Origin: Parvibaculum sp.
GTDB lineage: Bacteria; Pseudomonadota; Alphaproteobacteria; Parvibaculales; Parvibaculaceae
Direction of reading: 5' to 3'
NCBI GenBank assembly: GCA_030645235.1
Contig: JAUSMV010000030.1
Span: forward strand, 310,001 to 374,000
DNA length: 64,000 nucleotides
The notes under the pieces are model-generated. The model was not told the origin of the DNA. It worked only from the letters and a program-made list of their open reading frames with translations, and did not search any database. The position numbers and the translations under genes were made by a program. Shown in pieces: positions 1 to 64,000 of this stretch (the stretch's first letter is position 1; each line of letters begins with the position of its first letter).

Positions 1-3000
1 ATCCGCCTTATGGCGCGGAGCGGCATGAAGTTTCACGCTTACCTTCTCGCCCGGACGATACTCAGGACGATCAGACGATGCCGTCACCACCATTTCATTG
101 AACGGGTCCGTGACGGGCACAGAGACATAACCCATGCGGAAAGCAGGTTTGCCGAGATCGACCATATTCTCGTCCAGCGGTTTATCAACGCGCGGGCTGA
201 CAAGCACGATGGAGACATAAAATCCGGGTGCGTATTCCGGCTTCACAGGGAACTCGACGATAGGCGTCGATGTGTCGAAGGTTTTGACGAAACTATCAAT
301 GACGCCATAACGCTCAATGGTGATGAGGGCTTTGGCGTTCGGATAAGGATTTTTGATGAGATAGCGCGCGATATCGCCCACCTTGTAACTCGGCTGCTCA
401 GGGAACATTTGCAAGGCTGTGTCCGGCTCGCTCTCCCACAAGACGACATTGCGGCCCGTCACCCAGAAGTTGCTCAGTGCCTTATGCGTCTTGCCTGTCG
501 TGCCGGTCACGATTGCCGTGATCTTGTATTCACCCGCTTCACTTGGGGTGAAGGCGCAGGTTTCAGGTTGCAATGTGGAGGTGCCGGAGCAGGTGCCCGC
601 CTTGTCCCATGTCGTGTTGTAAATCGTCTGATAGACATTGCCCGCCGATTTGACGCGGGCGGCCGTCACGTTTTTGCGCAGAATTTCCAACTCAACTTTG
701 GCGTCGGCGACCGGTGCACCCGCCGGATCGACAACAATGTAGGTGTAAGAAGCTTCTTTGCCCGCTTGAAAAATCCAGGCCGTCGGCTTCAATCCGACAA
801 AGCGATCTGTCGCGGCATAGGTGGCTTTTGCTGAACTCGCGATCGACTTGCCGCGATCATCGGCCACGGCAACTTCAAATGTCAGGTTGCCGTAGCTTTG
901 GTCGGTCTGTTCGGGAATCTTGACCGAAACCTTTGCTACGCCGTTGCCATCAAGCGGTTGCTCCAACTGCGCAACCATCCGTTGCGATGCGTATTGCACC
1001 TCGTCGCTGCCGGAGAAATTATAACTCGCAGCGACAGGATGCGTTGACTGCATCACCTGCGGTTCGAACATCGCCGTGATGCGCGCCGTCGCATTTGTGT
1101 AAGCACCACCGGAATGGAGAGCGGCCTTGCCCTCCACTTCCGCTATTTGATCGCCGGAGAAAAGCGTGCCGTTGACCGATGTCGAAACACGGAACGAGGC
1201 GGGCGTGAAGTCGCTCACCAACACCTGCATCGGCTTCCAGGCAAACCAACCGTCGCCGACTGTGCCTTCTTCCGTATCGAAATTGTCGATGGCTTTGGCC
1301 GTTGCATAGAGCTTTTGCAGGATGCGGAAGCGATACCAACCCACGGCACCTGTCTTCGACAAAGCAAACTCGCCGGAGGTTGCGCCGAACTCGTTGAGCG
1401 AAATGTCCTTCGTCTCTCCAACCAGTTTACCCGTCGGGTCGATCAGTTGAACGCGGTAGAGCGAGGACGGCGCAGCGGTCAGACCTTCATTGCCCTGACC
1501 ACGCACATAGATTTTATACTGAACGGTGTCGCCCGCTTTATAGACGCCCTGAGCAGTCGTGCCCCACACGCGCATATGCTCTTGCGCTGACACATTGTTC
1601 GGCCAGATTTGCTCGCCGGATGCGCGGTAGGTGTCCGCTTCGAATTGGTAATAGAGCGGCAGGACCGCAATGTCAGCGCCCTTTGTCGCTTTGATGGTGA
1701 GCGCCGTATCGCATGGCGATTCCCAAACACCCGCCTTGGGCGCCTTGCCCGGCAGATTGGCGAGACCATTGGCGTCGGTGATCGCAAAAGCTTGTTCGGT
1801 AGCCGGAGCCCATGTGCCGTTAAACGTGGCATTGCAAAGCGCGGTGAACAATGTCGTGTCGGCATTGAGAGACACGCGCACACCGGCGACAGGTTCGCCC
1901 GTCACCAAATCGGAAACCCAGACAAGCGTATTGAAATGTCCGATCTTGGTATGAAGTGCAAAGGGTGTGACCTGCGCGAACACCAGCGGCGCGGTTTTGC
2001 GCGTCGTCGGTTCGGTCTTCAGCCAGCCGAGCACGGCCCCTGATTTGCCGTCGAGCATACCGCGCACGCCGAAGGGCACCGCATATTGCAGGTTGCGGAT
2101 CGGATCGAGTGTCTCGCTGAATGATAATCCGTCCTTCGGACCCGTGGCCGACAGACGCGAGAAATCAAACGTCCGTCCCGTCAGATTGTTAACGTAAAGC
2201 GGTATGTCACTATCGATTGATTTTTCAAGTACGGCGATCTGGTTGGGCAGCTCGAAATTCGGCGGACGATTGTCCATACGCCAACGCGCTGAAATGCCGC
2301 CTTCCAAAGGCCGACCGAACACATCGACGATCTTCGCATCGGTTTTCAAGCCGACTTCATAGTCGCGATCCGAACGCAGATAGATCGGGAAACGCGTTGT
2401 GAACTCGTCGGTCTTGTCATGGCCTTTCCAGTCATAGAAGCCTTCCGTCCGCTCCAGATCAACGTCAGCCCAAGGGTCGCTTTCGGGTGTCGCTTTGCCA
2501 AGCTCGGGTGACAATTCCACGTGATCCTTGATCTGCTTCAACTGAACGGGCGATGAAAAAACAAGACGCACGATGTTCCACGGACCGCAAAGCTCTGTGG
2601 CTTTCTCGTCCGGCTTTATATTGACGGTTTCGCCCGCATTGGTTTCGCAGCGCGCGCCGAGAAATTTGAACGGGCCGAAGGTCGCGAATTTTTTGATCGT
2701 CTGATCAACAATGCTCGGCTCATCGCCATGCGCCGAGACAAGACCCGGCATCATTTTGAGTTCGGCGTTTGTGTCCGGCGGCAAGGGTGCCGAGGGTGTC
2801 ACGATCCATGCACGGCGCGCCCATTCTTTAGGCGCAGGTGTCGCGTCGCTGCGGAACCATGCAATATAGGACCAGAGACGTTTGAAGAACCCGAGGATGC
2901 CGGGTTCGCGCGGTACATCGACGAGCGCATCGTCGGTTGATTGCGACCATTCCGGCCCTTCGGCAACATGCACATCTTGCGTGCCGCCGCCATTTTCTTC

Positions 3001-3528
3001 CCAGGCGAATTGAAGACTGCGCACAAGACTGTCGCGGCGCACGGGCTGATTGAACGTCACCTGTACCGACGGCATGGCCGGCCCTGACCAGCCGCTGAAC
3101 TCGGCGCGGTCGAGCGCGACGCGGCTCGTTATAAACTCATGCTGGAAAGGCTGGTCGAGCGTTGTCCCGTCTTGCGCAATGATGCCGCCATTCACCGTCA
3201 TAGTATAATGTGTGGATGCCGCCAGCGCGTCTTTCTCACCCAGTTGGCAGGCAAGGGCACGGTCGCTCAGCCAGCGCCATTCGCAATTGAGCTTGGGTAA
3301 AATCTCGATCGGGATTTCGTCGCTGCTACGCTCCATCCGGCCGAGAGGAACAACAGCGCGATCAAACTCCACAACAAGCTGGCGTCCTGCCGGTACGTCC
3401 TGACCTGATGGCGTGATGCGCGCGACCTGAAGGTTGCCGTCGGCAGCAAGTGCGGAAGCCGTTCCCCCGCCTCCCACGATTGCCAATACAAAAATGACAC
3501 GCAGGAACGAGCGGAAAGACGAAGCCAT
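1..3528 (-). CDS. bacterial alpha-2-macroglobulin family protein (partial, C-terminus off window)
   Basis: The 1176 residues seen here start at an ATG and stay open to the left edge, so the C-terminal part, where any thioester motif would lie, is not visible. The N-terminus has a Sec signal peptide (basic residues, VIFVLAIVGG core, ASA/AADG cleavage region) without a lipobox Cys, so a free periplasmic form is predicted. After it come beta-rich macroglobulin-like segments typical of the YfhM-type family, for example VPLYV/DIPLYVNNLTG and AQGVYKAGDTVQYKIYVRG. Bacterial members usually run to about 1600-1900 residues and are thought to trap proteases that enter the periplasm. They are often next to a PBP1C gene, which would lie beyond the edge. 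The family call rests on pattern recognition and is fairly secure. Confidence 0.8.
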   Translation of the reverse strand, partial: MASSFRSFLRVIFVLAIVGGGGTASALAADGNLQVARITPSGQDVPAGRQLVVEFDRAVVPLGRMERSSDEIPIEILPKLNCEWRWLSDRALACQLGEKDALAASTHYTMTVNGGIIAQDGTTLDQPFQHEFITSRVALDRAEFSGWSGPAMPSVQVTFNQPVRRDSLVRSLQFAWEENGGGTQDVHVAEGPEWSQSTDDALVDVPREPGILGFFKRLWSYIAWFRSDATPAPKEWARRAWIVTPSAPLPPDTNAELKMMPGLVSAHGDEPSIVDQTIKKFATFGPFKFLGARCETNAGETVNIKPDEKATELCGPWNIVRLVFSSPVQLKQIKDHVELSPELGKATPESDPWADVDLERTEGFYDWKGHDKTDEFTTRFPIYLRSDRDYEVGLKTDAKIVDVFGRPLEGGISARWRMDNRPPNFELPNQIAVLEKSIDSDIPLYVNNLTGRTFDFSRLSATGPKDGLSFSETLDPIRNLQYAVPFGVRGMLDGKSGAVLGWLKTEPTTRKTAPLVFAQVTPFALHTKIGHFNTLVWVSDLVTGEPVAGVRVSLNADTTLFTALCNATFNGTWAPATEQAFAITDANGLANLPGKAPKAGVWESPCDTALTIKATKGADIAVLPLYYQFEADTYRASGEQIWPNNVSAQEHMRVWGTTAQGVYKAGDTVQYKIYVRGQGNEGLTAAPSSLYRVQLIDPTGKLVGETKDISLNEFGATSGEFALSKTGAVGWYRFRILQKLYATAKAIDNFDTEEGTVGDGWFAWKPMQVLVSDFTPASFRVSTSVNGTLFSGDQIAEVEGKAALHSGGAYTNATARITAMFEPQVMQSTHPVAASYNFSGSDEVQYASQRMVAQLEQPLDGNGVAKVSVKIPEQTDQSYGNLTFEVAVADDRGKSIASSAKATYAATDRFVGLKPTAWIFQAGKEASYTYIVVDPAGAPVADAKVELEILRKNVTAARVKSAGNVYQTIYNTTWDKAGTCSGTSTLQPETCAFTPSEAGEYKITAIVTGTTGKTHKALSNFWVTGRNVVLWESEPDTALQMFPEQPSYKVGDIARYLIKNPYPNAKALITIERYGVIDSFVKTFDTSTPIVEFPVKPEYAPGFYVSIVLVSPRVDKPLDENMVDLGKPAFRMGYVSVPVTDPFNEMVVTASSDRPEYRPGEKVSVKLHAAPRHKAD

Positions 3529-3694
3529 GATATGAACCTTCGCGGTGGGCCGAATGTGATGGGCAGAGCATACACGCTGCAAACACACATGACAGGGCCA
3601 GCGGAAGTCTCTCCACAGATATTGCGCCCGACCAATGGCAGGATTGTGGCGCGGCACACGGAGGATTCAAAAATATCGCGTTTTTTGCCGTCGC

Positions 3695-4744
3695 CTAAGC
3701 GCCGATCCAGCCAAGCGCCCGATTGAACAGGCCAATGGTGGAGGCATGGAGCATATCGCCGGTCGCTTTGGGCGCTTTGCCTGCCGCGGCGCGCGCGTTG
3801 GTGCCTTCCAGAATGATTCCGAGCTTGAAGCAGGCAAGGACGGCGTACCAGTCTATCGCCGAAAGATCGCGGGAACTGCCTTCGGCATAACGCGCGACAA
3901 GCTCGGCTGCCGTCGGGAAGCCGTCCCAGGGTTTCACACCGACCGAACCCGTGCTGCCGCGACCTTCGGCATCCGGCCATGTCGCCATGAGCCAGCCCAG
4001 ATCGATCAGCGGATCGCCTATGGTCGTCAGTTCCCAATCGACGATAGCGGCGAGCTTGCCGCTGTCAAAGCGGTACATGACATTGGCGAGGTGATAGTCA
4101 CCATGAATAACGCCGGGTTTGAAACCCGCCGGTCGGTTCTCGTCGAGCCATTTGGCCACGCGGTCAACGCCGGGAATTTCGGCGGGACCGGCCCAGCCTT
4201 CATACTCCTTGTAGCTTTCGAGCTGCCCCTGCCAGCGGGCAACCTGTCGTTCGAGATATTTCTCCGGTTTGCCAAGATCGGACAGACCTGCCTCGATGTA
4301 ATCGACACGGCCAAGCGCCGCCGCGCCATCGGCAATGGACATGCCCATCTGGTAGCGCATATTTGCGTCACCGGCATGAAGCTCCGGCAGGCCGACCGTC
4401 GCGTTAAACCCGTCAACCGGTTCCATAAGATAGAAAGCCGCGCCCAAAACATCTTCCTCAGGGCAAGCGGCGATCAATCCCGGATGAGGCACATCGCTGC
4501 CCGCCAGCGCGCCGAGCACACGGGCTTCGCGCCGCATGGTTTCGCTGCCATTCATATGCGGACGGTGCGGCGGACGACGCAACACAAACGTCCGGTCCCC
4601 GCGCTGAAACTTTAGCAGTATATTTTGCGTGCCGCCGGTCAGCGCCGTCACATCTTTCAGCGGCCCCGCTTCGAGGCGCTGCTCGTCCATCCAGCCGGTC
4701 AGGCGTTCCAGATCGACAAGATCGGTCCAGCTTTCAAGCGACAT
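3695..4744 (-). CDS. APH-fold kinase, ACAD10/11-kinase-like phosphotransferase
   Basis: This 349-residue protein has the aminoglycoside/choline kinase fold: the N-lobe strand near residues 35-58 (LTGGTQNILLKF...FVLRRPP), the catalytic loop HGDYHLAN at 214-221 and the metal-binding DWE at 236-238 followed by GDPLIDLGWL. That form is characteristic of the kinase domain fused to acyl-CoA dehydrogenase in ACAD10/ACAD11 and of bacterial LvaA, which phosphorylate 4-hydroxyacyl-CoAs. Its ATG shares one base with the stop of the alcohol dehydrogenase upstream (TGATG), so it is the last gene of a five-gene operon that also encodes an acyl-CoA dehydrogenase. Hydroxyacyl-CoA as substrate is inferred from family and context; antibiotic phosphorylation is unlikely. 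Confidence 0.85.
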   Translation of the reverse strand: MSLESWTDLVDLERLTGWMDEQRLEAGPLKDVTALTGGTQNILLKFQRGDRTFVLRRPPHRPHMNGSETMRREARVLGALAGSDVPHPGLIAACPEEDVLGAAFYLMEPVDGFNATVGLPELHAGDANMRYQMGMSIADGAAALGRVDYIEAGLSDLGKPEKYLERQVARWQGQLESYKEYEGWAGPAEIPGVDRVAKWLDENRPAGFKPGVIHGDYHLANVMYRFDSGKLAAIVDWELTTIGDPLIDLGWLMATWPDAEGRGSTGSVGVKPWDGFPTAAELVARYAEGSSRDLSAIDWYAVLACFKLGIILEGTNARAAAGKAPKATGDMLHASTIGLFNRALGWIGA

Positions 4745-5781
4745 CAGGGCACCATGACAGATTTGAGCGCGCCCTGCTGGCGGGCGTCGAACAAACGGTA
4801 GGCTTCCGCCCCTTCAGACAGGCTCATCTCATGCGTGATGAATTTTTCAGGCGTGAGACGACCGCTTTGAATCAGCGGCACAAGGTCCGGCCAATGCGAC
4901 TGAACCGAGCAGGTGCCGATGTGGAATGTCAGCCCCTTCATAAAGGCAAGCCCCATCGGAAACGCAAAGTCGCGCGTCTGGTTGACGCCGATGGCCGAGA
5001 CATGGCCGCGTTTGCCCGCCAGCATGATCGCCATTTTGATGGTCGCGTCCGCGCCGACCGCTTCGACGACACTATCAAGTCCCTGATTTTTGGTGGCCGC
5101 CGCGATGACTTCCAGCGCATTCGCACCGTCAACGGGAATGGCACCGAGCGAGGCGGCAATAGCGCGACGCTCCGGCACGAGGTCGATGGCATAGACTTCC
5201 GACGCGCCGAGGACGAAGCAGCTTTGCACTGCCATCAGGCCGATAGGGCCAAGACCAACGACACCGACTTTCGAGCCGGGACGGATATTGGCGTTGACGC
5301 AACCAAACCATGCCGTCGGCAGATTGTCGGTCAGCATCAGGGCCTGATCGGTGCTGATACCTTCGGGAATATGATGCGCGTTGAAATCGGCCATGGGCAC
5401 GCGAATGCCTTCGGCCTGGCAGCCTTCGAGGCGGTGACTGAGACCATAGCAACCCGCACCGCCGGATGTGCATTGATTGATATTGCCTGCGAGACAGTTA
5501 ACACAATTGCCGCAACCAACCGCTGCCGACAACATCACCTTGTCGCCGACTTTCAACCGGCGCACACCGCGCCCGACTTCGGCCACTTCGCCAACCGCTT
5601 CATGGCCGACGCAGAAACCCATATCCGGGCTGAACCCTTCGCCGTGATAGATATGCAGGTCGCTGCCACAAATGCCGCATTTATCCATCTTGATGATGGC
5701 GTCTGTGTCAGCGGCCAGTCTCGGATCGTCAAAGCTCTCATAGCGAATGTCGCGCGGGCCCTGATAAAGAAGTGCCTTCAT
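4744..5781 (-). CDS. zinc-dependent MDR alcohol dehydrogenase
   Basis: This 345-residue medium-chain dehydrogenase oxidises an alcohol with NAD(P). The catalytic zinc ligands appear as C35 in CGICGSD and H60-E61 in GHE. The structural zinc lobe is complete with C91, C94, C97 and C105. The Rossmann motif GVVGLGPIGL lies near residue 175. It sits 19 bases behind an SDR gene and overlaps the kinase gene by one base. A role in oxidising a hydroxy intermediate of the same pathway is inferred from position; the substrate cannot be read from the sequence. Confidence 0.88.
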   Translation of the reverse strand: MKALLYQGPRDIRYESFDDPRLAADTDAIIKMDKCGICGSDLHIYHGEGFSPDMGFCVGHEAVGEVAEVGRGVRRLKVGDKVMLSAAVGCGNCVNCLAGNINQCTSGGAGCYGLSHRLEGCQAEGIRVPMADFNAHHIPEGISTDQALMLTDNLPTAWFGCVNANIRPGSKVGVVGLGPIGLMAVQSCFVLGASEVYAIDLVPERRAIAASLGAIPVDGANALEVIAAATKNQGLDSVVEAVGADATIKMAIMLAGKRGHVSAIGVNQTRDFAFPMGLAFMKGLTFHIGTCSVQSHWPDLVPLIQSGRLTPEKFITHEMSLSEGAEAYRLFDARQQGALKSVMVP

Positions 5782-5800
5782 TGTCTCGTCTCCAAATATA

Positions 5801-6571
5801 TCAGGCGTTGCGCGCCATCAACCCGCCATCGACGGGGATCGACACGCCGGTAATGTAGGACGCGGCGGGCATGCAGAGGCTCACCGTGATATGGGCCACT
5901 TCTTCAGGGCGACCATAACGGCGCAAAGCTGTGCGACGCTTGGCATAGATTTCCTTCTGCTCATCGGGAATGGCCTGCGTCATGCCGGTAAGGATCGGAC
6001 CTGGGCAAACGCAATTGACCGTGATGCCTTCCTTGCCAAGTTCAACAGCGAGCGCACGTGTCAAACCGGTGACGCCTGCTTTCGCTGCCGAATAGGCACT
6101 GTCGAGCGCGGTGGCGCCCAGAGCTTCGGTTGATGCGATATTGACGATGCGCGGGCTTTTGGATTTGCGCAGGAAGGGCAGAGCGGCACGGATGATGCGC
6201 TGATGGGCCGAAAGGCAGACCGACACCATACGCTCAAAGAGAGCGTCATAACCTTCATTGTCGATCTGCAAAAACCCGGAAATGCCCGCATTGTTGACGA
6301 CAGCATCAAGCCCGCCGAAATGCGCAGCAATTTCCGCTATGACTTTCTCAATCTCAGCCTTGTTGCCGACATCGAGTTTCCACGCTTTCGCCTTGCCGCC
6401 TTTGGCGACAATGGCACTCGCCACGGCTTCTGCGCCTTCGAGCGTATAATCCGTGACGGCGACATTGGCACCTTCGGTTGCAAAGACTTCAGCGGTTGCC
6501 CGCCCCATGCCACTGGCCGCACCTGTGACGAGTGCTGTCAGCCCTTTGACTGACCGGCTTGCATCGCTCAT
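5801..6571 (-). CDS. SDR family oxidoreductase
   Basis: A classical short-chain dehydrogenase of 256 residues: cofactor motif TGAASGMG near residue 17, VNNAG near 91, catalytic Ser in NIASTEA, YSAAK near 160 and a C-terminal GVSIPVDGG. All catalytic residues are present, so activity as an NAD(P)-dependent keto/hydroxy-acyl oxidoreductase is expected. It lies 20 bases downstream of the acyl-CoA dehydrogenase and 19 upstream of the zinc alcohol dehydrogenase in the same operon. The substrate is unknown; a hydroxyacyl-CoA or hydroxy acid fits the neighbours. Confidence 0.88.
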
Positions 6572-6591
6572 GTCTCATCTCCCCGTTTGGT

Positions 6592-7884
6592 TCAGACCGC
6601 TTCGTCGAGATCTTCGATCTGATCGCCGTATTTTTCGAAAGCGCGACGTTTGACGCTGGGCAGATGATAGGCCGGAAACAGCTCATTGGAAGGGCGATAT
6701 TCGCGCAAGACCTGCTTGGCGACCGTCACCTTGTGCACTTCCGTCGGGCCATCAGCGAGGCCGAGGAAATAAGACGAGATCACCTGACCGGCAAAGGGCA
6801 TTTCATTCGACAGGCCGAGCGAGCCATGCAGATGAAGCGCACGCGAGGCCACATCATGCAGCACTTTGGGCATGGCCGCTTTCACGGCAGCGATGTCCTT
6901 ACGCACAATGCGGTAGTCCTTGTGCTTGTCGATGAGCCAGGCCGTGCGCAGCACGAGCAGACGGAATTGCTCAATCTCGATCCATGAATCCGCGATCTTT
7001 TCCTGCACCATCTGTTTTTCAGAAAGCTTGGAGCCTTGCGTCTCGCGCGAGATGACGCGTTCGCACATCATGTCAAAAGCGACCTTCGCGTCGGCAATCG
7101 TGCGCATCGCGTGATGGATGCGACCGCCGCCGAGGCGGACCTGCGCCACGACAAATGCGCCGCCGGGTTCGCCCAGCACGTGATCGAGCGGCACGCGCAC
7201 ATTCGTATAGCGGATATAGGCATGGCTGCCTTCTGCTTCCGCACCGAAGCCGACATTGCGCAGAATTTCAATGCCCGGTGTTTCCGCCGGCACGATAATC
7301 ATCGACATACGCTGATAAGGCGGCGCATTGGGTTCGGTGATCGCCATGACGATGTAGAACGCCGCATATTTGGCGTTGGATGAAAACCACTTCTCGCCAT
7401 TGATGACCCATTCATTGCCTTCACGCACGGCGGTCGTCGTGAAGATCAGCGGATCGGCGCCGCCCTGCGGCTCAGTCATGGAGAAGCAGGAGACGATTTC
7501 ATTGTCGAGCAGCGGTTGCAGATATTTCTTCTTCTGCGCTTCGGTGCCGTAATGTGCCAGAATTTCCGCATTGCCCGTATCGGGTGCCTGACAGCCAAAG
7601 ACCGTCGGCGCGAAATGCGAGCGACCGAGAATTTCGTTCATCAGCGCGAGTTTCACCTGACCATAGCCCTGACCGCCAAGTTCCGGCCCAAGGTGGCAGG
7701 CCCAAAGCTTGCGCGCTTTCACCTTCGCTTGCAGCGGACGAACAAGCTTGATGTTGTTGGGGTTCTTCACATCGTAAGGCGAACCCAGCACATGATCGAG
7801 CGGTTCGACTTCTGTGCGCACGAAATCGGCAATCCAATCGAGGTCTTTCTGGAACGCCGGATCAGTTTCAAAATCCCAAGCCAT
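6592..7884 (-). CDS. acyl-CoA dehydrogenase, ACAD11-like
   Basis: This 430-residue flavoprotein is full length for the family. The FAD/substrate segment is visible as CFSMTEPQGGADP followed by WVINGEKWFSSNA, and the C-terminal part has HLHGSLGLSNEMPFA and LADGPTEVHK. The ADGP(D/T)EVH ending is typical of the ACAD10/ACAD11 and related bacterial group rather than of short-chain butyryl-CoA dehydrogenases. It introduces a double bond into acyl-CoA; in ACAD11-like systems it acts with a kinase that phosphorylates 4-hydroxyacyl-CoA. That kinase domain is encoded as a separate protein at the end of this operon (3695-4744). Confidence 0.92.
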   Translation of the reverse strand: MAWDFETDPAFQKDLDWIADFVRTEVEPLDHVLGSPYDVKNPNNIKLVRPLQAKVKARKLWACHLGPELGGQGYGQVKLALMNEILGRSHFAPTVFGCQAPDTGNAEILAHYGTEAQKKKYLQPLLDNEIVSCFSMTEPQGGADPLIFTTTAVREGNEWVINGEKWFSSNAKYAAFYIVMAITEPNAPPYQRMSMIIVPAETPGIEILRNVGFGAEAEGSHAYIRYTNVRVPLDHVLGEPGGAFVVAQVRLGGGRIHHAMRTIADAKVAFDMMCERVISRETQGSKLSEKQMVQEKIADSWIEIEQFRLLVLRTAWLIDKHKDYRIVRKDIAAVKAAMPKVLHDVASRALHLHGSLGLSNEMPFAGQVISSYFLGLADGPTEVHKVTVAKQVLREYRPSNELFPAYHLPSVKRRAFEKYGDQIEDLDEAV

Positions 7885-7925
7885 GTCTCTCTCCCGTTAG
7901 TTTGTTGAATATTTTATTCTGAAAT

Positions 7926-8660
7926 TCAGAGAATGAGGCCGCCATCCACGGGGATCGTCTGACCCAGCACGTAAGATGCGAGCGGCGATGCAAGGAAAAG
8001 AGCGACACCGGCCATGTCATGCGGCGTACCAAGGCGGCGCATCGGAATGCCCTGAATGCTGCCTGCAAGGCGCTCAGGATTTTCCGTCGTCACTTTTGTG
8101 AGTTTCGTATCGACAAGACCCGGCGCAATGCCGTTGACGCGGATGCCGTCTTTCGCCCAGGCTTCCGCGAGCGTGCGCGTGAGACCGACTGCGCCGGTCT
8201 TCGACGCATTATAAGCCGGATTGCCGCGCGTTGAATGGAACGCCGCCGTTGAACTCACTGTGATGAGCGAACCTTTGCTGGCTGCCAGCAACGGATGAAA
8301 TTTAATCGCGCAGGCCATCAGGCTGTTGACGTTGACGTCCATCACCTTCTGGAAACCATCCATTTTAAATTCGCCGCGCTGATAGATCACCGTGCCCTGG
8401 CTCAGCACAAGCACGTCGAGCGATTTGAACGGCGCGTCATATCTTTCAATCGCGTCAAAATCGGAAACGTCCATGCGGTCATAATGAAGCCCGCGCAGGT
8501 CCGAGCCATCAGCGAGAGAATAATCAGATGCCTTCGCGCGCGTGCCCCAGACGTGAACAGCCGCCCCTTTGTCTTTGAACGCTTGCGCGATGCCGTTGCC
8601 GATGCCGCTGGAACCGCCGACGACAAGAACAGTTTTTCCCGAAAAATCGAGTTCAGACAT
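7926..8660 (-). CDS. SDR family oxidoreductase
   Basis: First gene of the minus-strand operon, 244 residues, with GGGAG ahead of the ATG. It has the glycine-rich NAD(P) motif VVGGSSGIGNG at about residue 13, the catalytic Ser in ITVSSTAAF, the YNASK active site and the C-terminal QTIPVDGG. The usual NNAG is replaced by VLSQG, which is seen in some SDR branches. The gene diverges from the TetR gene at 8756, so the 95 bases between them probably hold both promoters and the TetR operator. Its substrate is not evident. Confidence 0.88.
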   Translation of the reverse strand: MSELDFSGKTVLVVGGSSGIGNGIAQAFKDKGAAVHVWGTRAKASDYSLADGSDLRGLHYDRMDVSDFDAIERYDAPFKSLDVLVLSQGTVIYQRGEFKMDGFQKVMDVNVNSLMACAIKFHPLLAASKGSLITVSSTAAFHSTRGNPAYNASKTGAVGLTRTLAEAWAKDGIRVNGIAPGLVDTKLTKVTTENPERLAGSIQGIPMRRLGTPHDMAGVALFLASPLASYVLGQTIPVDGGLIL

Positions 8661-8755
8661 GGCGGGCTCCCCAAGGTACTTTATGTCGCGTTTCGAATTA
8701 GGTCAGTTGGATAATAAGTTTGACGCAACCGGCTTGGCAAGGCATTCTTTTTGGT
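8661..8755. promoter_or_regulatory. divergent promoter region of the TetR gene and the ACAD operon
   Basis: These 95 AT-richer bases separate the divergent SDR and TetR starts. The GTTG and CAAC segments around 8707-8730 could form part of an operator, but I cannot define -35/-10 boxes with certainty. The function is inferred from the gene arrangement, which is classic for a local TetR repressor controlling its neighbour operon. Confidence 0.4.
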
Positions 8756-9487
8756 ATGGCGAAGACGCAAGGGAAACAGCCCGAAAAGATTTCAGCGCGC
8801 GAGCAGATCAAACTTGCCGCGCGCCGCCTCTTTGCCATTTCCGGTATCGACGGCGTGAGTGTGCGCGAAATTGTCGATGCCGCCCAGCAGAAGAACCACG
8901 GATCGCTCACCTATTATTTCGGCACCAAGGAAGCGCTTGTGCGCGAGCTTGTTGCTGACGGCGCAAAGCTCATTGATGTGCGCCGCAATGCCTTCCTCGA
9001 CAAGCTGGAAGCAGACGGCGGGCCGCGCTCCGTGCGCGATGTTGTGGAAGCACTGGTCTATCCCTCCATCGGGCTTGGCAATACGGAAGACGAGGAAGAC
9101 ACCTATATCCGCTTCATCGCCATGCTGACGCTGAACCATCGCGCGCTTTTTATGGATGCACTCGAAAAGCGCTGGAACTCCGGCTATCTGCGCGCGCTCG
9201 ATCATTTGCGCCGTCTGATGCCGGACATGCCATCGGCTGCAAAGAGCCAGCGCTTTGTCTTTATGGGTGGCTATCTCAGCAGCGTGTTGAGCATGCGCGA
9301 AGCAGCATTGACCGACCGCACAAGGTCTCATCCGATGTGGAACTCGCCCGACACGCTGCCACATTTTGTTCAGTCATTGACAGTGATGCTCGAAGCCCCA
9401 CCGGAAGACGGGTTGTTTGAAAAGTCTTCACGTAAAGCCTCTCAACCGCGAGCGCTTGTCGGCTCTATCGGCATTATTTTGGATTGA
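8756..9487 (+). CDS. TetR/AcrR family transcriptional regulator
   Basis: About 243 residues. The N-terminal TetR helix-turn-helix is clear: AREQIKLAARRLFAISGIDGVSVREIVDAA...GSLTYYFGTKEAL, near residues 13-65. The C-terminal part is the variable ligand-binding domain. The ATG at 8756 matches the usual short lead before the HTH; a TTG at 8720 is an in-frame alternative, and neither has a strong ribosome site. Divergent orientation to the ACAD operon predicts that it represses that operon and responds to an acyl-CoA-like ligand. This is inference from arrangement. Confidence 0.88.
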   Translation: MAKTQGKQPEKISAREQIKLAARRLFAISGIDGVSVREIVDAAQQKNHGSLTYYFGTKEALVRELVADGAKLIDVRRNAFLDKLEADGGPRSVRDVVEALVYPSIGLGNTEDEEDTYIRFIAMLTLNHRALFMDALEKRWNSGYLRALDHLRRLMPDMPSAAKSQRFVFMGGYLSSVLSMREAALTDRTRSHPMWNSPDTLPHFVQSLTVMLEAPPEDGLFEKSSRKASQPRALVGSIGIILD

Positions 9488-9501
9488 TAAGGAAGACAAG
9501 A

Positions 9502-9924
9502 ATGGTGAAAACACCCGCAGGCAGGCTCGTCTCAGCTTTTGGCGACGTCGATAAAATGAAGGCGATGTATGCGCCGACGATTGAGTGGAGCCTGTCCGCC
9601 TCGTTACCCTTCCCGCGCCCGATGAAGGGCTTTGATGCAGTGGTGGCCTTCAACACCGGCGTCTGGAGCGACACTTATTTTCCGGATTGCAAAGTCGAAA
9701 TTCTCGATGAGATCGGCAATGACACTTTAAGCGCGGTGCGCTTCATCTATAGCGCGCGTTATCGGGCCAGTGGCGGTCCATATACGAATGAATATACGCT
9801 CTTTGCCCGCAGCGGTGCCGATGGCATTCACGAAGTCTTCGAGGCGCTCGACACGGCCGCCGTTCTCGACCAAATGAGCGGCGGCAAGGTCGGCGACACG
9901 TTCACGAAATTCCTCGCCCAATAA
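9502..9924 (+). CDS. SnoaL/NTF2-like small protein
   Basis: This 140-residue protein has the composition and spacing of the SnoaL-like NTF2 fold: an early helix DVDKMKAMYAPTIEWSL, a central MKGFDAVVAF and later beta strands such as SAVRFIYSARYRASGG and YTNEYTLFARSG. Members are small cone-shaped barrels acting as isomerases, hydrolases or binding proteins. The ATG follows GGAAG at a good distance. It lies 14 bases after the TetR stop, so it may be co-transcribed with it, and it ends at a strong terminator. No specific reaction can be assigned. Confidence 0.65.
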   Translation: MVKTPAGRLVSAFGDVDKMKAMYAPTIEWSLSASLPFPRPMKGFDAVVAFNTGVWSDTYFPDCKVEILDEIGNDTLSAVRFIYSARYRASGGPYTNEYTLFARSGADGIHEVFEALDTAAVLDQMSGGKVGDTFTKFLAQ

Positions 9925-9925
9925 A

Positions 9926-9955
9926 ACAAACCCCGGAGCTTGCCCCGGGGTTTGT
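9926..9955. terminator. strong bidirectional intrinsic terminator
   Basis: An 11-base perfect stem (ACAAACCCCGG, 9926-9936, with its complement at 9945-9955) and an 8-base loop lie between two convergent genes. A T-rich stretch follows on the minus strand and a shorter one on the plus strand. Confidence 0.85.
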
Positions 9956-9959
9956 GATT

Positions 9960-10874
9960 TCATTCCGCGACTTGTCTTACAGGGACGCTGCGGTCCATCG
10001 CTTTGGAAATAATCTCACCTGCCCCGATGATGGCGTGACGCGCTGCACCGAGCATAGGGTGGAAGAAATGCCAGACATGGATCATTTCCGGCCAGACCTG
10101 CAAATTGACTTCTACGTCGGCAGCACCCGCCACACTGGCAAGGCGCGTTGCATCGTCGAGCAATGTTTCAGCGGCACCCACCTGAATGAGCAGCGGCGCG
10201 ATACCTGCGAAATCGCCATAGAGCGGCGCGGCGAGCGGTGCGCGCGCGTTGCTGCCACTGAGATAGGCCGCGGCCATGCCGAGCAATCCGTCTTTCTGGA
10301 CCATCGGGTCGCGTGCGGCTTGCGTTGTCATGGAATTGCCCAGCGCTTCGAGATCAACCCAGGGCGAGATGCAGAAACCGCAAGCAGGTTGCTCAAGCCC
10401 TGCCGCTTTGATCGCAAGTAATGTGGCGACTGTCAGACCGCCGCCTGCGCTGTCACCGGCAATCGCGATATTGCCGGGTGCAAAACCCTGTGCGAGCAGG
10501 AACTTGTATCCGGCCAGCGCATCATCGACCGCAGCGGGGAACGGATGTTCAGGTGCCAAACGATAATCAAGTGACAAAGCGCGCGTACCGGCGGCGCGAC
10601 CAAGCTCGCTCACCAGATGGCGATGGCTCGCCACCGAGCCGATAACGTAGCCGCCGCCATGCACATACATGATGACGCGGTCCTTGGCCGCGTTGGGTGT
10701 CGATGACCATTCGGCGGCGACGCCGTTGGCGCTCACTTTTTCGAGCGTCACGTCGGCGGATGTCGGGAACACCTTACCGAGATCATCATAGGCCTGACGA
10801 AGTGCCGCCGTGTCTTGCGGAAAGTTGGCACCGGACAGGAACTCAAGTACCGCACCGATTTCGGGGTCTTTCAT
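9960..10874 (-). CDS. alpha/beta hydrolase, hormone-sensitive-lipase-like esterase
   Basis: 304 residues from the ATG that follows GGGAGAGAG. The oxyanion-hole motif HGGG at 72-75 and the nucleophile elbow GDSAGG (Ser142) define the HSL (family IV) esterases; DYRLAPEHPFPA at about 103-114 is also diagnostic. A C-terminal EMIHVWHFF contains the likely catalytic His. It hydrolyses carboxylic esters, probably short to medium chain. An in-frame upstream start at 10931 has no ribosome site and was not used. It stands alone or heads a unit after the isomerase gene. Confidence 0.9.
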   Translation of the reverse strand: MKDPEIGAVLEFLSGANFPQDTAALRQAYDDLGKVFPTSADVTLEKVSANGVAAEWSSTPNAAKDRVIMYVHGGGYVIGSVASHRHLVSELGRAAGTRALSLDYRLAPEHPFPAAVDDALAGYKFLLAQGFAPGNIAIAGDSAGGGLTVATLLAIKAAGLEQPACGFCISPWVDLEALGNSMTTQAARDPMVQKDGLLGMAAAYLSGSNARAPLAAPLYGDFAGIAPLLIQVGAAETLLDDATRLASVAGAADVEVNLQVWPEMIHVWHFFHPMLGAARHAIIGAGEIISKAMDRSVPVRQVAE

Positions 10875-10945
10875 GTCTCTCTCCCTGAGGTTGTTTAAGG
10901 AGAATGATAGACAATCGGCCCCCGTCGGCAACCGGTCTTTGAGCC

Positions 10946-11563
10946 TCAGGCGGCCTTTACCTTCTCAATTTCTTCTTCCACATCGCGCAACCGGTCTTTA
11001 CCGAAGAAAATCTCGCTACCGACAAAGAAGGTTGGCGCACCGAACGCCCCGCGTTCGACGGATGCCGTGGTGTTCGCCATCAGCTTGTCTTTGACGTCCT
11101 GATCCTGAATACGGGCGAGGAAATGCGCGCCGTCCAAACCACTGGCATCAAGCTCGGTGCGGATCACGTCGGCGTCATCCATCTTTTTGGAATTTTCCCA
11201 CATGGCGCGGAAAACCACGTCGAGATATTTCGGCAGGTTGCCCTCCATCTGCGCGACGACAGCGCCGCGCATGATCTGCACGGTGTTCACAGGAAAATGC
11301 GAATTGAATTTGAATTTGTCGAGCTTGTGCTTGGCGATAAAGCGCTGCATCTCCAGCGCCTCATATTGCGGTTTGTTTTTGATATTGCCGAAGGCGATCA
11401 TGGGCGGTTGATTGCCGGTGAGCTTGAACACGCCGCCAAGCAGCATCGGCACATAGTCAAACGCGATACCCGTGCGCTTTTCAATCTCAGGAAGAACTTT
11501 CCACGCCAGATAAGAATTCGGGCTGCCGAAATCGAAGTGGTGTTCCACTTTTACATTTGCCAT
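10946..11563 (-). CDS. 2-hydroxychromene-2-carboxylate isomerase / kappa-class GST-like protein
   Basis: 205 residues, DsbA/thioredoxin fold. The N-terminus HHFDFGSPNSYLAWKVLPEIEKRTG carries the Ser active-site region typical of HCCA isomerase and kappa GST, and the C-terminal ERGAFGAPTFFVGSEIFFGKDRL is the family's cis-Pro and substrate segment. The enzyme normally isomerises aromatic degradation intermediates with glutathione. The ATG at 11563 overlaps the SDR stop by one base (TAATG) and is correctly spaced from GGGGAG; an ATG six bases earlier is too close to it. Physical coupling to the SDR suggests a shared pathway. Confidence 0.85.
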   Translation of the reverse strand: MANVKVEHHFDFGSPNSYLAWKVLPEIEKRTGIAFDYVPMLLGGVFKLTGNQPPMIAFGNIKNKPQYEALEMQRFIAKHKLDKFKFNSHFPVNTVQIMRGAVVAQMEGNLPKYLDVVFRAMWENSKKMDDADVIRTELDASGLDGAHFLARIQDQDVKDKLMANTTASVERGAFGAPTFFVGSEIFFGKDRLRDVEEEIEKVKAA

Positions 11564-12309
11564 TACCATTGCTCCCCGTAAGGCCTGATATCGAGTTCAT
11601 GTGTCCATGCATCGCGCGTCTGCGTGTGCAGCATCCAGTAGGTGTCGGCGATGGATGACGGATTCATCAGGCGATCCGGCGGAATATTGGCCGCTGCTTC
11701 CTCGCCTTGCGCCGCTTTGATGCGATCACGCACAAAAGCCGTATCGACGCCCGCATCAATGATGAGGTGAGCGACATGGATGTTTTGCGGCCCAAGCTCG
11801 CGCGCCATGCTTTGCGCGACAGCGCGCAGGCCGAATTTGGCGGAGGCAAAGGCGGCGTAGCCGATACCGCCACGCAGGCTTGCTGTCGCGCCCGTCAGGA
11901 AAATAGAGCCCTGCCCGCGCGGCACCATCAATCGCGCAGCTTCGCGGCCCGCGAGGAAACCTGAGTAACATGCCATCTCCCAGACTTTGCGGAAGACGCG
12001 CTCGGTCGTGTCAAGCAGCGGAAAATTGACGTTCGCACCGACATTAAAAATACAAACCTCAAGCGGCGCGAAAGCGTCGGCCTCGGCGAGGAAGGCTGTG
12101 ACTTCATCTTCCTTGCGTGCATCAAGGCCACGCGCTTCGCAGGCACCGCCCGCCGCTTCAATTTCAGATTTCAGTGTCTGGAGCTTGTCCGCCGTACGGC
12201 GTCCGGCAAAAACGGTATAGCCTTCAGCGGCAAAACGCTTGGCGATGGCGCCGCCGATATAGTCACCGGCGCCGATAACGGCAACGGTTGCATTTCGTTT
12301 GGCCGCCAT
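11563..12309 (-). CDS. atypical SDR family protein, catalytic Tyr apparently replaced by Phe
   Basis: 248 residues from the ATG behind GGAGGAAACAGC. A Rossmann start VAVIGAGDYIGGAIAKRF is clear and FNVGANVNF takes the place of NNAG. At the active-site position the segment reads FASAK instead of YxxxK, with an unrelated Tyr four residues earlier, so the usual proton donor seems to be lost. It is translationally coupled to the HCCA-isomerase-like gene downstream. It may bind NAD(P) and act as a partner or on an unusual substrate; function is open. Confidence 0.8.
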   Translation of the reverse strand: MAAKRNATVAVIGAGDYIGGAIAKRFAAEGYTVFAGRRTADKLQTLKSEIEAAGGACEARGLDARKEDEVTAFLAEADAFAPLEVCIFNVGANVNFPLLDTTERVFRKVWEMACYSGFLAGREAARLMVPRGQGSIFLTGATASLRGGIGYAAFASAKFGLRAVAQSMARELGPQNIHVAHLIIDAGVDTAFVRDRIKAAQGEEAAANIPPDRLMNPSSIADTYWMLHTQTRDAWTHELDIRPYGEQW

Positions 12310-12434
12310 GCTGTTTCCTCCGCTTTGGACTTGCGCCATATATAAGTTCTAAAAAGGAACCTTGTCAACCGGATAGGCGCAGGGTGCGACTCTGCATAAG
12401 TTTCAGGGCCATACATCATTGAAGGAGCAAGCTG

Positions 12435-12905
12435 ATGAACGAATGGAACCTGCCATGGGCAGGCGGCTGCCGCTGCGGACAATTGCGCTTCAAAGTTACG
12501 GCACCTCCCCTTATCACGATGGCCTGCCATTGCGTCGGCTGCCAGAAAATGACGGCAAGCGCCTATTCACTGAGCGTGCTCATCTCGCATGAAGGATTTG
12601 AGATCACCAAAGGCGAGCCCGTTATCGGCGGTATGCATGCCAAACCCGTTCACTATTTCTGCGCCCATTGCATGAGCTGGGTCTTCACGCGGTTCGACGA
12701 GACGTCACCCTTCATGAATCTCCGCGCGACGATGCTTGATGATGCGACATGGTTTGAACCCTTTATCGAATCCTGCTGGCCCGAACGTCTGCCCTGGGTG
12801 ACAACACCAGCCGTTCATCGTTACGACACGTTCCCCACGATGGAAGATTATCCGGCCCTCATTCAGGAATTTGCCGAAAAGGGAAAACGCCCGAACCCGC
12901 GTTAG
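12435..12905 (+). CDS. GFA/CENP-V family zinc protein
   Basis: 156 residues with GGAGC before the ATG. The zinc ligands of the GFA fold are in order: CRCGQLRF near residue 11, CHCVGC near 31 and FCAHCMSW near 76. The family includes glutathione-dependent formaldehyde-activating enzyme, but most members have no proven activity. The gene ends with a 4-base overlap of the convergent gene that follows. Confidence 0.85.
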   Translation: MNEWNLPWAGGCRCGQLRFKVTAPPLITMACHCVGCQKMTASAYSLSVLISHEGFEITKGEPVIGGMHAKPVHYFCAHCMSWVFTRFDETSPFMNLRATMLDDATWFEPFIESCWPERLPWVTTPAVHRYDTFPTMEDYPALIQEFAEKGKRPNPR

Positions 12906-13927
12906 CCCGTGATCCGCCACTCGATGCCATCGCCTGTCCGCTTCGTTATCAGCGTCAGACGCCGGTTGTGAACGGCGAGTGCACCCTCCCACAGCCGGTT
13001 CCATGCTTCAAAAGCAGCATCGTGCGGATTGATCCCGTCCATCAGCCGCCAGCCGGTCTGATGCAGCACAACAGCACCGCCACCTGATGCAATCTCGATG
13101 GTCTCGCCCTGCGCCGCTGCAAGCGCGCTGAGATATGTCGCAAAAGCTTGCGCACTCCCCGCTTCGACACCAAGCAGCGAGGCCGTTTCGTCATAAAGCT
13201 GCATGCCGATGAGGCGCGCAGCATGGCCAAGATGCTTGGCCGTTTCGTCAGGACCAAACAAGGCGAGCATCGTGGGCACGAGCGAGCGCACATATTCCAT
13301 CGCATAGGCGCGTTCGACTTTTTTTAAGCGCTCTTCCGGCCAATCGACCATATCAAGTTTGGGCGCTTTGGCGGGGTCATAGTCCGGCGTCGGTTCATCG
13401 TAAGCAAAGCGCACGCGCTCGCGCTCGGAAATCTCGTGACCATGGTCGTAGTAATAACCTTCAAGGCCCGACGAGCCGTCGACCGTTTGGCCGGTACAGA
13501 CAAAACCCAAGCGGTTATTGCCGAGCGACACGCCATTGTGGCCGTGCCAGCCATGCAACATGCCGGCATTGACGTGGGAGGGGATGCCGCAGATCGCAGC
13601 GCCCTGCCAGATCCAGCGCGGCGGCGGATAGCGCACCCATGCCTTGCGATCACTCTCCGCAAAATATTCGGTCTTCACGCCGCCAAGCGCGTTGGAAAAA
13701 TAATGATACTGCGCGCAAGCCACAGCGTCGGGCAAACCATCAAGGCCAAGCTTTTTCAGGCCGGGCAAAAACTTCTCAAGATGCTGCCTGCGAAAATGCC
13801 CTTCAACAAATTGCGCTGCCGCATCAGCGCTTTTTCGTGTGACGAGCGTCAGCACGAGGCCGGTCATCAAAGCATTGTAGAGCTTCGATATGGCTTTATA
13901 GCCCGCAAGCGACGGCGCGACACTCAT
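12902..13927 (-). CDS. conserved hypothetical protein, about 341 residues
   Basis: I do not recognise the family. The protein is soluble, without a signal peptide, and rich in aromatic and His residues in the middle (AQYHYFSNALGG, AGMLHGWHGHNG, GYYYDHGHE), which might form a metal or lipid site. It starts with a 4-base overlap (ATGA) of the upstream alpha/beta hydrolase gene, so the two are translationally coupled and probably act in the same process. Its end overlaps the convergent GFA gene by 4 bases. No function is claimed. Confidence 0.7.
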   Translation of the reverse strand: MSVAPSLAGYKAISKLYNALMTGLVLTLVTRKSADAAAQFVEGHFRRQHLEKFLPGLKKLGLDGLPDAVACAQYHYFSNALGGVKTEYFAESDRKAWVRYPPPRWIWQGAAICGIPSHVNAGMLHGWHGHNGVSLGNNRLGFVCTGQTVDGSSGLEGYYYDHGHEISERERVRFAYDEPTPDYDPAKAPKLDMVDWPEERLKKVERAYAMEYVRSLVPTMLALFGPDETAKHLGHAARLIGMQLYDETASLLGVEAGSAQAFATYLSALAAAQGETIEIASGGGAVVLHQTGWRLMDGINPHDAAFEAWNRLWEGALAVHNRRLTLITKRTGDGIEWRITG

Positions 13928-14805
13928 GCCGAAATGCCTTCAATGAACTTGCGCAAATTGGCGACAACCTCATTGCGGTTCGTCTCGTTGATCATTTCGT
14001 GACGACCGCCTTTGTAAAAGTCCTTACTCACCTTAAGACCGCGCGCGGCATAGCGATCAACCAGCACATTCAAAAACGCAAGATCGGGACCGCCGACCGG
14101 ATCTTTATCACCTGAGAAAAAATAGACCGGCAGGTCGGCACGGATTTTCTTCAGCGCCCCGTCTTCCGCCGTCGGCAGCAGAGCCACAACCATCGAACCC
14201 ATCGAGTCCGGCGTCACAGAAAACCCGCACATTGGATCGGCGACATAGGCATCGACTTCCGCTTCGTCGCGGCTCAGCCAATCGAAAGGCGTGCGTGCAG
14301 GCTCAAAGGCACCGTTAAACGCATCGAGCGCCGGTGCATCAGGATCGGCGGGCAGGACTTTCACAATCTCATCCATCGCCGACGAGCCGGAGATCACCAA
14401 CCCGTCAATCTCATGTGAATGGTCGATGACATAAAGCTGTGCCGCGAATGATCCCATGCTGTGCCCCAACAGGATCACCGGCACATCCGGATTTTCTTCG
14501 CGTGCGATAGCTGTCAGCAAAGCCATGTCGCTCACAAGCGCGGGGAAACCGCTTGCGCCGAAATCACCATAGTGAGCAGGTGTCGGCGCAGTTGCGCCAT
14601 GCCCCCGATGATCATTGGCATAGATCACAATCCCCGCATCCATCAGGGCTTCGAGCTTTGACTTATAGCGCAATGAATGTTCGCCCATGCCGTGAGCGAT
14701 TTGCAGCACAGCGCGCACCGGCACCGGCTTTGACCAACGCCACGCCGCAACAGAATGACCGTCTGCGCCCTTGAACCGGAATGCTTTTTCTGTGATGCCG
14801 CTCAT
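13924..14805 (-). CDS. alpha/beta hydrolase, monoacylglycerol-lipase / lysophospholipase-like
   Basis: 293 residues. The motif HGMGEHSLRY near 39-47 with YANDHRGHG at 62-70 is the hallmark of the serine aminopeptidase S33 / PldB / monoglyceride lipase group. The nucleophile is Ser116 in GHSMGS, and GGRHEMINE near the C-terminus carries the catalytic His. It has no signal peptide, so it is cytoplasmic. It probably releases fatty acid from mono-acyl lipids and feeds the nearby acyl-CoA genes; the latter point is inference. Confidence 0.88.
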   Translation of the reverse strand: MSGITEKAFRFKGADGHSVAAWRWSKPVPVRAVLQIAHGMGEHSLRYKSKLEALMDAGIVIYANDHRGHGATAPTPAHYGDFGASGFPALVSDMALLTAIAREENPDVPVILLGHSMGSFAAQLYVIDHSHEIDGLVISGSSAMDEIVKVLPADPDAPALDAFNGAFEPARTPFDWLSRDEAEVDAYVADPMCGFSVTPDSMGSMVVALLPTAEDGALKKIRADLPVYFFSGDKDPVGGPDLAFLNVLVDRYAARGLKVSKDFYKGGRHEMINETNRNEVVANLRKFIEGISA

Positions 14806-14866
14806 GCGCGTTTCCCCGTTTGTTTTTCTCTATTCTCCACTCCCCATCGGGAATGGCAAGGCTGCT

Positions 14867-15319
14867 TCAGCGCTTGCGTAAGCGCGCCTGAATTGTATCT
14901 TCCAGTGCGCGCAAAAAGCGTGAGCGATCCTCTTTCGTAAAAGGCGGATTAGTGCCTTTGACGTCCCCTGCCTCACGTAATTGTTGCATCAGGTCGCGCA
15001 TGGCGAGCGCCATGCCGATGCCCTCTTGCGTGAAGGGCTTGCCGTTGGAATGGAGCGCGGACGCCTGCCGTTCAATGCAGCGCGCGGCGAGAGGAATGTC
15101 AGCCGTAATGCAGATGTCTCCGGGCTGAATATGCGCGTCGATCCAATCGTCAGCGGCGTCCGGCGTTTGCGGCACGATCACCTGCTGCACCATCGGGTTG
15201 CGGCTCGGCCGCATGCCGCTATTGCTGACAATATGGACTTTGAGATTGTGCCGCTCGGCCACGCGCAACACCTCGTCTTTGACGGGGCAGGCATCGGCAT
15301 CGACAAAAATTTCGGGCAT
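14867..15319 (-). CDS. YaiI/YqxD (DUF188) family protein
   Basis: 150 residues and full length. The N-terminus IFVDADACPVKDEV and the central SNSGM..P...M, DAADDWI, GDICITADIPLA and LHSNGKPFTQEGIG are the family signature. The Asp-rich pattern resembles PIN-like nucleases, but no reaction has been established for the family. A Met two codons earlier is an alternative start. It is divergent from the DUF1295 gene. Confidence 0.9.
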   Translation of the reverse strand: MPEIFVDADACPVKDEVLRVAERHNLKVHIVSNSGMRPSRNPMVQQVIVPQTPDAADDWIDAHIQPGDICITADIPLAARCIERQASALHSNGKPFTQEGIGMALAMRDLMQQLREAGDVKGTNPPFTKEDRSRFLRALEDTIQARLRKR

Positions 15320-15427
15320 TTCCACTCCGCGTCCTCACTATCGCCGTTGTTCGCCTTGACGGGAGCAACGAGCGACAACCTAATACGCTCAGACAAAATT
15401 AGAAACTCAGGCGATCCGGAGGGCCAA

Positions 15428-16222
15428 ATGGTACTCGAAACCATCAGTGTTGAAATGCTGCTGCTTTATAATCTGGCAGCGGTCATGGCCATGATGCTCG
15501 TGCTCTGGGGCATCAGCCTTGTGCTCGGCGATGTCAGCTTCATTGACAGTTTCTGGGCCCTTGGTTTTGTCCTTGTCGTCTGCGTTACGCAAATGCTCTT
15601 TCCTTTTGGCGGCGCGCATCAAAGCCTGCTGACGACGCTGGTGGTTGTTTGGGGGTTGCGCCTCGGCATTTATCTTTTCGCCCGCTGGCTCCGCGAGGGA
15701 CCTGACGGGCGCTATGTCGCCATGCGCAACAAGGCCAAAGGCAATCCGCATCTTATGACTCTGACCAAAGTGTTCGGCTTGCAGGGCGTGCTGATGTGGC
15801 TTGTTTCGCTGCCCGTTCAGTTGGGCGCTTACGGCGCGACCGGCGATCTCGGCGTGCTCGCGCTCATCGGTGCTGCGCTTGCCGTCATCGGTATCGCCTT
15901 TGAGAGTATCGGCGATTGGCAGCTCATGCGCTTCAAGTCCGACGCCGCCAATAAGGGTCAGGTGCTCGACACAGGTCTGTGGCGTTACACGCGTCACCCG
16001 AATTATTTTGGCGATCTGTGTTTCTGGTGGGGTGCCTATCTCATCGCCTGCGAAGCGCCCTATGGCTGGATGAGCCTGCCCGGACCCTTGATGATGAGTT
16101 TCCTCCTCATCAAATGGAGCGGTGCCGCCCTGCTTGAGCGTCGCGTGCAGCGCTCACGTCCCGCCTATGCCGATTATATGCGCCGCACGAGCGCGTTCCT
16201 GCCCTGGCCGCCAAAGGGTTAG
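15428..16222 (+). CDS. DUF1295 membrane protein, steroid 5-alpha-reductase-like
   Basis: 264 residues from an ATG behind GGAGGG. There are six or seven hydrophobic segments, starting LLLYNLAAVMAMMLVLWG. The signature GLWRYTRHPNYFGDLCFWWG in the C-terminal third is shared with steroid 5-alpha-reductases and isoprenylcysteine methyltransferases, where it binds the cofactor. It acts in the inner membrane, presumably on a lipid or isoprenoid. The substrate is unknown. Confidence 0.85.
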   Translation: MVLETISVEMLLLYNLAAVMAMMLVLWGISLVLGDVSFIDSFWALGFVLVVCVTQMLFPFGGAHQSLLTTLVVVWGLRLGIYLFARWLREGPDGRYVAMRNKAKGNPHLMTLTKVFGLQGVLMWLVSLPVQLGAYGATGDLGVLALIGAALAVIGIAFESIGDWQLMRFKSDAANKGQVLDTGLWRYTRHPNYFGDLCFWWGAYLIACEAPYGWMSLPGPLMMSFLLIKWSGAALLERRVQRSRPAYADYMRRTSAFLPWPPKG

Positions 16223-16224
16223 CG

Positions 16225-17046
16225 CTACTTTCCGCCTGCCCGCGTGTCCGATTGCCGCTGCAACAGACCACCTGCGAAGATCACACCGACGGCAACGGCA
16301 AACACAATGATGGTTGCAAGCGCATTGACTTCGGGATTGATGCCGAGACGCACCTTGGAAAAAATCACCATGGGCAGCGTTGTGGCGCTCGGGCCGGAGG
16401 CAAAGCTTGCGATCACGAGATCGTCGAAGGACAGGATGAAGGCGAGCAACCAACCCGCCACCAGCGAGGGCGCAATCATGGGCAATGTCACGGTACGGAA
16501 CACCGTGAAGGGTCCGGCGCCAAGATCGAAGGCCGCTTCCTCGAATGAGCGATCCAGTCCGGCGAGGCGCGATTGCACGACAATCGCGACATAGGCGGAT
16601 GAGAACGTGACATGGGCGATGATGATCGTCATGACGCCGCGTTGCGCCGGCCAGCCGATGAGATTTTGCAGCGACACAAACAACATCAGGATGGAGAGGC
16701 CGAGGATCACATCGGGCAGCACGAGGCGCGACGAGATCGACTGGATCATAATCGCGCGCCCGCGAAACCGGCCATAGCGCACCAGCGCATAGGCAGCCAT
16801 TGTGCCGATGACAACAGACAGGCAGGCATTGATCGAGGCGATCTTGAAGCTGAGATAGGCAGCGCCAAGGATCTGCTCATCATGCATCAGCTCGAAATAC
16901 CATTTCGTTGAGAAGCCGCCCCAGACGGTCACGAGCTTAGAGGCATTGAACGAGAAAATGATAAGCATGATGATCGGCGCGTAGAGAAACGTGAAGCCGA
17001 ATAACAGGCAGGCGATGATGAAGGGCGAGAGACCTGTCTTTTTCAT
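16225..17046 (-). CDS. potI: polyamine-type ABC transporter permease (PotC/PotI)
   Basis: 273 residues with six membrane segments. The cytoplasmic EAA loop that docks on the ATPase reads EEAAFDLGAGPFTVFRTVTLP. The N-terminus and length match PotC/PotI of spermidine/putrescine importers. The ATG shares a base with the upstream permease stop (TAATG). No ATP-binding gene follows; the next gene (DUF1295) faces it, ending three bases away. Confidence 0.88.
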   Translation of the reverse strand: MKKTGLSPFIIACLLFGFTFLYAPIIMLIIFSFNASKLVTVWGGFSTKWYFELMHDEQILGAAYLSFKIASINACLSVVIGTMAAYALVRYGRFRGRAIMIQSISSRLVLPDVILGLSILMLFVSLQNLIGWPAQRGVMTIIIAHVTFSSAYVAIVVQSRLAGLDRSFEEAAFDLGAGPFTVFRTVTLPMIAPSLVAGWLLAFILSFDDLVIASFASGPSATTLPMVIFSKVRLGINPEVNALATIIVFAVAVGVIFAGGLLQRQSDTRAGGK

Positions 17047-17993
17047 TATCTTGTCTCCGTCCGTGCCTGAAAATGTTGATAGAGCATGATGGGCACCACC
17101 AGGAACATCATCAGCGTCACGGCAACGGCTGACGCGACAGGCCAGGCCTGATTGCTGAAGAACTCATCCCAGATGACGCGGCCGATCATGGTCACGCCTG
17201 TGCCGCCGAGCAGCGAGGGAATGACAAACTCACCAACGGCGGGAATGAACACAAGCATCGCACCGGCAATGACACCGGGCAGCGACAGCGGCAGCGTGAT
17301 GGACAAAAAGGCACGCGCCTTCGATGCGCCAAGATCGCTTGCGGCTTCCAGCAACGTAAAATCGAGGCGCGACAGCGAGGCATAAAGCGGCAGAAGCATG
17401 AAGGGCAGATAGGAATAGACGATGCCGACATAGACCGAGAAGGCATTGTTCATCATCGGCAACGGATCATCGATAATGCCGAGCGTCAGCAGCACATTGT
17501 TGATGACGCCATTGGTCTTGAGAAGGCCGATCCAGGCATAGACGCGCAGCAGCAGTGATGTCCAGAACGGCAGCACGATGAGGAGAAGCAGCGGATTGCG
17601 CCAGCTCTCAGGCGCGCGTGCGACACCATAGGCCATCGGATAGGCGATGAGTGTGCAGATGCAGGTCGAGAAGAAAGCGATTTGCACCGAGTTGAAATAG
17701 GCTTTGATGTAGAGACTGTCCGAGAACATGTACTGGTAGTTCGACCAGTCGATATGCAGGCCCGGCAGGAACGAACCGTCTGTCCATACAAACAAGGGCG
17801 AGAATGGCGGAATCGCGATCAGCTGTGTGGCAAAGCTGATTTTCAGGACGATCAGGAATGGCAGAAGAAAGAAAACCATCAGCCAGATGAGGGGTACACC
17901 GATGACGATACGACGCCCCGTGATACCTATGCGCGCCAACCCGCCCATGATCTGTTCGGCGAGCGATGCTCTCTGCACTTGCACATCTGTCAC
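17046..17993 (-). CDS. potH: polyamine-type ABC transporter permease (PotB/PotH)
   Basis: 315 residues, six membrane helices after a cytoplasmic lead; the EAA loop is LLEAASDLGASKARAFLSITLP followed by GVIAGAMLVFIPAVGEFVIP, typical for PotB/PotH. It forms the channel with the PotI-like partner it overlaps by one base. The start lies 82 bases after the binding-protein stop, separated by a terminator-like hairpin that probably lowers its expression relative to the binding protein. Confidence 0.88.
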   Translation of the reverse strand: MTDVQVQRASLAEQIMGGLARIGITGRRIVIGVPLIWLMVFFLLPFLIVLKISFATQLIAIPPFSPLFVWTDGSFLPGLHIDWSNYQYMFSDSLYIKAYFNSVQIAFFSTCICTLIAYPMAYGVARAPESWRNPLLLLIVLPFWTSLLLRVYAWIGLLKTNGVINNVLLTLGIIDDPLPMMNNAFSVYVGIVYSYLPFMLLPLYASLSRLDFTLLEAASDLGASKARAFLSITLPLSLPGVIAGAMLVFIPAVGEFVIPSLLGGTGVTMIGRVIWDEFFSNQAWPVASAVAVTLMMFLVVPIMLYQHFQARTETR

Positions 17994-18030
17994 TCTATAA
18001 CCCCACCCGCTTGCTACGCTTTATCACTTT

Positions 18031-18065
18031 AGAAAAATGGCCCCGGAACTTTTGTTCCGGGGCCA
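18031..18065 (-). terminator. intercistronic hairpin between binding protein and permease genes
   Basis: On the minus strand a 12-base perfect stem (18054-18065 with 18038-18049) and a TTTT/AAAA loop are followed by TTTTTCT. It lies right after the potF-like stop and before potH, so it should attenuate read-through and protect the upstream message, giving more binding protein than permease. Confidence 0.8.
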
Positions 18066-18074
18066 CCTCATCAA

Positions 18075-19175
18075 TTATTCGCCTGTACGGATTGTCGTCC
18101 AGGATCGCGTCAGAATGCGGTTATAGGCCGCTTCTTTGGTCGGCACGGCAAACAGCTTATTCATCACCTCGGTTGAGGGATAGATCGCCGGATTGTCCTT
18201 CACGCCTTCATCCATGAACTCTTTGGAGGCAGGCACCGGATTGGCATAGGCCACGTAGTTGGAATTGGCCGCTGCAATTTCCGGCTTGAGGTTGAAGTTG
18301 ATCCAGGCCAGAGCGGCTTGCGGATGCGGGGCATCTTTCGGGATGACCAGATTATCGAACCAGATCATCGTGCCTTCGGTCGGGATCACATATTCGATGT
18401 TCACGCCGTTCTTGGCTTCTTCCGCACGGGCTTGCGCCTGGAAGACGTCGCCTGACCAACCCAGCGACACGCAGACATCGCCATTGGCGAGGTCATTGAT
18501 ATATTGCGATGAGTTGAAATACTTGATGTAGGGACGGATCGACATCAGCAGATCTTCGGCCTTTTTCAGGTCTTCAGGCTTTGATGAATCCGGGTCGATG
18601 CCGAGATAGTTGAGCACGATCGGCACAATGTCGGTCGGGCTGTCGAGAATGGTGATGCCGCAGCCCTTAAGCTTGGCTGCATTTTCCGGCTTGAAAATCA
18701 GGTCGAGCGAATTGACCGGCGCATTCGGCAGAGCTTTCTTCACCGCATCGACATTATAACCGATGCCGGTGGTGCCCCACATCCAGATGACAGCATGTTC
18801 GTTGCCCGGATCGGCGGCGGCCACACGCTTCATCAGATCGGGATCGAGGTTTTTGTAGTTCGGGATTTTGCTCTTATCGAGCTTCTGGTAGACGCCCGCC
18901 TTGATCTGGCGATCAAGGAACGGGAAAGCTGTCGGTACCACGATGTCATAGCCTGACGAACCGGCCATCAATTTGGCCTCCATCGTCTCGTTGCCATCAT
19001 AAACGTCGTAGCGGACCTTGATGCCTGTTTCGGCTTCAAACTTCGCGACGGTATCTTCTGCGATATAGTCTGACCAATTGTAGATGTTGAGGACTTTTTC
19101 CTCGGCATAGGCATTGGCGGAGATCATTCCGGCAACTGCCAGTGCTGCGATCCCGGTCCCGATTTTCCAACTCAT
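18075..19175 (-). CDS. potF: polyamine-type ABC transporter substrate-binding protein (PotF/PotD)
   Basis: 366 residues from the ATG placed behind GGAG. The signal peptide (MSWKIGTGIAALAVAGMISANAYA) is exported; the mature part starts EEKVLNIYNWSDYI, the PotD/PotF hallmark, with YDVYDGNETMEAKLMAG soon after. The Trp/Asp residues expected for polyamine binding are plausible (NWSDY; WSGDVF). It is the first gene of a binding protein-permease-permease operon. Putrescine or spermidine is the likely ligand; other cationic ligands are possible. An earlier Met (19199) has no good ribosome site. Confidence 0.9.
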   Translation of the reverse strand: MSWKIGTGIAALAVAGMISANAYAEEKVLNIYNWSDYIAEDTVAKFEAETGIKVRYDVYDGNETMEAKLMAGSSGYDIVVPTAFPFLDRQIKAGVYQKLDKSKIPNYKNLDPDLMKRVAAADPGNEHAVIWMWGTTGIGYNVDAVKKALPNAPVNSLDLIFKPENAAKLKGCGITILDSPTDIVPIVLNYLGIDPDSSKPEDLKKAEDLLMSIRPYIKYFNSSQYINDLANGDVCVSLGWSGDVFQAQARAEEAKNGVNIEYVIPTEGTMIWFDNLVIPKDAPHPQAALAWINFNLKPEIAAANSNYVAYANPVPASKEFMDEGVKDNPAIYPSTEVMNKLFAVPTKEAAYNRILTRSWTTIRTGE

Positions 19176-19711
19176 AAAGAAGCTCCGTTCTGATTTCATT
19201 TGCTGTGCAATGGCAGTTTCCCGCCCCAAGATTTCAGGTAGCTCAGCTCAAGAGAAACAAAATGCGGCGGCTCAACCAATCATGGCTCAACCACCCGCCC
19301 CCGGCTCTCATAATAAGTTAACTCTATATCGGCGCGACATAACACCGGAAATTGACGAGTCCGGTAAATCAATTTGCTGATTTTCGCGGGAAGAGCCTGT
19401 GAGACCGCCTGTGGAAAACCGGCATCTCAGCGAAAATATATCCGTGTGTCTCCAAATAGCGGCATGGTCGCGGAAATGCACAAAATACGGGCGTGCTCCC
19501 TTCAGCCGGTGCTCCGGTTACCGGCTTACACGGAGTATCCGGGGCGCTAACAGAACCAAATCACTATGGAAGAGCAGCACACAATGATTCTGTCACCGGG
19601 ATTCTGTCGCCGCAGCCTTTCGGGCGGAAGACGAAGCACCTACATGAAACAAACTATCAAAAGTTCCGTGCTGCCGGGATGCCGGAACGACCAAGACAGG
19701 GAAGAAGCACC
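19176..19711. other. 536-base gene-free region between divergent potF-like and NTF2-like genes
   Basis: No convincing gene is present. It should hold the promoter of the transporter operon on the minus strand and that of the NTF2-like gene on the plus strand. One visible oddity is a short tandem repeat at about 19584-19612, where GATTCTGTCACCGG is followed directly by GATTCTGTCGCCGC. GTTAAC at about 19316 is an isolated CtrA-like half site. Confidence 0.5.
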
Positions 19712-20074
19712 ATGCCGAGCCGCGAAACAGTCCAGAAATTTATCGATGTCGTCGTTTCAGGGCGGCATGATGAAGCGATTGAACTCTTCTATACCGAGGA
19801 CGCAAGCATGCAGGAGAATCTCGGAGAGCCACGCTGCGGGCGCGATGGTCTCGTCGCCCGCGAGCGCGCCACGATGGGCGCATTCAAGGAAATCCGGACG
19901 ACCTGCGTCGCACCGTTTTTCGTCGATGGTGACCATGTGGCGATCAACTGGATTTTTGAATTTGTCGAAGCAAACGGAAAGACGCGCAGCATCAACGAGG
20001 TCGCCCTGCAGGAATGGAAGGGTGACAAGGTCTGGCGCGAGCGCTTCTACTACGACCCCGCGCAAATGAAATAA
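19712..20074 (+). CDS. NTF2-like (nuclear transport factor 2 family) protein
   Basis: 120 residues from the ATG following GGGAAG. The order helix (TVQKFIDVVVSGRHDEAIELF), YTEDASMQENLG, beta strands with HVAINWIFEFVEANGKTRSINEVALQEW and final VWRERFYYDP is the usual SnoaL-like polyketide-cyclase/NTF2 pattern. The role is unknown; such proteins are isomerases, dehydratases or stress proteins. It stands apart from other operons. Confidence 0.75.
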   Translation: MPSRETVQKFIDVVVSGRHDEAIELFYTEDASMQENLGEPRCGRDGLVARERATMGAFKEIRTTCVAPFFVDGDHVAINWIFEFVEANGKTRSINEVALQEWKGDKVWRERFYYDPAQMK

Positions 20075-20138
20075 CGTCGATCGCTTTCATCTCTCCTGAC
20101 GGGACGGTGGCAGTTGATTTGTACCGACTCGCTTGAAG

Positions 20139-20155
20139 TTGAGAACAATTCTCAA
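20139..20155. promoter_or_regulatory. perfect palindrome, candidate metal- or redox-regulator operator
   Basis: TTGAGAA-CAA-TTCTCAA is a perfect 7-3-7 inverted repeat about 50 bases upstream of the flavoprotein start. Its AT-rich GAGAA/TTCTC halves resemble Fur/Irr-type boxes of proteobacteria. The regulator is inferred, not shown. Confidence 0.5.
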
Positions 20156-20202
20156 TAAACTCCCCCAATCAAAAAGCGTCAGAGCACATGGGGAGTTTGA
20201 AT

Positions 20203-20820
20203 ATGAGCGAAGTAATGCAGGATGAGGCCGCGCTGCGGACCGTTTACCCCGTGCCGTCCGGTGGTGCCGTCGATAAGCAACTATCGGCGCTTGAGCAACA
20301 CAGCCGCCGCTTCATCGAGCTTTCGCCCTTCCTGTGCATCGGCACCAGCCGCCCGGACGGCCTCGCCGATGTCTCCCCGCGCGGCGGTGAGGCGGGCTTT
20401 GTCCACGTCATCGACGACACACATCTCGCCATGCCCGACCGCCCCGGCAACAACCGGCTGGATACACTGACCAATGTCACCCATTCCGCTGCCGTAGGCC
20501 TTCTCTTCTTCATTCCGGGATTTGAAGAAATGCTGCGGGTGAACGGCGTGGCCACGCTCAGCACGGCCCCTGACCTGATGAGCCGCTTTGTCGTGGAGGG
20601 CAAGCCGCCCCGCAGCGTCATGGTCATCGAGATCAGGGAAGTCTATTTCCATTGCACAAAGGCGCTCCGCCGCTCTGAGCTTTGGAACCCCGAAAAGCAC
20701 GTCCCGCGCGAAACCATGCCGAGTTTCGGCCAGATTATGCGCGATCAGATGAAATTCCTGATGCCGGCCAAGATTGTTGATATGGCGCTCCAGAAAGACG
20801 CCAAGGACAACCTTTACTAA
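20203..20820 (+). CDS. FMN-dependent PPOX-type flavoprotein, MSMEG_1061-like
   Basis: 205 residues from the ATG behind GGGGAG; an in-frame ATG at 20188 overlaps that site. The split-barrel flavin fold is seen as FIELSPFLCIGTSRPDGLADVSPRGG and LAMPDRPGNNRLDTLTN, followed by VGLLFFIPGF, FMN-phosphate contacts of pyridoxamine-phosphate-oxidase-like proteins. The C-terminal part VYFHCTKALRRSELW is the typical second half of this subfamily. It probably acts as an FMN- or F420-type oxidoreductase or heme/iron-related enzyme; the substrate is unknown. Confidence 0.85.
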   Translation: MSEVMQDEAALRTVYPVPSGGAVDKQLSALEQHSRRFIELSPFLCIGTSRPDGLADVSPRGGEAGFVHVIDDTHLAMPDRPGNNRLDTLTNVTHSAAVGLLFFIPGFEEMLRVNGVATLSTAPDLMSRFVVEGKPPRSVMVIEIREVYFHCTKALRRSELWNPEKHVPRETMPSFGQIMRDQMKFLMPAKIVDMALQKDAKDNLY

Positions 20821-20974
20821 GCATCCGAATAACCCTTTCAATTCAGGGGATTAAGGCCTCCCCGCGAAAGCGATTCTGTGGTATTTGTCTGTTTGCTTCC
20901 GCGCAGATAGAAATACCCGCCCCGCTCTTTATATAGAGCGGTGCGCTTTGCTTCCGGTCGAAAGGATTAGTCCA

Positions 20975-22843
20975 GTGCCTCCCTATCGTTCACGTACATC
21001 GACCCATGGCCGCAACATGGCTGGTGCCCGCGGCCTCTGGCGCGCCACCGGCATGACCGACAGCGACTTCGGCAAGCCGATTATCGCCATTTCAAACTCG
21101 TTTACGCAGTTCGTGCCGGGGCACGTCCACCTGAAAGATCTGGGCCAGCTCGTCGCGCGCGAAATCGAAAAAGCAGGCGGCGTCGCCAAAGAGTTCAACA
21201 CCATCGCTGTCGATGACGGTATCGCCATGGGCCATGACGGCATGCTCTACAGCCTGCCTTCGCGCGACCTCATTGCCGACAGCGTTGAATATATGGTCAA
21301 CGCCCATTGCGCCGACGCGATCGTCTGCATCTCCAATTGCGACAAGATCACGCCCGGCATGTTGATGGCCGCCATGCGCCTCAACGTTCCGGTGGTCTTT
21401 GTCTCCGGCGGTCCGATGGAAGCCGGCAAGGTGAAATGGGAAGATCAGGACGAGCGCAAAGTCGATCTGATCGACGCGATGGTCGCCGCCGCTGACGACA
21501 AAATCTCCGACGAAGAAGTCGCCGTGGTCGAACGCTCCGCTTGCCCCACATGCGGCTCATGCTCCGGCATGTTCACAGCCAATTCCATGAACTGCCTCAC
21601 CGAAGCTTTGGGTCTGTCATTGCCCGGCAACGGCTCGACGCTCGCCACACATTCGGATCGCAAGGCGCTGTTCCTCGAAGCAGGCCGCGTCATCGTCGAA
21701 ATCACGCGCCGCTATTACGAAACGAACGACGAGAGCGTGTTGCCGCGCAATGTCGCGACTTTTGAAGCGTTTGAAAATGCCATGTCGCTCGACATTGCCA
21801 TGGGCGGTTCGACCAACACGGTGCTGCATTTGCTCGCCGCCGCGCATGAAGGCGAAATCCCCTTCACGATGAAAGACATCGACCGTTTGTCGCATCGCGT
21901 GCCGAACCTTGCCAAGGTCGCGCCCGCCGTTGCCAATGTTCATATGGAAGATGTGCATCGCGCAGGCGGCGTCTTCGCCATTCTGGGCGAGCTTGATCGC
22001 GGTGGTCTCATCCATCGCAACGTCTCGACGATCCACAGCACAACGCTCGGCGAAGCCATCGAGCATTGGGATATCGGTCGTTCAAAGAACAATCACGCGC
22101 ATGAGTTCTTCCGTGCAGCGCCGGGTGGTGTCCGCACGACAGAAGCCTTCTCGCAGTCGCGCCGCTATGCTGACTTGGATCTCGACCGTGAAGGCGGTGT
22201 CATCCGCAGCATCGAACATGCCTATTCCAAAGACGGAGGCCTCGCTGTTCTTTATGGCAACATCGCGGAAGATGGCTGCATCGTGAAGACGGCAGGCGTC
22301 GATAAGGCGAACCTCACCTTCACGGGCAAGGCGCGCGTCTATGAAAGTCAGGACAGCGCCGTCTCCGGCATTCTCACCGGCGAAGTGAAGTCCGGCGAAG
22401 TCGTCGTCATCCGCTATGAAGGACCGCGCGGCGGACCGGGTATGCAGGAAATGCTCTATCCCACGAGCTATCTGAAATCCAAGGGTCTCGGCAAAGCCTG
22501 CGCCCTCGTCACCGACGGACGTTTTTCCGGCGGCACGTCAGGTCTGTCCATCGGTCACGCGTCACCCGAAGCTGCCGAAGGCGGTGCCATCGGTCTCGTT
22601 GAAACCGGCGACACGATTGAGATTGATATTCCGAACCGCAAAATCCATCTCGCGGTCTCGGACGCCGATCTCGCGGCCCGTCGCGAAAAAGCAGAAGCCG
22701 ATGGCTGGATGCCGAAGGAAGTGCGCAAGCGCAAAGTCTCGCCCGCCCTTCAGGCTTACGCCGCCATGGCGACAAGCGCCGCCAAAGGTGCCGTCCGCGA
22801 TGTCTCGATGCTTGCGGGTCTGCACAAGCGCGGCAGCAAATAA
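20975..22843 (+). CDS. ilvD: dihydroxy-acid dehydratase
   Basis: 622 residues from a GTG eight bases after AAAGGA; the N-terminus [26 protein letters not shown] aligns with the usual IlvD start, so upstream in-frame codons were dropped. It dehydrates 2,3-dihydroxy-isovalerate and -methylvalerate in branched-chain amino-acid and CoA synthesis. Cluster and metal ligands are present: C122 and carbamylated-type K124 in [12 protein letters not shown] and C196 in [11 protein letters not shown]. The Fe-S cluster would be supplied by the suf operon 7 kb away. It appears to be a single-gene unit, closed by the hairpin at 22877. Confidence 0.97.
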
Positions 22844-22876
22844 TTCAATAACCTATTGAAATTAATATATTTTTTA

Positions 22877-22908
22877 GTGGCAATCACTCTCTTCAGAGTG
22901 ATTGCCAC
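22877..22908 (+). terminator. terminator-like hairpin downstream of ilvD
   Basis: A 14-base perfect stem GTGGCAATCACTCT with its complement and the tetraloop CTTC (22891-22894), followed by TTGATTTT on the plus strand and preceded by a TTTTT run. It lies between ilvD and the toxin-antitoxin pair and probably isolates the two. Confidence 0.75.
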
Positions 22909-22915
22909 TTGATTT

Positions 22916-22936
22916 TGTAGTCTCATTGTGACTACA
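22916..22936. promoter_or_regulatory. inverted repeat, probable DinJ/YafQ autoregulatory operator
   Basis: TGTAGTC-N7-GACTACA forms a perfect 7-base-arm inverted repeat 39 bases before the antitoxin ATG. Type II antitoxins of the RelB/DinJ family bind such palindromes to repress their own operon. The binding is inferred from position. Confidence 0.6.
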
Positions 22937-22975
22937 TACCTGCACCAAGTTTTATGTTGGTGATTGGTGATTGAA

Positions 22976-23236
22976 ATGCAGACAAATTATGTACGCGCCC
23001 GCCTGGACGATAAAACCAAGGCAGCGGCAACCGCCGCGCTTGATGCGATGGGCCTGTCCACGAGTGATGTGATCCGGATGCTTTTTCAGAGGATCGCTGT
23101 TGAAAAGCGAGTTCCTTTTGAAATTCGCGTTCCCAATCAGACCACCGAGATGGCTCGTGCCGAGCTTGAGGCCGGAGATGGTGTTGCCCACGCAAGCATT
23201 GATGATCTTATGGCCGACCTGAATGCGGACGACTGA
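22976..23236 (+). CDS. dinJ: RelB/DinJ family antitoxin
   Basis: 86 residues. The N-terminal half is a ribbon-helix-helix domain (YVRARLDDKTKAAATAALDAMGLSTSDVIRMLFQRIAVEKRVPFE) that binds DNA; the acidic C-terminus (RAELEAGDG...DDLMADLNADD) would wrap the toxin. Its reading frame overlaps the toxin gene by 14 bases, typical for coupled synthesis. It neutralises the YafQ-like toxin. Confidence 0.9.
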   Translation: MQTNYVRARLDDKTKAAATAALDAMGLSTSDVIRMLFQRIAVEKRVPFEIRVPNQTTEMARAELEAGDGVAHASIDDLMADLNADD

Positions 23237-23501
23237 GCACGCCACGCAATTCAAACGCGACTACAAGCGAGAATTAAAAGGTCAGCACGGCAAGACTTTA
23301 GCGGACAGCTTGAAGCCGGTTCTTTTAGCATTGGTCAATGATCAGGCTTTGGATGCCGTCTATAAGGATCATGGTTTGACTGGTGGCTGGAAAGGTTACC
23401 GAGATTGCCATATCAAAAATGATCTCGTCCTCATCTACAATATTGAGCAAGAAGGCGTACTGAAACTCGTGCGCTTGGGCTCTCATTCGGAATTGTTTTA
23501 G
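23223..23501 (+). CDS. yafQ: YafQ-like ribosome-dependent mRNA endonuclease toxin
   Basis: 92 residues, the usual size. The RelE-fold signature is complete: FKRDYKRE near the start, KDHGLTGGWKGYRDCHIKNDLVLIYNI in the middle and LVRLGSHSELF at the end, which give the His/His/Asp/Arg/His/Phe set used by YafQ for cleavage of mRNA in the ribosomal A site. All catalytic residues look intact, so the module is probably active. Confidence 0.92.
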   Translation: MRTTEHATQFKRDYKRELKGQHGKTLADSLKPVLLALVNDQALDAVYKDHGLTGGWKGYRDCHIKNDLVLIYNIEQEGVLKLVRLGSHSELF

Positions 23502-23569
23502 TTGCTCGCTTGAAAGCCGATGGCAGCGGCGACAATTCGTGTACAGATGGAAAATAATCCAAAAAGAAA

Positions 23570-23598
23570 CGGCGGTCCGAAATCCCCTCAGACCGCCG
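23570..23598 (-). terminator. intrinsic terminator of the Gln-rich protein gene
   Basis: CGGCGGTC (23570-23577) pairs with GACCGCCG (23591-23598) around a 13-base loop; on the minus strand it is followed by TTTCTTTTTGG and more T-rich sequence. It lies about 70 bases after the stop of the minus-strand gene. Confidence 0.75.
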
Positions 23599-23669
23599 CT
23601 CCACGCTCACTCCTCATCGACACCGCATCTGGCCGACACGGCGGAGCGTGCCCTCAGATCATCAGGCGA

Positions 23670-25085
23670 CTAATTCATCGCCCGCCATGCACCGTCCGGC
23701 TGACGGCAAGCCGTGCCATAAGCCTGTTCTTCGCGGCCATCGATATAGACGTAGGTCTGGTACTCACGGCAATAGAGCCCTGAGCTTGCCTGATAGGTCC
23801 GCATTGGCGTCACCTGATACTGGCCGCCATCGCTTTCCCAATAGACCGGCTGATTGGACGGGGCATATTCAAGCACCTGTCCGTAGCAGGCCTGATCGCT
23901 GAGATCGACCGCGCGACCCAATGTGCCGCCGAGCAACGCACCGATGATCGCGCCACCGACTGTTGCGCCGTCACCGCCATGATGTGAGCCGATCAAACCA
24001 CCGGCAACACCACCGAGAATGGCGCCCACGACATCGCGGTTGCATCCGATCGGTCCGTAATAGTTGCTGCCATAGCTGCTATAGCCATAGGCCGGAACCA
24101 CATAGGTCGGACGGTAGATCGACACATAGGTCACGCGGTTATAGTCAAACCAAGGACGTGAGCGACGGTCATAGGCCCAGCTATAGCGCGGCTTGGAAAT
24201 GTAGTAGCGCGAACGCCAGTGATCCCAGTCACGACCGCGCGAAACGTGGCGCGCCTGCTGATGACGGTCACCGCCTCTGTCATTGTCCCAACTGCGATTG
24301 ACGTGACGGTTGTCATTGCGACCATCGTTGCGATCCCAGTTGCGATTATTGTCACGGTTTCCATCACCGCGACGCTGATCGTACTGGCGCTGATCGGCCT
24401 GCTGACGCTGCTGCTGGCCTTGCTGGCGGTTGCGGTCACGATCGCCCTGCTGCCAGTTGCCGCGTTCGCGCTGCGCCTGCTGACGCTGATCCTGCTGTTG
24501 ACGCTGCGCGCGCTGACCCTGTTCCTGTTGGCGCTGCTGCTGTTGACCCCATTGCGGGTTCTGACGCTGCTCACGCTGACGTTGGCCCTGCTCCTGCTGA
24601 CGCTGGGCGCGCTGGCGCTGGCCTTGCTCCTGCTGCGCCTGCTGACGCTGTTGCCAGCGATTATCATTCTGAGGCTGCGCCTGACGCTCCTGCCTCTGCT
24701 GGCGCTGCTGCTGTTGTTGCGGTTGGGCCTGTCGTTGCTCCTGCCGCTGTTGACGTTGCTGCTGATAATCAGGCTGGGCCTGACGCTCCTGGCGCGGCTG
24801 CTGGTATTGGGGCTGTGGCTGTTGAGCCTGGCGTTGTTCCTGACGCTGTTGCTGCCGTTCCTGACGCTGCTCTTGGCGTTGTTCGCCGCCGCCGCCGTTC
24901 ATAGCGCGTCGTCCGCCGCCGCCTTGATTATTCTGTTCGCCTTGGTTCGCTTGCTGATCTCCGCCACCGCGCCAACCCGCTATGGCTGTTGTGGACATAA
25001 GTCCTGCCGACCCCAAAACGAGAGCGGCGGCCAGTCCGACGCGCTGAATAGTACTGAAAGAGGGAATGGTGCTGAAGGTCTTCAC
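23670..25085 (-). CDS. exported Gln/Arg-rich low-complexity protein with glycine-zipper domain
   Basis: 471 residues from a GTG well placed after CAGGAGCG. A signal peptide (VGLAAALVLGSAGLMSTTAIA) is followed by about 240 residues of low-complexity sequence dominated by Gln, Arg and Glu in QRQEQRQ-type repeats, then an Asn/Asp/Arg-rich stretch, a Tyr-rich linker (RPTYVVPAYGYSSYGSNYYGP) and a glycine zipper (GAILGGVAGGLIGS...GGAIIGALLGGTLG) as in 17-kDa surface-antigen-like proteins. The C-terminal 80 residues form a small domain with conserved Cys and Tyr. It is probably an outer-membrane or cell-surface protein; function is unknown. Confidence 0.8.
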   Translation of the reverse strand: MKTFSTIPSFSTIQRVGLAAALVLGSAGLMSTTAIAGWRGGGDQQANQGEQNNQGGGGRRAMNGGGGEQRQEQRQERQQQRQEQRQAQQPQPQYQQPRQERQAQPDYQQQRQQRQEQRQAQPQQQQQRQQRQERQAQPQNDNRWQQRQQAQQEQGQRQRAQRQQEQGQRQREQRQNPQWGQQQQRQQEQGQRAQRQQQDQRQQAQRERGNWQQGDRDRNRQQGQQQRQQADQRQYDQRRGDGNRDNNRNWDRNDGRNDNRHVNRSWDNDRGGDRHQQARHVSRGRDWDHWRSRYYISKPRYSWAYDRRSRPWFDYNRVTYVSIYRPTYVVPAYGYSSYGSNYYGPIGCNRDVVGAILGGVAGGLIGSHHGGDGATVGGAIIGALLGGTLGRAVDLSDQACYGQVLEYAPSNQPVYWESDGGQYQVTPMRTYQASSGLYCREYQTYVYIDGREEQAYGTACRQPDGAWRAMN

Positions 25086-25277
25086 GATTGGTCGCTCCTG
25101 TTTGACCCCGGACGTGATACCCCAAATCAAAATCCGGTAGATGGACACAATCTGCCTGCGAGCCTGAACGCAGGATGAACCGAATACGGGTGAAATAGTC
25201 TGTTATCGCGGATGTCTCATAATCTACAGATGCCTGTGCTAGCCTTGCTTGAGCCCCCAGCGTGTGAGTCGGATTTC

Positions 25278-26084
25278 ATGACCTTTTTTGTACTGTTTCA
25301 GGCGATCTTTCTCGGCATCGTTGAAGGCGTCACAGAGTTTCTACCGGTCTCCTCCACCGGACATCTCATCATCGCGGGCAAGCTGATCGGCTTTGAGGGC
25401 ACGAAGGCCAATGTCTTTGAAGTTGTGATCCAGCTCGGTGCCATTATGGCCGTCTGCGTGCTTTATGCGCGCAAGCTCGCGGGCGTCGCCTTCGGCCTCC
25501 CCAGCGACCCGGCGGCGCGGCGCTTTGCGATTGTCGTTGTCATCGCGTTTCTGCCGGCGGCATTGCTCGGCTTTTTCCTTCATGACTACATCAAAAATGT
25601 TCTGTTCTCGCCGATGGTCGTCTGCGCCTCGCTCGTCATCGGCGGCGTCGCCATTTTGCTGATTGAGCGCTGGAAGCCGGAAACCAAAATTGTCGAAGTT
25701 GAAAACCTCACGCCGCTGACCGCTCTCAAAATCGGTCTGTTCCAATGCATCTCCATGATCCCGGGCGTGTCGCGCTCCGGCGCGACCATCCTCGGCGCGC
25801 TGATGCTCGGTGTTGAGCGCAAAACGGCGGCTGAATTTTCATTCTTTCTGGCGATCCCGACCATGCTCGGCGCGAGCACTCTTGATCTCTGGAAGGCACG
25901 CAGCGACCTCAGTTTTGATGACAGCGCCATTATCGCAATTGGCTTCACGGCGGCGTTTTTATCGGCTCTGCTGGTCGTCCGCTGGCTCGTCAATTTCGTC
26001 AGCCATCACGGCTTTACCGTTTTCGGCTGGTACCGGATCATTTTTGGCACATTGCTCGCGGTCTATTTCATTAATTTTCCCTGA
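25278..26084 (+). CDS. uppP: undecaprenyl-diphosphate phosphatase
   Basis: 268 residues, polytopic membrane protein. Both family signatures are present: EGVTEFLPVSSTGHLI at residues 14-30 and PGVSRSGATILGAL in the second half, which form the active site for removing a phosphate from undecaprenyl diphosphate. It recycles the lipid carrier for peptidoglycan and other surface polymers and gives bacitracin tolerance. The ATG at 25278 fits the normal MTFFxxFQAIFLG start. Confidence 0.96.
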   Translation: MTFFVLFQAIFLGIVEGVTEFLPVSSTGHLIIAGKLIGFEGTKANVFEVVIQLGAIMAVCVLYARKLAGVAFGLPSDPAARRFAIVVVIAFLPAALLGFFLHDYIKNVLFSPMVVCASLVIGGVAILLIERWKPETKIVEVENLTPLTALKIGLFQCISMIPGVSRSGATILGALMLGVERKTAAEFSFFLAIPTMLGASTLDLWKARSDLSFDDSAIIAIGFTAAFLSALLVVRWLVNFVSHHGFTVFGWYRIIFGTLLAVYFINFP

Positions 26085-26109
26085 TTTTCGCCGCAGGTCT
26101 TACCCAAAG

Positions 26110-26124
26110 GTAAATCACGCTTAA
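26110..26124 (+). promoter_or_regulatory. candidate CtrA box upstream of histidine kinase gene
   Basis: GTAA-N7-TTAA followed by C matches the CtrA consensus TTAA-N7-TTAAC at seven of eight core positions and lies 88 bases before the kinase start. CtrA control of this gene is inferred. Confidence 0.4.
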
Positions 26125-26211
26125 CCTCGTGTTAGACGTTTCTGCTTTATCAATAGAGACGGATGAGAGGGGGTCTCGTCCGGAGAATGATAGACGGAAG
26201 CAGTCACCTTA

Positions 26212-27702
<1,491 letters not shown>

Positions 27703-27762
27703 TATCCCCGCCTGCGGATTATTTTGCGGGATAATGCCGATAAGCTGCGGAAAAGTGAAAAT

Positions 27763-27862
27763 CTATCCCCGACTGGGAATAGGCGTTCGCGCGCCGACGC
27801 GAGACCCTCGACGAACAAGGCTACGATCTCTGCATGGAAACACTCGATCTCTTGCAAGAAAT
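27763..27862 (+). repeat. 100-base intergenic element, copy A (possible small RNA)
   Basis: It starts with CTATCCCCG, has 31 variable bases and then a 60-base core (27803-27862) that matches the core of copy B at 48668-48727 in 53 of 60 positions by my count, with no gap. Most core differences fall in one 7-base block. The segment GAAACACT (27837-27844) can pair with AGTGaTTTC (27866-27874). It lies between the convergent kinase and sufA genes. Confidence 0.6.
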
Positions 27863-27904
27863 ACAAGTGATTTCGTGCGAACCGTTCTTAATAATCGGGT
27901 AAAA

Positions 27905-28264
27905 TCAGGCTTCGGAGGCGACCAAAGTCACGCTCTCGCCGCAGCCGCAGGCGTCGGTCTGGTTCGGATTATTGAACTTGAAACCGGCCGAAAACTTCTC
28001 CGTCTGATAGTCCATCTCGGTGCCGATCAGAAACAGGATCGCCTTGGGATCAATCAGTATACGGACGCCTTTGTCCTCGACCACTTCGTCCAATGGCTTC
28101 TGATCCTGAGCATATTCCATCGTATATTCCATGCCCGCACAGCCGCCGTTTTTCACGCCGACGCGCAGGCCGATATATTTGCCCTCCGACTGCGCCATGA
28201 TCTCGCGCAGATGGTCAGCCGCCTTGTCGGTCAGTTTGATCGCTTTTGGACGTTCGCGTGCCAT
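27905..28264 (-). CDS. sufA: A-type Fe-S carrier, SufA/HesB/IscA family
   Basis: 119 residues. The three cluster-binding cysteines are present: one in GGCAGM and two in the C-terminal CGCGES. The fold-defining KLTDKAADHLREIM start and FKFNNPNQTDACGCG end match the family. It accepts clusters built on SufBCD and passes them to target enzymes. It is the last gene of the iscR-suf operon, 54 bases after sufT. Confidence 0.92.
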   Translation of the reverse strand: MARERPKAIKLTDKAADHLREIMAQSEGKYIGLRVGVKNGGCAGMEYTMEYAQDQKPLDEVVEDKGVRILIDPKAILFLIGTEMDYQTEKFSAGFKFNNPNQTDACGCGESVTLVASEA

Positions 28265-28318
28265 GGTTCAAATCCTTCAGGCTTTAAGATGAGCCTTCAA
28301 CGTCTCTCGTTCAAGTGG

Positions 28319-28702
28319 TCAATACATATTGAGCGCAACGCGCGCTTCATCCGACATCATGCTTTGATCCCAGGGCGGATCAAACGTCATGTTGACCTTC
28401 ACATCGCCGACGCCGTCAACTGAACGCACAGCGTCTGCCACCATTTCCGGCATGGTGCCCGCGACAGGGCAGCCCGGCGCCGTCAGAGTCATGTCGATCA
28501 CAACGTCGCGGTCATCCGACACATCGACTTTATAGATCAAGCCAAGCTCATAAATATCGACGGGAATCTCAGGGTCATAGACAGATTTCATCGCCGCGAT
28601 AATGTCATCGGTCAGTCGCGCCAACTCGTCTTCCGGAATGGCGGAAGGTTTCAGGTCTGCCGCTTCAACCGGCACTTCACTCATGCTCGCGTCTTCCGAC
28701 AT
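28319..28702 (-). CDS. sufT: SufT / DUF59 Fe-S assembly protein
   Basis: 127 residues from the ATG six bases behind GAGGA. After a short acidic lead, the DUF59 (MIP18-like) domain begins IIAAMKSVYDPEIPVDIYELGLIYKV, with the conserved TAPGCPVAGTMPEMV loop containing the reactive Cys and the ending MTFDPPWDQSMMSDEAR. SufT-type proteins aid maturation of Fe-S proteins. It lies nine bases after sufS. Confidence 0.93.
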   Translation of the reverse strand: MSEDASMSEVPVEAADLKPSAIPEDELARLTDDIIAAMKSVYDPEIPVDIYELGLIYKVDVSDDRDVVIDMTLTAPGCPVAGTMPEMVADAVRSVDGVGDVKVNMTFDPPWDQSMMSDEARVALNMY

Positions 28703-28711
28703 GGACAATCC

Positions 28712-29959
28712 TCAAACAAAAAACTTGCGTGCATCTTCGAGAGCCGCGACCAACAGGTCGATGTCCTCATGCGTCGTGTACATAGCAAATGATGCGCGCG
28801 TTGTTGCCGTCACACCAAAGCGTTCCATCAATGGCTGCGCGCAATGATGGCCCGCGCGCACCGCCACACCGGCACGATCAATGATCGTTGCAATGTCATG
28901 CGCGTGTGCTTCGCCCATCGTGAATGAAATGATGCCGCCTTTTGTCTTCGACGTGCCGATGATCCTGAGATCATTGATCGCCGAGAGCTTGCGGGTTGCA
29001 TAGGCCAGCAGGTCCGCTTCATGCGCCGCAATTTTCTCGCGTCCCACATTGCGTACATAGTCAAGCGCCGCACCAAAACCAATAGCTTCAACAATCGCGG
29101 GCGTGCCCGCTTCAAAGCGATGCGGCGGCGCGGCATAGGTCACAGCCTCCATCGACACTTCGCGGATCATCTCGCCGCCGCCGCGATAGGGGCGCATACC
29201 GGCGAGCAGATGCTTCTTGCCATAGAGAAAACCGATGCCCGTCGGACCATAAATTTTGTGACCCGTCACCGCATAGAAATCAATGTCGAGCGCCTGCACG
29301 TCAACGTCGAGATGCACAGCACTCTGCGATCCGTCAGCAACAACAGGAATGCCCTTCTCATGCGCGAGACGCACAATCTCTTTCAGCGGCGTCACAGTGC
29401 CGAGCACGTTTGACATATGCGTGATGGCAACGAGCTTGGTGCGCGGTCCCAGCAGCTTTGCATAGGCATCCATATCGAGGTCGCCCTCGTCCGTCACCGG
29501 CACCCATTTCAAAACGGCGCCCTGACGCTCGCGCAGAAAGTGCCACGGCACGATATTGGAATGATGCTCCATCACCGAAAGCACAATCTCGTCGCCCGGC
29601 TCAATCAGCGGCGCGGCAAAGCTTGATGCAACAAGGTTCAGTGCATCGGTTGAACCGCTGGTGAAGATGACCTCTTCGGTCGTCGGCGCGTTCACATAGG
29701 CGCGGGCCTTCTCGCGCGCATCTTCAAATGATTGCGTCGCCGTGTTCGACAGATAGTGAAGCCCGCGATGCACATTGGCATATTCATGCTCAAGCGAATT
29801 GCGCATCGCGTCGATCACGATTTTCGGCTTCTGTGCCGACGCGCCATTGTCGAGATAGACGAGCGGCTTGCCATAGACTTCGCGCGACAGGATCGGAAAG
29901 TCGCTGCGGATTTTGTTCACGTCATAGGCAATGTCAGAAAGTTTCGGGATGATGGTCAT
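28712..29959 (-). CDS. sufS: SufS cysteine desulfurase
   Basis: 415 residues from the ATG overlapping the sufD stop (ATGA) and behind AGGAGG. PLP-binding Lys is in TGHKIYGPTG, the PLP-contact His in VMEHHSNIVPWH, and the active Cys in RAGHHCAQPLM near residue 370, the form of group II desulfurases. It takes sulfur from cysteine and normally hands it to SufE or SufU; no sufE is present in this operon. Confidence 0.95.
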   Translation of the reverse strand: MTIIPKLSDIAYDVNKIRSDFPILSREVYGKPLVYLDNGASAQKPKIVIDAMRNSLEHEYANVHRGLHYLSNTATQSFEDAREKARAYVNAPTTEEVIFTSGSTDALNLVASSFAAPLIEPGDEIVLSVMEHHSNIVPWHFLRERQGAVLKWVPVTDEGDLDMDAYAKLLGPRTKLVAITHMSNVLGTVTPLKEIVRLAHEKGIPVVADGSQSAVHLDVDVQALDIDFYAVTGHKIYGPTGIGFLYGKKHLLAGMRPYRGGGEMIREVSMEAVTYAAPPHRFEAGTPAIVEAIGFGAALDYVRNVGREKIAAHEADLLAYATRKLSAINDLRIIGTSKTKGGIISFTMGEAHAHDIATIIDRAGVAVRAGHHCAQPLMERFGVTATTRASFAMYTTHEDIDLLVAALEDARKFFV

Positions 29960-31269
29960 GCATCCTCCTTCAGCGCCAGGCGGAACCAATCAGCCGCCAG
30001 TGCGCGCAGACCTTCGCGGGCCGCGTCGTCCGGCACCGTTTCAAAGGCTTCATCAAGAAAAGCAGAAATCAAAAGCTGCCGCGCCGATTGTTCGTCAATA
30101 CCGCGCGAACGCAGATAGAACAGCGCTTCACGGTTCAACTCGCCAATCGTGCTGCCATGCGCGCATTGCACATCGTCAGCATAAATTTCGAGTTCGGGCT
30201 TCGCGTTCATCGCCGCATCGCGCGACAGAAGCAGCGCATTGCTCATCTGCCGTCCGTCCGTCTTCTGCGCATACGGGCGCACAATAACCTTGCCCTGAAA
30301 CACGCCGGTTGACGCATCATCCAGAACTGTTCTGTAAAGCGTCGCACTGGTGCAACTGGGCACTGCATGATCGACAATGCAGAACTGATCGCCGTGCTGA
30401 CGCCCGCGCAAAGCTGTCGCGCCGTTCACATGCGCTTGCGCGCCTTCGCCGTCGAACCGCACGAAAGTTTGATTGCGCGACAAAGCACTGCCCAGCGTCA
30501 TCGTGAAAGATGAGAAGTACGATTTTGCCGCAAGCGCCGCTGTCAGCGTCGCCAGATGCACAGCGCCCGCTGCTTCATCCTGCACCTTAATATGCGTGAG
30601 GCGCGCTTCTGCGCCCAACGACACATTCGTCACCACATCGTCGAAATAATTCGTCGCGCCCGCGCTCACATAGCTTTCGTAGATCACTGCTTCCGCGCCA
30701 TCATCGAGCCGCACAAGATTGCGCCGGTGCGATGCGCCGTCATCTCCCGCGAGATGAATAAGATGCAGCGGCTTATCGAGCTTCACGCCTTTGGCGAGAT
30801 GCAAAGCCAAGCCACCGCGCATCAGCGCCAGATTGAGCGCCGTCACGTTCGCAGCTTGTGCATCACTCACGCGCGTCTCAACCAGCGTCTTCGCCCAATC
30901 AGCACTCAATGCATCGCTAAGTGAAACGACGGTGACGCCGGACGGCAGATCAGAGATCTTTGTCTGCATCACGCCATTCACGAAAACAACGACATGACGA
31001 TCCACGGCACCAAAAACATTGATTGCAGTCGCGTCGGGCAGCGCCACATCGCCCTTATGCAACGGAGCCGATACGACACTCGCCTTCTCCAGAGCGCGCG
31101 CAAGATCGGTATAGCGCCAGTCTTCAAGGCGACGATGCGGCAAGCCACTCGCCGCAAATTCTTTCATCGCCGCGTCGCGTCGCGCGGAAAGCCAGACGAG
31201 ACCGCTCGCGGGCAGCGATCCGCGCTCGCGCTCGTATGTCTCGACAAATGTTTTGGCCGCGTCAGTCAT
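29956..31269 (-). CDS. sufD: SufD, Fe-S scaffold subunit
   Basis: 437 residues. The C-terminal beta-helix half with AQKTDGRQMSNALLLSRDAAMNAKPELEIYADDVQCAHGSTIGELNREALFYLRSRG is the SufBD signature including the His that helps cluster formation in the SufBCD complex. It starts nine bases after sufC and overlaps sufS by four bases. The N-terminal 150 residues are variable as usual for SufD. Confidence 0.95.
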   Translation of the reverse strand: MTDAAKTFVETYERERGSLPASGLVWLSARRDAAMKEFAASGLPHRRLEDWRYTDLARALEKASVVSAPLHKGDVALPDATAINVFGAVDRHVVVFVNGVMQTKISDLPSGVTVVSLSDALSADWAKTLVETRVSDAQAANVTALNLALMRGGLALHLAKGVKLDKPLHLIHLAGDDGASHRRNLVRLDDGAEAVIYESYVSAGATNYFDDVVTNVSLGAEARLTHIKVQDEAAGAVHLATLTAALAAKSYFSSFTMTLGSALSRNQTFVRFDGEGAQAHVNGATALRGRQHGDQFCIVDHAVPSCTSATLYRTVLDDASTGVFQGKVIVRPYAQKTDGRQMSNALLLSRDAAMNAKPELEIYADDVQCAHGSTIGELNREALFYLRSRGIDEQSARQLLISAFLDEAFETVPDDAAREGLRALAADWFRLALKEDA

Positions 31270-31278
31270 AGGTCTTCC

Positions 31279-32019
31279 TTATGCCGCGAATTCGGCATAG
31301 CCGGTGCGTTCAAGTTCACCGGCAAGTTCCTTGCCGCCCGTGCGCACGATTTTGCCCTTCGACAAAACATGCACAACGTCCGGCACGATATAGTCGAGCA
31401 AGCGCTGGTAATGCGTAATGACGATCATCGCACGCTCAGGCGAGCGCAGCGCGTTGACACCGTCCGCCACAACTTTCAGCGCGTCAATATCGAGCCCTGA
31501 ATCTGTCTCATCGAGAATGGCGAGCGTCGGCTCAAGCAAAGACATTTGCAAAATTTCGGCGCGTTTCTTTTCGCCACCGGAGAAGCCCACATTGAGCGCG
31601 CGCTTCAGCATGTCGTCGGCGACATTCAGCGGCTTTGCCTTCTCGCGCACCAGTTTCAGAAAACGCGGCGCATCAAGTTCTTCTTCGCCGCGCGCTTTAC
31701 GCACCGAGTTCAAAGCCGTTTTCAGAAACGTCATGGTCGTGACGCCGGGAATTTCGATCGGATACTGGAACGCGAGGAACACACCGGCCGCAGCGCGTTG
31801 GTCAACGCTCAAGGGCAACAAATCCTGACCTTTGTACGTCACGGAACCTTTCGTCACTTCATAGCCTTCGCGACCCGACAGCAAATAAGAGAGCGTCGAT
31901 TTGCCCGAACCGTTCGGGCCCATGATCGCATGCACTTCGCCTGCATTGACCGTGAGGTCGATGCCTTGAAGAATTTCTTTGCCGCCCACTTTGACGTGCA
32001 GGTTTTTGATCTCAAGCAT
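31279..32019 (-). CDS. sufC: SufC ATPase
   Basis: 246 residues, ABC-type ATPase. Walker A is GPNGSGKST, the signature is GFSGGEKKRAEI, and Walker B is LAILDETDSGLDID with the SufC-type ending. It powers shape changes of SufB and SufD. The ATG shares one base with the sufB stop (TAATG). Confidence 0.97.
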   Translation of the reverse strand: MLEIKNLHVKVGGKEILQGIDLTVNAGEVHAIMGPNGSGKSTLSYLLSGREGYEVTKGSVTYKGQDLLPLSVDQRAAAGVFLAFQYPIEIPGVTTMTFLKTALNSVRKARGEEELDAPRFLKLVREKAKPLNVADDMLKRALNVGFSGGEKKRAEILQMSLLEPTLAILDETDSGLDIDALKVVADGVNALRSPERAMIVITHYQRLLDYIVPDVVHVLSKGKIVRTGGKELAGELERTGYAEFAA

Positions 32020-33473
32020 TAGCCGACACTTCCTTCAAGTGAGATAGCAACGAGCTTCTGCGCTTCGACGGCAAACTCCATCGGGAGTTGCTGAAGCACA
32101 TCGCGGCAGAAACCGTTGACGATGAGCGCGACCGCTTCTTCGGCAGGAACACCGCGCTGCATGCAATAAAAAAGCTGATCTTCCGAAATCTTCGAAGTCG
32201 TCGCTTCGTGTTCCAAAATCGCGGTCGGGTTTTTCGCTTCGATGTAAGGAACCGTATGCGCCGATGACTGATCGCCGATGAGCAGGCTGTCGCATTGCGT
32301 GAAATTGCGCACGCCCTCTGCCTTCTTGTGAACCGACACAAGACCGCGATAGGTGTTCGACGACTTACCCGCCGCGATCCCCTTGGAGATGATGCGGCTC
32401 GACGTGTTCTTGCCGAGATGGATCATCTTGGTGCCGCTATCGACCTGCTGATAGTGGTTGGAAATGGCGATGGAATAAAACTCGCCGCGTGAATCATCGC
32501 CGCGCAAAATGCAGCTCGGATATTTCCATGTGACGGCAGAGCCTGTCTCAACCTGCGTCCATGAAATCTTGGACCGATCGCCACGGCAATCGCCGCGCTT
32601 CGTTACGAAATTGTAGATGCCGCCTTTGCCGTTTTCGTCGCCGGGAAACCAGTTCTGCACGGTCGAGTATTTGATCTCGGCATCATCATGCGCGATGAGT
32701 TCCACGACTGCGGCGTGCAACTGGTTCTCGTCGCGTTGCGGCGCGGTGCAGCCTTCGAGATATGAAACGTAGGAGCCTTTGTCAGCAATGATGAGCGTGC
32801 GCTCAAACTGACCGGTCTGGGCTTCGTTGATGCGGAAATAGGTGGACAGTTCCATCGGGCAGCGTACGCCCGGCGGAATGTAAACGAACGAACCATCGGA
32901 GAAGACCGCCGAGTTCAGTGTCGCGTAATAATTGTCTGTCGTCGGCACAACGGTGCCGAGATATTTCTGCACAAGTTCGGGATGCTCGCGCACGGCTTCC
33001 GAGAACGGGCAGAAGATCACGCCGACTTCGCGGAGCTTCTCTTTGAAGGTCGTGACAACCGACACACTGTCAAACACAGCATCGACCGCGACGCCCGCCA
33101 GCATCTGCTGTTCAAGCAAAGGAATGCCAAGCTTCTTGTAAGTCTCAAGAAGTTTCGGATCGACCTGATCGAGACTATCGAGTTTCGCTTTTTGTTTCGG
33201 CGCGGAATAATAGTAAGCGCTCTGAAAATCAATCGGCGGATATTCAACCTTCGCCCATGCCGGTTCTTCCATCGTCAGCCAACGACGGTAAGCCTCAAGA
33301 CGCCAATCAAGCATCCATTGCGGCTCTTCTTTTTTGGCCGAGATATAGCGGATCGTATCCTCGCTCAACCCGATGGGTGCGCGTTCGGATTCGATGTCGG
33401 TGGTGAAACCGTATTTGTATTTTTCACCGGCGACCTTATCGACCGTTTCGACTGTTTCGCGGACAGCCACCAT
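32019..33473 (-). CDS. sufB: SufB, Fe-S scaffold subunit
   Basis: 484 residues from the ATG one base after the upstream desulfurase stop; an earlier in-frame codon at 33512 lies inside that gene. The conserved core is seen as [45 protein letters not shown] and [17 protein letters not shown], with the cluster-linked Cys in EGCTAP. It forms the scaffold where the cluster is built with SufC and SufD. Confidence 0.96.
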
Positions 33474-33474
33474 A

Positions 33475-34647
33475 TCAATGCTCCACTTCTGCAAGTGCGG
33501 GGGAGGATGCACCTGTGTTCGTGTTCTTCACTTTGTCGCTCGCGCGCTTCACATAGCGCGTCCAGCTTGTGACCAGATGGTCGATATCTTCTTTTGTCGT
33601 TTCGCGTCCGAGGCTCACGCGGATCGCGGCACCGGCAAGATCATCGCTGACGCCCATCGCGGACAAGACATGCGAGCGCGCGACCTTGCCCGATGAGCAG
33701 GCAGAACCTGCGCTGACCGCAAGCCTGTCGAGATCGAGGGCCACAATAAGGGTTTCGCTGGCGAGACCCGATGCGGCAAAGAGGCTCGTATTGGCGAGAC
33801 GCGGTGCGTGGGCGCCGAAGATCGAAATGTCCGGCACGGCTCTGCGCAATTCAGCTTCCATATAATCGCGCAAATCGGCGCTCATGTTTTCGTCGCGCAC
33901 GAGACGCGCCGCAACGCCGAAGCCTGCAATGCCGGAAAGATTTTCTGTGCCCGCACGGCGGCGCTTTTCCTGTCCGCCGCCTTTGATAAAGGACTCGAAC
34001 GGAAGCGATGCGCGAATGACCAATGCGCCGACACCCTGCGGTCCGCCAAGTTTGTGCGCAGAGAGCAGGATCATGTCCGCGCCAAGCGCCTTCATGTCAA
34101 CGGAGAGACGACCGGCTGTCTGAATAGTGTCCGCAAGCAGCAACGCGCCCGCCGCATGCGCGAGCGTTGCGGCTTCACTCACAGGCTGGATCACGCCGGT
34201 TTCATTATTTGCATGCATCAACGCGACGAGCGCCTTGCCGGGTTTTGCGAGCAGGGCTTCAAGCGCGGCGAGATCTGCAACACCGTTTGCATCAACCGGA
34301 AGGATGTCGAGCGGCAGGCCCGATGCGAGTGCGGGGGCGCGGATGCAATCATGTTCAATCGCAGAGATGATGAGACGCTCAATGCCGAGCGAGGTCTTGG
34401 CCAGATGAAGCGCGAGGTTCGCGGCTTCCGTGCCGCCGCTCGTGAAGATGACTTCGTTTGTCTTCGCGCCGACAAGCGATGCGACTTCAGCGCGCGCGCC
34501 TTCGATGAGGGCGAGCGCACGGCGGCCCTCTCCGTGGACGGAGGAGGGATTGCCCGTCAGCGTCAGCGCATGCGCGACCGCAGCCGCAGCTTCGGGGCGA
34601 ACCGGCGCTGTGGCATTGTGGTCGAGATAGATGCGCTTCGTTGTCAT
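33475..34647 (-). CDS. group I cysteine desulfurase (NifS/IscS type)
   Basis: 390 residues. PLP Lys is in [15 protein letters not shown], and the mobile loop with active Cys reads [17 protein letters not shown], which is the group I type. This is a second desulfurase besides SufS in the same operon, an arrangement common in Alphaproteobacteria. It starts 18 bases after iscR. It is shorter than E. coli IscS (404) and closer to NifS-like forms. Confidence 0.92.
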
Positions 34648-34665
34648 GGACTTGTCCGTCCTTCT

Positions 34666-35127
34666 TCAATCGGCAGCGTTGGCGGTGAGGGTCGTCTCAA
34701 GTGTGGACCTTGCGACACGACCATTGATGACATCGCTCAGGGAGACGCCGCTCAGGAACACCTGGATCTGATGGCTCAGCTCTTCCCACAGATCATGTGT
34801 GATGCAGCGGCTCGACGAATGCTCCATGCATCCTTTCGGCGAACCCACTTCGCAGCGCGTCACTTTGATAGGTTCATCGACGGCGAGAATCACATCCGAA
34901 ATTCTGATCTCTTCGGAGGGACGCGCGAGCAGATAACCGCCGCCCGGACCGCGCACGCTTTTGACGAGATCGCCGCGACGAAGTTTGGCGAAGAGCTGTT
35001 CCAGATAGGAGAGCGAAATCTCCTGACGCTCGGCGATGTCCGCCAGCGCGACCGGTTTGCCGGTGCCAAAACGCGCGAGATCGGACATCGCCATGACGGC
35101 GTAACGCCCTTTTGTGGTGAGCTTCAT
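34666..35127 (-). CDS. iscR: Rrf2-family regulator IscR
   Basis: 153 residues from the ATG opening MKLTTKGRYAV, the standard IscR start. The winged HTH covers residues 1-80 with SLSYLEQLFAKLRRGDLVKSVRGPGGGY. Three cysteines (C92, C100, C108) and H111 in CITHDLW form the [2Fe-2S] site; spacing between the Cys is two residues longer than in E. coli. It leads the suf operon and should repress it when clusters are plentiful. The 286 bases upstream up to 35413 hold its promoter, and I see no other gene there. Confidence 0.93.
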   Translation of the reverse strand: MKLTTKGRYAVMAMSDLARFGTGKPVALADIAERQEISLSYLEQLFAKLRRGDLVKSVRGPGGGYLLARPSEEIRISDVILAVDEPIKVTRCEVGSPKGCMEHSSSRCITHDLWEELSHQIQVFLSGVSLSDVINGRVARSTLETTLTANAAD

Positions 35128-35413
35128 GGGGGACCTACTCCTATAGAAAGCGGCCCTTGACGCACTCACGCACCCAAAAGCCTTGCCTAACTGGCACTTG
35201 CCTGTGTTAAAGAACCATCGCCCATCCTATCTCAGACGGAATAGGCGCGCCGTTCGTCGGGTTATTACCTACTACGGCTGTCAACTATTTAGCGATCCTT
35301 TGGCCGAATTGCCAGAGGAAAAGCCAAAAAAATCATGGGATTAATTCCCGCCGCTACACTGGGTTATTACGCCGCAGTCCGCTGCGTGGCCTTAAAGGTG
35401 AATTGAGAAACAT

Positions 35414-36070
35414 ATGCCTGAAGTCATCTTCAATGGCCCTGCTGGCCGCATCGAGGGTCGTTACCATCATAGCCGCAAGGCGAATTCGCCGATTGCGCTG
35501 GTTTTGCATCCGCATCCGCAGTTTGGCGGCACGATGAACAACCCTGTGACGCTCGCACTGTTTCAGGATTTTGTGGCGCGCGGCTTTTCGGTTCTGCGCT
35601 TCAACTTCCGCGGTGTCGGCCGCTCGCAGGGCGCGTTTGACAGCGGAATCGGTGAGTTGTCGGATGCCGCCTCGGCGCTCGATTGGCTGCAGGCGCAGAA
35701 TTCCGATGCGTCGCAATGCTGGATCGGCGGTTTCTCGTTCGGCGCATGGATCGCCATGCAGGTGCTGATGCGCCGTCCTGAGGTCGAGGGCTTCATCTCG
35801 GTTGCCCCGCCCGCCAATATGTATGACTTCACCTTCCTCGCGCCCTGCCCGTCCTCAGGCCTCATCGTCAACGGCTCCACGGACCAGGTGGCTCCAGCGG
35901 GCGATGTGCAGAAGCTGGTGGATCGCCTCAAAACCCAGAAGGGCATTGTCATCGAGCATTCGGTGATCGAAGGCGCGAACCATTTCTTCGACACGCATGT
36001 CGAGCAGCTCGCTACAGTAACGGGCGCTTATCTCGACAAGCGATTGGAAGGCCAACCCACAAGAGGCTGA
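35414..36070 (+). CDS. COG2945-type alpha/beta hydrolase
   Basis: 218 residues. The start VIFNGPAGRIEGRYHH, the LHPHPQFGGTMNN loop, RFNFRGVGRSQGAFD, the nucleophile elbow GGFSFGAW and the final GANHFFD with catalytic His are all typical of this small conserved hydrolase family. It has no signal peptide. Its substrate is unknown. It faces the anmK gene and ends five bases from it. Confidence 0.88.
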   Translation: MPEVIFNGPAGRIEGRYHHSRKANSPIALVLHPHPQFGGTMNNPVTLALFQDFVARGFSVLRFNFRGVGRSQGAFDSGIGELSDAASALDWLQAQNSDASQCWIGGFSFGAWIAMQVLMRRPEVEGFISVAPPANMYDFTFLAPCPSSGLIVNGSTDQVAPAGDVQKLVDRLKTQKGIVIEHSVIEGANHFFDTHVEQLATVTGAYLDKRLEGQPTRG

Positions 36071-36075
36071 AAAGC

Positions 36076-37176
36076 TTAAGCCTTTGCCTTGTGGATGATT
36101 CCGCCGGGCATCGGCTTCGGCACGCCTGTCGTTGTCGGCAAACTTAAAGGAAGCCCTTTAAGTGAGCGCACCGCGAGATAGGCAAAGGCTTCGGCCTCCA
36201 CATCATCGCCGCGCCACCCGAGATCCTCGGCCGGAAGCACACCGCCCTGAAGGCGGCGCGACAGCATGGCCATCAACGTGGGATTGTGACGACCGCCACC
36301 GCAAACCACGAAACGGGTGGGCATTCCCGGAATATGGGCGATGCCGCGCGCTATCGCTTCGACGGTGAAAGCGGTGAGAGTCGCTGCACCGTCGGGCGGG
36401 GACAGACCTTCCACAGCGGCGGGCGAGAAGGAAAAACGGTCGAGGGATTTCGGCGGCTTTCGGTCAAAAAACTCATTGGCCATAAGGGCTTGCAGCGCAT
36501 CGACATCGACCTCGCCGATCTCGGCCATGGCCCCGTCTTTGTCCAATGGCACACCGGTATGGCGGAAGACCCAATCGTCGATTAAGGCGTTGCCCGGACC
36601 GGTATCAAACGCAATTAAACTTCCGTCGATTCCCACATAAGTCACATTGCCAACACCGCCTATGTTGATGATTGCAATGGATTCTTTGATACCTGCAGCG
36701 CGCACGAGCGCCTGATGATAGAGCGGCACGAGGGGCGCGCCGTGGCCACCGGCGGCGACGTCGGCGGAGCGGAAGTCATTGACCACATCAATACCCGTCA
36801 GACGTGCAAGCTCGGCCCCCATGCCGATCTGGACGGTGCGGCGGATGGCGGGCTGATGCAACACGGTCTGACCGTGGAAGCCAATAATATCAATGTCTTG
36901 CGGACCGAATGCGCTTTCCTTTAGGAGCGCGCGGACGGCCTGAGCATGCGCCAGCGTCAAAAGCCGCTCGGCCTCAGCAACCTCAGCGGGCATCGGCTCG
37001 TCGGGTTTCCATGCCTTTGAGACTTCCAAAGCGGCGCGGAGAACCGCCCTTTCTTCGGGCGTATAGGCCACAGAGAGGGTCGGGCCGGGAGTGAGCTCTG
37101 CTTCGCCGTCTGTTTCGATAATCGCGGCGTCGATGCCGTCGAGCGATGTTCCACTCATTAATCCCAAAGCACGCAT
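36076..37176 (-). CDS. anmK: anhydro-N-acetylmuramic acid kinase
   Basis: 366 residues from MRALGLMSGTSLDGID. That N-terminal ATP motif, FDTGPGNALIDDW with catalytic Asp in the middle and VCGGGRHNPTLM near the end are diagnostic. It opens and phosphorylates 1,6-anhydro-MurNAc released from the wall, so its sugar can be recycled. The neighbours tyrS (divergent) and the cell-wall block further on are a common setting. Confidence 0.95.
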   Translation of the reverse strand: MRALGLMSGTSLDGIDAAIIETDGEAELTPGPTLSVAYTPEERAVLRAALEVSKAWKPDEPMPAEVAEAERLLTLAHAQAVRALLKESAFGPQDIDIIGFHGQTVLHQPAIRRTVQIGMGAELARLTGIDVVNDFRSADVAAGGHGAPLVPLYHQALVRAAGIKESIAIINIGGVGNVTYVGIDGSLIAFDTGPGNALIDDWVFRHTGVPLDKDGAMAEIGEVDVDALQALMANEFFDRKPPKSLDRFSFSPAAVEGLSPPDGAATLTAFTVEAIARGIAHIPGMPTRFVVCGGGRHNPTLMAMLSRRLQGGVLPAEDLGWRGDDVEAEAFAYLAVRSLKGLPLSLPTTTGVPKPMPGGIIHKAKA

Positions 37177-37218
37177 AAGTCCGATCAACCTCAGTTTGGC
37201 GGCACGCGAAAACGTGCT

Positions 37219-37253
37219 AATTCCTGCGAGAGATTAAGCGTTTCCATGTCGAG
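37219..37253 (-). repeat. short relative (copy C) of the 100-base intergenic element
   Basis: It matches the hairpin part of copy B in 28 of 35 positions; most changes are transitions. The surrounding bases 37208-37244 can form the same stem-loop, with changes on both arms. It lies between the divergent anmK and tyrS genes, close to both promoters. Confidence 0.45.
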
Positions 37254-37300
37254 TTCGAGCGAAATTCGAGCGAGCTGCTTGAACCAAAAGAGACCTCAAA

Positions 37301-38557
37301 ATGAGTGCATTTAAGTCCGACTTCCTCCGCGAGATTTCCGCGCGTGGATTTATCCATCAATGTTCAGATGCGGAAGCACTCGACGCTTATGCCGCAAAAG
37401 AAACAATGACGGCCTATATCGGATTCGACTGCACCGGTCCTTCGCTCCATGTCGGGCACCTTATGGGAATAATGATGCTGCGCCGCTTGCAGCAGGCGGG
37501 GCACAAGCCAATCGTGTTGATGGGCGGCGGCACAACCAAAGTGGGCGATCCGTCCGGCAAAGACGAGCAGCGCCAGTTGCTCACCGACGAGGTGATCGCG
37601 GCCAACATGGCGTCGATCAAAACGGCTTTCACCTCGTTCCTGACATTCGGCGACGGGCCGACCGATGCCATCATGGTCAATAATGCCGAATGGCTCGACA
37701 AGCTCGAATATATCGCTTTCCTGCGCGACTATGGCCGCCATTTCTCCGTGAACAGAATGTTGAGCTTTGACAGCGTGAAGCTGCGCCTTGAGCGCGAGCA
37801 GCCGCTGTCCTTCCTCGAATTCAATTACATGATTTTGCAGGCCTATGATTTCGTCGAACTTGGCAAACGCTATGGCTGCCGCTTGCAGATGGGCGGTTCG
37901 GACCAATGGGGCAATATCGTCAACGGCATCGACCTCGGCCGCCGCGCGGCGAACCTTGATCTCTATGCCGTGACCTGCCCGCTCATCACCACGTCATCGG
38001 GCGCGAAGATGGGCAAGACGGCGTCGGGCGCGGTGTGGCTCAACGCTGACATGCGTTCGCCGTTCGACTATTGGCAGTTCTGGCGCAATACGGAGGACGC
38101 CGATGTGGGCCGCTTCCTGCGTCTCTTCACCGAATTGCCGCTCAATGAAATCGCGCGGCTTGAAGCTCTGCCCGGCGCGGAGCTGAACGAGGCGAAAAAG
38201 GTGCTGGCGACGGAAGCCACCGCGATGCTGCATGGGCGGGCGGAAGCCGACCGCGCGGCGGGCGCTGCGAAAGCGGCGTTTGAGGAGGGGTCATTGAGCG
38301 CGGACCTGCCGACGATTGAGATTGACGGGGCGCTGCTCGATGCCGGGCTTGGTGTGCTCAATGCGTTCGTTCTGGCGGGACTTTGCGCGTCAACGAGCGA
38401 TGTGCGGCGTCAGATTAAGGGCGGCGCTTTGCGCGTGAATGACGAGGCTGTAAGTGATGACCGTGCGGTGCTGACGCGGGCAAACCTGACGGCTGACGGC
38501 GTGGTGAAGCTGTCGATGGGTAAGAAGCGGCATGTGTTACTGAGGCCTGCTGCTTGA
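37301..38557 (+). CDS. tyrS: tyrosyl-tRNA synthetase
   Basis: 418 residues, class I synthetase of the long bacterial type. The HIGH-type motif is [10 protein letters not shown] near residue 50, [10 protein letters not shown] lies in the middle, and the KMSKS loop reads KMGKT. The C-terminal S4 RNA-binding domain includes [18 protein letters not shown]. It loads tRNA-Tyr with tyrosine. The ATG matches the normal start. Confidence 0.97.
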
Positions 38558-38567
38558 GCAAGTAAGC

Positions 38568-38707
38568 CCCTCACCCGTCGTCGGGAAATTGGTCCACGGG
38601 ACCAATTTCTGATCCTCTCCGCCTCTCCCAGAGGGAGAGGACTTTCTCCGCGATTTCCGAACTCGTGGCTCACCCCCCTCCCTACCCTCCCCCTCAAGGG
38701 GGGAGGG
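38568..38707. repeat. cluster of REP-like palindromes after tyrS
   Basis: Three hairpins stand side by side: GAAATTGGTCC/GGACCAATTTC (38585-38609), CCTCTCCC-AGA-GGGAGAGG (38622-38640) and CCCTCCCCC/GGGGGAGGG (38685-38707). The CCCTCACC...CCCAGAGGGAGAGGAC frame recurs at 58083-58112, which marks a dispersed element of the kind common in alphaproteobacterial spacers. The cluster may also end tyrS transcription. Confidence 0.65.
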
Positions 38708-38737
38708 GAAAAACGCGCCGCCGTTCTCTAAAATCAA

Positions 38738-38768
38738 AAAGGCCATCTCCTTGGGGGAGATGGCCTTT
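38738..38768 (-). terminator. intrinsic terminator of the diiron protein gene
   Basis: A 13-base stem (AAAGGCCATCTCC at 38738-38750 with 38756-38768) is followed on the minus strand by TTTTGATTTT. A second hairpin, GCGGTTTGTT/AACAAACCGC at 38774-38808, lies between it and the gene end. Confidence 0.85.
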
Positions 38769-38836
38769 GGGGTGCGGTTTGTTTGATCCTTGAGGGGGAA
38801 CAAACCGCTCTGGGGTTTGCTTAAACTTTCAAAATT

Positions 38837-40000
38837 TCATTCAGCCGCCTGATGGTTGCCCATGGCGTAGATCGCCGCTTCGCCACCGGCACCGTTGATC
38901 GCCAGCAGGTTACGGATACCAAGTTCGGCGATTTCGTCGCCGATCATGCGGTCGCCTTCGCCGTGAAGTTCTTCCATGTCCACGTAAGCCGCATATTGAC
39001 CTGCTGTGCGGTTGGTGATGATGCCCGCTTTCAGCAATGTCTTGATGAGGACGCGGAAGACGCTTGTGCCGTCTTGCATGACAGAGCGGAGTTTGCGGTC
39101 GGTCATGGCTTCAAGAAGTGCTGACTGCACCCAGCGCCAGTCGAGACCCACTTTTTCGTAGATGACTTTCTTCTGCTCAGGGCCGGTCGAATTGCGCAGC
39201 AGGGTCATAAAAACTTCGAGCGCCCAGTCTTCGATCATGTCGCGTTCGGCTTCGGGCAGATTGGGGACCGTGCGGTCGGCCCAGATCTTGCCGAACTTGT
39301 GATGGAAGGCTTCGTCCGTCATCACGAATTGCATGAGCTTCTTCATCAGCGGGTCATGCGTTTCAGAATAGAACTTGGCAAAGGTGCCCATGGCGAGGCC
39401 TTCGACGATCATCTGCATGCCGACGAGTTTTTTCCATGCGAGCGGCGTTGCGACGATTTCGGTCAGGAGTTTTTCCAGCACGAGGCCGCAGGCTGTGGGC
39501 TTGCCCCAGCGGGCCTGAATGTATTTGGCAAAGCCTGTGACGTGGCGGGCTTCTTCGCGCGTCTGATTGGCCGCATATTCCTGTGCGCCCGGGTCTTTGA
39601 GAATGTGGCAAAGCGAGGCCGACAGCGCGAGAGCGCCCTGCTCGCCATGGAGGATTGACGACATGGTCCAGCGGACAGACTCGTTGACGAGATAAATCTT
39701 CTGGCCTTCGTCGAGCTTGTCGGAGACAGCGGACTGAAGCTCGAGATTGAAATCCATCGGCATCAGCAGATCGCGGTCAAGATTCCACGGCTCGTTGAAG
39801 TCGATGTATTTCACATCGAGCGGATCCCAGAAATGATCGTGCGTGGCCGAGATGATTTTGTCGAAGGCGGTGGAGCGTTTGCCGTAGCGGTCAATTTCCA
39901 TCATCGCGGGGAAATCGTCCGGTGACACGGCTTCATAGGCCGCATCCATCGTCATGCTCTTATTGCTGGCGTCGAGTGGCTTGCTGGCTTCGAGTGACAT
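38837..40000 (-). CDS. ferritin-fold diiron protein, function unknown
   Basis: 387 residues from the ATG behind GGAGGAAACGAA. Ligands for a diiron site occur in regular order: E120 (HGEQ), E150-x-x-H153 (EEARH), E200 (IVEG) and E230-x-x-H233 (DEAFHH). This E/ExxH/E/ExxH pattern is that of R2, desaturase and AurF-like oxygenases rather than of iron-storage ferritin. The rest is helical. A long-chain oxidase or oxygenase role is likely, but no substrate can be read. It is a single-gene unit closed by a strong terminator. Confidence 0.75.
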   Translation of the reverse strand: MSLEASKPLDASNKSMTMDAAYEAVSPDDFPAMMEIDRYGKRSTAFDKIISATHDHFWDPLDVKYIDFNEPWNLDRDLLMPMDFNLELQSAVSDKLDEGQKIYLVNESVRWTMSSILHGEQGALALSASLCHILKDPGAQEYAANQTREEARHVTGFAKYIQARWGKPTACGLVLEKLLTEIVATPLAWKKLVGMQMIVEGLAMGTFAKFYSETHDPLMKKLMQFVMTDEAFHHKFGKIWADRTVPNLPEAERDMIEDWALEVFMTLLRNSTGPEQKKVIYEKVGLDWRWVQSALLEAMTDRKLRSVMQDGTSVFRVLIKTLLKAGIITNRTAGQYAAYVDMEELHGEGDRMIGDEIAELGIRNLLAINGAGGEAAIYAMGNHQAAE

Positions 40001-40045
40001 TTCGTTTCCTCCCAAAAACTCAATATCGGTGAGGAAAGTCTGATA

Positions 40046-40064
40046 TGCGGAGTTGAACTCCGCA
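40046..40064. promoter_or_regulatory. palindrome upstream of the diiron protein gene
   Basis: TGCGGAGT-TGA-ACTCCGCA is a perfect 8-3-8 inverted repeat 46 bases before the gene start, and the half ACTCCGCA occurs again at about 40078-40085. Lacking a T-run, it fits an operator better than a terminator. Confidence 0.45.
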
Positions 40065-40101
40065 ATGCCTATTCGGCACTCCGCATTATTTTGGCCAGGC
40101 T

Positions 40102-43100
40102 TTAGGGGGCTTTCGGAGGCTTTGTGACTTCGACGGGTGCACCAAGAGGGGCAGATACCGGTGGATTGCCAGTATCTGATGGCCTTAAAGGAGGCAGAGT
40201 CGATTCGGCAGGCGGTAGCAAAGACGGCGCTTTTTCGGGCGGGAGCGAGGAGCCGAATTCGAAGAGGCGGCGCAACACACCCGGCGCGATGACGGAGAGC
40301 GGATTGACGATGACCGACGGATTGTCGGTCGCGCCCTTCACGGCATAGGTAACGCCGAAAATACCTTCACCATCGCGGCCGACAAGCAGCGGGCCGAGAA
40401 GCGGCACATTGCCCAACACCGAATTGATCGTATAGGCGGGAACAACGGTGCCTTCGAGATCAAGCACGTCGATGGTGCGGTCGATTTGTCCCTGAGCGGA
40501 TAGTCCGATGGCGGGGCCGCTCATGCGGGCTTCTTCGATATAGATGCGGTGGCCCGATGCGCGGAAGGGCAGTACAAGCTTTTCAAACCAGATGCCCTCG
40601 CCTGCCATTGTGTCGCCAATGCCGGTGAAGGAGCCGAGCGTCAGAATCTTGGCAAGGACCGGCGCATTGGTAATGCGGAATTTGGTGACATTGATCTCAC
40701 CCTTCATCGGCGAGCCGGGCAATGTGTCATCGAGCGTGGCTTTGGCATCAAGCGTGCCACCCGTGATGCCCTTGGCAAAATCAAGGCCGCGGAAGATGAG
40801 GCCTGCATCGGTCGATGACATCAGAAATTCACGCGACCGGAGGCCGGATGGCTGGATTGAGACATTGAGCGGCGCGCCTGCACCGTCGATACCATCGATG
40901 ACAAAGGCATAAACCAAATCATCAGTGAGCGTGAATTTCGCATCAAGATTGGCAAAGCGTGTGTCATTGAGACCTGTCACATCGCCGATGGCGGCACGCA
41001 GCACAGTGCGGCGCGCCGGGTCAGCAATCATATCAGGTGTGATGATACGGAGCGCGGATTCTTCGGCAGCGGCTTGGTCGCCGTCGCCCGCGACGAAATT
41101 GTGCAGCAAGCCGCTGGCATCTGCTTTGGGTCCGTTGATATCGACAATCAACGTTCCCGCCTCATCGCGGCGGCCGCGCATGTTGATATCGTTCTTAGGG
41201 CCGAGCTTCACCTGAGGGAAGTTCATTCTCATCCAGTCCCATGACTTATTCATCACGAAGTCGCCATGCGTATCAACGCTGCGGCTGGATTTGGGGCCGG
41301 TCTCGTCGCTGACGAGTTTGAAATTATTGAAAGCGTAGTGTTCGGGCTCAAGCGCAATGTCCACGTCGAGCATGACTTTTTCGCCGACGGGTTTCACCCA
41401 GCCGAGATAGTTGAACGTAACCGTGGCGGGCGTGAGGTCGGCATGGACTTTGGCGCGGTTGATGCGCGAGCCGTTGCCGGTGATGGTCGCGTTGATTGTT
41501 GCGGGGCCATCGATGAATTTATCGAATTTGAGACCGACAGCGTTGCGGCCTGCATTGTCGATATTGCCGGTCAATGTATAGGACGAGCTCGGCGTCGCGC
41601 CTTTGACGAAGCTTTCGGTCCAGACGAGATCGAGGGGGGCTGCCCCGTTGAGCGTGACATTGCCGACAGACTTCAGGCCGGTGCGCGAGACTTCAACGTC
41701 CAGCGTGCCTGCGGTGATGGAGAGGTCCGGCTGGAGATCGGGGATTGAGACGTTATCGGCATGGGCTTTGCCCTTGAAGTCGATCTCATCAAGCGTCACA
41801 CCTTTGACGAGCGGTAGGCGCAGAGCGGCACTAACGGAACCTTCGCCGCCGATGGTCGAATGATCGATGCCGAATTTTCTGAGAAGATTGAGCGGCTCAT
41901 GATTGAGCAGCTCCAGAATGTCGGCGGTTTTGCCGGTGCCGGTGAATTCGATCTCGCCGATGCTTCTGCGGTTGGACAATTCAGCATCAGCGAAATGACC
42001 GGCTGATACGGCGAGGACTTTGCCTGGCGCAACATTGACAATAGCGGATGTGACCCAGGCATCGAAGCGGTTGTCACCGACAACGCCATTGGCTGTGACG
42101 CTCATCAGCGGTGGCATGGCTTCGATGTAGCGCACCGTCGCGCCGGAAGCTCGGAAGGCAAAACGCAGGCCGCCATCGGGAATGGGGATGTGTTCTTCTT
42201 CGACAATGGCGAGAAGATCAACAGGCACGTCGATGGAAAAATCAGCACCTTCGAGCGTACCGTCGCTGAGATTCTTCACCACCCAGGCGCGAGATTTTTT
42301 GGAGAGGACAAGCGGCCAGACTTTGCGCGCTTCATTGATCGGAATTGTGCCGATAGTAGCTTTGGCCTTGATCGCAGGAGACCGCGGACCTTCGCTCACG
42401 ATGCCCGACGCGGAGATCTTGCCACCGGCAACGCCGAGAGTGACGTTTTCGACATTGATACTGCGCTCATCAAGATTGAGCGTGCCGAGAAAGGCGATGT
42501 CATCGAAGGTGACCGGGCCTTCAAAAAAGCCCGCGATTTCGGTGGTGGTTTTGCCGGCCTTGAGGTCGAGCGTCACGGCAGAGACGTTGGCCCCCTCGCC
42601 CATCACATAATTGGCGTGGCCGGTGAGATCAATGTTATGGGGGCCAGCCTGAAGCGAGAGCTCTTTGACATCGACGCGATTGGCTTGTGCATTGAGCGTC
42701 AGTTCGGCATGGGCCTTTTCGAGATCGACGGGAGCCTGGGCGAGGCCCGGAATGGTGAAGCGGCCTTTGCCGCTGTCGATGACAAGGCGGGCGGAGAGGA
42801 CTTCACCTTCGCGCGTGATGTCAAGTTCGCCCGATGCCGACATGGCCGCGTCGATCATGCCGTAGTTGCGGAAGGCGGGCGACATGCGGGCAAGGTCTGC
42901 AGGCACAACATTGGTGGCGGTCATGCGCACCGTGGCCACGGGTTCGTTTTGCGGTAGCGCGCCTTCAAGCTGGATGCTGGCGGTTTTGTCCGCAAACGTC
43001 ATATCTGCGTTGAGGCGGGCGGCGAGACCACCGCGACCGCGATAGATTTCGAAATCAGCATAGGGCGCTTCAAACGTGACGCCGTTGACCTCATCAATGA

Positions 43101-43716
43101 CATGCAAGGTGGCGTCATGGACAGCAAAGCGGCGCAGATGGGACAGGACGCGGACAGTCGGTTTGCCCTGCACCAGTGTTTCGATCATCGGGCCGATAAT
43201 GTCGTCCTGCGGCGTGGTGTCAACGGGTGCATCGGCAGGCGCGAGGCCGAGAGTGAAGCCCGTGGCGCGGCGGATGAGCGTGGTTTTGACACCGTAGAGC
43301 TCAACCGTCGTCGGCGCGATCTGACCGCGCATCAGAGCAGTGACGGACAAGCGGAAAGAAAGTTCGGGAAGGGCCGCGACTTCATTGCCGTCGGCGCCCA
43401 TCAATTTGAGATCAACAACGCGCAGATCGACCTGACGGCGCTCCGGCGACCATTTGAGAATCGTGTCGCCGATATCGATGGTGCCGCCGTCCAGCTCACC
43501 GGTGATCGTGTCTTCGAAAATCTGACTGAGAATGGGAAGCGAGACCGGACCGGAAGAGAGGTTCCATGCCAGATAGGCAAGCAGAACCGCCGTCACCGCA
43601 ACGGCAACGCCAACCACTTCCAGAACGATCTTACTCACACGACGGATCAAGGAACGGGCGGTCTCCAACAACTCGACGCCGGACGCGGAAATGCGCGGGC
43701 GGGAGCACTTTGCCAA
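40102..43716 (-). CDS. very large AsmA-like / YhdP-type (DUF3971) protein
   Basis: 1204 residues. One membrane anchor (IVLEVVGVAVAVTAVLLAYLAWNL) near residue 30 is followed by a long repetitive beta-rich periplasmic region, as in the YhdP/TamB/AsmA bridge proteins. Such proteins form a groove from inner to outer membrane and carry phospholipids. The C-terminal part (LVGRDGEGIFGVTYAVKGATDNPSVIVNPLSVIAPGVLRRLFEF) is the typical family end, then a Pro-rich tail. The assigned start is a TTG without a clear ribosome site, so the first residues are uncertain. Confidence 0.82.
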   Translation of the reverse strand: MAKCSRPRISASGVELLETARSLIRRVSKIVLEVVGVAVAVTAVLLAYLAWNLSSGPVSLPILSQIFEDTITGELDGGTIDIGDTILKWSPERRQVDLRVVDLKLMGADGNEVAALPELSFRLSVTALMRGQIAPTTVELYGVKTTLIRRATGFTLGLAPADAPVDTTPQDDIIGPMIETLVQGKPTVRVLSHLRRFAVHDATLHVIDEVNGVTFEAPYADFEIYRGRGGLAARLNADMTFADKTASIQLEGALPQNEPVATVRMTATNVVPADLARMSPAFRNYGMIDAAMSASGELDITREGEVLSARLVIDSGKGRFTIPGLAQAPVDLEKAHAELTLNAQANRVDVKELSLQAGPHNIDLTGHANYVMGEGANVSAVTLDLKAGKTTTEIAGFFEGPVTFDDIAFLGTLNLDERSINVENVTLGVAGGKISASGIVSEGPRSPAIKAKATIGTIPINEARKVWPLVLSKKSRAWVVKNLSDGTLEGADFSIDVPVDLLAIVEEEHIPIPDGGLRFAFRASGATVRYIEAMPPLMSVTANGVVGDNRFDAWVTSAIVNVAPGKVLAVSAGHFADAELSNRRSIGEIEFTGTGKTADILELLNHEPLNLLRKFGIDHSTIGGEGSVSAALRLPLVKGVTLDEIDFKGKAHADNVSIPDLQPDLSITAGTLDVEVSRTGLKSVGNVTLNGAAPLDLVWTESFVKGATPSSSYTLTGNIDNAGRNAVGLKFDKFIDGPATINATITGNGSRINRAKVHADLTPATVTFNYLGWVKPVGEKVMLDVDIALEPEHYAFNNFKLVSDETGPKSSRSVDTHGDFVMNKSWDWMRMNFPQVKLGPKNDINMRGRRDEAGTLIVDINGPKADASGLLHNFVAGDGDQAAAEESALRIITPDMIADPARRTVLRAAIGDVTGLNDTRFANLDAKFTLTDDLVYAFVIDGIDGAGAPLNVSIQPSGLRSREFLMSSTDAGLIFRGLDFAKGITGGTLDAKATLDDTLPGSPMKGEINVTKFRITNAPVLAKILTLGSFTGIGDTMAGEGIWFEKLVLPFRASGHRIYIEEARMSGPAIGLSAQGQIDRTIDVLDLEGTVVPAYTINSVLGNVPLLGPLLVGRDGEGIFGVTYAVKGATDNPSVIVNPLSVIAPGVLRRLFEFGSSLPPEKAPSLLPPAESTLPPLRPSDTGNPPVSAPLGAPVEVTKPPKAP

Positions 43717-43860
43717 GCAAAACTACGGCCAGAGCGAAACCGCTCCACTTTTTAGACGGGCAGAACGCTCTTGTCTCAGGAAAAGGCATGTACGGTCTGG
43801 CAGAAACGCGTGGGCCGTTTACTATGATGAAACAGAAATGCGGCGGAAAACGGAGTGAGC

Positions 43861-44355
43861 ATGGCGACGGCGAAAAAGGTGACCGGATCGGGGCTTGAGG
43901 CAGGTGTCAAGGCACCCGCTTTTACATTGCCTGCGGATGATGGCCGCACGGCCAGCCTTAAAGACTTTAAGGGTAAAACCCTCGTCCTTTACTTCTATCC
44001 CAAGGATGACACGCCGGGCTGCACCACCGAGGCGCTCGATTTTACCGCGCAAAAGGCCGCCTTTGCCCGCGCAGGCGCCGTGGTTGTTGGTGTGTCCAAG
44101 GATACGGTCGCCAAGCATGGCAAATTTCGCGACAAGCACGGGCTGAAAATCCAGCTTCTGTCGGATGAGACCGGCGAGATGCTGGAGGCCTATGGGGTCT
44201 GGGCCGAAAAGAGCCTCTATGGCCGCAAGTTCATGGGCATCAACCGCACGACTTTCCTGATCGACGCCAAAGGTGTGATCGCGCAAATCTGGCCGAAGGT
44301 GAAGGTGAAAGGTCATGCCGACGAGGTGCTGGCCGCTGTGAAAGCTTTGGCGTGA
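43861..44355 (+). CDS. bcp: peroxiredoxin, Bcp/PrxQ type
   Basis: 164 residues. The peroxidatic C54 sits in FYPKDDTPGCTTEALDF. Position 59, where E. coli Bcp has its resolving Cys, is Leu, and no other Cys is present, so this is a 1-Cys form that needs an external thiol. It reduces hydrogen and organic peroxides. It overlaps the DUF455 gene by four bases (GTGA). A GTG two codons before is an alternative start. Confidence 0.93.
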   Translation: MATAKKVTGSGLEAGVKAPAFTLPADDGRTASLKDFKGKTLVLYFYPKDDTPGCTTEALDFTAQKAAFARAGAVVVGVSKDTVAKHGKFRDKHGLKIQLLSDETGEMLEAYGVWAEKSLYGRKFMGINRTTFLIDAKGVIAQIWPKVKVKGHADEVLAAVKALA

Positions 44356-45164
44356 GCGGTTTCCGGTCTCTGGCCGATGGTGCGCTGGCCGTCTTGAACT
44401 GTGCTGATGCTGACGAGAAGGCACGGACGGGACAGCGCGTGGCGGCACGCTGGCGGCAGGGGGATTTGCCGCTGATGGTGGCGGACGACATGGCCATGCC
44501 GACGCGCCCTGCCCGCCCGGCAAAGCCGGAACTCCTCTCCCATCGCGACATGCCCAAGCGCACGTTCAAGGGCGAACGCGGGCGCTTTGCGACGCTGCAT
44601 GCGCTGGCGCATATTGAACTCAATGCGATTGATCTGGCTTTTGACATGGCGGGCAGATGGGCCGATGCCGACATGCCGCGCACCTTCTATGATGATTGGG
44701 TGAAGGTGGGCGACGAAGAGGCCAAACACTTCCTCGCGCTCCAGACACGCCTTGCCGCCATGGAGGGGACTTATGGCGATTTGCCTGCCCATAACGGATT
44801 ATGGGAGTCAGCTGAAGAGACCCGTCACGATCTCGTCGCGCGGCTCGCCATCGTGCCGATGGTGCTGGAAGCGCGCGGTCTCGATGTGACGCCCGGCATG
44901 ATCGAAAAGCTCAAAGAGGCGGGCGACCACGAAAGCGCAGCCGTACTTACGATGATCTATACGGATGAACAGCAACATGTGGCGGCGGGCACGCGCTGGT
45001 ACACTTACCTTTGCGCGATACGTGGTCTCGATGCGGAACTGACATTTCATCATCTCGTGCGAAAACATTTTCGCGGGCTGCTGAAACAGCCCTTCAACAC
45101 AAAAGCGCGTGAAAATGCCGGTTTATCGGGGAATTTTTATCTGCCCCTGACAACTAAACCGTAA
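44352..45164 (+). CDS. DUF455 ferritin-like protein
   Basis: 270 residues from a GTG overlapping the bcp stop. Conserved segments with metal-type ligands are HALAHIELNAIDLAFD, WVKVGDEEAKHFLAL, and later TMIYTDEQQHVAAGTRWY, the COG2833/DUF455 pattern with a ferritin-like helical bundle. Some members are described near tRNA-hydroxylase-like enzymes, but function is not established. Coupling with a peroxiredoxin suggests a redox or peroxide link. Confidence 0.87.
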   Translation: MSGFRSLADGALAVLNCADADEKARTGQRVAARWRQGDLPLMVADDMAMPTRPARPAKPELLSHRDMPKRTFKGERGRFATLHALAHIELNAIDLAFDMAGRWADADMPRTFYDDWVKVGDEEAKHFLALQTRLAAMEGTYGDLPAHNGLWESAEETRHDLVARLAIVPMVLEARGLDVTPGMIEKLKEAGDHESAAVLTMIYTDEQQHVAAGTRWYTYLCAIRGLDAELTFHHLVRKHFRGLLKQPFNTKARENAGLSGNFYLPLTTKP

Positions 45165-45362
45165 AAGAGGCTTTTCATCGCGGCCCTTATGAGTGACACT
45201 AAATGGGACAGTAACGAGGGGGTTGGTGTCAGTGTGGTGTCATTGGGGCTATCGGCGAAGGCGTGGTTAGAGGGTTTGTTAACCATGATGCGGGATTGTA
45301 TCCCACGTGCCGAAAATGAAACCCACTCCAAAGCTTTGACGATGATGAAGGGATAATGGCGC

Positions 45363-46784
45363 ATGAGGGGCGTGCACCATAATGGTTCTGACTTTAGAGA
45401 AGCGGTGCGCCGTTTCCTGAAGCATCACTATGTCGAGCGCCAGATTTATCTGCGCAGCCACGGCCAGGTGCAGTTCATCTCGCTCTCGCCCTTCACCCAG
45501 GCCATCTTCCTCGGCATCGGCACACTCTTTTTCGGCTGGATCGCTTTTTCATCCGTCAACGTTGTATTCAAAGAACAGATCATTGCGTCCAAGGATCAGC
45601 GCTACACCAAAATGCAGGGCGCTTATGAAGAGCGTCTCGCCCATCTGCAATCGTCCTTCGACGAGTTGAACGGGCAATTGGTGATTTCGCAGGAACGTTT
45701 CCTTGCCACCGCGCGCAATCTCGAAGACAAGCACCGCCAGCTGACCTCCCTGATGGGCCAGCGCAAATCGGCCAGCAACAGCCTCGATCAAATGCGCCAG
45801 CAATTTGCCGCGACCTTTCGTAATACCGCCGAGAGCGACATGGCGGGCAACACCATCCTCATGTCAGTTGATCAGGACGCAGGCGGCATTAACGTCGCCC
45901 AGACGACCGCCCGCCCGCAGCGCATGGCCGCCGATGGCAGTTATATTGCGGACGGCGCCCCGAATGGCGGACCCGGAGGGATCGACATTGTGGGTCTTGC
46001 GGGCGCGCCCGCTTCAGGTGCCAGTCAAAATGGCACATCGTCTCTGGTTGATACAAAATTGACCAATCTGGATCACGCCCAACAGAGTCTCATCAACACG
46101 ATTGACGAAGCGACCGACCGACGTATCCGCGAACTGACCTCCATTATCGACATGACCAAAGTGGCCGATGTGGACACTCTGGTGCGCGCCAGCGGCCCCA
46201 AAGACGCCAAAGCGAAGAAGGCGAGCGCCGCCGAAGGGGGACCCTTTCTCGGTCTTTCGGATGGCGAAGCGCTGGCCGGAGCGGCCAATGAAAGTGCTTT
46301 CAGCAAACAGCTCGCCCGCGTCAGCCAGAACATCAACACAATGGGTGAACTGGAGACAACCATTGCGAAAATGCCTCTGGCCGAACCCTTGCTCAGCTAT
46401 AGCGAAACCAGCGGCTTCGGCCCGCGCCGTGACCCTTTCAACGGACGCATGGCTTTCCATGCCGGCGAGGATATGGCGACCTCCTACGGCGCGCCGGTCT
46501 ATGCCACCACGTCCGGCACCGTTACCTATGCCGACTGGCGCGGTGCTTATGGAAGGTTGATTGAAATTGATATCGGCAATGGCTTTAAGACACGATACGG
46601 TCATCTAAGCGCGATAAATGTCAAAGTTGGCCAGAAAATTGCATTTCGACAGGTCATAGGCCGAGTTGGGTCCTCCGGCCGTTCTAGCGGACCCCATCTA
46701 CACTACGAGGTTTGGTTCGACGGCATTGTCCGCGATCCCACCAAGTTCATCGAGGCAGGGCATTATGTTTTCTCGAAAAGATAA
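45363..46784 (+). CDS. M23 (LytM) peptidase with membrane anchor, bactofilin-associated type
   Basis: 473 residues. A short cytoplasmic lead is followed by one membrane helix at about 45-65 (AIFLGIGTLFFGWIAFSS), a coiled-coil region at about 75-150 and a C-terminal LytM domain. The zinc ligands are present in FHAGED (HxxxD) and HLHYE, so the enzyme should cleave peptidoglycan cross-links, unlike inactive LytM factors. It overlaps the bactofilin gene by 20 bases. The same pair, as LmdC and BacA, shapes cells in stalked budding Alphaproteobacteria. Confidence 0.92.
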   Translation: MRGVHHNGSDFREAVRRFLKHHYVERQIYLRSHGQVQFISLSPFTQAIFLGIGTLFFGWIAFSSVNVVFKEQIIASKDQRYTKMQGAYEERLAHLQSSFDELNGQLVISQERFLATARNLEDKHRQLTSLMGQRKSASNSLDQMRQQFAATFRNTAESDMAGNTILMSVDQDAGGINVAQTTARPQRMAADGSYIADGAPNGGPGGIDIVGLAGAPASGASQNGTSSLVDTKLTNLDHAQQSLINTIDEATDRRIRELTSIIDMTKVADVDTLVRASGPKDAKAKKASAAEGGPFLGLSDGEALAGAANESAFSKQLARVSQNINTMGELETTIAKMPLAEPLLSYSETSGFGPRRDPFNGRMAFHAGEDMATSYGAPVYATTSGTVTYADWRGAYGRLIEIDIGNGFKTRYGHLSAINVKVGQKIAFRQVIGRVGSSGRSSGPHLHYEVWFDGIVRDPTKFIEAGHYVFSKR

Positions 46785-47322
46785 AGACTCCGTCGCTCCC
46801 GTGATTCAGGCCGCCGCAGCCGTTCCCGCGGCACAAGCCAAGCGCACAGGTGCACGCACAGCGCCTTCTATTATTTCCAGCGACCTTGTGGTCCATGGCA
46901 ATCTCGTCGCCACCGGCGATATTCAGGTGGACGGTACCGTCGAAGGCGACATTCGCAGCCAGTCGCTGACCATCGGCGAAAAGGCTTCCGTCAACGGCGA
47001 AGTGGTCGCCGAAGACATCGTCATCCGTGGCCGCGTCATCGGCACGATCCGCGGCCGTCGCGTTCAGCTCTCGTCCACATGCCATGTCGAAGGTGACATT
47101 CTGCATGAAGCGCTCGCCGTTGAAACCGGTGCCTTCTTTGAAGGCAATTGCCGCCATTCCGACGATCCGATCGGTCAGGCCAGCGCGCATAAACCAACCA
47201 TCGCAGCGCCCTCGCCCCTCTCCGCCGCTCCGCGCCCTGTTGCGCGTCCGGCTGATGCCCATGGCTCGCCCGTTGTCGTCGGTGACAATGGCGTGGTCGT
47301 GAAGCGTCCTGCCGCACAGTAA
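46765..47322 (+). CDS. bactofilin
   Basis: 185 residues. The central DUF583 beta-helix (ISSDLVVHGNLVATGDIQVDGTVEGDIRSQSLTIGEKASVNGEVVAEDIVIRGRVIG...) spans about 30-125, flanked by disordered Ala/Pro-rich ends. It polymerises into filaments on the membrane without nucleotides and positions wall enzymes. The ATG at 46765 lies inside the end of the M23 gene, so they are translated as a pair. Confidence 0.95.
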   Translation: MFSRKDKDSVAPVIQAAAAVPAAQAKRTGARTAPSIISSDLVVHGNLVATGDIQVDGTVEGDIRSQSLTIGEKASVNGEVVAEDIVIRGRVIGTIRGRRVQLSSTCHVEGDILHEALAVETGAFFEGNCRHSDDPIGQASAHKPTIAAPSPLSAAPRPVARPADAHGSPVVVGDNGVVVKRPAAQ

Positions 47323-47362
47323 GACTTTCGCCTTCGCCTCCGGTTGAGGCGCACACAAAAAG

Positions 47363-47403
47363 AGCCCCGGTGGAATTGCCTTCACCGGGGCTTTTGTTTT
47401 TTG
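47363..47403. terminator. bidirectional terminator between bactofilin and prfB
   Basis: AGCCCCGGTG (47363-47372) pairs with CACCGGGGCT (47383-47392), then TTTGTTTTTTG on the plus strand and CTTTTTGTG on the minus strand. It serves both convergent genes. Confidence 0.9.
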
Positions 47404-47417
47404 AATTCGAAAGAAAC

Positions 47418-48546
47418 TTAGTCGATGTCTTCAACCGCTTCGATGCCGCCCTTCACGCGCGCTGCAAGGGCTGCGGCCATGAATTCGTCGAGGTCGCCAT
47501 CGAGCACGTCGGCGGGTGCGGGGCTGACGACGCCGGTGCGCAGGTCTTTGACCATCTGATAGGGCTGCAAGACATAGGAGCGGATCTGGTGACCCCAACC
47601 GATTTCGGTTTTGGTTGCGGCTTCAGCGTTGGCCTGTGCTTCGCGCTTTTCAAGTTCCAACTCATAGAGACGCGCGCGGAGCATGTTCCATGCGGTCGCT
47701 TTGTTTTTGTGCTGCGAGCGTTCGTTCTGGCAAGCGACCACGATACCGGTCGGCACGTGTGTGATGCGGACGGCGCTGTCTGTCGTATTGACGTGCTGAC
47801 CACCGGCACCGGATGAGCGGTAGGTGTCGATGCGGCAATCGCTTTCGTTGATGTCGATATCGATTGTTTCATCGACCACGGGATAGACCCAGACGGATGA
47901 GAAAGATGTGTGACGACGCGCATTGCTGTCATAAGGCGAAATGCGCACGAGACGGTGGACGCCGCTTTCGGTTTTCATCCAGCCGAAACCGTTATGGCCT
48001 TTAATCATGATGGTCGCGGATTTGATGCCCGCTTCTTCGCCGTCATGGCGCTCCATCAATTCGACCTTGTAGCCTTTGCGTTCGGCCCAGCGCGTGTACA
48101 TGCGCAACAGCATCGACGCCCAGTCCTGACTCTCCGTGCCGCCTGCACCGGAATGGACTTCGACATAGCAATCATTGCTGTCGGCTTCGCCTGCGAGCAG
48201 CGTTTCGATTTCGGCTTTGCGGGCATCTTCGCGCGCGAGCTTCAACGCGGCTTCGGCTTCAACAACGATGCTGTCATCGCCTTCGGCTTCGCCCATCTCA
48301 ATCAATTCGAGATTGTCGTTCAATGCGCTTTCGAGACGAAGGTAATCGTTGATCGCGCCTTCGAGGCGTGTGCGTTCGCGCATCAGGCTTTGTGCGTTGG
48401 CGGGATCGTTCCAGAGGTTGGGGTCTTCGGCCTTCGCGTTTAATTCGTCGAGGCGTTTGCGGGCTGAATCCCAGTCAAAGATGCCTCCTCAGCAGTGCGA
48501 GCGACTGCTTGATTTCATCGGCGATGGTCTGGGTCTCGGCGCGCAT
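47418..48546 (-). CDS. prfB: peptide chain release factor 2 with programmed +1 frameshift
   Basis: The gene starts at ATG 48546; after 23 codons there is an in-frame TGA at 48477-48475. Reading goes on by skipping the T and using GAC at 48476, giving about 375 residues in total. The frameshift signal is complete: AGGAGG, CAT, CTT, TGA, C. The main frame has the GGQ motif in [10 protein letters not shown] and the stop-recognition tripeptide in the form SPY ([15 protein letters not shown]), as often seen in Alphaproteobacteria. RF2 ends translation at UGA and UAA and controls its own amount through this UGA. Confidence 0.96.
48475..48489 (-). promoter_or_regulatory. prfB programmed +1 frameshift site
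   Basis: On the minus strand AGGAGG (48489-48484) is followed by CAT, the slippery CTT (48480-48478) and TGA (48477-48475) then C. The internal Shine-Dalgarno spacing of three bases is the arrangement used in E. coli prfB. Confidence 0.95.
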
Positions 48547-48667
48547 GGAACGGGGCCTTCCGGTTAAGTGCGGGCGGAAAATAGGATGATTGGGGGCAGG
48601 TGTAAACCCGTTGCTTCGGGGGAGGATAAGTAAATTTGGGGCTCAACAGAGGCTCGAAACACTCAAC

Positions 48668-48767
48668 ATTTCTTGCAAGAGATTGAGTGTTTCCATGCAG
48701 AGATCGTGTGTCAGTTCGTCGAGGGTCCGTGCCCTGGTCGAAAAACGTAATCCCCGGGCGGGGATAG
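48668..48767 (-). repeat. 100-base intergenic element, copy B (possible small RNA)
   Basis: Read on the minus strand it begins with CTATCCCCG (48767-48759), has 31 variable bases and then the 60-base core (48727-48668) shared with copy A at 27803-27862. Just beyond the core end, GAAACACTCAA and TTGAGTGTTTC (48683-48693 and 48656-48666) form a perfect 11-base stem around a 16-base loop. It lies outside any gene I can support. Confidence 0.6.
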
Positions 48768-48849
48768 GGGCTGAAATGGCCTGAAATAATTTATCCCCCC
48801 TCTTCTCACATCATTGCTTCGCTTCGTCGGCAATGACGGAAGAAAATAC

Positions 48850-48889
48850 CCCCACCCAAAATACCCGGAGACGAATATTTTGGGTGGGG
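48850..48889 (-). terminator. terminator of the lytic transglycosylase gene
   Basis: CCCCACCCAAAATA (48850-48863) pairs with TATTTTGGGTGGGG (48876-48889), a 14-base perfect stem; on the minus strand TATTTTCTT follows. It is 32 bases past the gene stop. Confidence 0.85.
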
Positions 48890-48920
48890 AGGTCAGAAGA
48901 AAACGGAAGAGGTCACCGGA

Positions 48921-50120
48921 TCAGCTCTTGAAGAAATCGAGATTGGCTTTGCAGACGGTGGCGACTTCTCTGGTGGACATGAAGCGGCTGAGTTCATCGA
49001 AGAGCGAAGCGACGCTGCGCGCCTTGCCGTCGGAGGTATAGAAGAGCCAGCGATTGGAAGCAGCGGCGGATGGCAGAATACTGGCTGCCGATGTCGCTGC
49101 CGCTTTGTCACGCGTCTCGACAAGCTTCACCGCATTGCCTGCACCCAATACATGGGAGGCATAAAGCTCGCCGTGAGCGGGTGTGCGACCGAGGCTTTTG
49201 GTGAGCGCCGCTTTGTTTTCCATTGTGAGTTCGCCGGCCATGAGGGCGGCCACATAAGGATCCGTGCGGAGTGCCAGAACCTCTGTGCGGGCTTCGTCGG
49301 AGACGGGCTTATAGGTGCCGTTGGACTGTTTGGTGAGCAAAGCCACTTCAGCATCGAGCTTATGCTTTGCGCCATATTTGCCGAGAATCTGGAACCAGGT
49401 TTGCTGAATGAACTGGAACGGGCCGGTGGCGGACGAGGTCGGGGCTTTTGCGCCGAGCACGAGACCGCTTTCACGCAGCGCGATATGCAGGAGATAACCG
49501 GAATTGGCACCCGTTTCTTCCGAGGCTTTGACGATGGCCCCCAGAATGTCGGGGCCAAGGGCGGCAGCGCTTTTCTCAACGGCGTCAACAGAAGGCACGG
49601 GCCCCGGAGCCGGTGGCGCTATGGCGGTTGATTGAGCGTCAGGCTGTGCTGCATCAACGGCCGCCTCTTTTTCCTGCTGATAAAGTTCGTTCACGGCTTC
49701 AGCAATCTTTGCCACATCTTCCTGTGACAACCGCAATTCTGCGCGACGCTTTTCACGCGCGGCGCGACGCTCTGCCCGCTCCTGCTCCAAAGCGGCAGCG
49801 GCCTTGATGAGCGTGTCATTGGCTTTGCTGAGGTCAGCAAGCGCAGCATTCGCATTTTGATCCGTTACCGTACTATTCTGACGCGTGGCGATGAGCCCGT
49901 GCGCTGCCGCCGCACCGGATACGCTTGCCGTAACGGATGCGCCGACAGACTTCAGATCCCGCATAAAGTCACCGCTCTCAACGTATTTAGAGAAGTTCTG
50001 CGCGGGAGCGGTTTGCATCAGGGCCGCACTGCTGCGGGCCAGCGTTGATTGTCCGCGTTCGGCACCTGCGGCGTCCCATAATAATATGCCGACAAGTAAC
50101 AGAGTGATTTTCATCCACAT
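48921..50120 (-). CDS. lytic transglycosylase (SLT fold), exported
   Basis: 399 residues with a signal peptide (MWMKITLLLVGILLWDAAGA). An Ala/Glu/Arg-rich coiled segment at about 90-155 comes before the catalytic domain: SGYLLHIALRESGL with catalytic Glu, then SSATGPFQFIQQTWFQIL, and YASHVLGAGNAVKLV. It cleaves the glycan strands of peptidoglycan, making anhydro-MurNAc that AnmK can recycle. The C-terminal 60 residues are of unknown type. Confidence 0.85.
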   Translation of the reverse strand: MWMKITLLLVGILLWDAAGAERGQSTLARSSAALMQTAPAQNFSKYVESGDFMRDLKSVGASVTASVSGAAAAHGLIATRQNSTVTDQNANAALADLSKANDTLIKAAAALEQERAERRAAREKRRAELRLSQEDVAKIAEAVNELYQQEKEAAVDAAQPDAQSTAIAPPAPGPVPSVDAVEKSAAALGPDILGAIVKASEETGANSGYLLHIALRESGLVLGAKAPTSSATGPFQFIQQTWFQILGKYGAKHKLDAEVALLTKQSNGTYKPVSDEARTEVLALRTDPYVAALMAGELTMENKAALTKSLGRTPAHGELYASHVLGAGNAVKLVETRDKAAATSAASILPSAAASNRWLFYTSDGKARSVASLFDELSRFMSTREVATVCKANLDFFKS

Positions 50121-50264
50121 AGCCAGGCGCTCCTTCTTAGACGGTGAGCGCGTGATGGCTAAAATAAACCCGCGCCGACCAATCCCCCAGGAATGAGGAA
50201 GCCTATACGGATGGGATTGAACCTCTTGTGAGCAAGATATTCATCTGAGGTTCATGTTGGATTT

Positions 50265-52763
50265 TCAGTACAGGCCGCCGGTGCCTGTGTTGACGTCGGA
50301 GTCGGAGGCCGCCGTAGCGGGCGCTGAGAAGCCCGAATTGTCGAGGCCGGAAACAGGCGAGCCGGTGATGACGCCGATGGCGCCGCTATTGTCGGGCTGC
50401 GGATCTGTGCCGTCTTTGAAGGCTTCGAGGATGACGCCGGGGCTGCCTGCGGAAGCAAGCTGGCCGGTCTTTGCATTGACCTTCACGAGATTGATACCCG
50501 GCGGGATGCGGAACGGAATGGCGGGCTCTTTGCCCACTGTTTCCATCATGATGTCGCGGAATATCGGCGCGGCGGTGCGGCCACCGGTTTCGGATTTGCC
50601 GAGCGGTGTCGGGTTGTCATTGCCGACGAAAACACCGACGACAAGATTGGGGGAGAAGCCCATGAACCAAGCGTCGCGCTCTTCGTTCGATGTGCCGGTC
50701 TTGCCTGCGAGCGGTACGGGCACGGCTTTGGCGGACGAGCCTGTGCCGCGCTGAATAACGCCTTCAAGGATCGAGGTCATCTGATAAGAGGTTTGCGGAT
50801 TTTCGACCTGTTCGCGCGTGTCGGGCAATTCGGGCGGCAATTGCCCGTCCGCCCAGTCGGCGTTGCATGTCGCGCAGGGGCGATCATCATGCTTGTAGAT
50901 GGTGCGACCCATGCGGTCCTGAATGCGGTCGATGATGGTGGGCGTCACGCGCTTGCCGCCATTGTCGAAAATGGCATAAGCGGATGCGAGTTTGAGCAGC
51001 GTCGTTTCGCCTGCGCCCAGCGACATGGAAAGCACCGGCATCATGTTGTCGGAGATACCGTAACGCTTGGCATAGTCGGCGACGGTTTCCATGCCGATGT
51101 TTTGGGCAAGGCGCACCGTCATCACGTTGCGCGAATGTTCAAGACCGAAACGCAATGTGGAGGGACCATGGAAATTGCGTTCGTAGTTTTCAGGTTTCCA
51201 GAGTGCAAGGCCCGCGCCCTGATCCATCACAAAGGGTGCATCGAGGATGAGGCTTGCAGGCGTGAAGCCGTGATCAAGCGCGGCGGCATAGACGAAGGGT
51301 TTGAACGCCGAGCCGGGCTGGCGCAAAGCCTGCACCGCGCGGTTGAACTCGCTCAGATCGAATGAGAAGCCGCCCTGCATGGCAAGCACGCGGCCTGTAT
51401 GCGGGTCCATTGCGATAACGCCGCCATTGACGGAGGGCGCCTGTTTCAGCGCGTAATGGTCAACTTCGGCTTTGTCTTTGACATAGACCGGCTCGACATA
51501 GACAACGTCGCCGATCGCGAGCACGTCAGATACTTTTTTGACCACGGGGCCGAGATATTGCCCTTTGATGGAGGCGCGCGCCCATGTGATTTCAGACAGC
51601 GGGATGTTGCCGGTTTTCACGGCCTCGGAAAATTTGCCGCTCGGTAATTTGTCGGCGAGCACACCTATGTCAGCGCCCTTGTCGTTAATATCGAGCACGA
51701 CACCCAGCGTCCAGGGGGCGAGGTCTTCGGCATATTTTTGCTGTTGCAGCGCGGTCTGCCAATTGGCACCCGCGGGGAGCTTCGCGAGCGGGCCGCGCCA
51801 GCCGTGGCGCTTGTCATAGTCCACGAGACCTTTGCGCAGGGCTTTGGCAGCGATCATCTGCATATTGGTGTCAATGGTCGTGCGGACCGAGAGGCCGCCT
51901 TCGTAAAGTTTCTGCTCGCCATATTTGGCCAACAATTCACGGCGGACTTCTTCGACAAAATATTCAGCATCAACGAGCTTCGCGCCCGGCACGCGCTGCG
52001 AGATGACGAAGGGGTCCTGACGCGCCAGTTCCGCTTCTTCCTTGGTGATGAAGCCGTCTTCCTGCATGCGGCTCACAACCCAATCGCGGCGCGCGATGGC
52101 GCGGTCACGATAGCGATAGGGTTGATAATTGGCCGGACCTTTGGGCAATGCCGCAAGATAGGCCGCCTGCGCGATGGTGAGTTTGTCGAGCGAGGTGTCG
52201 AAGTAAATCTGCGCGGCGGCGGCAACGCCATAGCCGCCCATGCCGAGATAAATTTCGTTGAGATAGAGTTCGAGGATTTTCTCTTTGGTGTAAGCCTTCT
52301 CAAGGCGCATGGCGATGAGGGCTTCCTTGAGCTTGCGCGTGATGGTGCGGTCGCTGTTCAGAAGGAAGTTGCGCGCGACCTGCTGCGTGATGGTGGAGGC
52401 ACCGGCAAGGCGGCGGTCGTTCATGTAGTTGACGACGTTATCGACCATGGCGCGCGCGATGCCCGTGGCATCGACGCCGCCGTGGGAAAAGAAATTTTTA
52501 TCTTCGGCGGCAAGGAAGGCTTCGACCACGCGCTTGGGGATGGCGTTGTAGGGTACATAGAGGCGGTGCTCTTTGGCATATTCGGCAATGAGTGTGCCGT
52601 CGCCCGCATGCACGCGCGTCATGATCGGCGGCTCGTAATTGGCGAGCTTGGTGTAATCAGGCAGGTCCTGATTCATCTGCCAAAGCATGTAGCCGCCCGC
52701 GAGCAGGCCACCGAACAGAACCACAAGAAACACAGCCGCAATGGCGGTCAGAACTCTCAGCAT
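50265..52763 (-). CDS. mrcA: penicillin-binding protein 1A
   Basis: 832 residues. N-terminal membrane anchor (residues 5-28), GT51 glycosyltransferase with EDKNFFSHGG (catalytic Glu) and TITQQVARNFLL, an OB-like insert (about 330-420) typical of PBP1A, and transpeptidase with SAFKPF (nucleophile Ser), SRN in EHSRNVMTV and KTGTSNE. It polymerises and cross-links peptidoglycan. It follows amiC in the same direction with a 259-base gap. Confidence 0.96.
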   Translation of the reverse strand: MLRVLTAIAAVFLVVLFGGLLAGGYMLWQMNQDLPDYTKLANYEPPIMTRVHAGDGTLIAEYAKEHRLYVPYNAIPKRVVEAFLAAEDKNFFSHGGVDATGIARAMVDNVVNYMNDRRLAGASTITQQVARNFLLNSDRTITRKLKEALIAMRLEKAYTKEKILELYLNEIYLGMGGYGVAAAAQIYFDTSLDKLTIAQAAYLAALPKGPANYQPYRYRDRAIARRDWVVSRMQEDGFITKEEAELARQDPFVISQRVPGAKLVDAEYFVEEVRRELLAKYGEQKLYEGGLSVRTTIDTNMQMIAAKALRKGLVDYDKRHGWRGPLAKLPAGANWQTALQQQKYAEDLAPWTLGVVLDINDKGADIGVLADKLPSGKFSEAVKTGNIPLSEITWARASIKGQYLGPVVKKVSDVLAIGDVVYVEPVYVKDKAEVDHYALKQAPSVNGGVIAMDPHTGRVLAMQGGFSFDLSEFNRAVQALRQPGSAFKPFVYAAALDHGFTPASLILDAPFVMDQGAGLALWKPENYERNFHGPSTLRFGLEHSRNVMTVRLAQNIGMETVADYAKRYGISDNMMPVLSMSLGAGETTLLKLASAYAIFDNGGKRVTPTIIDRIQDRMGRTIYKHDDRPCATCNADWADGQLPPELPDTREQVENPQTSYQMTSILEGVIQRGTGSSAKAVPVPLAGKTGTSNEERDAWFMGFSPNLVVGVFVGNDNPTPLGKSETGGRTAAPIFRDIMMETVGKEPAIPFRIPPGINLVKVNAKTGQLASAGSPGVILEAFKDGTDPQPDNSGAIGVITGSPVSGLDNSGFSAPATAASDSDVNTGTGGLY

Positions 52764-52995
52764 CGGGCTATAGCCCCACCCTTAAAACAGACGACAACGG
52801 ATCAAGTCGCGTCATAGCACCCCACGGCGTCTCTAGCCATTGCAACAATGGCACAAACTTGGGCGAAAACCTGCGTATCAAATTAGTGGAAAAGCGATGA
52901 TCTATTGTTAACGCGGGCCATCATTCGGGACTATTTGGACGAGGATTATGGCACCGATATGGCCGGGGATGGGGGTGTGGAGTTTGGGAGCACTT

Positions 52996-53020
52996 CCACC
53001 TCCCCACAAGGGGGAGGTGG
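52996..53020 (-). terminator. hairpin after amiC, possible terminator or REP-like palindrome
   Basis: CCACCTCCCC pairs with GGGGAGGTGG around ACAAG, only three bases beyond the amiC stop. There is no T-run on the minus strand, so its role as terminator is uncertain. Confidence 0.5.
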
Positions 53021-53022
53021 GT

Positions 53023-54468
53023 TTAGTTGCCGTTTTCGGCGCGGCGTTCGCCGAAATAGCGGTCGATGGCGGTAACGAAGCTCGAGGCGACCTTGGTGCG
53101 CCATTTGGGTGAGGTGATGTTTTTTTCGTCCGCGCGGTTGGTCAGGAAGCCAAGCTCGATCAGCACTGAGGGCACGTCCGGCGCTTTGAGGACCACAAAG
53201 CCTGCAAAGCGGTGGGCGGGGTCGAGCATACTGGTGGTGGTGCGTGAATAATCGACAACGGATTTGGCAAAGCGGGACGAGTAATTTTTGGTTTCGCGCT
53301 GGGCGAGGTCGATCAGGATGCCTGCGACTTCGGGGGACTCGCCGCGAAAGTCGATGCCGGCGATGGCGTCAGACAGGTTTTCCTTGCGCGCCAAAGCCGC
53401 GGCCTCTTTGTCGGAAGCGGTTTCGGACAATGTGTAAATCGACATGCCGCTGACGGTTGAGCTGGCAATCGAGTCGGCATGAACGGAGATGAAAAGATCG
53501 GCCTTGTGACGGCGGGCAATGGCCACGCGCTCGCGCAAGGGAATGAAAATGTCGCGGTCGCGCGTGAGATAGACGTCATAGCGACCTGTGTCTTTCAGAC
53601 GGCGCCTGAGTTCTTTGGCGAAAGCCAGCACCACGTCTTTTTCGAGCACGCCGCTTTTGCCATGGGTGCCCGGATCGACGCCGCCATGACCGGCATCAAT
53701 GACAATGACACGGCGCGAGGCGCGTTTGATTTCGGGGTTTGGCGGCACAACGGTGGCGGGCACGGCGGCCGGCTGCGTCGCGCTCGGTACGCTCAGCGCC
53801 GACATGAAGCTACCCAGATCAGTTGAGGCCACGTCGAGAACGACGCGGCGGCCAAAACCCGATTGCGGATCGAGAGTGAAATCACGCGAGAGCTTCACCG
53901 GACCATTGGTGTCAATGACCACGCGAAACGTATTTTCCTGAAAAACGCCGTAACGATAGGAAGCGACGAGCCCCTGCCCTTTGACGCCGGCCACATCAGG
54001 CAAAGACGAGTTCATATTGTGAAAGTCGATGACGATGCGATAGGGCTGGGCGAGCGTGAAGACCTGATATTTGACGGGCTGGGGGCCGGACATCTCAATG
54101 ACAAAGCGGGTCTCGGCACCCCGGTCACCCAAACGGATGCCCGCAATATTGGCGCGCGGGCCACTGACAGCAGCGCTCCCGGCGACAGGCGCGACGGGAC
54201 GGGGGGTGGCGCTGAGTTCTCTTGCACCGAGGGCCTGGTCGAGTTCGACGACCTGCATGCCGGATAATGGCGTGACGGGCGCGGGGCTGGCCGGTGTCAC
54301 TTCAACGGGTTTCGGGCGCGATACCGGAACGGCGAGAAAGCCGTTTTCGGCATGGGCGGGCCCGGGGACGGCAAAGGACGCGCAGAGCAGGACCGCCGCC
54401 AAAGCAGCCACTCCTCTGCCGGAGAGACCTCTCCAGCGACATGTTGTCTTGCGCGTTTTGTTTACCAT
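53023..54468 (-). CDS. amiC: N-acetylmuramoyl-L-alanine amidase with AMIN domain
   Basis: 481 residues. Signal peptide (VAALAAVLLCASFAVPGPAHA), an AMIN domain at about 105-230 that holds the enzyme at the septum (IRLGDRGAETRFVIEMSGPQPVKYQVFTL), and Amidase_3 with zinc ligands in VIDAGHGGVDPG, EKDVV and SVHADS, and catalytic Glu in IELGFLTN. It cuts the amide between MurNAc and L-Ala during daughter-cell separation and should be activated by LytM proteins. Confidence 0.96.
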   Translation of the reverse strand: MVNKTRKTTCRWRGLSGRGVAALAAVLLCASFAVPGPAHAENGFLAVPVSRPKPVEVTPASPAPVTPLSGMQVVELDQALGARELSATPRPVAPVAGSAAVSGPRANIAGIRLGDRGAETRFVIEMSGPQPVKYQVFTLAQPYRIVIDFHNMNSSLPDVAGVKGQGLVASYRYGVFQENTFRVVIDTNGPVKLSRDFTLDPQSGFGRRVVLDVASTDLGSFMSALSVPSATQPAAVPATVVPPNPEIKRASRRVIVIDAGHGGVDPGTHGKSGVLEKDVVLAFAKELRRRLKDTGRYDVYLTRDRDIFIPLRERVAIARRHKADLFISVHADSIASSTVSGMSIYTLSETASDKEAAALARKENLSDAIAGIDFRGESPEVAGILIDLAQRETKNYSSRFAKSVVDYSRTTTSMLDPAHRFAGFVVLKAPDVPSVLIELGFLTNRADEKNITSPKWRTKVASSFVTAIDRYFGERRAENGN

Positions 54469-55246
54469 AATGATCGTCGCAACCTACCCGTCTGCGAGTG
54501 ACTACCGCATGGCCAACAGATCCGAAAAGGCCCGAAAACGGTGCGCAACTGATTCGCCAGATGTGCTTAAACTATTGTGACTAAATTGGTTTATAAAGCC
54601 TTAGCGGACTTAAAAATTCACTATTTATCAATAGGTAGGCTGGTTAATGGGATGTCAAATCCCTGCCGAACCCTTTGCTTGCCAAATCGGGCCCGCAAAC
54701 GTACAAAGCAGGGGCTTGCCGGTTTGGTATCTGGCACATGATGAACGGGTCTGAGCCCTATCGGGTCGCCCTCCTTTAAGCGTCCTGTGTTGCCAGTCCT
54801 GATCGCCCCCAACATGCCGGGATTTAGATCCCTGAAGTGACGGACGGCAATCGCGGGCTGAACCTTCAAACAAACCGGCGAGGTGTGACTGCGCTTGTAA
54901 ATTCCGCGCACAACACCTCACACCGATGCCCGAATTTTCCGCCCGCCCCCGGCGACTTCTCAGGGGGTGCCAAGGTTGAGAGCCATCACGCAAGTGAATA
55001 CGCAGTCGGATAACACACAGGGAAATCACGTTCGCTCTTTGAAGCGGGCGCAGACCTCGTTGTCTGACGTGAGCGCTCAGCCCCTCACACCACTTTTCAA
55101 TAGCCAGATCGCTGGCGCGCCGACACCCCTCCTTGAGGTGGTTGCGCGTCATCGGCTTCACACAATCAACATTCGCCCGCGCCCGCTCGGCCGCATGACC
55201 TTGCGACCAGCTCTGCGCCGCCGCGAATGTTTCGGAGAACTGCCTC
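54469..55246 (+). promoter_or_regulatory. 778-base region upstream of rne, probable long structured leader
   Basis: No gene is supported here. It separates the divergent amiC and rne starts and contains several inverted repeats, such as GAGGTGT/ACACCTC (54880-54886 with 54913-54919) and GGGAT-TTAG-ATCCC at about 54819. Long, cleavable 5' leaders are known for rne genes, where RNase E limits its own synthesis. That this region is such a leader is inferred. Confidence 0.55.
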
Positions 55247-57988
55247 ATGGCAAACAAGATGCTTATCGATTCGACCCACCCGGAAGAAACCCGGGTTGTG
55301 GTCGTGAATGGAAACCGTGTTGACGAGTTCGACTTCGAGTCGGAATCGCGCAAACAGCTTCGCGGCAATATCTATCTCGCAAAAATCACGCGCGTAGAGC
55401 CTTCGCTGCAAGCCGCCTTTGTTGAATATGGCGGCAACCGTCACGGTTTCCTCGCCTTCAGCGAAATCCATCCTGACTATTATCAGATCCCTGTCGCGGA
55501 CCGCGAAGCGATCCTGAAGCATCAGGCCGCGCAAGCGCGCCGCGCTCAGGAAGAAGAAAACGCCGACGGCGATGATATCGCGTTTTCCACGCAGCCTGCC
55601 TCTGCCGCCAATATGCATGCCACTGTCGAAGCGGAAGTGCTGGGCGAAGATCACGACGATGACCTTGCCGACGATGAAGGTCGCGGCGAAGTCAGCGAAG
55701 CGGGCGCAGGCGCCGACGACGATGATGATGATCACGCCCCCGAAGCGCCGGAAGAGGCAGGCGCGGAAGCGGAAGCCACCGCCGGGACCTCTTATGATAT
55801 GTCGGGGGACGAGACCTCCGGCGACGGCGTGGCGGAAGAGCACGGCGCTGACGATCACGCGGACCATGCCGGTCTTGACGTACCGCATGCCGATGAGGTG
55901 ATCGAAGCGGTCGGTGCGGAAGACCCGCATGAAGAAGCGCAGGAAGAAGCCGAGCCGCGCAAGCAGCGCCACAATTTCCGCAATTACAAGATTCAGGAAG
56001 TTGTGAAGCGCCGCCAGATCATGCTGGTGCAGGTTGTCAAAGAAGAACGCGGCAACAAGGGCGCGGCGCTGACCACGTTCCTGTCGCTCGCCGGACGCTA
56101 TTGCGTGCTGATGCCCAACACGGCGCGCGGCGGCGGCATTTCGCGCAAGATCACAGTGGCCGCTGATCGCAAGAAACTCAAAGGTATTGCGGAGTCGCTC
56201 GATGTGCCGGAAGGCATGGGCCTCATCATCCGCACGGCGGGCGCCAAGCGCACCAAAGCGGAAATCAAACGCGACTATGAATATCTGTTGCGTATGTGGG
56301 AAAGCGTGCGTGAACTGACGCTGCGCTCGACCGCCCCTGCCCTCGTCTATGAAGAAGGCAGCCTGATCAAACGCTCGATCCGCGACCTTTACGACAAAGA
56401 CATCGACGCTGTGTTCGTTGAAGGCGACGAAGGCTATCGCGAAGCCAAAGACTTCATGCGGATGCTGATGCCGAGCCACGCCAAAAACGTGCAGCCCTAT
56501 AAGGACAAGCAGCCGCTGTTTCAGAAATATCAGGTGGAGCAGCAGCTCGACTCGATGTTCAACCCGACTGTGACGCTGAAATCAGGCGGCTATATCGTCA
56601 TCAATCCGACGGAAGCACTCGTCTCGATCGACGTGAACTCCGGCCGCTCAACAAAAGAGCGCAATATTGAACAGACGGCACTGCGCACCAATCTTGAAGC
56701 AGCGGAAGAAGTTGCACGTCAGATGCGTCTGCGCGACTTGGCCGGCCTCATCGTTATCGACTTCATCGACATGGACGAGAACCGCAACAACCGTGCGGTG
56801 GAACGTAAACTCAAAGACAGTCTGCGCACGGATCGCGCGCGCATTCAGGTGGGACGTATCAGCCATTTCGGTCTGATGGAAATGTCGCGCCAGCGGATGC
56901 GTTCGGGCGTGCTTGAAGGCTCGACCGTGATCTGCCCGCATTGCACGGGCACGGGCATTGTGCGCTCGGTTGAATCCATGGCGCTGCATGTGTTGCGCGG
57001 CGTGGAAGCCGAAGCGATGAAGGGCCGCGCTGCGGCGCTGACCGCCAAAGTGCCGGTGGAATGTGCGGTTTACATTCTCAACCAGAAGCGCTCGAACCTG
57101 CTCGACATCGAAGACCGCTACGGATTGTCGGTCTATATCGAAGCTGACCACACGCTCAAAGGGTCCGAGCATCGCGTGGAACAGGCCGAAGCCCGCGCCA
57201 AGACGCGCACGCGTCCGGCGGCCGGTGCCATCAATATTGAAAACACCTATGCCGACGAAGAAGACCCCATCATCGAAGATGTGATCGACGAAGATGAGGA
57301 CGAGGCAGAAGACGAAGTTGAAGTTGTGGCGGAAGTGCGCGAGCCGCGTGAGCCGCGCGGTGAAGGCCGTGGCGGACGTGATCGCGAAGCGCGCGGCGGC
57401 GATGAGGAAAACCCGCGCAAGCGTCGTCGCCGTCGTCGTAAGAAAAAAGGCGAGGACGGCGCTGAAGGCGGCACCGCTCAGACTGGTGAGGCGGACGAAG
57501 ATGATGATGCGGAAGATGCTGTGGCCGGTGAAGCCGGTGACAGCGATGCCGCAGAAGCGACTGCAGGCGAAGGCACGGAAATCGGTGCTGACGGCGAAGA
57601 GCGTCCGCGCAAGCGTCGCCGTCGCGGTCGTCGCGGTGGTCGCCGCAATCGTCGTGATGCCGATGGCAAGCTGATCGCTGATGATGCGGAAGGCGTTGCC
57701 GGTTCGGATGATGGCGAAGACGGCGATGAGGAGGCTGGTGACGAAGCCGAAGCGCCGGTGTTGCTCGCCTATTCGCGCGATGATGTGAAAGCGGTTGAGG
57801 CGCCGGTGGCGGCAGCACCTGTTGTCGTGACGCCGGAGCCGGTTGCGGTGGCCGATGTTGCGCCGGAGCCTGTGGCGGAATTTTTGGCGGCACCTGTTGC
57901 TGTGGTCGAAGAGACTGACGGCGATGTGGCTGTTGATGACAAGCCGAAGGTGACGCGTCGCGGTTGGTGGCAGCGCAAGACGGAGTAG
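55247..57988 (+). CDS. rne: ribonuclease E
   Basis: 913 residues, ATG after GGAG. The S1 domain starts at about residue 35 (RGNIYLAKITRVEPSLQAAFVEYGGNRHGFLAFSEI) and is interrupted by a very acidic insert at about 100-240. The RNase E/G core follows, with catalytic Asp residues in SIDVNSGRSTKERNIEQTALRTNLEAA and VIDFIDMDENRNNR. The zinc link CPHC is at 563-566. The C-terminal third alternates acidic and Arg-rich blocks (KRRRRRRKKK, KRRRRGRRGGRRNRR) for RNA and degradosome contacts. It initiates mRNA decay and rRNA/tRNA processing. Confidence 0.96.
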   Translation: MANKMLIDSTHPEETRVVVVNGNRVDEFDFESESRKQLRGNIYLAKITRVEPSLQAAFVEYGGNRHGFLAFSEIHPDYYQIPVADREAILKHQAAQARRAQEEENADGDDIAFSTQPASAANMHATVEAEVLGEDHDDDLADDEGRGEVSEAGAGADDDDDDHAPEAPEEAGAEAEATAGTSYDMSGDETSGDGVAEEHGADDHADHAGLDVPHADEVIEAVGAEDPHEEAQEEAEPRKQRHNFRNYKIQEVVKRRQIMLVQVVKEERGNKGAALTTFLSLAGRYCVLMPNTARGGGISRKITVAADRKKLKGIAESLDVPEGMGLIIRTAGAKRTKAEIKRDYEYLLRMWESVRELTLRSTAPALVYEEGSLIKRSIRDLYDKDIDAVFVEGDEGYREAKDFMRMLMPSHAKNVQPYKDKQPLFQKYQVEQQLDSMFNPTVTLKSGGYIVINPTEALVSIDVNSGRSTKERNIEQTALRTNLEAAEEVARQMRLRDLAGLIVIDFIDMDENRNNRAVERKLKDSLRTDRARIQVGRISHFGLMEMSRQRMRSGVLEGSTVICPHCTGTGIVRSVESMALHVLRGVEAEAMKGRAAALTAKVPVECAVYILNQKRSNLLDIEDRYGLSVYIEADHTLKGSEHRVEQAEARAKTRTRPAAGAINIENTYADEEDPIIEDVIDEDEDEAEDEVEVVAEVREPREPRGEGRGGRDREARGGDEENPRKRRRRRRKKKGEDGAEGGTAQTGEADEDDDAEDAVAGEAGDSDAAEATAGEGTEIGADGEERPRKRRRRGRRGGRRNRRDADGKLIADDAEGVAGSDDGEDGDEEAGDEAEAPVLLAYSRDDVKAVEAPVAAAPVVVTPEPVAVADVAPEPVAEFLAAPVAVVEETDGDVAVDDKPKVTRRGWWQRKTE

Positions 57989-58017
57989 GTTTTGCTCTGA
58001 CAGCGGATGAAATGAAG

Positions 58018-58055
58018 AAGCCTGACATCGTGATGATGTCAGGCTTTTTTGTTTT
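58018..58055 (+). terminator. intrinsic terminator of rne
   Basis: AAGCCTGACATC (58018-58029) pairs with GATGTCAGGCTT (58035-58046), followed by TTTTGTTTTT. It lies 30 bases after the rne stop. Confidence 0.95.
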
Positions 58056-58082
58056 TCGGGATGGGTCAGGAAGTAAGAAAGA

Positions 58083-58112
58083 CCCTCACCTTCCGCTCCC
58101 AGAGGGAGAGGA
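58083..58112. repeat. second copy of REP-like palindrome
   Basis: CCCTCACC...CTCCCAGAGGGAGAGGAC repeats the outer sequences of the element at 38568-38641 with the middle part missing. It lies between the convergent rne and PilZ-methyltransferase genes. Confidence 0.55.
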
Positions 58113-58123
58113 CCGGAAAAATC

Positions 58124-59575
58124 TCAGACGGGCTTATCGCCGATGATCATGTAAACGCATTTGGTTTCGTCTTCGATCACTTCGACATTCTCGATGTCGA
58201 GGCCTTCATACATGGCGCGCATGTCGGCTTCAGTGCGGTAAACGAGGGACCAGTCGGTGACCATTTCGAGCGGCCACTGGCAGGTCTCGCGACCTGTCTT
58301 CACATTCGCAATGATGAGTTTGCCGCCCGGTGCAACCTGGGCGTAGAGATCATGCGCGAGCGCTTTGGCGCGGCGATGCGACAGGTAGTCGAAAAGGCCG
58401 AGGCTGTAGATGACGTCCTGCGGCGGCAGGGTTTTGAAAAGCGCGCCGGCTTTCAGAAGTTGCGCGAAGGAGGCCTGAAAACATTTGAGCTTGGCGCGGC
58501 CCGCATGGCGCACGACTTCGCGGTAGGCGTTTTCATAAGCGTGGCTCAATGCGCCCTGATCCTGATCAATCAGGGTGACGTTGACCGGACGCGGCAGGTG
58601 ATCGATCTTGAGATAGTCATAAATTTCGTAAGCCGAACCGCAGCCAAGGTTGGCGATGTTGAGGGGCACATCGCCCGGATTTTCGGCAATGCGCGCGCGC
58701 AAAATCTTTTGCGTCATGCGCAGGCGTGTGCCGACACAGGCACCCGTCTCGATGCCGATGCGATGGAGAAGCTTTTCGTAATTCGTGTTGCCGACGCGCT
58801 GCCACTCGTAAACATAGTTCATGATCTGATAGTCACCGGGATAGCCCAGCGGCTTTTCATAGCAACGCTTCATCACCGCGCCCGGCATGAAATCCGGCGT
58901 CAGCACGCGCTCGGCATAGAGCTTGTGCGCGGTAAGCATCTTCGCGTCTTTGAAAACAGGCTCCAGAATGTCGCTACCGCGATACCAGAGGTCTTTCCAT
59001 TGCGGCACGATGCGGTCTTCGCACGCAATCAGCGCCTCAAGCAATTTGGCTTCGCGCTCCTCGCCGGTCGCTTTGAGGTTTGCCTCAAAGCTCTCCAGCA
59101 CCTGCTTATAAGAGCGGAAGGTGTTGATGATCTCGGCGCAAAGCTGGACGAATTCCGGCAGGATGCCTTCTGACGTCGCAAAGGCAGGATTGGCCAGCGC
59201 ATGGGTCAGCAGGAGATTGTCGTGATCGGTGATGATCGAGGGAATATCGAGATAGCCGGTGGTGAATTCAACGGCGACGGTCGTGCGGCTGCCATGCGGC
59301 TCGCAACGGCGGACGAGGCCCGCACCTGAATAAAGATGATCTCCGCCAACGCTCAACTCAAACGGCACTTCTTTGCCGATAAGGGCTTCCCAGCCCTCTG
59401 AGGTTGTGGGCAGGAAAGCGGCGCCGGTCATGGAGAGGTTTTTCAGTATGGCGCGCTCACCACCGAGCGTCGCGCCCGGCAGGATTTCCCGGAACAGGGC
59501 GTCGGGCTTAAACCGCTCAGCGCGATAAAACATGCGCCGACCTTCGGCACCTGTCAGCTCTTCATACGTCCTCAT
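58124..59575 (-). CDS. PilZ domain - SAM methyltransferase fusion protein
   Basis: 483 residues. The N-terminal 120 residues look like a PilZ domain: Arg residues near 13-20 and the motif NLSMTGAAFL at about 46, fitting the c-di-GMP-binding RxxxR and (D/N)xSxxG pattern. After a helical linker, a class I methyltransferase has motif I NIANLGCGSAYE at about 310, VTLIDQDQGALSHA, and DVIYSLGLFDYLS. Some bacterial proteins of this shape are annotated as makers of 3-hydroxy-palmitate methyl ester signals, but I cannot show that here. A perfect CtrA-like box lies about 80 bases upstream. Confidence 0.8.
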   Translation of the reverse strand: MRTYEELTGAEGRRMFYRAERFKPDALFREILPGATLGGERAILKNLSMTGAAFLPTTSEGWEALIGKEVPFELSVGGDHLYSGAGLVRRCEPHGSRTTVAVEFTTGYLDIPSIITDHDNLLLTHALANPAFATSEGILPEFVQLCAEIINTFRSYKQVLESFEANLKATGEEREAKLLEALIACEDRIVPQWKDLWYRGSDILEPVFKDAKMLTAHKLYAERVLTPDFMPGAVMKRCYEKPLGYPGDYQIMNYVYEWQRVGNTNYEKLLHRIGIETGACVGTRLRMTQKILRARIAENPGDVPLNIANLGCGSAYEIYDYLKIDHLPRPVNVTLIDQDQGALSHAYENAYREVVRHAGRAKLKCFQASFAQLLKAGALFKTLPPQDVIYSLGLFDYLSHRRAKALAHDLYAQVAPGGKLIIANVKTGRETCQWPLEMVTDWSLVYRTEADMRAMYEGLDIENVEVIEDETKCVYMIIGDKPV

Positions 59576-59654
59576 ATCTCGGCCTCTATTACACTTACAC
59601 TACTTACTCTGTACACGTGTCGAGGGAATCACAGACAAGTTCGGCTTGCAAATG

Positions 59655-59669
59655 TTAATCAACGATTAA
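59655..59669 (-). promoter_or_regulatory. perfect CtrA consensus box
   Basis: TTAA-N7-TTAA followed by C is a full match to the CtrA site. It is 80-95 bases before the start of the PilZ-methyltransferase gene, a normal promoter distance. Control by CtrA is inferred from the motif. Confidence 0.6.
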
Positions 59670-59714
59670 CCATGATTATTTTTTGACTGTGACCATATGC
59701 GCGGGCAGAACGGC

Positions 59715-62018
59715 CTAAGCAGCGGAATGTTCTCCAGCCTTCGGTGCGATGACTGACTTGCGGTCGATCATACGGAGCAAGGGTGGCAGCATTAACCAAT
59801 CAATGAAGAGGTTGGCGAGAATAACAACTGTCGTCATCGCGCCGAGCGAACGGTTAACCTCAAAGCCCGAAGCGATGAGCACGCCGAAGCCCACTGCGAG
59901 CGACACTGTAATGACAAGCATTGCTGTGCCGACAAGCTCAAAGACCTCGTTGATCGCCTGCTCTGAATTGAGCCCGCGCTTGCGCGCCGCCTGATACATC
60001 AGCAGGAAGTAGATTGTGTCATCGACCACAAGACCGATGGTCATGGCTGTGATGACGGAGGCGGCAAGACCGATCTGGCCGACAAGCAGGCCCCAAATGC
60101 CGAAGCCGACGATGGAAGGCAGCACGTTCATGACGATGGACATGAGGCCGTAGCCGGTGCTGCGCAAGGCGATGCCGACAATGAGGGCGATGACCAGCAT
60201 GGAAGCAATGGTGGTGCCGATCATGGAGCGGATGTTGATCCATGAGACATTGGAGAAAAGGACATTGATGCTGATGCCACGGGCTTTCATCTCGGGCGGC
60301 GCGTTGGCGACGAGCCAGCCTTCGGCGTGATGAGAGAAGGCGCGGATCTCGCTCGATTTCACATGGGCGAGAATGACGGTGACGCGGCTCGATGAGCGCG
60401 AAACGTTGATCTGATCGCTCAGGGATGAGCCATAGGGCAGCGACAATTCGTAGAGCAGGAAATACTGAGCGATGCGATCGGCGTCGGTCGGAATATGCCC
60501 CTCGCCTCTTCCGGCATTCATCGCTTTCTCAATGCGCGTCGTGATGTCGGGTATGCCAAGAACGCTGACGACATGAGGTTGCGCGCGCATCCAAACGAGG
60601 AACTCCGCAAGCTTGCGCTGATAGGCGGGATCGTAAGCGCCGTTGTCTTTGCCGGAGCTGACATCGAACTCAACGATGTTGAGGCCGGTCAGATGATTTT
60701 CGGCAAAGTCGCTGTCCTGACGATATTCAAAGCGCTGGTCGAAATAGCGGGCGAAATCATCATCGAGCACGATGCGCTGAATCCAGAAGCTCGATGCCAC
60801 AACGATGAGGCCGCAAAGAACGAAGAGACCGATATAGTTTTTGTTGACGAAATGACCCAGCCCGATCATGGCGCGCTCGGAGCGGCTTTGCGCGGGCTTC
60901 AGGTCCATGCGGACAAGAAGCGCGGGCAGCCATGTGAAAGTCAGCACATAGGCAATGGCGATGCCGATGGCGACCATGTTGCCCAGGTCGCGAAAGGGCG
61001 GCGCTTCGGCAAGGTTCATCGAAAGAAAGCCGATGGCTGAGGTGAAATTTGTCAGCGTCACGGGCCGGATATGGATGACAAGCGAGCGGTGGATCGCCTC
61101 CTGCTTGGTCATGCCCTGACCCAGAAAGGCCATTGTGGTCGTGACGATGCGCACGGCGGCGGCCATGTTGACCGTGATGATGATGATGGGGGCGGCGATG
61201 CTGGCGGGGTTCACCACATAGCCGAGCCAACCGGCGATGCCCATGGCAGAGGCGCTGGAGAGGATGAGCAATGTGACAATGGCGAGGCTCGGGCGGATGG
61301 CGCGGACGAACAGCACCATGATGAGGCCGGAGACCAAGAGGCTGATCGGAATCAACAGAAGCGCATCGCTGACGGCGGCTTCGGCGAAGGTGCCGAGCAG
61401 CATCACATTGCCGGTGAGCTTGACGTCGATGCCGGGATAATCCTTTTCAACTTCAATTGCCAAGGCGCGGCTCGCAGCAATGATCTCGCGGACCTGAGCG
61501 GAGCCTTCTTCGGGCAGGTTGAAATTGATAAGGACACCCGCAGCTTTGGCATCTTTTGAGATGAGGCGGTTGACGACCAGCGTATCGGCGAGCGCCGTGC
61601 GTTCAACTTCGGCGGCGCGTTCGGGTGAAACTTTCGACGGATCGGGCACAAGCTCCTCAACCGCAAAGCTGTCGGCGTCGGAGATGACATGCGGGAAGTT
61701 CGTCAGCGATTCAACGCGGGTTGAATGGGGCAGTTTCCATGCGCGTTTGGTGGTGTCGCCGATGACGGCCAGCACCGACGGGTCGGTGACTTTTTTACCG
61801 GGGGCAGACACGACCATAAGCACGCCGTTGTTCTGGCCGTATTTGTGCTCGAAATTCTCAAGTTCGACGAGTTGGGGGTCGCGCGGGTCGAAAAAGACAC
61901 GGCTATCGGAGGAAAGTGTGAGACGCGGCATCCCGGCCACAGCCGTCATGCACAGAGCCAGACACACGAACATAATGAACCGCGGCGCTTTTAGCGCCGG
62001 AACCCACACACCACCCAT
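59715..62018 (-). CDS. RND-superfamily (MMPL/SSD type) exporter
   Basis: About 767 residues. Twelve membrane helices in two halves: one after the start and five at about 205-365, and the same pattern repeated in the second half, with large periplasmic loops between. The membrane segments and FTWLPALLVRMD/MLPPLLRMIDRKS half-ends match MMPL/HpnN-like RND carriers of lipids. The ATG at 62018 has AGGGTGA ahead; a TTG at 62084 preceded too closely by GGAGGG would add 22 residues. It is probably an exporter of a hydrophobic molecule; no periplasmic adaptor gene is near. Confidence 0.85.
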   Translation of the reverse strand: MGGVWVPALKAPRFIMFVCLALCMTAVAGMPRLTLSSDSRVFFDPRDPQLVELENFEHKYGQNNGVLMVVSAPGKKVTDPSVLAVIGDTTKRAWKLPHSTRVESLTNFPHVISDADSFAVEELVPDPSKVSPERAAEVERTALADTLVVNRLISKDAKAAGVLINFNLPEEGSAQVREIIAASRALAIEVEKDYPGIDVKLTGNVMLLGTFAEAAVSDALLLIPISLLVSGLIMVLFVRAIRPSLAIVTLLILSSASAMGIAGWLGYVVNPASIAAPIIIITVNMAAAVRIVTTTMAFLGQGMTKQEAIHRSLVIHIRPVTLTNFTSAIGFLSMNLAEAPPFRDLGNMVAIGIAIAYVLTFTWLPALLVRMDLKPAQSRSERAMIGLGHFVNKNYIGLFVLCGLIVVASSFWIQRIVLDDDFARYFDQRFEYRQDSDFAENHLTGLNIVEFDVSSGKDNGAYDPAYQRKLAEFLVWMRAQPHVVSVLGIPDITTRIEKAMNAGRGEGHIPTDADRIAQYFLLYELSLPYGSSLSDQINVSRSSSRVTVILAHVKSSEIRAFSHHAEGWLVANAPPEMKARGISINVLFSNVSWINIRSMIGTTIASMLVIALIVGIALRSTGYGLMSIVMNVLPSIVGFGIWGLLVGQIGLAASVITAMTIGLVVDDTIYFLLMYQAARKRGLNSEQAINEVFELVGTAMLVITVSLAVGFGVLIASGFEVNRSLGAMTTVVILANLFIDWLMLPPLLRMIDRKSVIAPKAGEHSAA

Positions 62019-62223
62019 AGTCAGATCACCCTGCCCCGCCCCCAATATTGCGGGCAGTTTAGGCGGTTCGTGAACGAATGACAAAGCCCTCCGTTTTTTA
62101 GGGTCAACAGGTTCTTAAACAAATTTTGGCATAAGGAGATGTTGGGCATGTCCCGACTCCGCCTCGTCATGGGACAAAGCGGAAGGGCGGACCCCAGGCT
62201 TCCAGAAGCGAAGCAGGATAGAT

Positions 62224-63528
62224 ATGAGCGAAGGCGCGACCATAAACCTTGCGACAGTAGGCACCGCAGAACTCGAAGCGATGTCAACGCAGGTCTTTGC
62301 TTCGTGCCTTGACGGGATGTCCGGCGAAGCTATCGCGCGCTTCAAGCGCCTGCGCAAATTGTCAGCGGCCCATCGCTCGGCGCTGCAAAAATATCTTGAT
62401 GAGCATCCCGAAAAAATGCCCGGCGGCGAAGCGGCGGCTCCGGCGCCGAAAGCGGCCAAGGACAAGAAAGCTGCAAAGCCTGCGGCCAAAGCGGCCAAAG
62501 GCAGCAAAGCAGCACCTGCGGCGGCGAAACCGGCAAAGCCCAGCGGCCCCTCGCCGCTTGACGGGATCACGAAACAAATGCGGGCCTGGTGGGTCGGTGT
62601 GGCTGTCAAAGATCTCGAAGCTTACGACAAGGCAAAAGCCAAAGCCGCGAGTGCCAATGCGACAACCGACAAGGCCATCGAGGCGAAAAGCACGGGCAAG
62701 CCGGTTGAGACCGTTCCCGAAAAAGAAATGCTGCCGACGCTGAACCGCGCGGAACTTCTCCAGATGATCTGGGGCGACGGGTTTGCACTGCCGGGCGGTA
62801 AAGATTTTACAGCGAAGCTGATGACCGGCGTTGAACTCCCGAAGGGCGCGCCGCTACTCGATATCTCGGCCGGTCTCGGCGGCGGCACGAGCGCCATTGC
62901 CACACAACTCAACGTTGTTGTCGAAGGCTATGAGACAGACCCGGATCTGGCCGAAGCCGGACAGAGCTGGACGACCGCCAAGGGCGTGCCGACCCATGCC
63001 TCAGTGATCTGCGCGGATCCTACGGTTCAGACGTTCACAGAGAAAACCTATAGCGCGATTTTTGCGCGCGAGACGCTCTTTACCATGCCGGATCGCAAGA
63101 AGCTGCTGGCCAATATTGTGCCTGCGCTGAAGCCGCTCGGCACGATTGTGCTCACCGATTTCATGCTGACCGACCGCAAATCCGGCATACCGGAAATAAA
63201 GGCCTGGCGCGACGCCGAGCCTGTGCGTCCCATGCCTTATACGGTTGACGAATATTCCGAGCTTCTGGACCAGAACAAGTTTTCGGTGCGGGCCTGCGAC
63301 GATTTGAGCACTGAATATATCGCCTTTATCCAAAGTGGCTGGAAAAGGCTGCATGCATACCTTCAAACCGCCAAATTTTCGCCCGAAACAGCAACTATGT
63401 TGATGAATGAAGGCAATGTCTGGTTGGCACGATGCAAGGCGCTGGAAAGCGGCCAGCTTCGGTTAATCAGCATAAAGGGTGCATTGCGCCCCGTGCGTTC
63501 AATGTCGGATGCGATGTCAACCCAGTGA
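62224..63528 (+). CDS. SAM-dependent methyltransferase with histone-H1-like Lys/Ala linker
   Basis: 434 residues. A helical N-terminus (residues 1-60) is followed by a low-complexity Lys/Ala/Pro stretch at about 70-115 (repeats of the PAAKAAK kind), then a class I methyltransferase: motif I LLDISAGLGGGTSAIA at about 218, VEGYETDPDLAEAG, and motif IV-like AIFARETLFTM. The domain resembles small-molecule or sterol-type methyltransferases. The basic linker could bind nucleic acid or an acidic partner. It diverges from the RND exporter gene. Confidence 0.78.
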   Translation: MSEGATINLATVGTAELEAMSTQVFASCLDGMSGEAIARFKRLRKLSAAHRSALQKYLDEHPEKMPGGEAAAPAPKAAKDKKAAKPAAKAAKGSKAAPAAAKPAKPSGPSPLDGITKQMRAWWVGVAVKDLEAYDKAKAKAASANATTDKAIEAKSTGKPVETVPEKEMLPTLNRAELLQMIWGDGFALPGGKDFTAKLMTGVELPKGAPLLDISAGLGGGTSAIATQLNVVVEGYETDPDLAEAGQSWTTAKGVPTHASVICADPTVQTFTEKTYSAIFARETLFTMPDRKKLLANIVPALKPLGTIVLTDFMLTDRKSGIPEIKAWRDAEPVRPMPYTVDEYSELLDQNKFSVRACDDLSTEYIAFIQSGWKRLHAYLQTAKFSPETATMLMNEGNVWLARCKALESGQLRLISIKGALRPVRSMSDAMSTQ

Positions 63529-63546
63529 TCCGGGTCGTAAACCGGA

Positions 63547-63558
63547 CGTCTATAGACG
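63547..63558. promoter_or_regulatory. 12-base perfect palindrome
   Basis: CGTCTATAGACG lies 19 bases after the methyltransferase stop and 72 before the small hypothetical gene. It could be an operator; no regulator can be named. Confidence 0.3.
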
Positions 63559-63629
63559 AAAGAGACTCTATTCAGCGACCCGCGATTCAGATAGTACCTC
63601 CCCCGAGTGATGTGATCAGGACCGAGACC

Positions 63630-63803
63630 ATGAGCAACCAACCACAACAAGCGACACCGGCAGAGCCCCAATCGAGCCAACGCCGCATCGAACCGATTTT
63701 CGATGCGTCAGGCACGCTGCGCCATGTTTCAGGCGCACCGGGCAGCACCAGCGAGCCGACAAGCCGCAACAGCGACCGTCAGACGGGCTTTCAGCCGCGT
63801 TGA
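63630..63803 (+). CDS. small hypothetical protein
   Basis: 57 residues, polar and Gln/Ser/Pro-rich, without membrane segments or a signal (MSNQPQQATPAEPQSSQRR...). The ATG has a purine-rich GGACCGAG in front. The central IEPIFDASGTLRHVSG looks like a short ordered part. No family is recognised and it could be a spurious frame, but it fills a gap between two genes well. Confidence 0.45.
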   Translation: MSNQPQQATPAEPQSSQRRIEPIFDASGTLRHVSGAPGSTSEPTSRNSDRQTGFQPR

Positions 63804-63823
63804 TTTGATAAGCAGAGCCTGGA

Positions 63824-64000
63824 TCAGTCGATCGGAAGATTGTTGCTGACAGGTTCGACCACGGTTGCGGAGCGCAACATGTGATGGCGATGGCGCATGA
63901 TGCTGACCGGCAGGACAGCGAGATAGGCCAGCGCAATGGCGGTGAAGGCGTACCACGGATAGTTGAGTACCACCGCTGCAACAAACCCCACAAAGACCAA
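63824..64000 (-). CDS. C-terminal end of a probable CDP-alcohol phosphatidyltransferase (phosphatidylserine synthase)
   Basis: Only the last 58 residues are inside the window. Two hydrophobic stretches (VFVGFVAAVVLNYPWYAFTAIALAYLAVLPVSI) are followed by a basic RHRHH and a short polar tail, as at the end of bacterial phosphatidylserine synthases of the membrane PssA type. The frame is open to the right edge. The assignment is tentative because the catalytic motif lies outside. Confidence 0.45.
   Translation of the reverse strand: MVFVGFVAAVVLNYPWYAFTAIALAYLAVLPVSIMRHRHHMLRSATVVEPVSNNLPID

Follow-up and report, generated by a model that had tools for sequence, protein, structure and literature searches.

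A Uup-derived repeat dispersed in a Parvibaculum genome, with a core that is uniform in the host and different in a sister species

An element of about 100 bases recurs in a 64,000-nucleotide stretch of a Parvibaculum genome (the whole stretch analysed is called the window below), and the question it raises is what the element is, where it came from and why its copies are so much alike. In the original prediction, two copies and a partial third one were regarded as an intergenic small RNA or repeat family, with a small peptide as the alternative. Copies A (27763–27862, + strand) and B (48668–48767, − strand) have, as claimed, CTATCCCCG in common, and 53 of their last 60 bases are identical, the differing positions being 27817–27822 and 27846. 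For the wider search, a sequence-only model of the approximately 120-bp unit, called R1, was built from 43 aligned copies. The R1 matches in the window were A, B and C only, where C, recovered by the model, proved to be a weaker relative. The features of these loci are as follows (the four genes are ORFs named from reading their sequence alone).

27762–27879, + strand: copy A, whole unit (R1 match C58:337762-337879, 89.3 bits, E 3.4e-25)
27763–27782, + strand: hairpin module at the 5′ end of copy A, CTATCCCCGACTGGGAATAG; its uup counterpart and the family consensus have 15 of 18 letters in common
27807–27824, + strand: middle block of copy A, CTCGACGAAC..., equivalent to the LDEPTN part of uup (from the sequence, alignment A1 and uup)
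27825–27860, + strand: core of copy A (36 bp), GATCTCTGCATGGAAACACTCGATCTCTTGCAAGAA, found in more intergenic copies than any other core (27 of 81)
48650–48767, − strand: copy B, whole unit (R1 match C58:358650-358767, 101.8 bits)
48750–48765, − strand: terminator-like hairpin module of copy B with a T-rich tail behind it
48670–48705, − strand: 36-bp core of copy B, the ACACTCAAT variant (core comparison)
37214–37264, − strand: copy C, partial and diverged, flanked by divergent genes (R1 match C58:347214-347264, 26.9 bits, E 1e-5)
26212–27702, + strand: histidine-kinase-like gene, 5′ of copy A
27905–28264, − strand: SufA/ErpA-like gene, convergent with the kinase gene and flanking copy A
48921–50120, − strand: transglycosylase-like gene, upstream of copy B
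47418–48383, − strand: prfB-like gene, downstream of copy B, with its true start further upstream

The start region of the prfB-like gene (around 48470–48540 of the window, − strand) contains a short frame whose end, CTT TGA C, is closely preceded by an AGGAGG-like stretch, which we take to be the usual programmed frameshift site of release factor 2. Just upstream of copy B, at 48849–48890 on the − strand, there is a 19-pair terminator-like hairpin, which is stronger than that of B itself.

Size and anatomy of the repeat family

The search of the whole genome for more copies of the core, which had been proposed together with the original prediction, was carried out and yielded about 100 copies, thus the repeat family is real and far larger than the two or three copies seen at first. 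In the host genome (3.83 Mb in 86 contigs), R1 gave 114 matches at E ≤ 1, of which 99 reached E ≤ 1e-5 (150 of the 1,201 first-look candidates were scored), the 99 taking in the uup source gene as well as a few tandem copies, each counted as two. The 28-base core, with up to two mismatches, was found at 66 sites and its reversed-pattern control at none, which indicates that the copies are not due to chance (the core-based counts, 66 and 62 copies, miss the CCTCGAA variant described below). Searching with the upstream flank alone (CTCRACGAACYGAC, at most one mismatch) gave 62 matches, compared with 6 for the control. Thirty of these 62 were read, all of them exact: four were ABC ATPase genes and 26 were accompanied by the core (0–6 mismatches in 36). 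Since these 26 places were chosen by their flank and still have a recognisable core, the uniformity of the core is no artefact of searching with it.

The anatomy of the unit was analysed on 81 intergenic copies (at least 44 bits, with the 28-base core within 10 mismatches). Their mean pairwise identity was 0.55 in the 5′ module, 0.33 (0.326) in the spacer, 0.65 in the middle block and 0.90 (0.898) in the 36-bp core; just past the core it was 0.42, and in the far flanks 0.256–0.260. Among the 81 copies, 28 different core sequences occurred, of which the commonest differs from uup by a GAC to TGC change, while the core is exactly as in uup in four copies. One intergenic copy (L039, around G000:C58:1282306) has a part of its core tandemly duplicated with a period of approximately 22 bp. 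Convergent gene pairs surrounded 47 of the 82 intergenic copies with known neighbours and divergent ones 6 of 82, compared with 6 and 9, respectively, of the 26 intergenic regions of the window, the A, B and C sites included (Fisher p 0.003 for convergent and 0.001 for divergent pairs); the contexts come from a simple gene caller and some “coding” assignments may be wrong. The location between genes, as first described, holds for A, B and C and does not hold for the family as a whole, which has copies inside genes as well. The exact core had no match in a public genome collection, from which the host's own record may be absent, and among the open-licence papers searched none was recognised as describing this uup-derived repeat family.

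The data did not bear out the proposal of a small RNA. A structured RNA conserved for its fold (small RNA, terminator or 3′-end element) would account for the 5′ hairpin, which can form with at least five of six pairs, G-T allowed, in 53 of the 81 intergenic copies (8–19 in shifted controls), and for the T-run that follows the 5′ module in 34 of 81 copies (4 in the control), hairpin and T-run being combined in 22 of 81. The stem originally proposed is, as stated, perfect in the fold of B and broken in that of A, and it is paired in 62.4% of the cells, more than the 25–43% seen in slid registers. However, the shuffles reached 62.3%, that is, covariation was not detected, RNAalifold found four pairs only in the family (−1.2 kcal/mol), and the window gave no match in Rfam, a check that had also been proposed. 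Copy B folded better than its shuffles (z −2.7), but A (−0.7) and C (+0.6) no better. Moreover, the highest conservation lies outside the hairpin, and the antisense copies within genes cannot serve as such an RNA. Considering both sides, we regard a fold-conserved RNA as very unlikely. As to copy A, its 5′ hairpin is terminator-like on the − strand only.

Origin of the unit from a Uup-like gene

Sequence comparison identified the approximately 120-bp unit as a fragment of the host's own gene for a Uup-like ABC-F ATPase. When the core was searched in 97 relatives with two mismatches allowed, the single match outside the host lay inside the ABC-F ATPase gene of one of them (G038). The Uup-like gene of the host, which is open over about 600 codons, holds the core and can be aligned without gaps over the whole unit (CTTATCCTCGCCCGGGCATTAGC...CTCGACGAACCGACTAACGATCTCGACATGGAAACACTCGATCTCTTGCAAGAAATGCTGACTGAT), and R1 matched it with 86.9 bits at model positions 3–114. 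In the same register, 15 of 18 letters in the 5′ part of the gene agree with the hairpin module of the family; as high a score occurs at 3 places out of 127,962 in the window, possibly including copies A and B themselves. At this fixed register, no good match to the 5′ module was found in the seven coding copies besides uup (the best had 11 of 18). In the relatives shown, the uup-type genes have nearly the same residues at the motif but use different codons, therefore uup is the origin of the repeat rather than its victim. The best NCBIfam family of the host gene by E-value was Uup, with 611 bits, below the cut-off of 900, while the general ABC-F model gave 425 bits, above its cut-off of 380, and for this reason the gene is called “Uup-like”. 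Unlike the full gene, the copies are fragments of approximately 120 bp only, without a complete gene.

This origin also bears on the small peptide considered in the original prediction. The METLDLLQE frame is real and is open in many copies, but it is inherited from uup and there is no sign of a peptide gene. If a conserved peptide, METL(D/N)LLQE, were what the copies are kept for, several features would be hard to understand: within the core, third codon positions vary as little as the other two, the peptide is altered by a compensated shift in 23 copies, and the start contexts are variable. Hence, we give this reading hardly any credence.

Shared sites and core dialects in a sister species

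In one of the congeners, the sister species G003 (in which 3,020 bp are identical to the Parvibaculum sp. MAG record JAUSLL010000118.1), CTCGACATGGAAACACTCGA was found at 23 sites with two mismatches at most, its own uup gene being one of them. The same search gave 0 to 3 sites in each of the other 25 congeners and at least one site in 23 of the 25; one site lay inside the uup match in 21 of these 23, and the other two genomes (G025 and G026) were outside the R1 run. R1, applied to 41 genomes with stricter filters, gave at least 13 matches in G003 and at least 1–4 in each of 23 other congeners. The best match was the uup gene in 22 of these 23, that is, in all 22 for which the sequence was fetched. 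Self-comparison of the intergenic space in 300 kb of G013 and 300 kb of G006, two sampled genomes, revealed no comparable family: the intergenic regions resembling another one numbered 9 of 135 in G013 and 2 of 131 in G006. In G013, about four intergenic regions of the 300 kb contain another small family, of TGACGGTTCGRTGAC-like repeats (L403–L417).

The flanks of 21 of the 23 sites in G003 could be aligned with flanks of host copies (in pieces of 67–89% identity and one short piece of 95%), and in the pair alignments listed the aligned flanks enclosed both motifs within one and the same interval, although not always base on base. Matching flanks at 21 of 23 sites indicate that those places pre-date the species split; judged by these alignments, at least about 20 places, uup among them, had been occupied before the host and G003 separated. 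For the approximately 80 further host copies, no counterpart is known from G003, where a single pattern was used for the search; G003 may lack them.

Seventeen of the 21 pairs were compared within their cores, leaving out one at a contig end (L250), two coding ones (L255 and L265) and uup (L258). In the last 14 core bases, the host copies were 0.975 alike among themselves and the G003 copies 0.578, while the likeness of orthologues was 0.462 as against 0.470 for non-orthologous cross-species pairs, and random re-pairing equalled the orthologue likeness in 99% of 5000 trials. As orthologues are no closer to each other than unrelated copies of the two species, the cores show concerted evolution. 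The corresponding values for the first 20 core bases were 0.818 (host), 0.937 (G003), 0.821 (orthologues) and 0.827 (non-orthologous cross-species pairs), but these are biased, because in G003 this part is the 20-base search pattern itself. The consensus of the last 14 bases is TCTCTTGCAAGAAA in the host and ATTCGGACAGGAAA in G003. Five orthologous coding places were extracted (uup, PrmC, QueD, the second AddB site and RecJ), and at all of them the host sequence was CAAGAA and that of G003 CAGGAA. Since the uup genes of the congeners shown carry CAGGA, the CAAGAA state of the host seems to be derived, and it is common to genes and intergenic copies.

Replacement inside genes and the upkeep of uniformity

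The core or its reverse complement was found in the open frames of several genes, and eight such coding sites were compared with their orthologues in up to seven congeners (gene names are from sequence reading). At five of the eight, the length did not change at the motif and the native codons were replaced. This was the case in PrmC, RecJ and QueD (seven genomes compared for each), in an SDR gene, the orthologue of which was found in two of seven, and in Alr of G003, where six congeners were compared and a four-residue gap in five of them lies far downstream. In PrmC, for example, a congener has ...GVDISEEALQVARENS... at the motif where G003 has ...GIDLDMETLEIAQENA..., and the host sequence was replaced likewise. 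The remaining three sites differed in length: the first AddB site, which contains two tandem cores, is 13 residues longer than in most congeners and 18 longer than in G003, the second AddB site has two extra residues beside the motif in the host and G003 compared with the other congeners, and HemH is two to three residues longer in the host and seven more in G003. The motif was also seen in TlyA-like, dehydrogenase-like, TamB-like and ExbD-like genes. It is worth mentioning that the AddB-like gene (L111, G000:C58:1435774-1438805) carries the motif twice in opposite strands, the tandem pair being an insertion in one strand and the second site mostly a replacement in the other.

Bacterial interspersed repeats have usually been traced to transposases. 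A non-autonomous REP- or MITE-like element into which a uup fragment had been captured, and which a transposase mobilised formerly or still mobilises in the lineage of the host, would fit the copy number, the size, the hairpins and the preference for convergent intergenic regions, as well as the approximately 80 host copies without a known G003 counterpart. Short, high-copy, intergenic repeats with hairpins are likewise what REP elements and REPINs, the companions of RAYT transposases, are. The uup-derived repeat is also present in high copy number and mostly between genes, but its invariant part is not the palindrome, and neither the host nor G003 gave a match to a Y1 or REP-associated transposase: PF01797 (Y1, RAYT-type) had no match in either genome and was positive in 1 of 27 genomes of the genus. 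A RAYT-driven REP repeat was rejected on this ground. Furthermore, transposition produces insertions, whereas five of the eight coding sites are in-register replacements, and it would not homogenise old sites. We consider the mobile element improbable. Rickettsia palindromic elements are a parallel in some respects, as they are of similar unit size, occur in an alphaproteobacterium and lie in frame within unrelated protein genes; a review (PMC10969869) describes them as integrated, while here five of the eight coding sites compared were replaced without length change and, unlike for the elements in that account, the source gene is identifiable.

The explanation to which we give an even chance is that an old uup-derived repeat has been kept uniform by short ectopic conversion among its copies. 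According to this, a uup fragment of approximately 120 bp has given rise to about 100 dispersed copies, mostly between convergent genes, and non-reciprocal copying among the copies and uup would keep the 36-bp core uniform within a species, the pattern itself being what was observed. Each species would thereby acquire its own core dialect, while flanks and spacers would drift to near-randomness, and the divergence of the flanks, by stopping pairing, would limit the conversion tract to the core. The same copying may overwrite partly similar coding sequence in register where the protein tolerates it, which would produce the replacements found. Drift of the copied fragment could have formed the hairpins, one of them terminator-like, that fit the 3′ intergenic space, and the hairpin and T-run counts agree with this in part.

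A sign of copying is the compensated two-step variant CCTCGAA (ACACTCGAT to ACCTCGAAT), which occurred 23 times among the fetched loci, where neither of the one-step intermediates was found (0 and 0). This points to copying in blocks and not to independent mutation. All three common upstream triplets were seen together with the variant (17, 3 and 3 times; Fisher p 1.0), and the lack of association suggests that blocks shorter than the whole core reassort. Such free assortment of two core blocks means that the conversion tracts would have to be below 36 bp, which counts against conversion, as does the lower uniformity of the last 14 bases among the G003 copies. The length changes at three of the eight coding sites also count against this explanation, and the replacement in genes with little prior similarity is not easily explained by conversion. 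Moreover, part of the host uniformity could stem from later spread within the host only, since a counterpart in G003 is known for only approximately 20 of the about 99 copies.

The main rival is a chromosome-wide recognition signal born from uup, serving in uptake, packaging, chromosome organisation or the like, in which the core is bound by a putative trans-acting factor. Selection or molecular drive would keep the sites matched, and a shift of the specificity of the factor in one species would lead to the dialects. It accounts for the dialects and the gene-internal sites equally well as conversion: sites shared by the two species carry the new sequence, they occur in both orientations, in coding and intergenic positions, and the coding ones obey the dialect of the species. 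DNA uptake signals are short and very numerous; here, a 36-bp core has 99 matches (E ≤ 1e-5) in 3.83 Mb, which is not a very high number, and species dialects were found both inside and outside genes. The uptake sequences of Neisseriaceae offer a parallel, since dialects, commonly intragenic positions and a tie to terminators are described for them (PMC3630211); they share with the present repeat a genome-wide motif in genes and at terminators and species dialects, but the length of the core, the number of copies and the origin from a housekeeping gene differ, so the likeness is one of behaviour only. The 28–36 near-invariant bases greatly exceed what an uptake signal needs and about 100 sites are few beside the numbers of such signals, and the 23 compensated variants without intermediates suggest copying. 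On balance, a recognition signal is possible but somewhat doubtful.

Short conversion, the preferred explanation, has a bolder form, which we put forward tentatively and as rather less probable: a fragment of a housekeeping gene may have turned into a self-homogenising motif whose templated replacement rewrites the genome. It would convert about 100 dispersed sites and, in unrelated conserved genes, would overwrite the codons in register, on either strand. If true, this would be a short-patch sequence drive working without a transposase, each species having its own dialect. In this family the source is an identifiable housekeeping gene and at least some sites are old, yet the sequence is uniform in the host and different in the sister species, even within genes. 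The two sister species make the upkeep of short-repeat uniformity testable, be it by conversion, selection through a binding factor or biased transfer.

A reverse transcriptase was considered as a copying agent common to both species and was rejected, since there were two matches in the host and none in G003 (92% complete); in the host alone, it may still be the agent. The two reverse-transcriptase-like genes of the host, for which no counterpart was found in G003, are located at G000:C55:455572-456072 and G000:C33:325-780. Finally, a separate short repeated hairpin, CC(T/G)CTCCCAGAGGGAGAGGAC, was observed in the window at 38557–38836 and 57988–58123, both of which are convergent intergenic regions.
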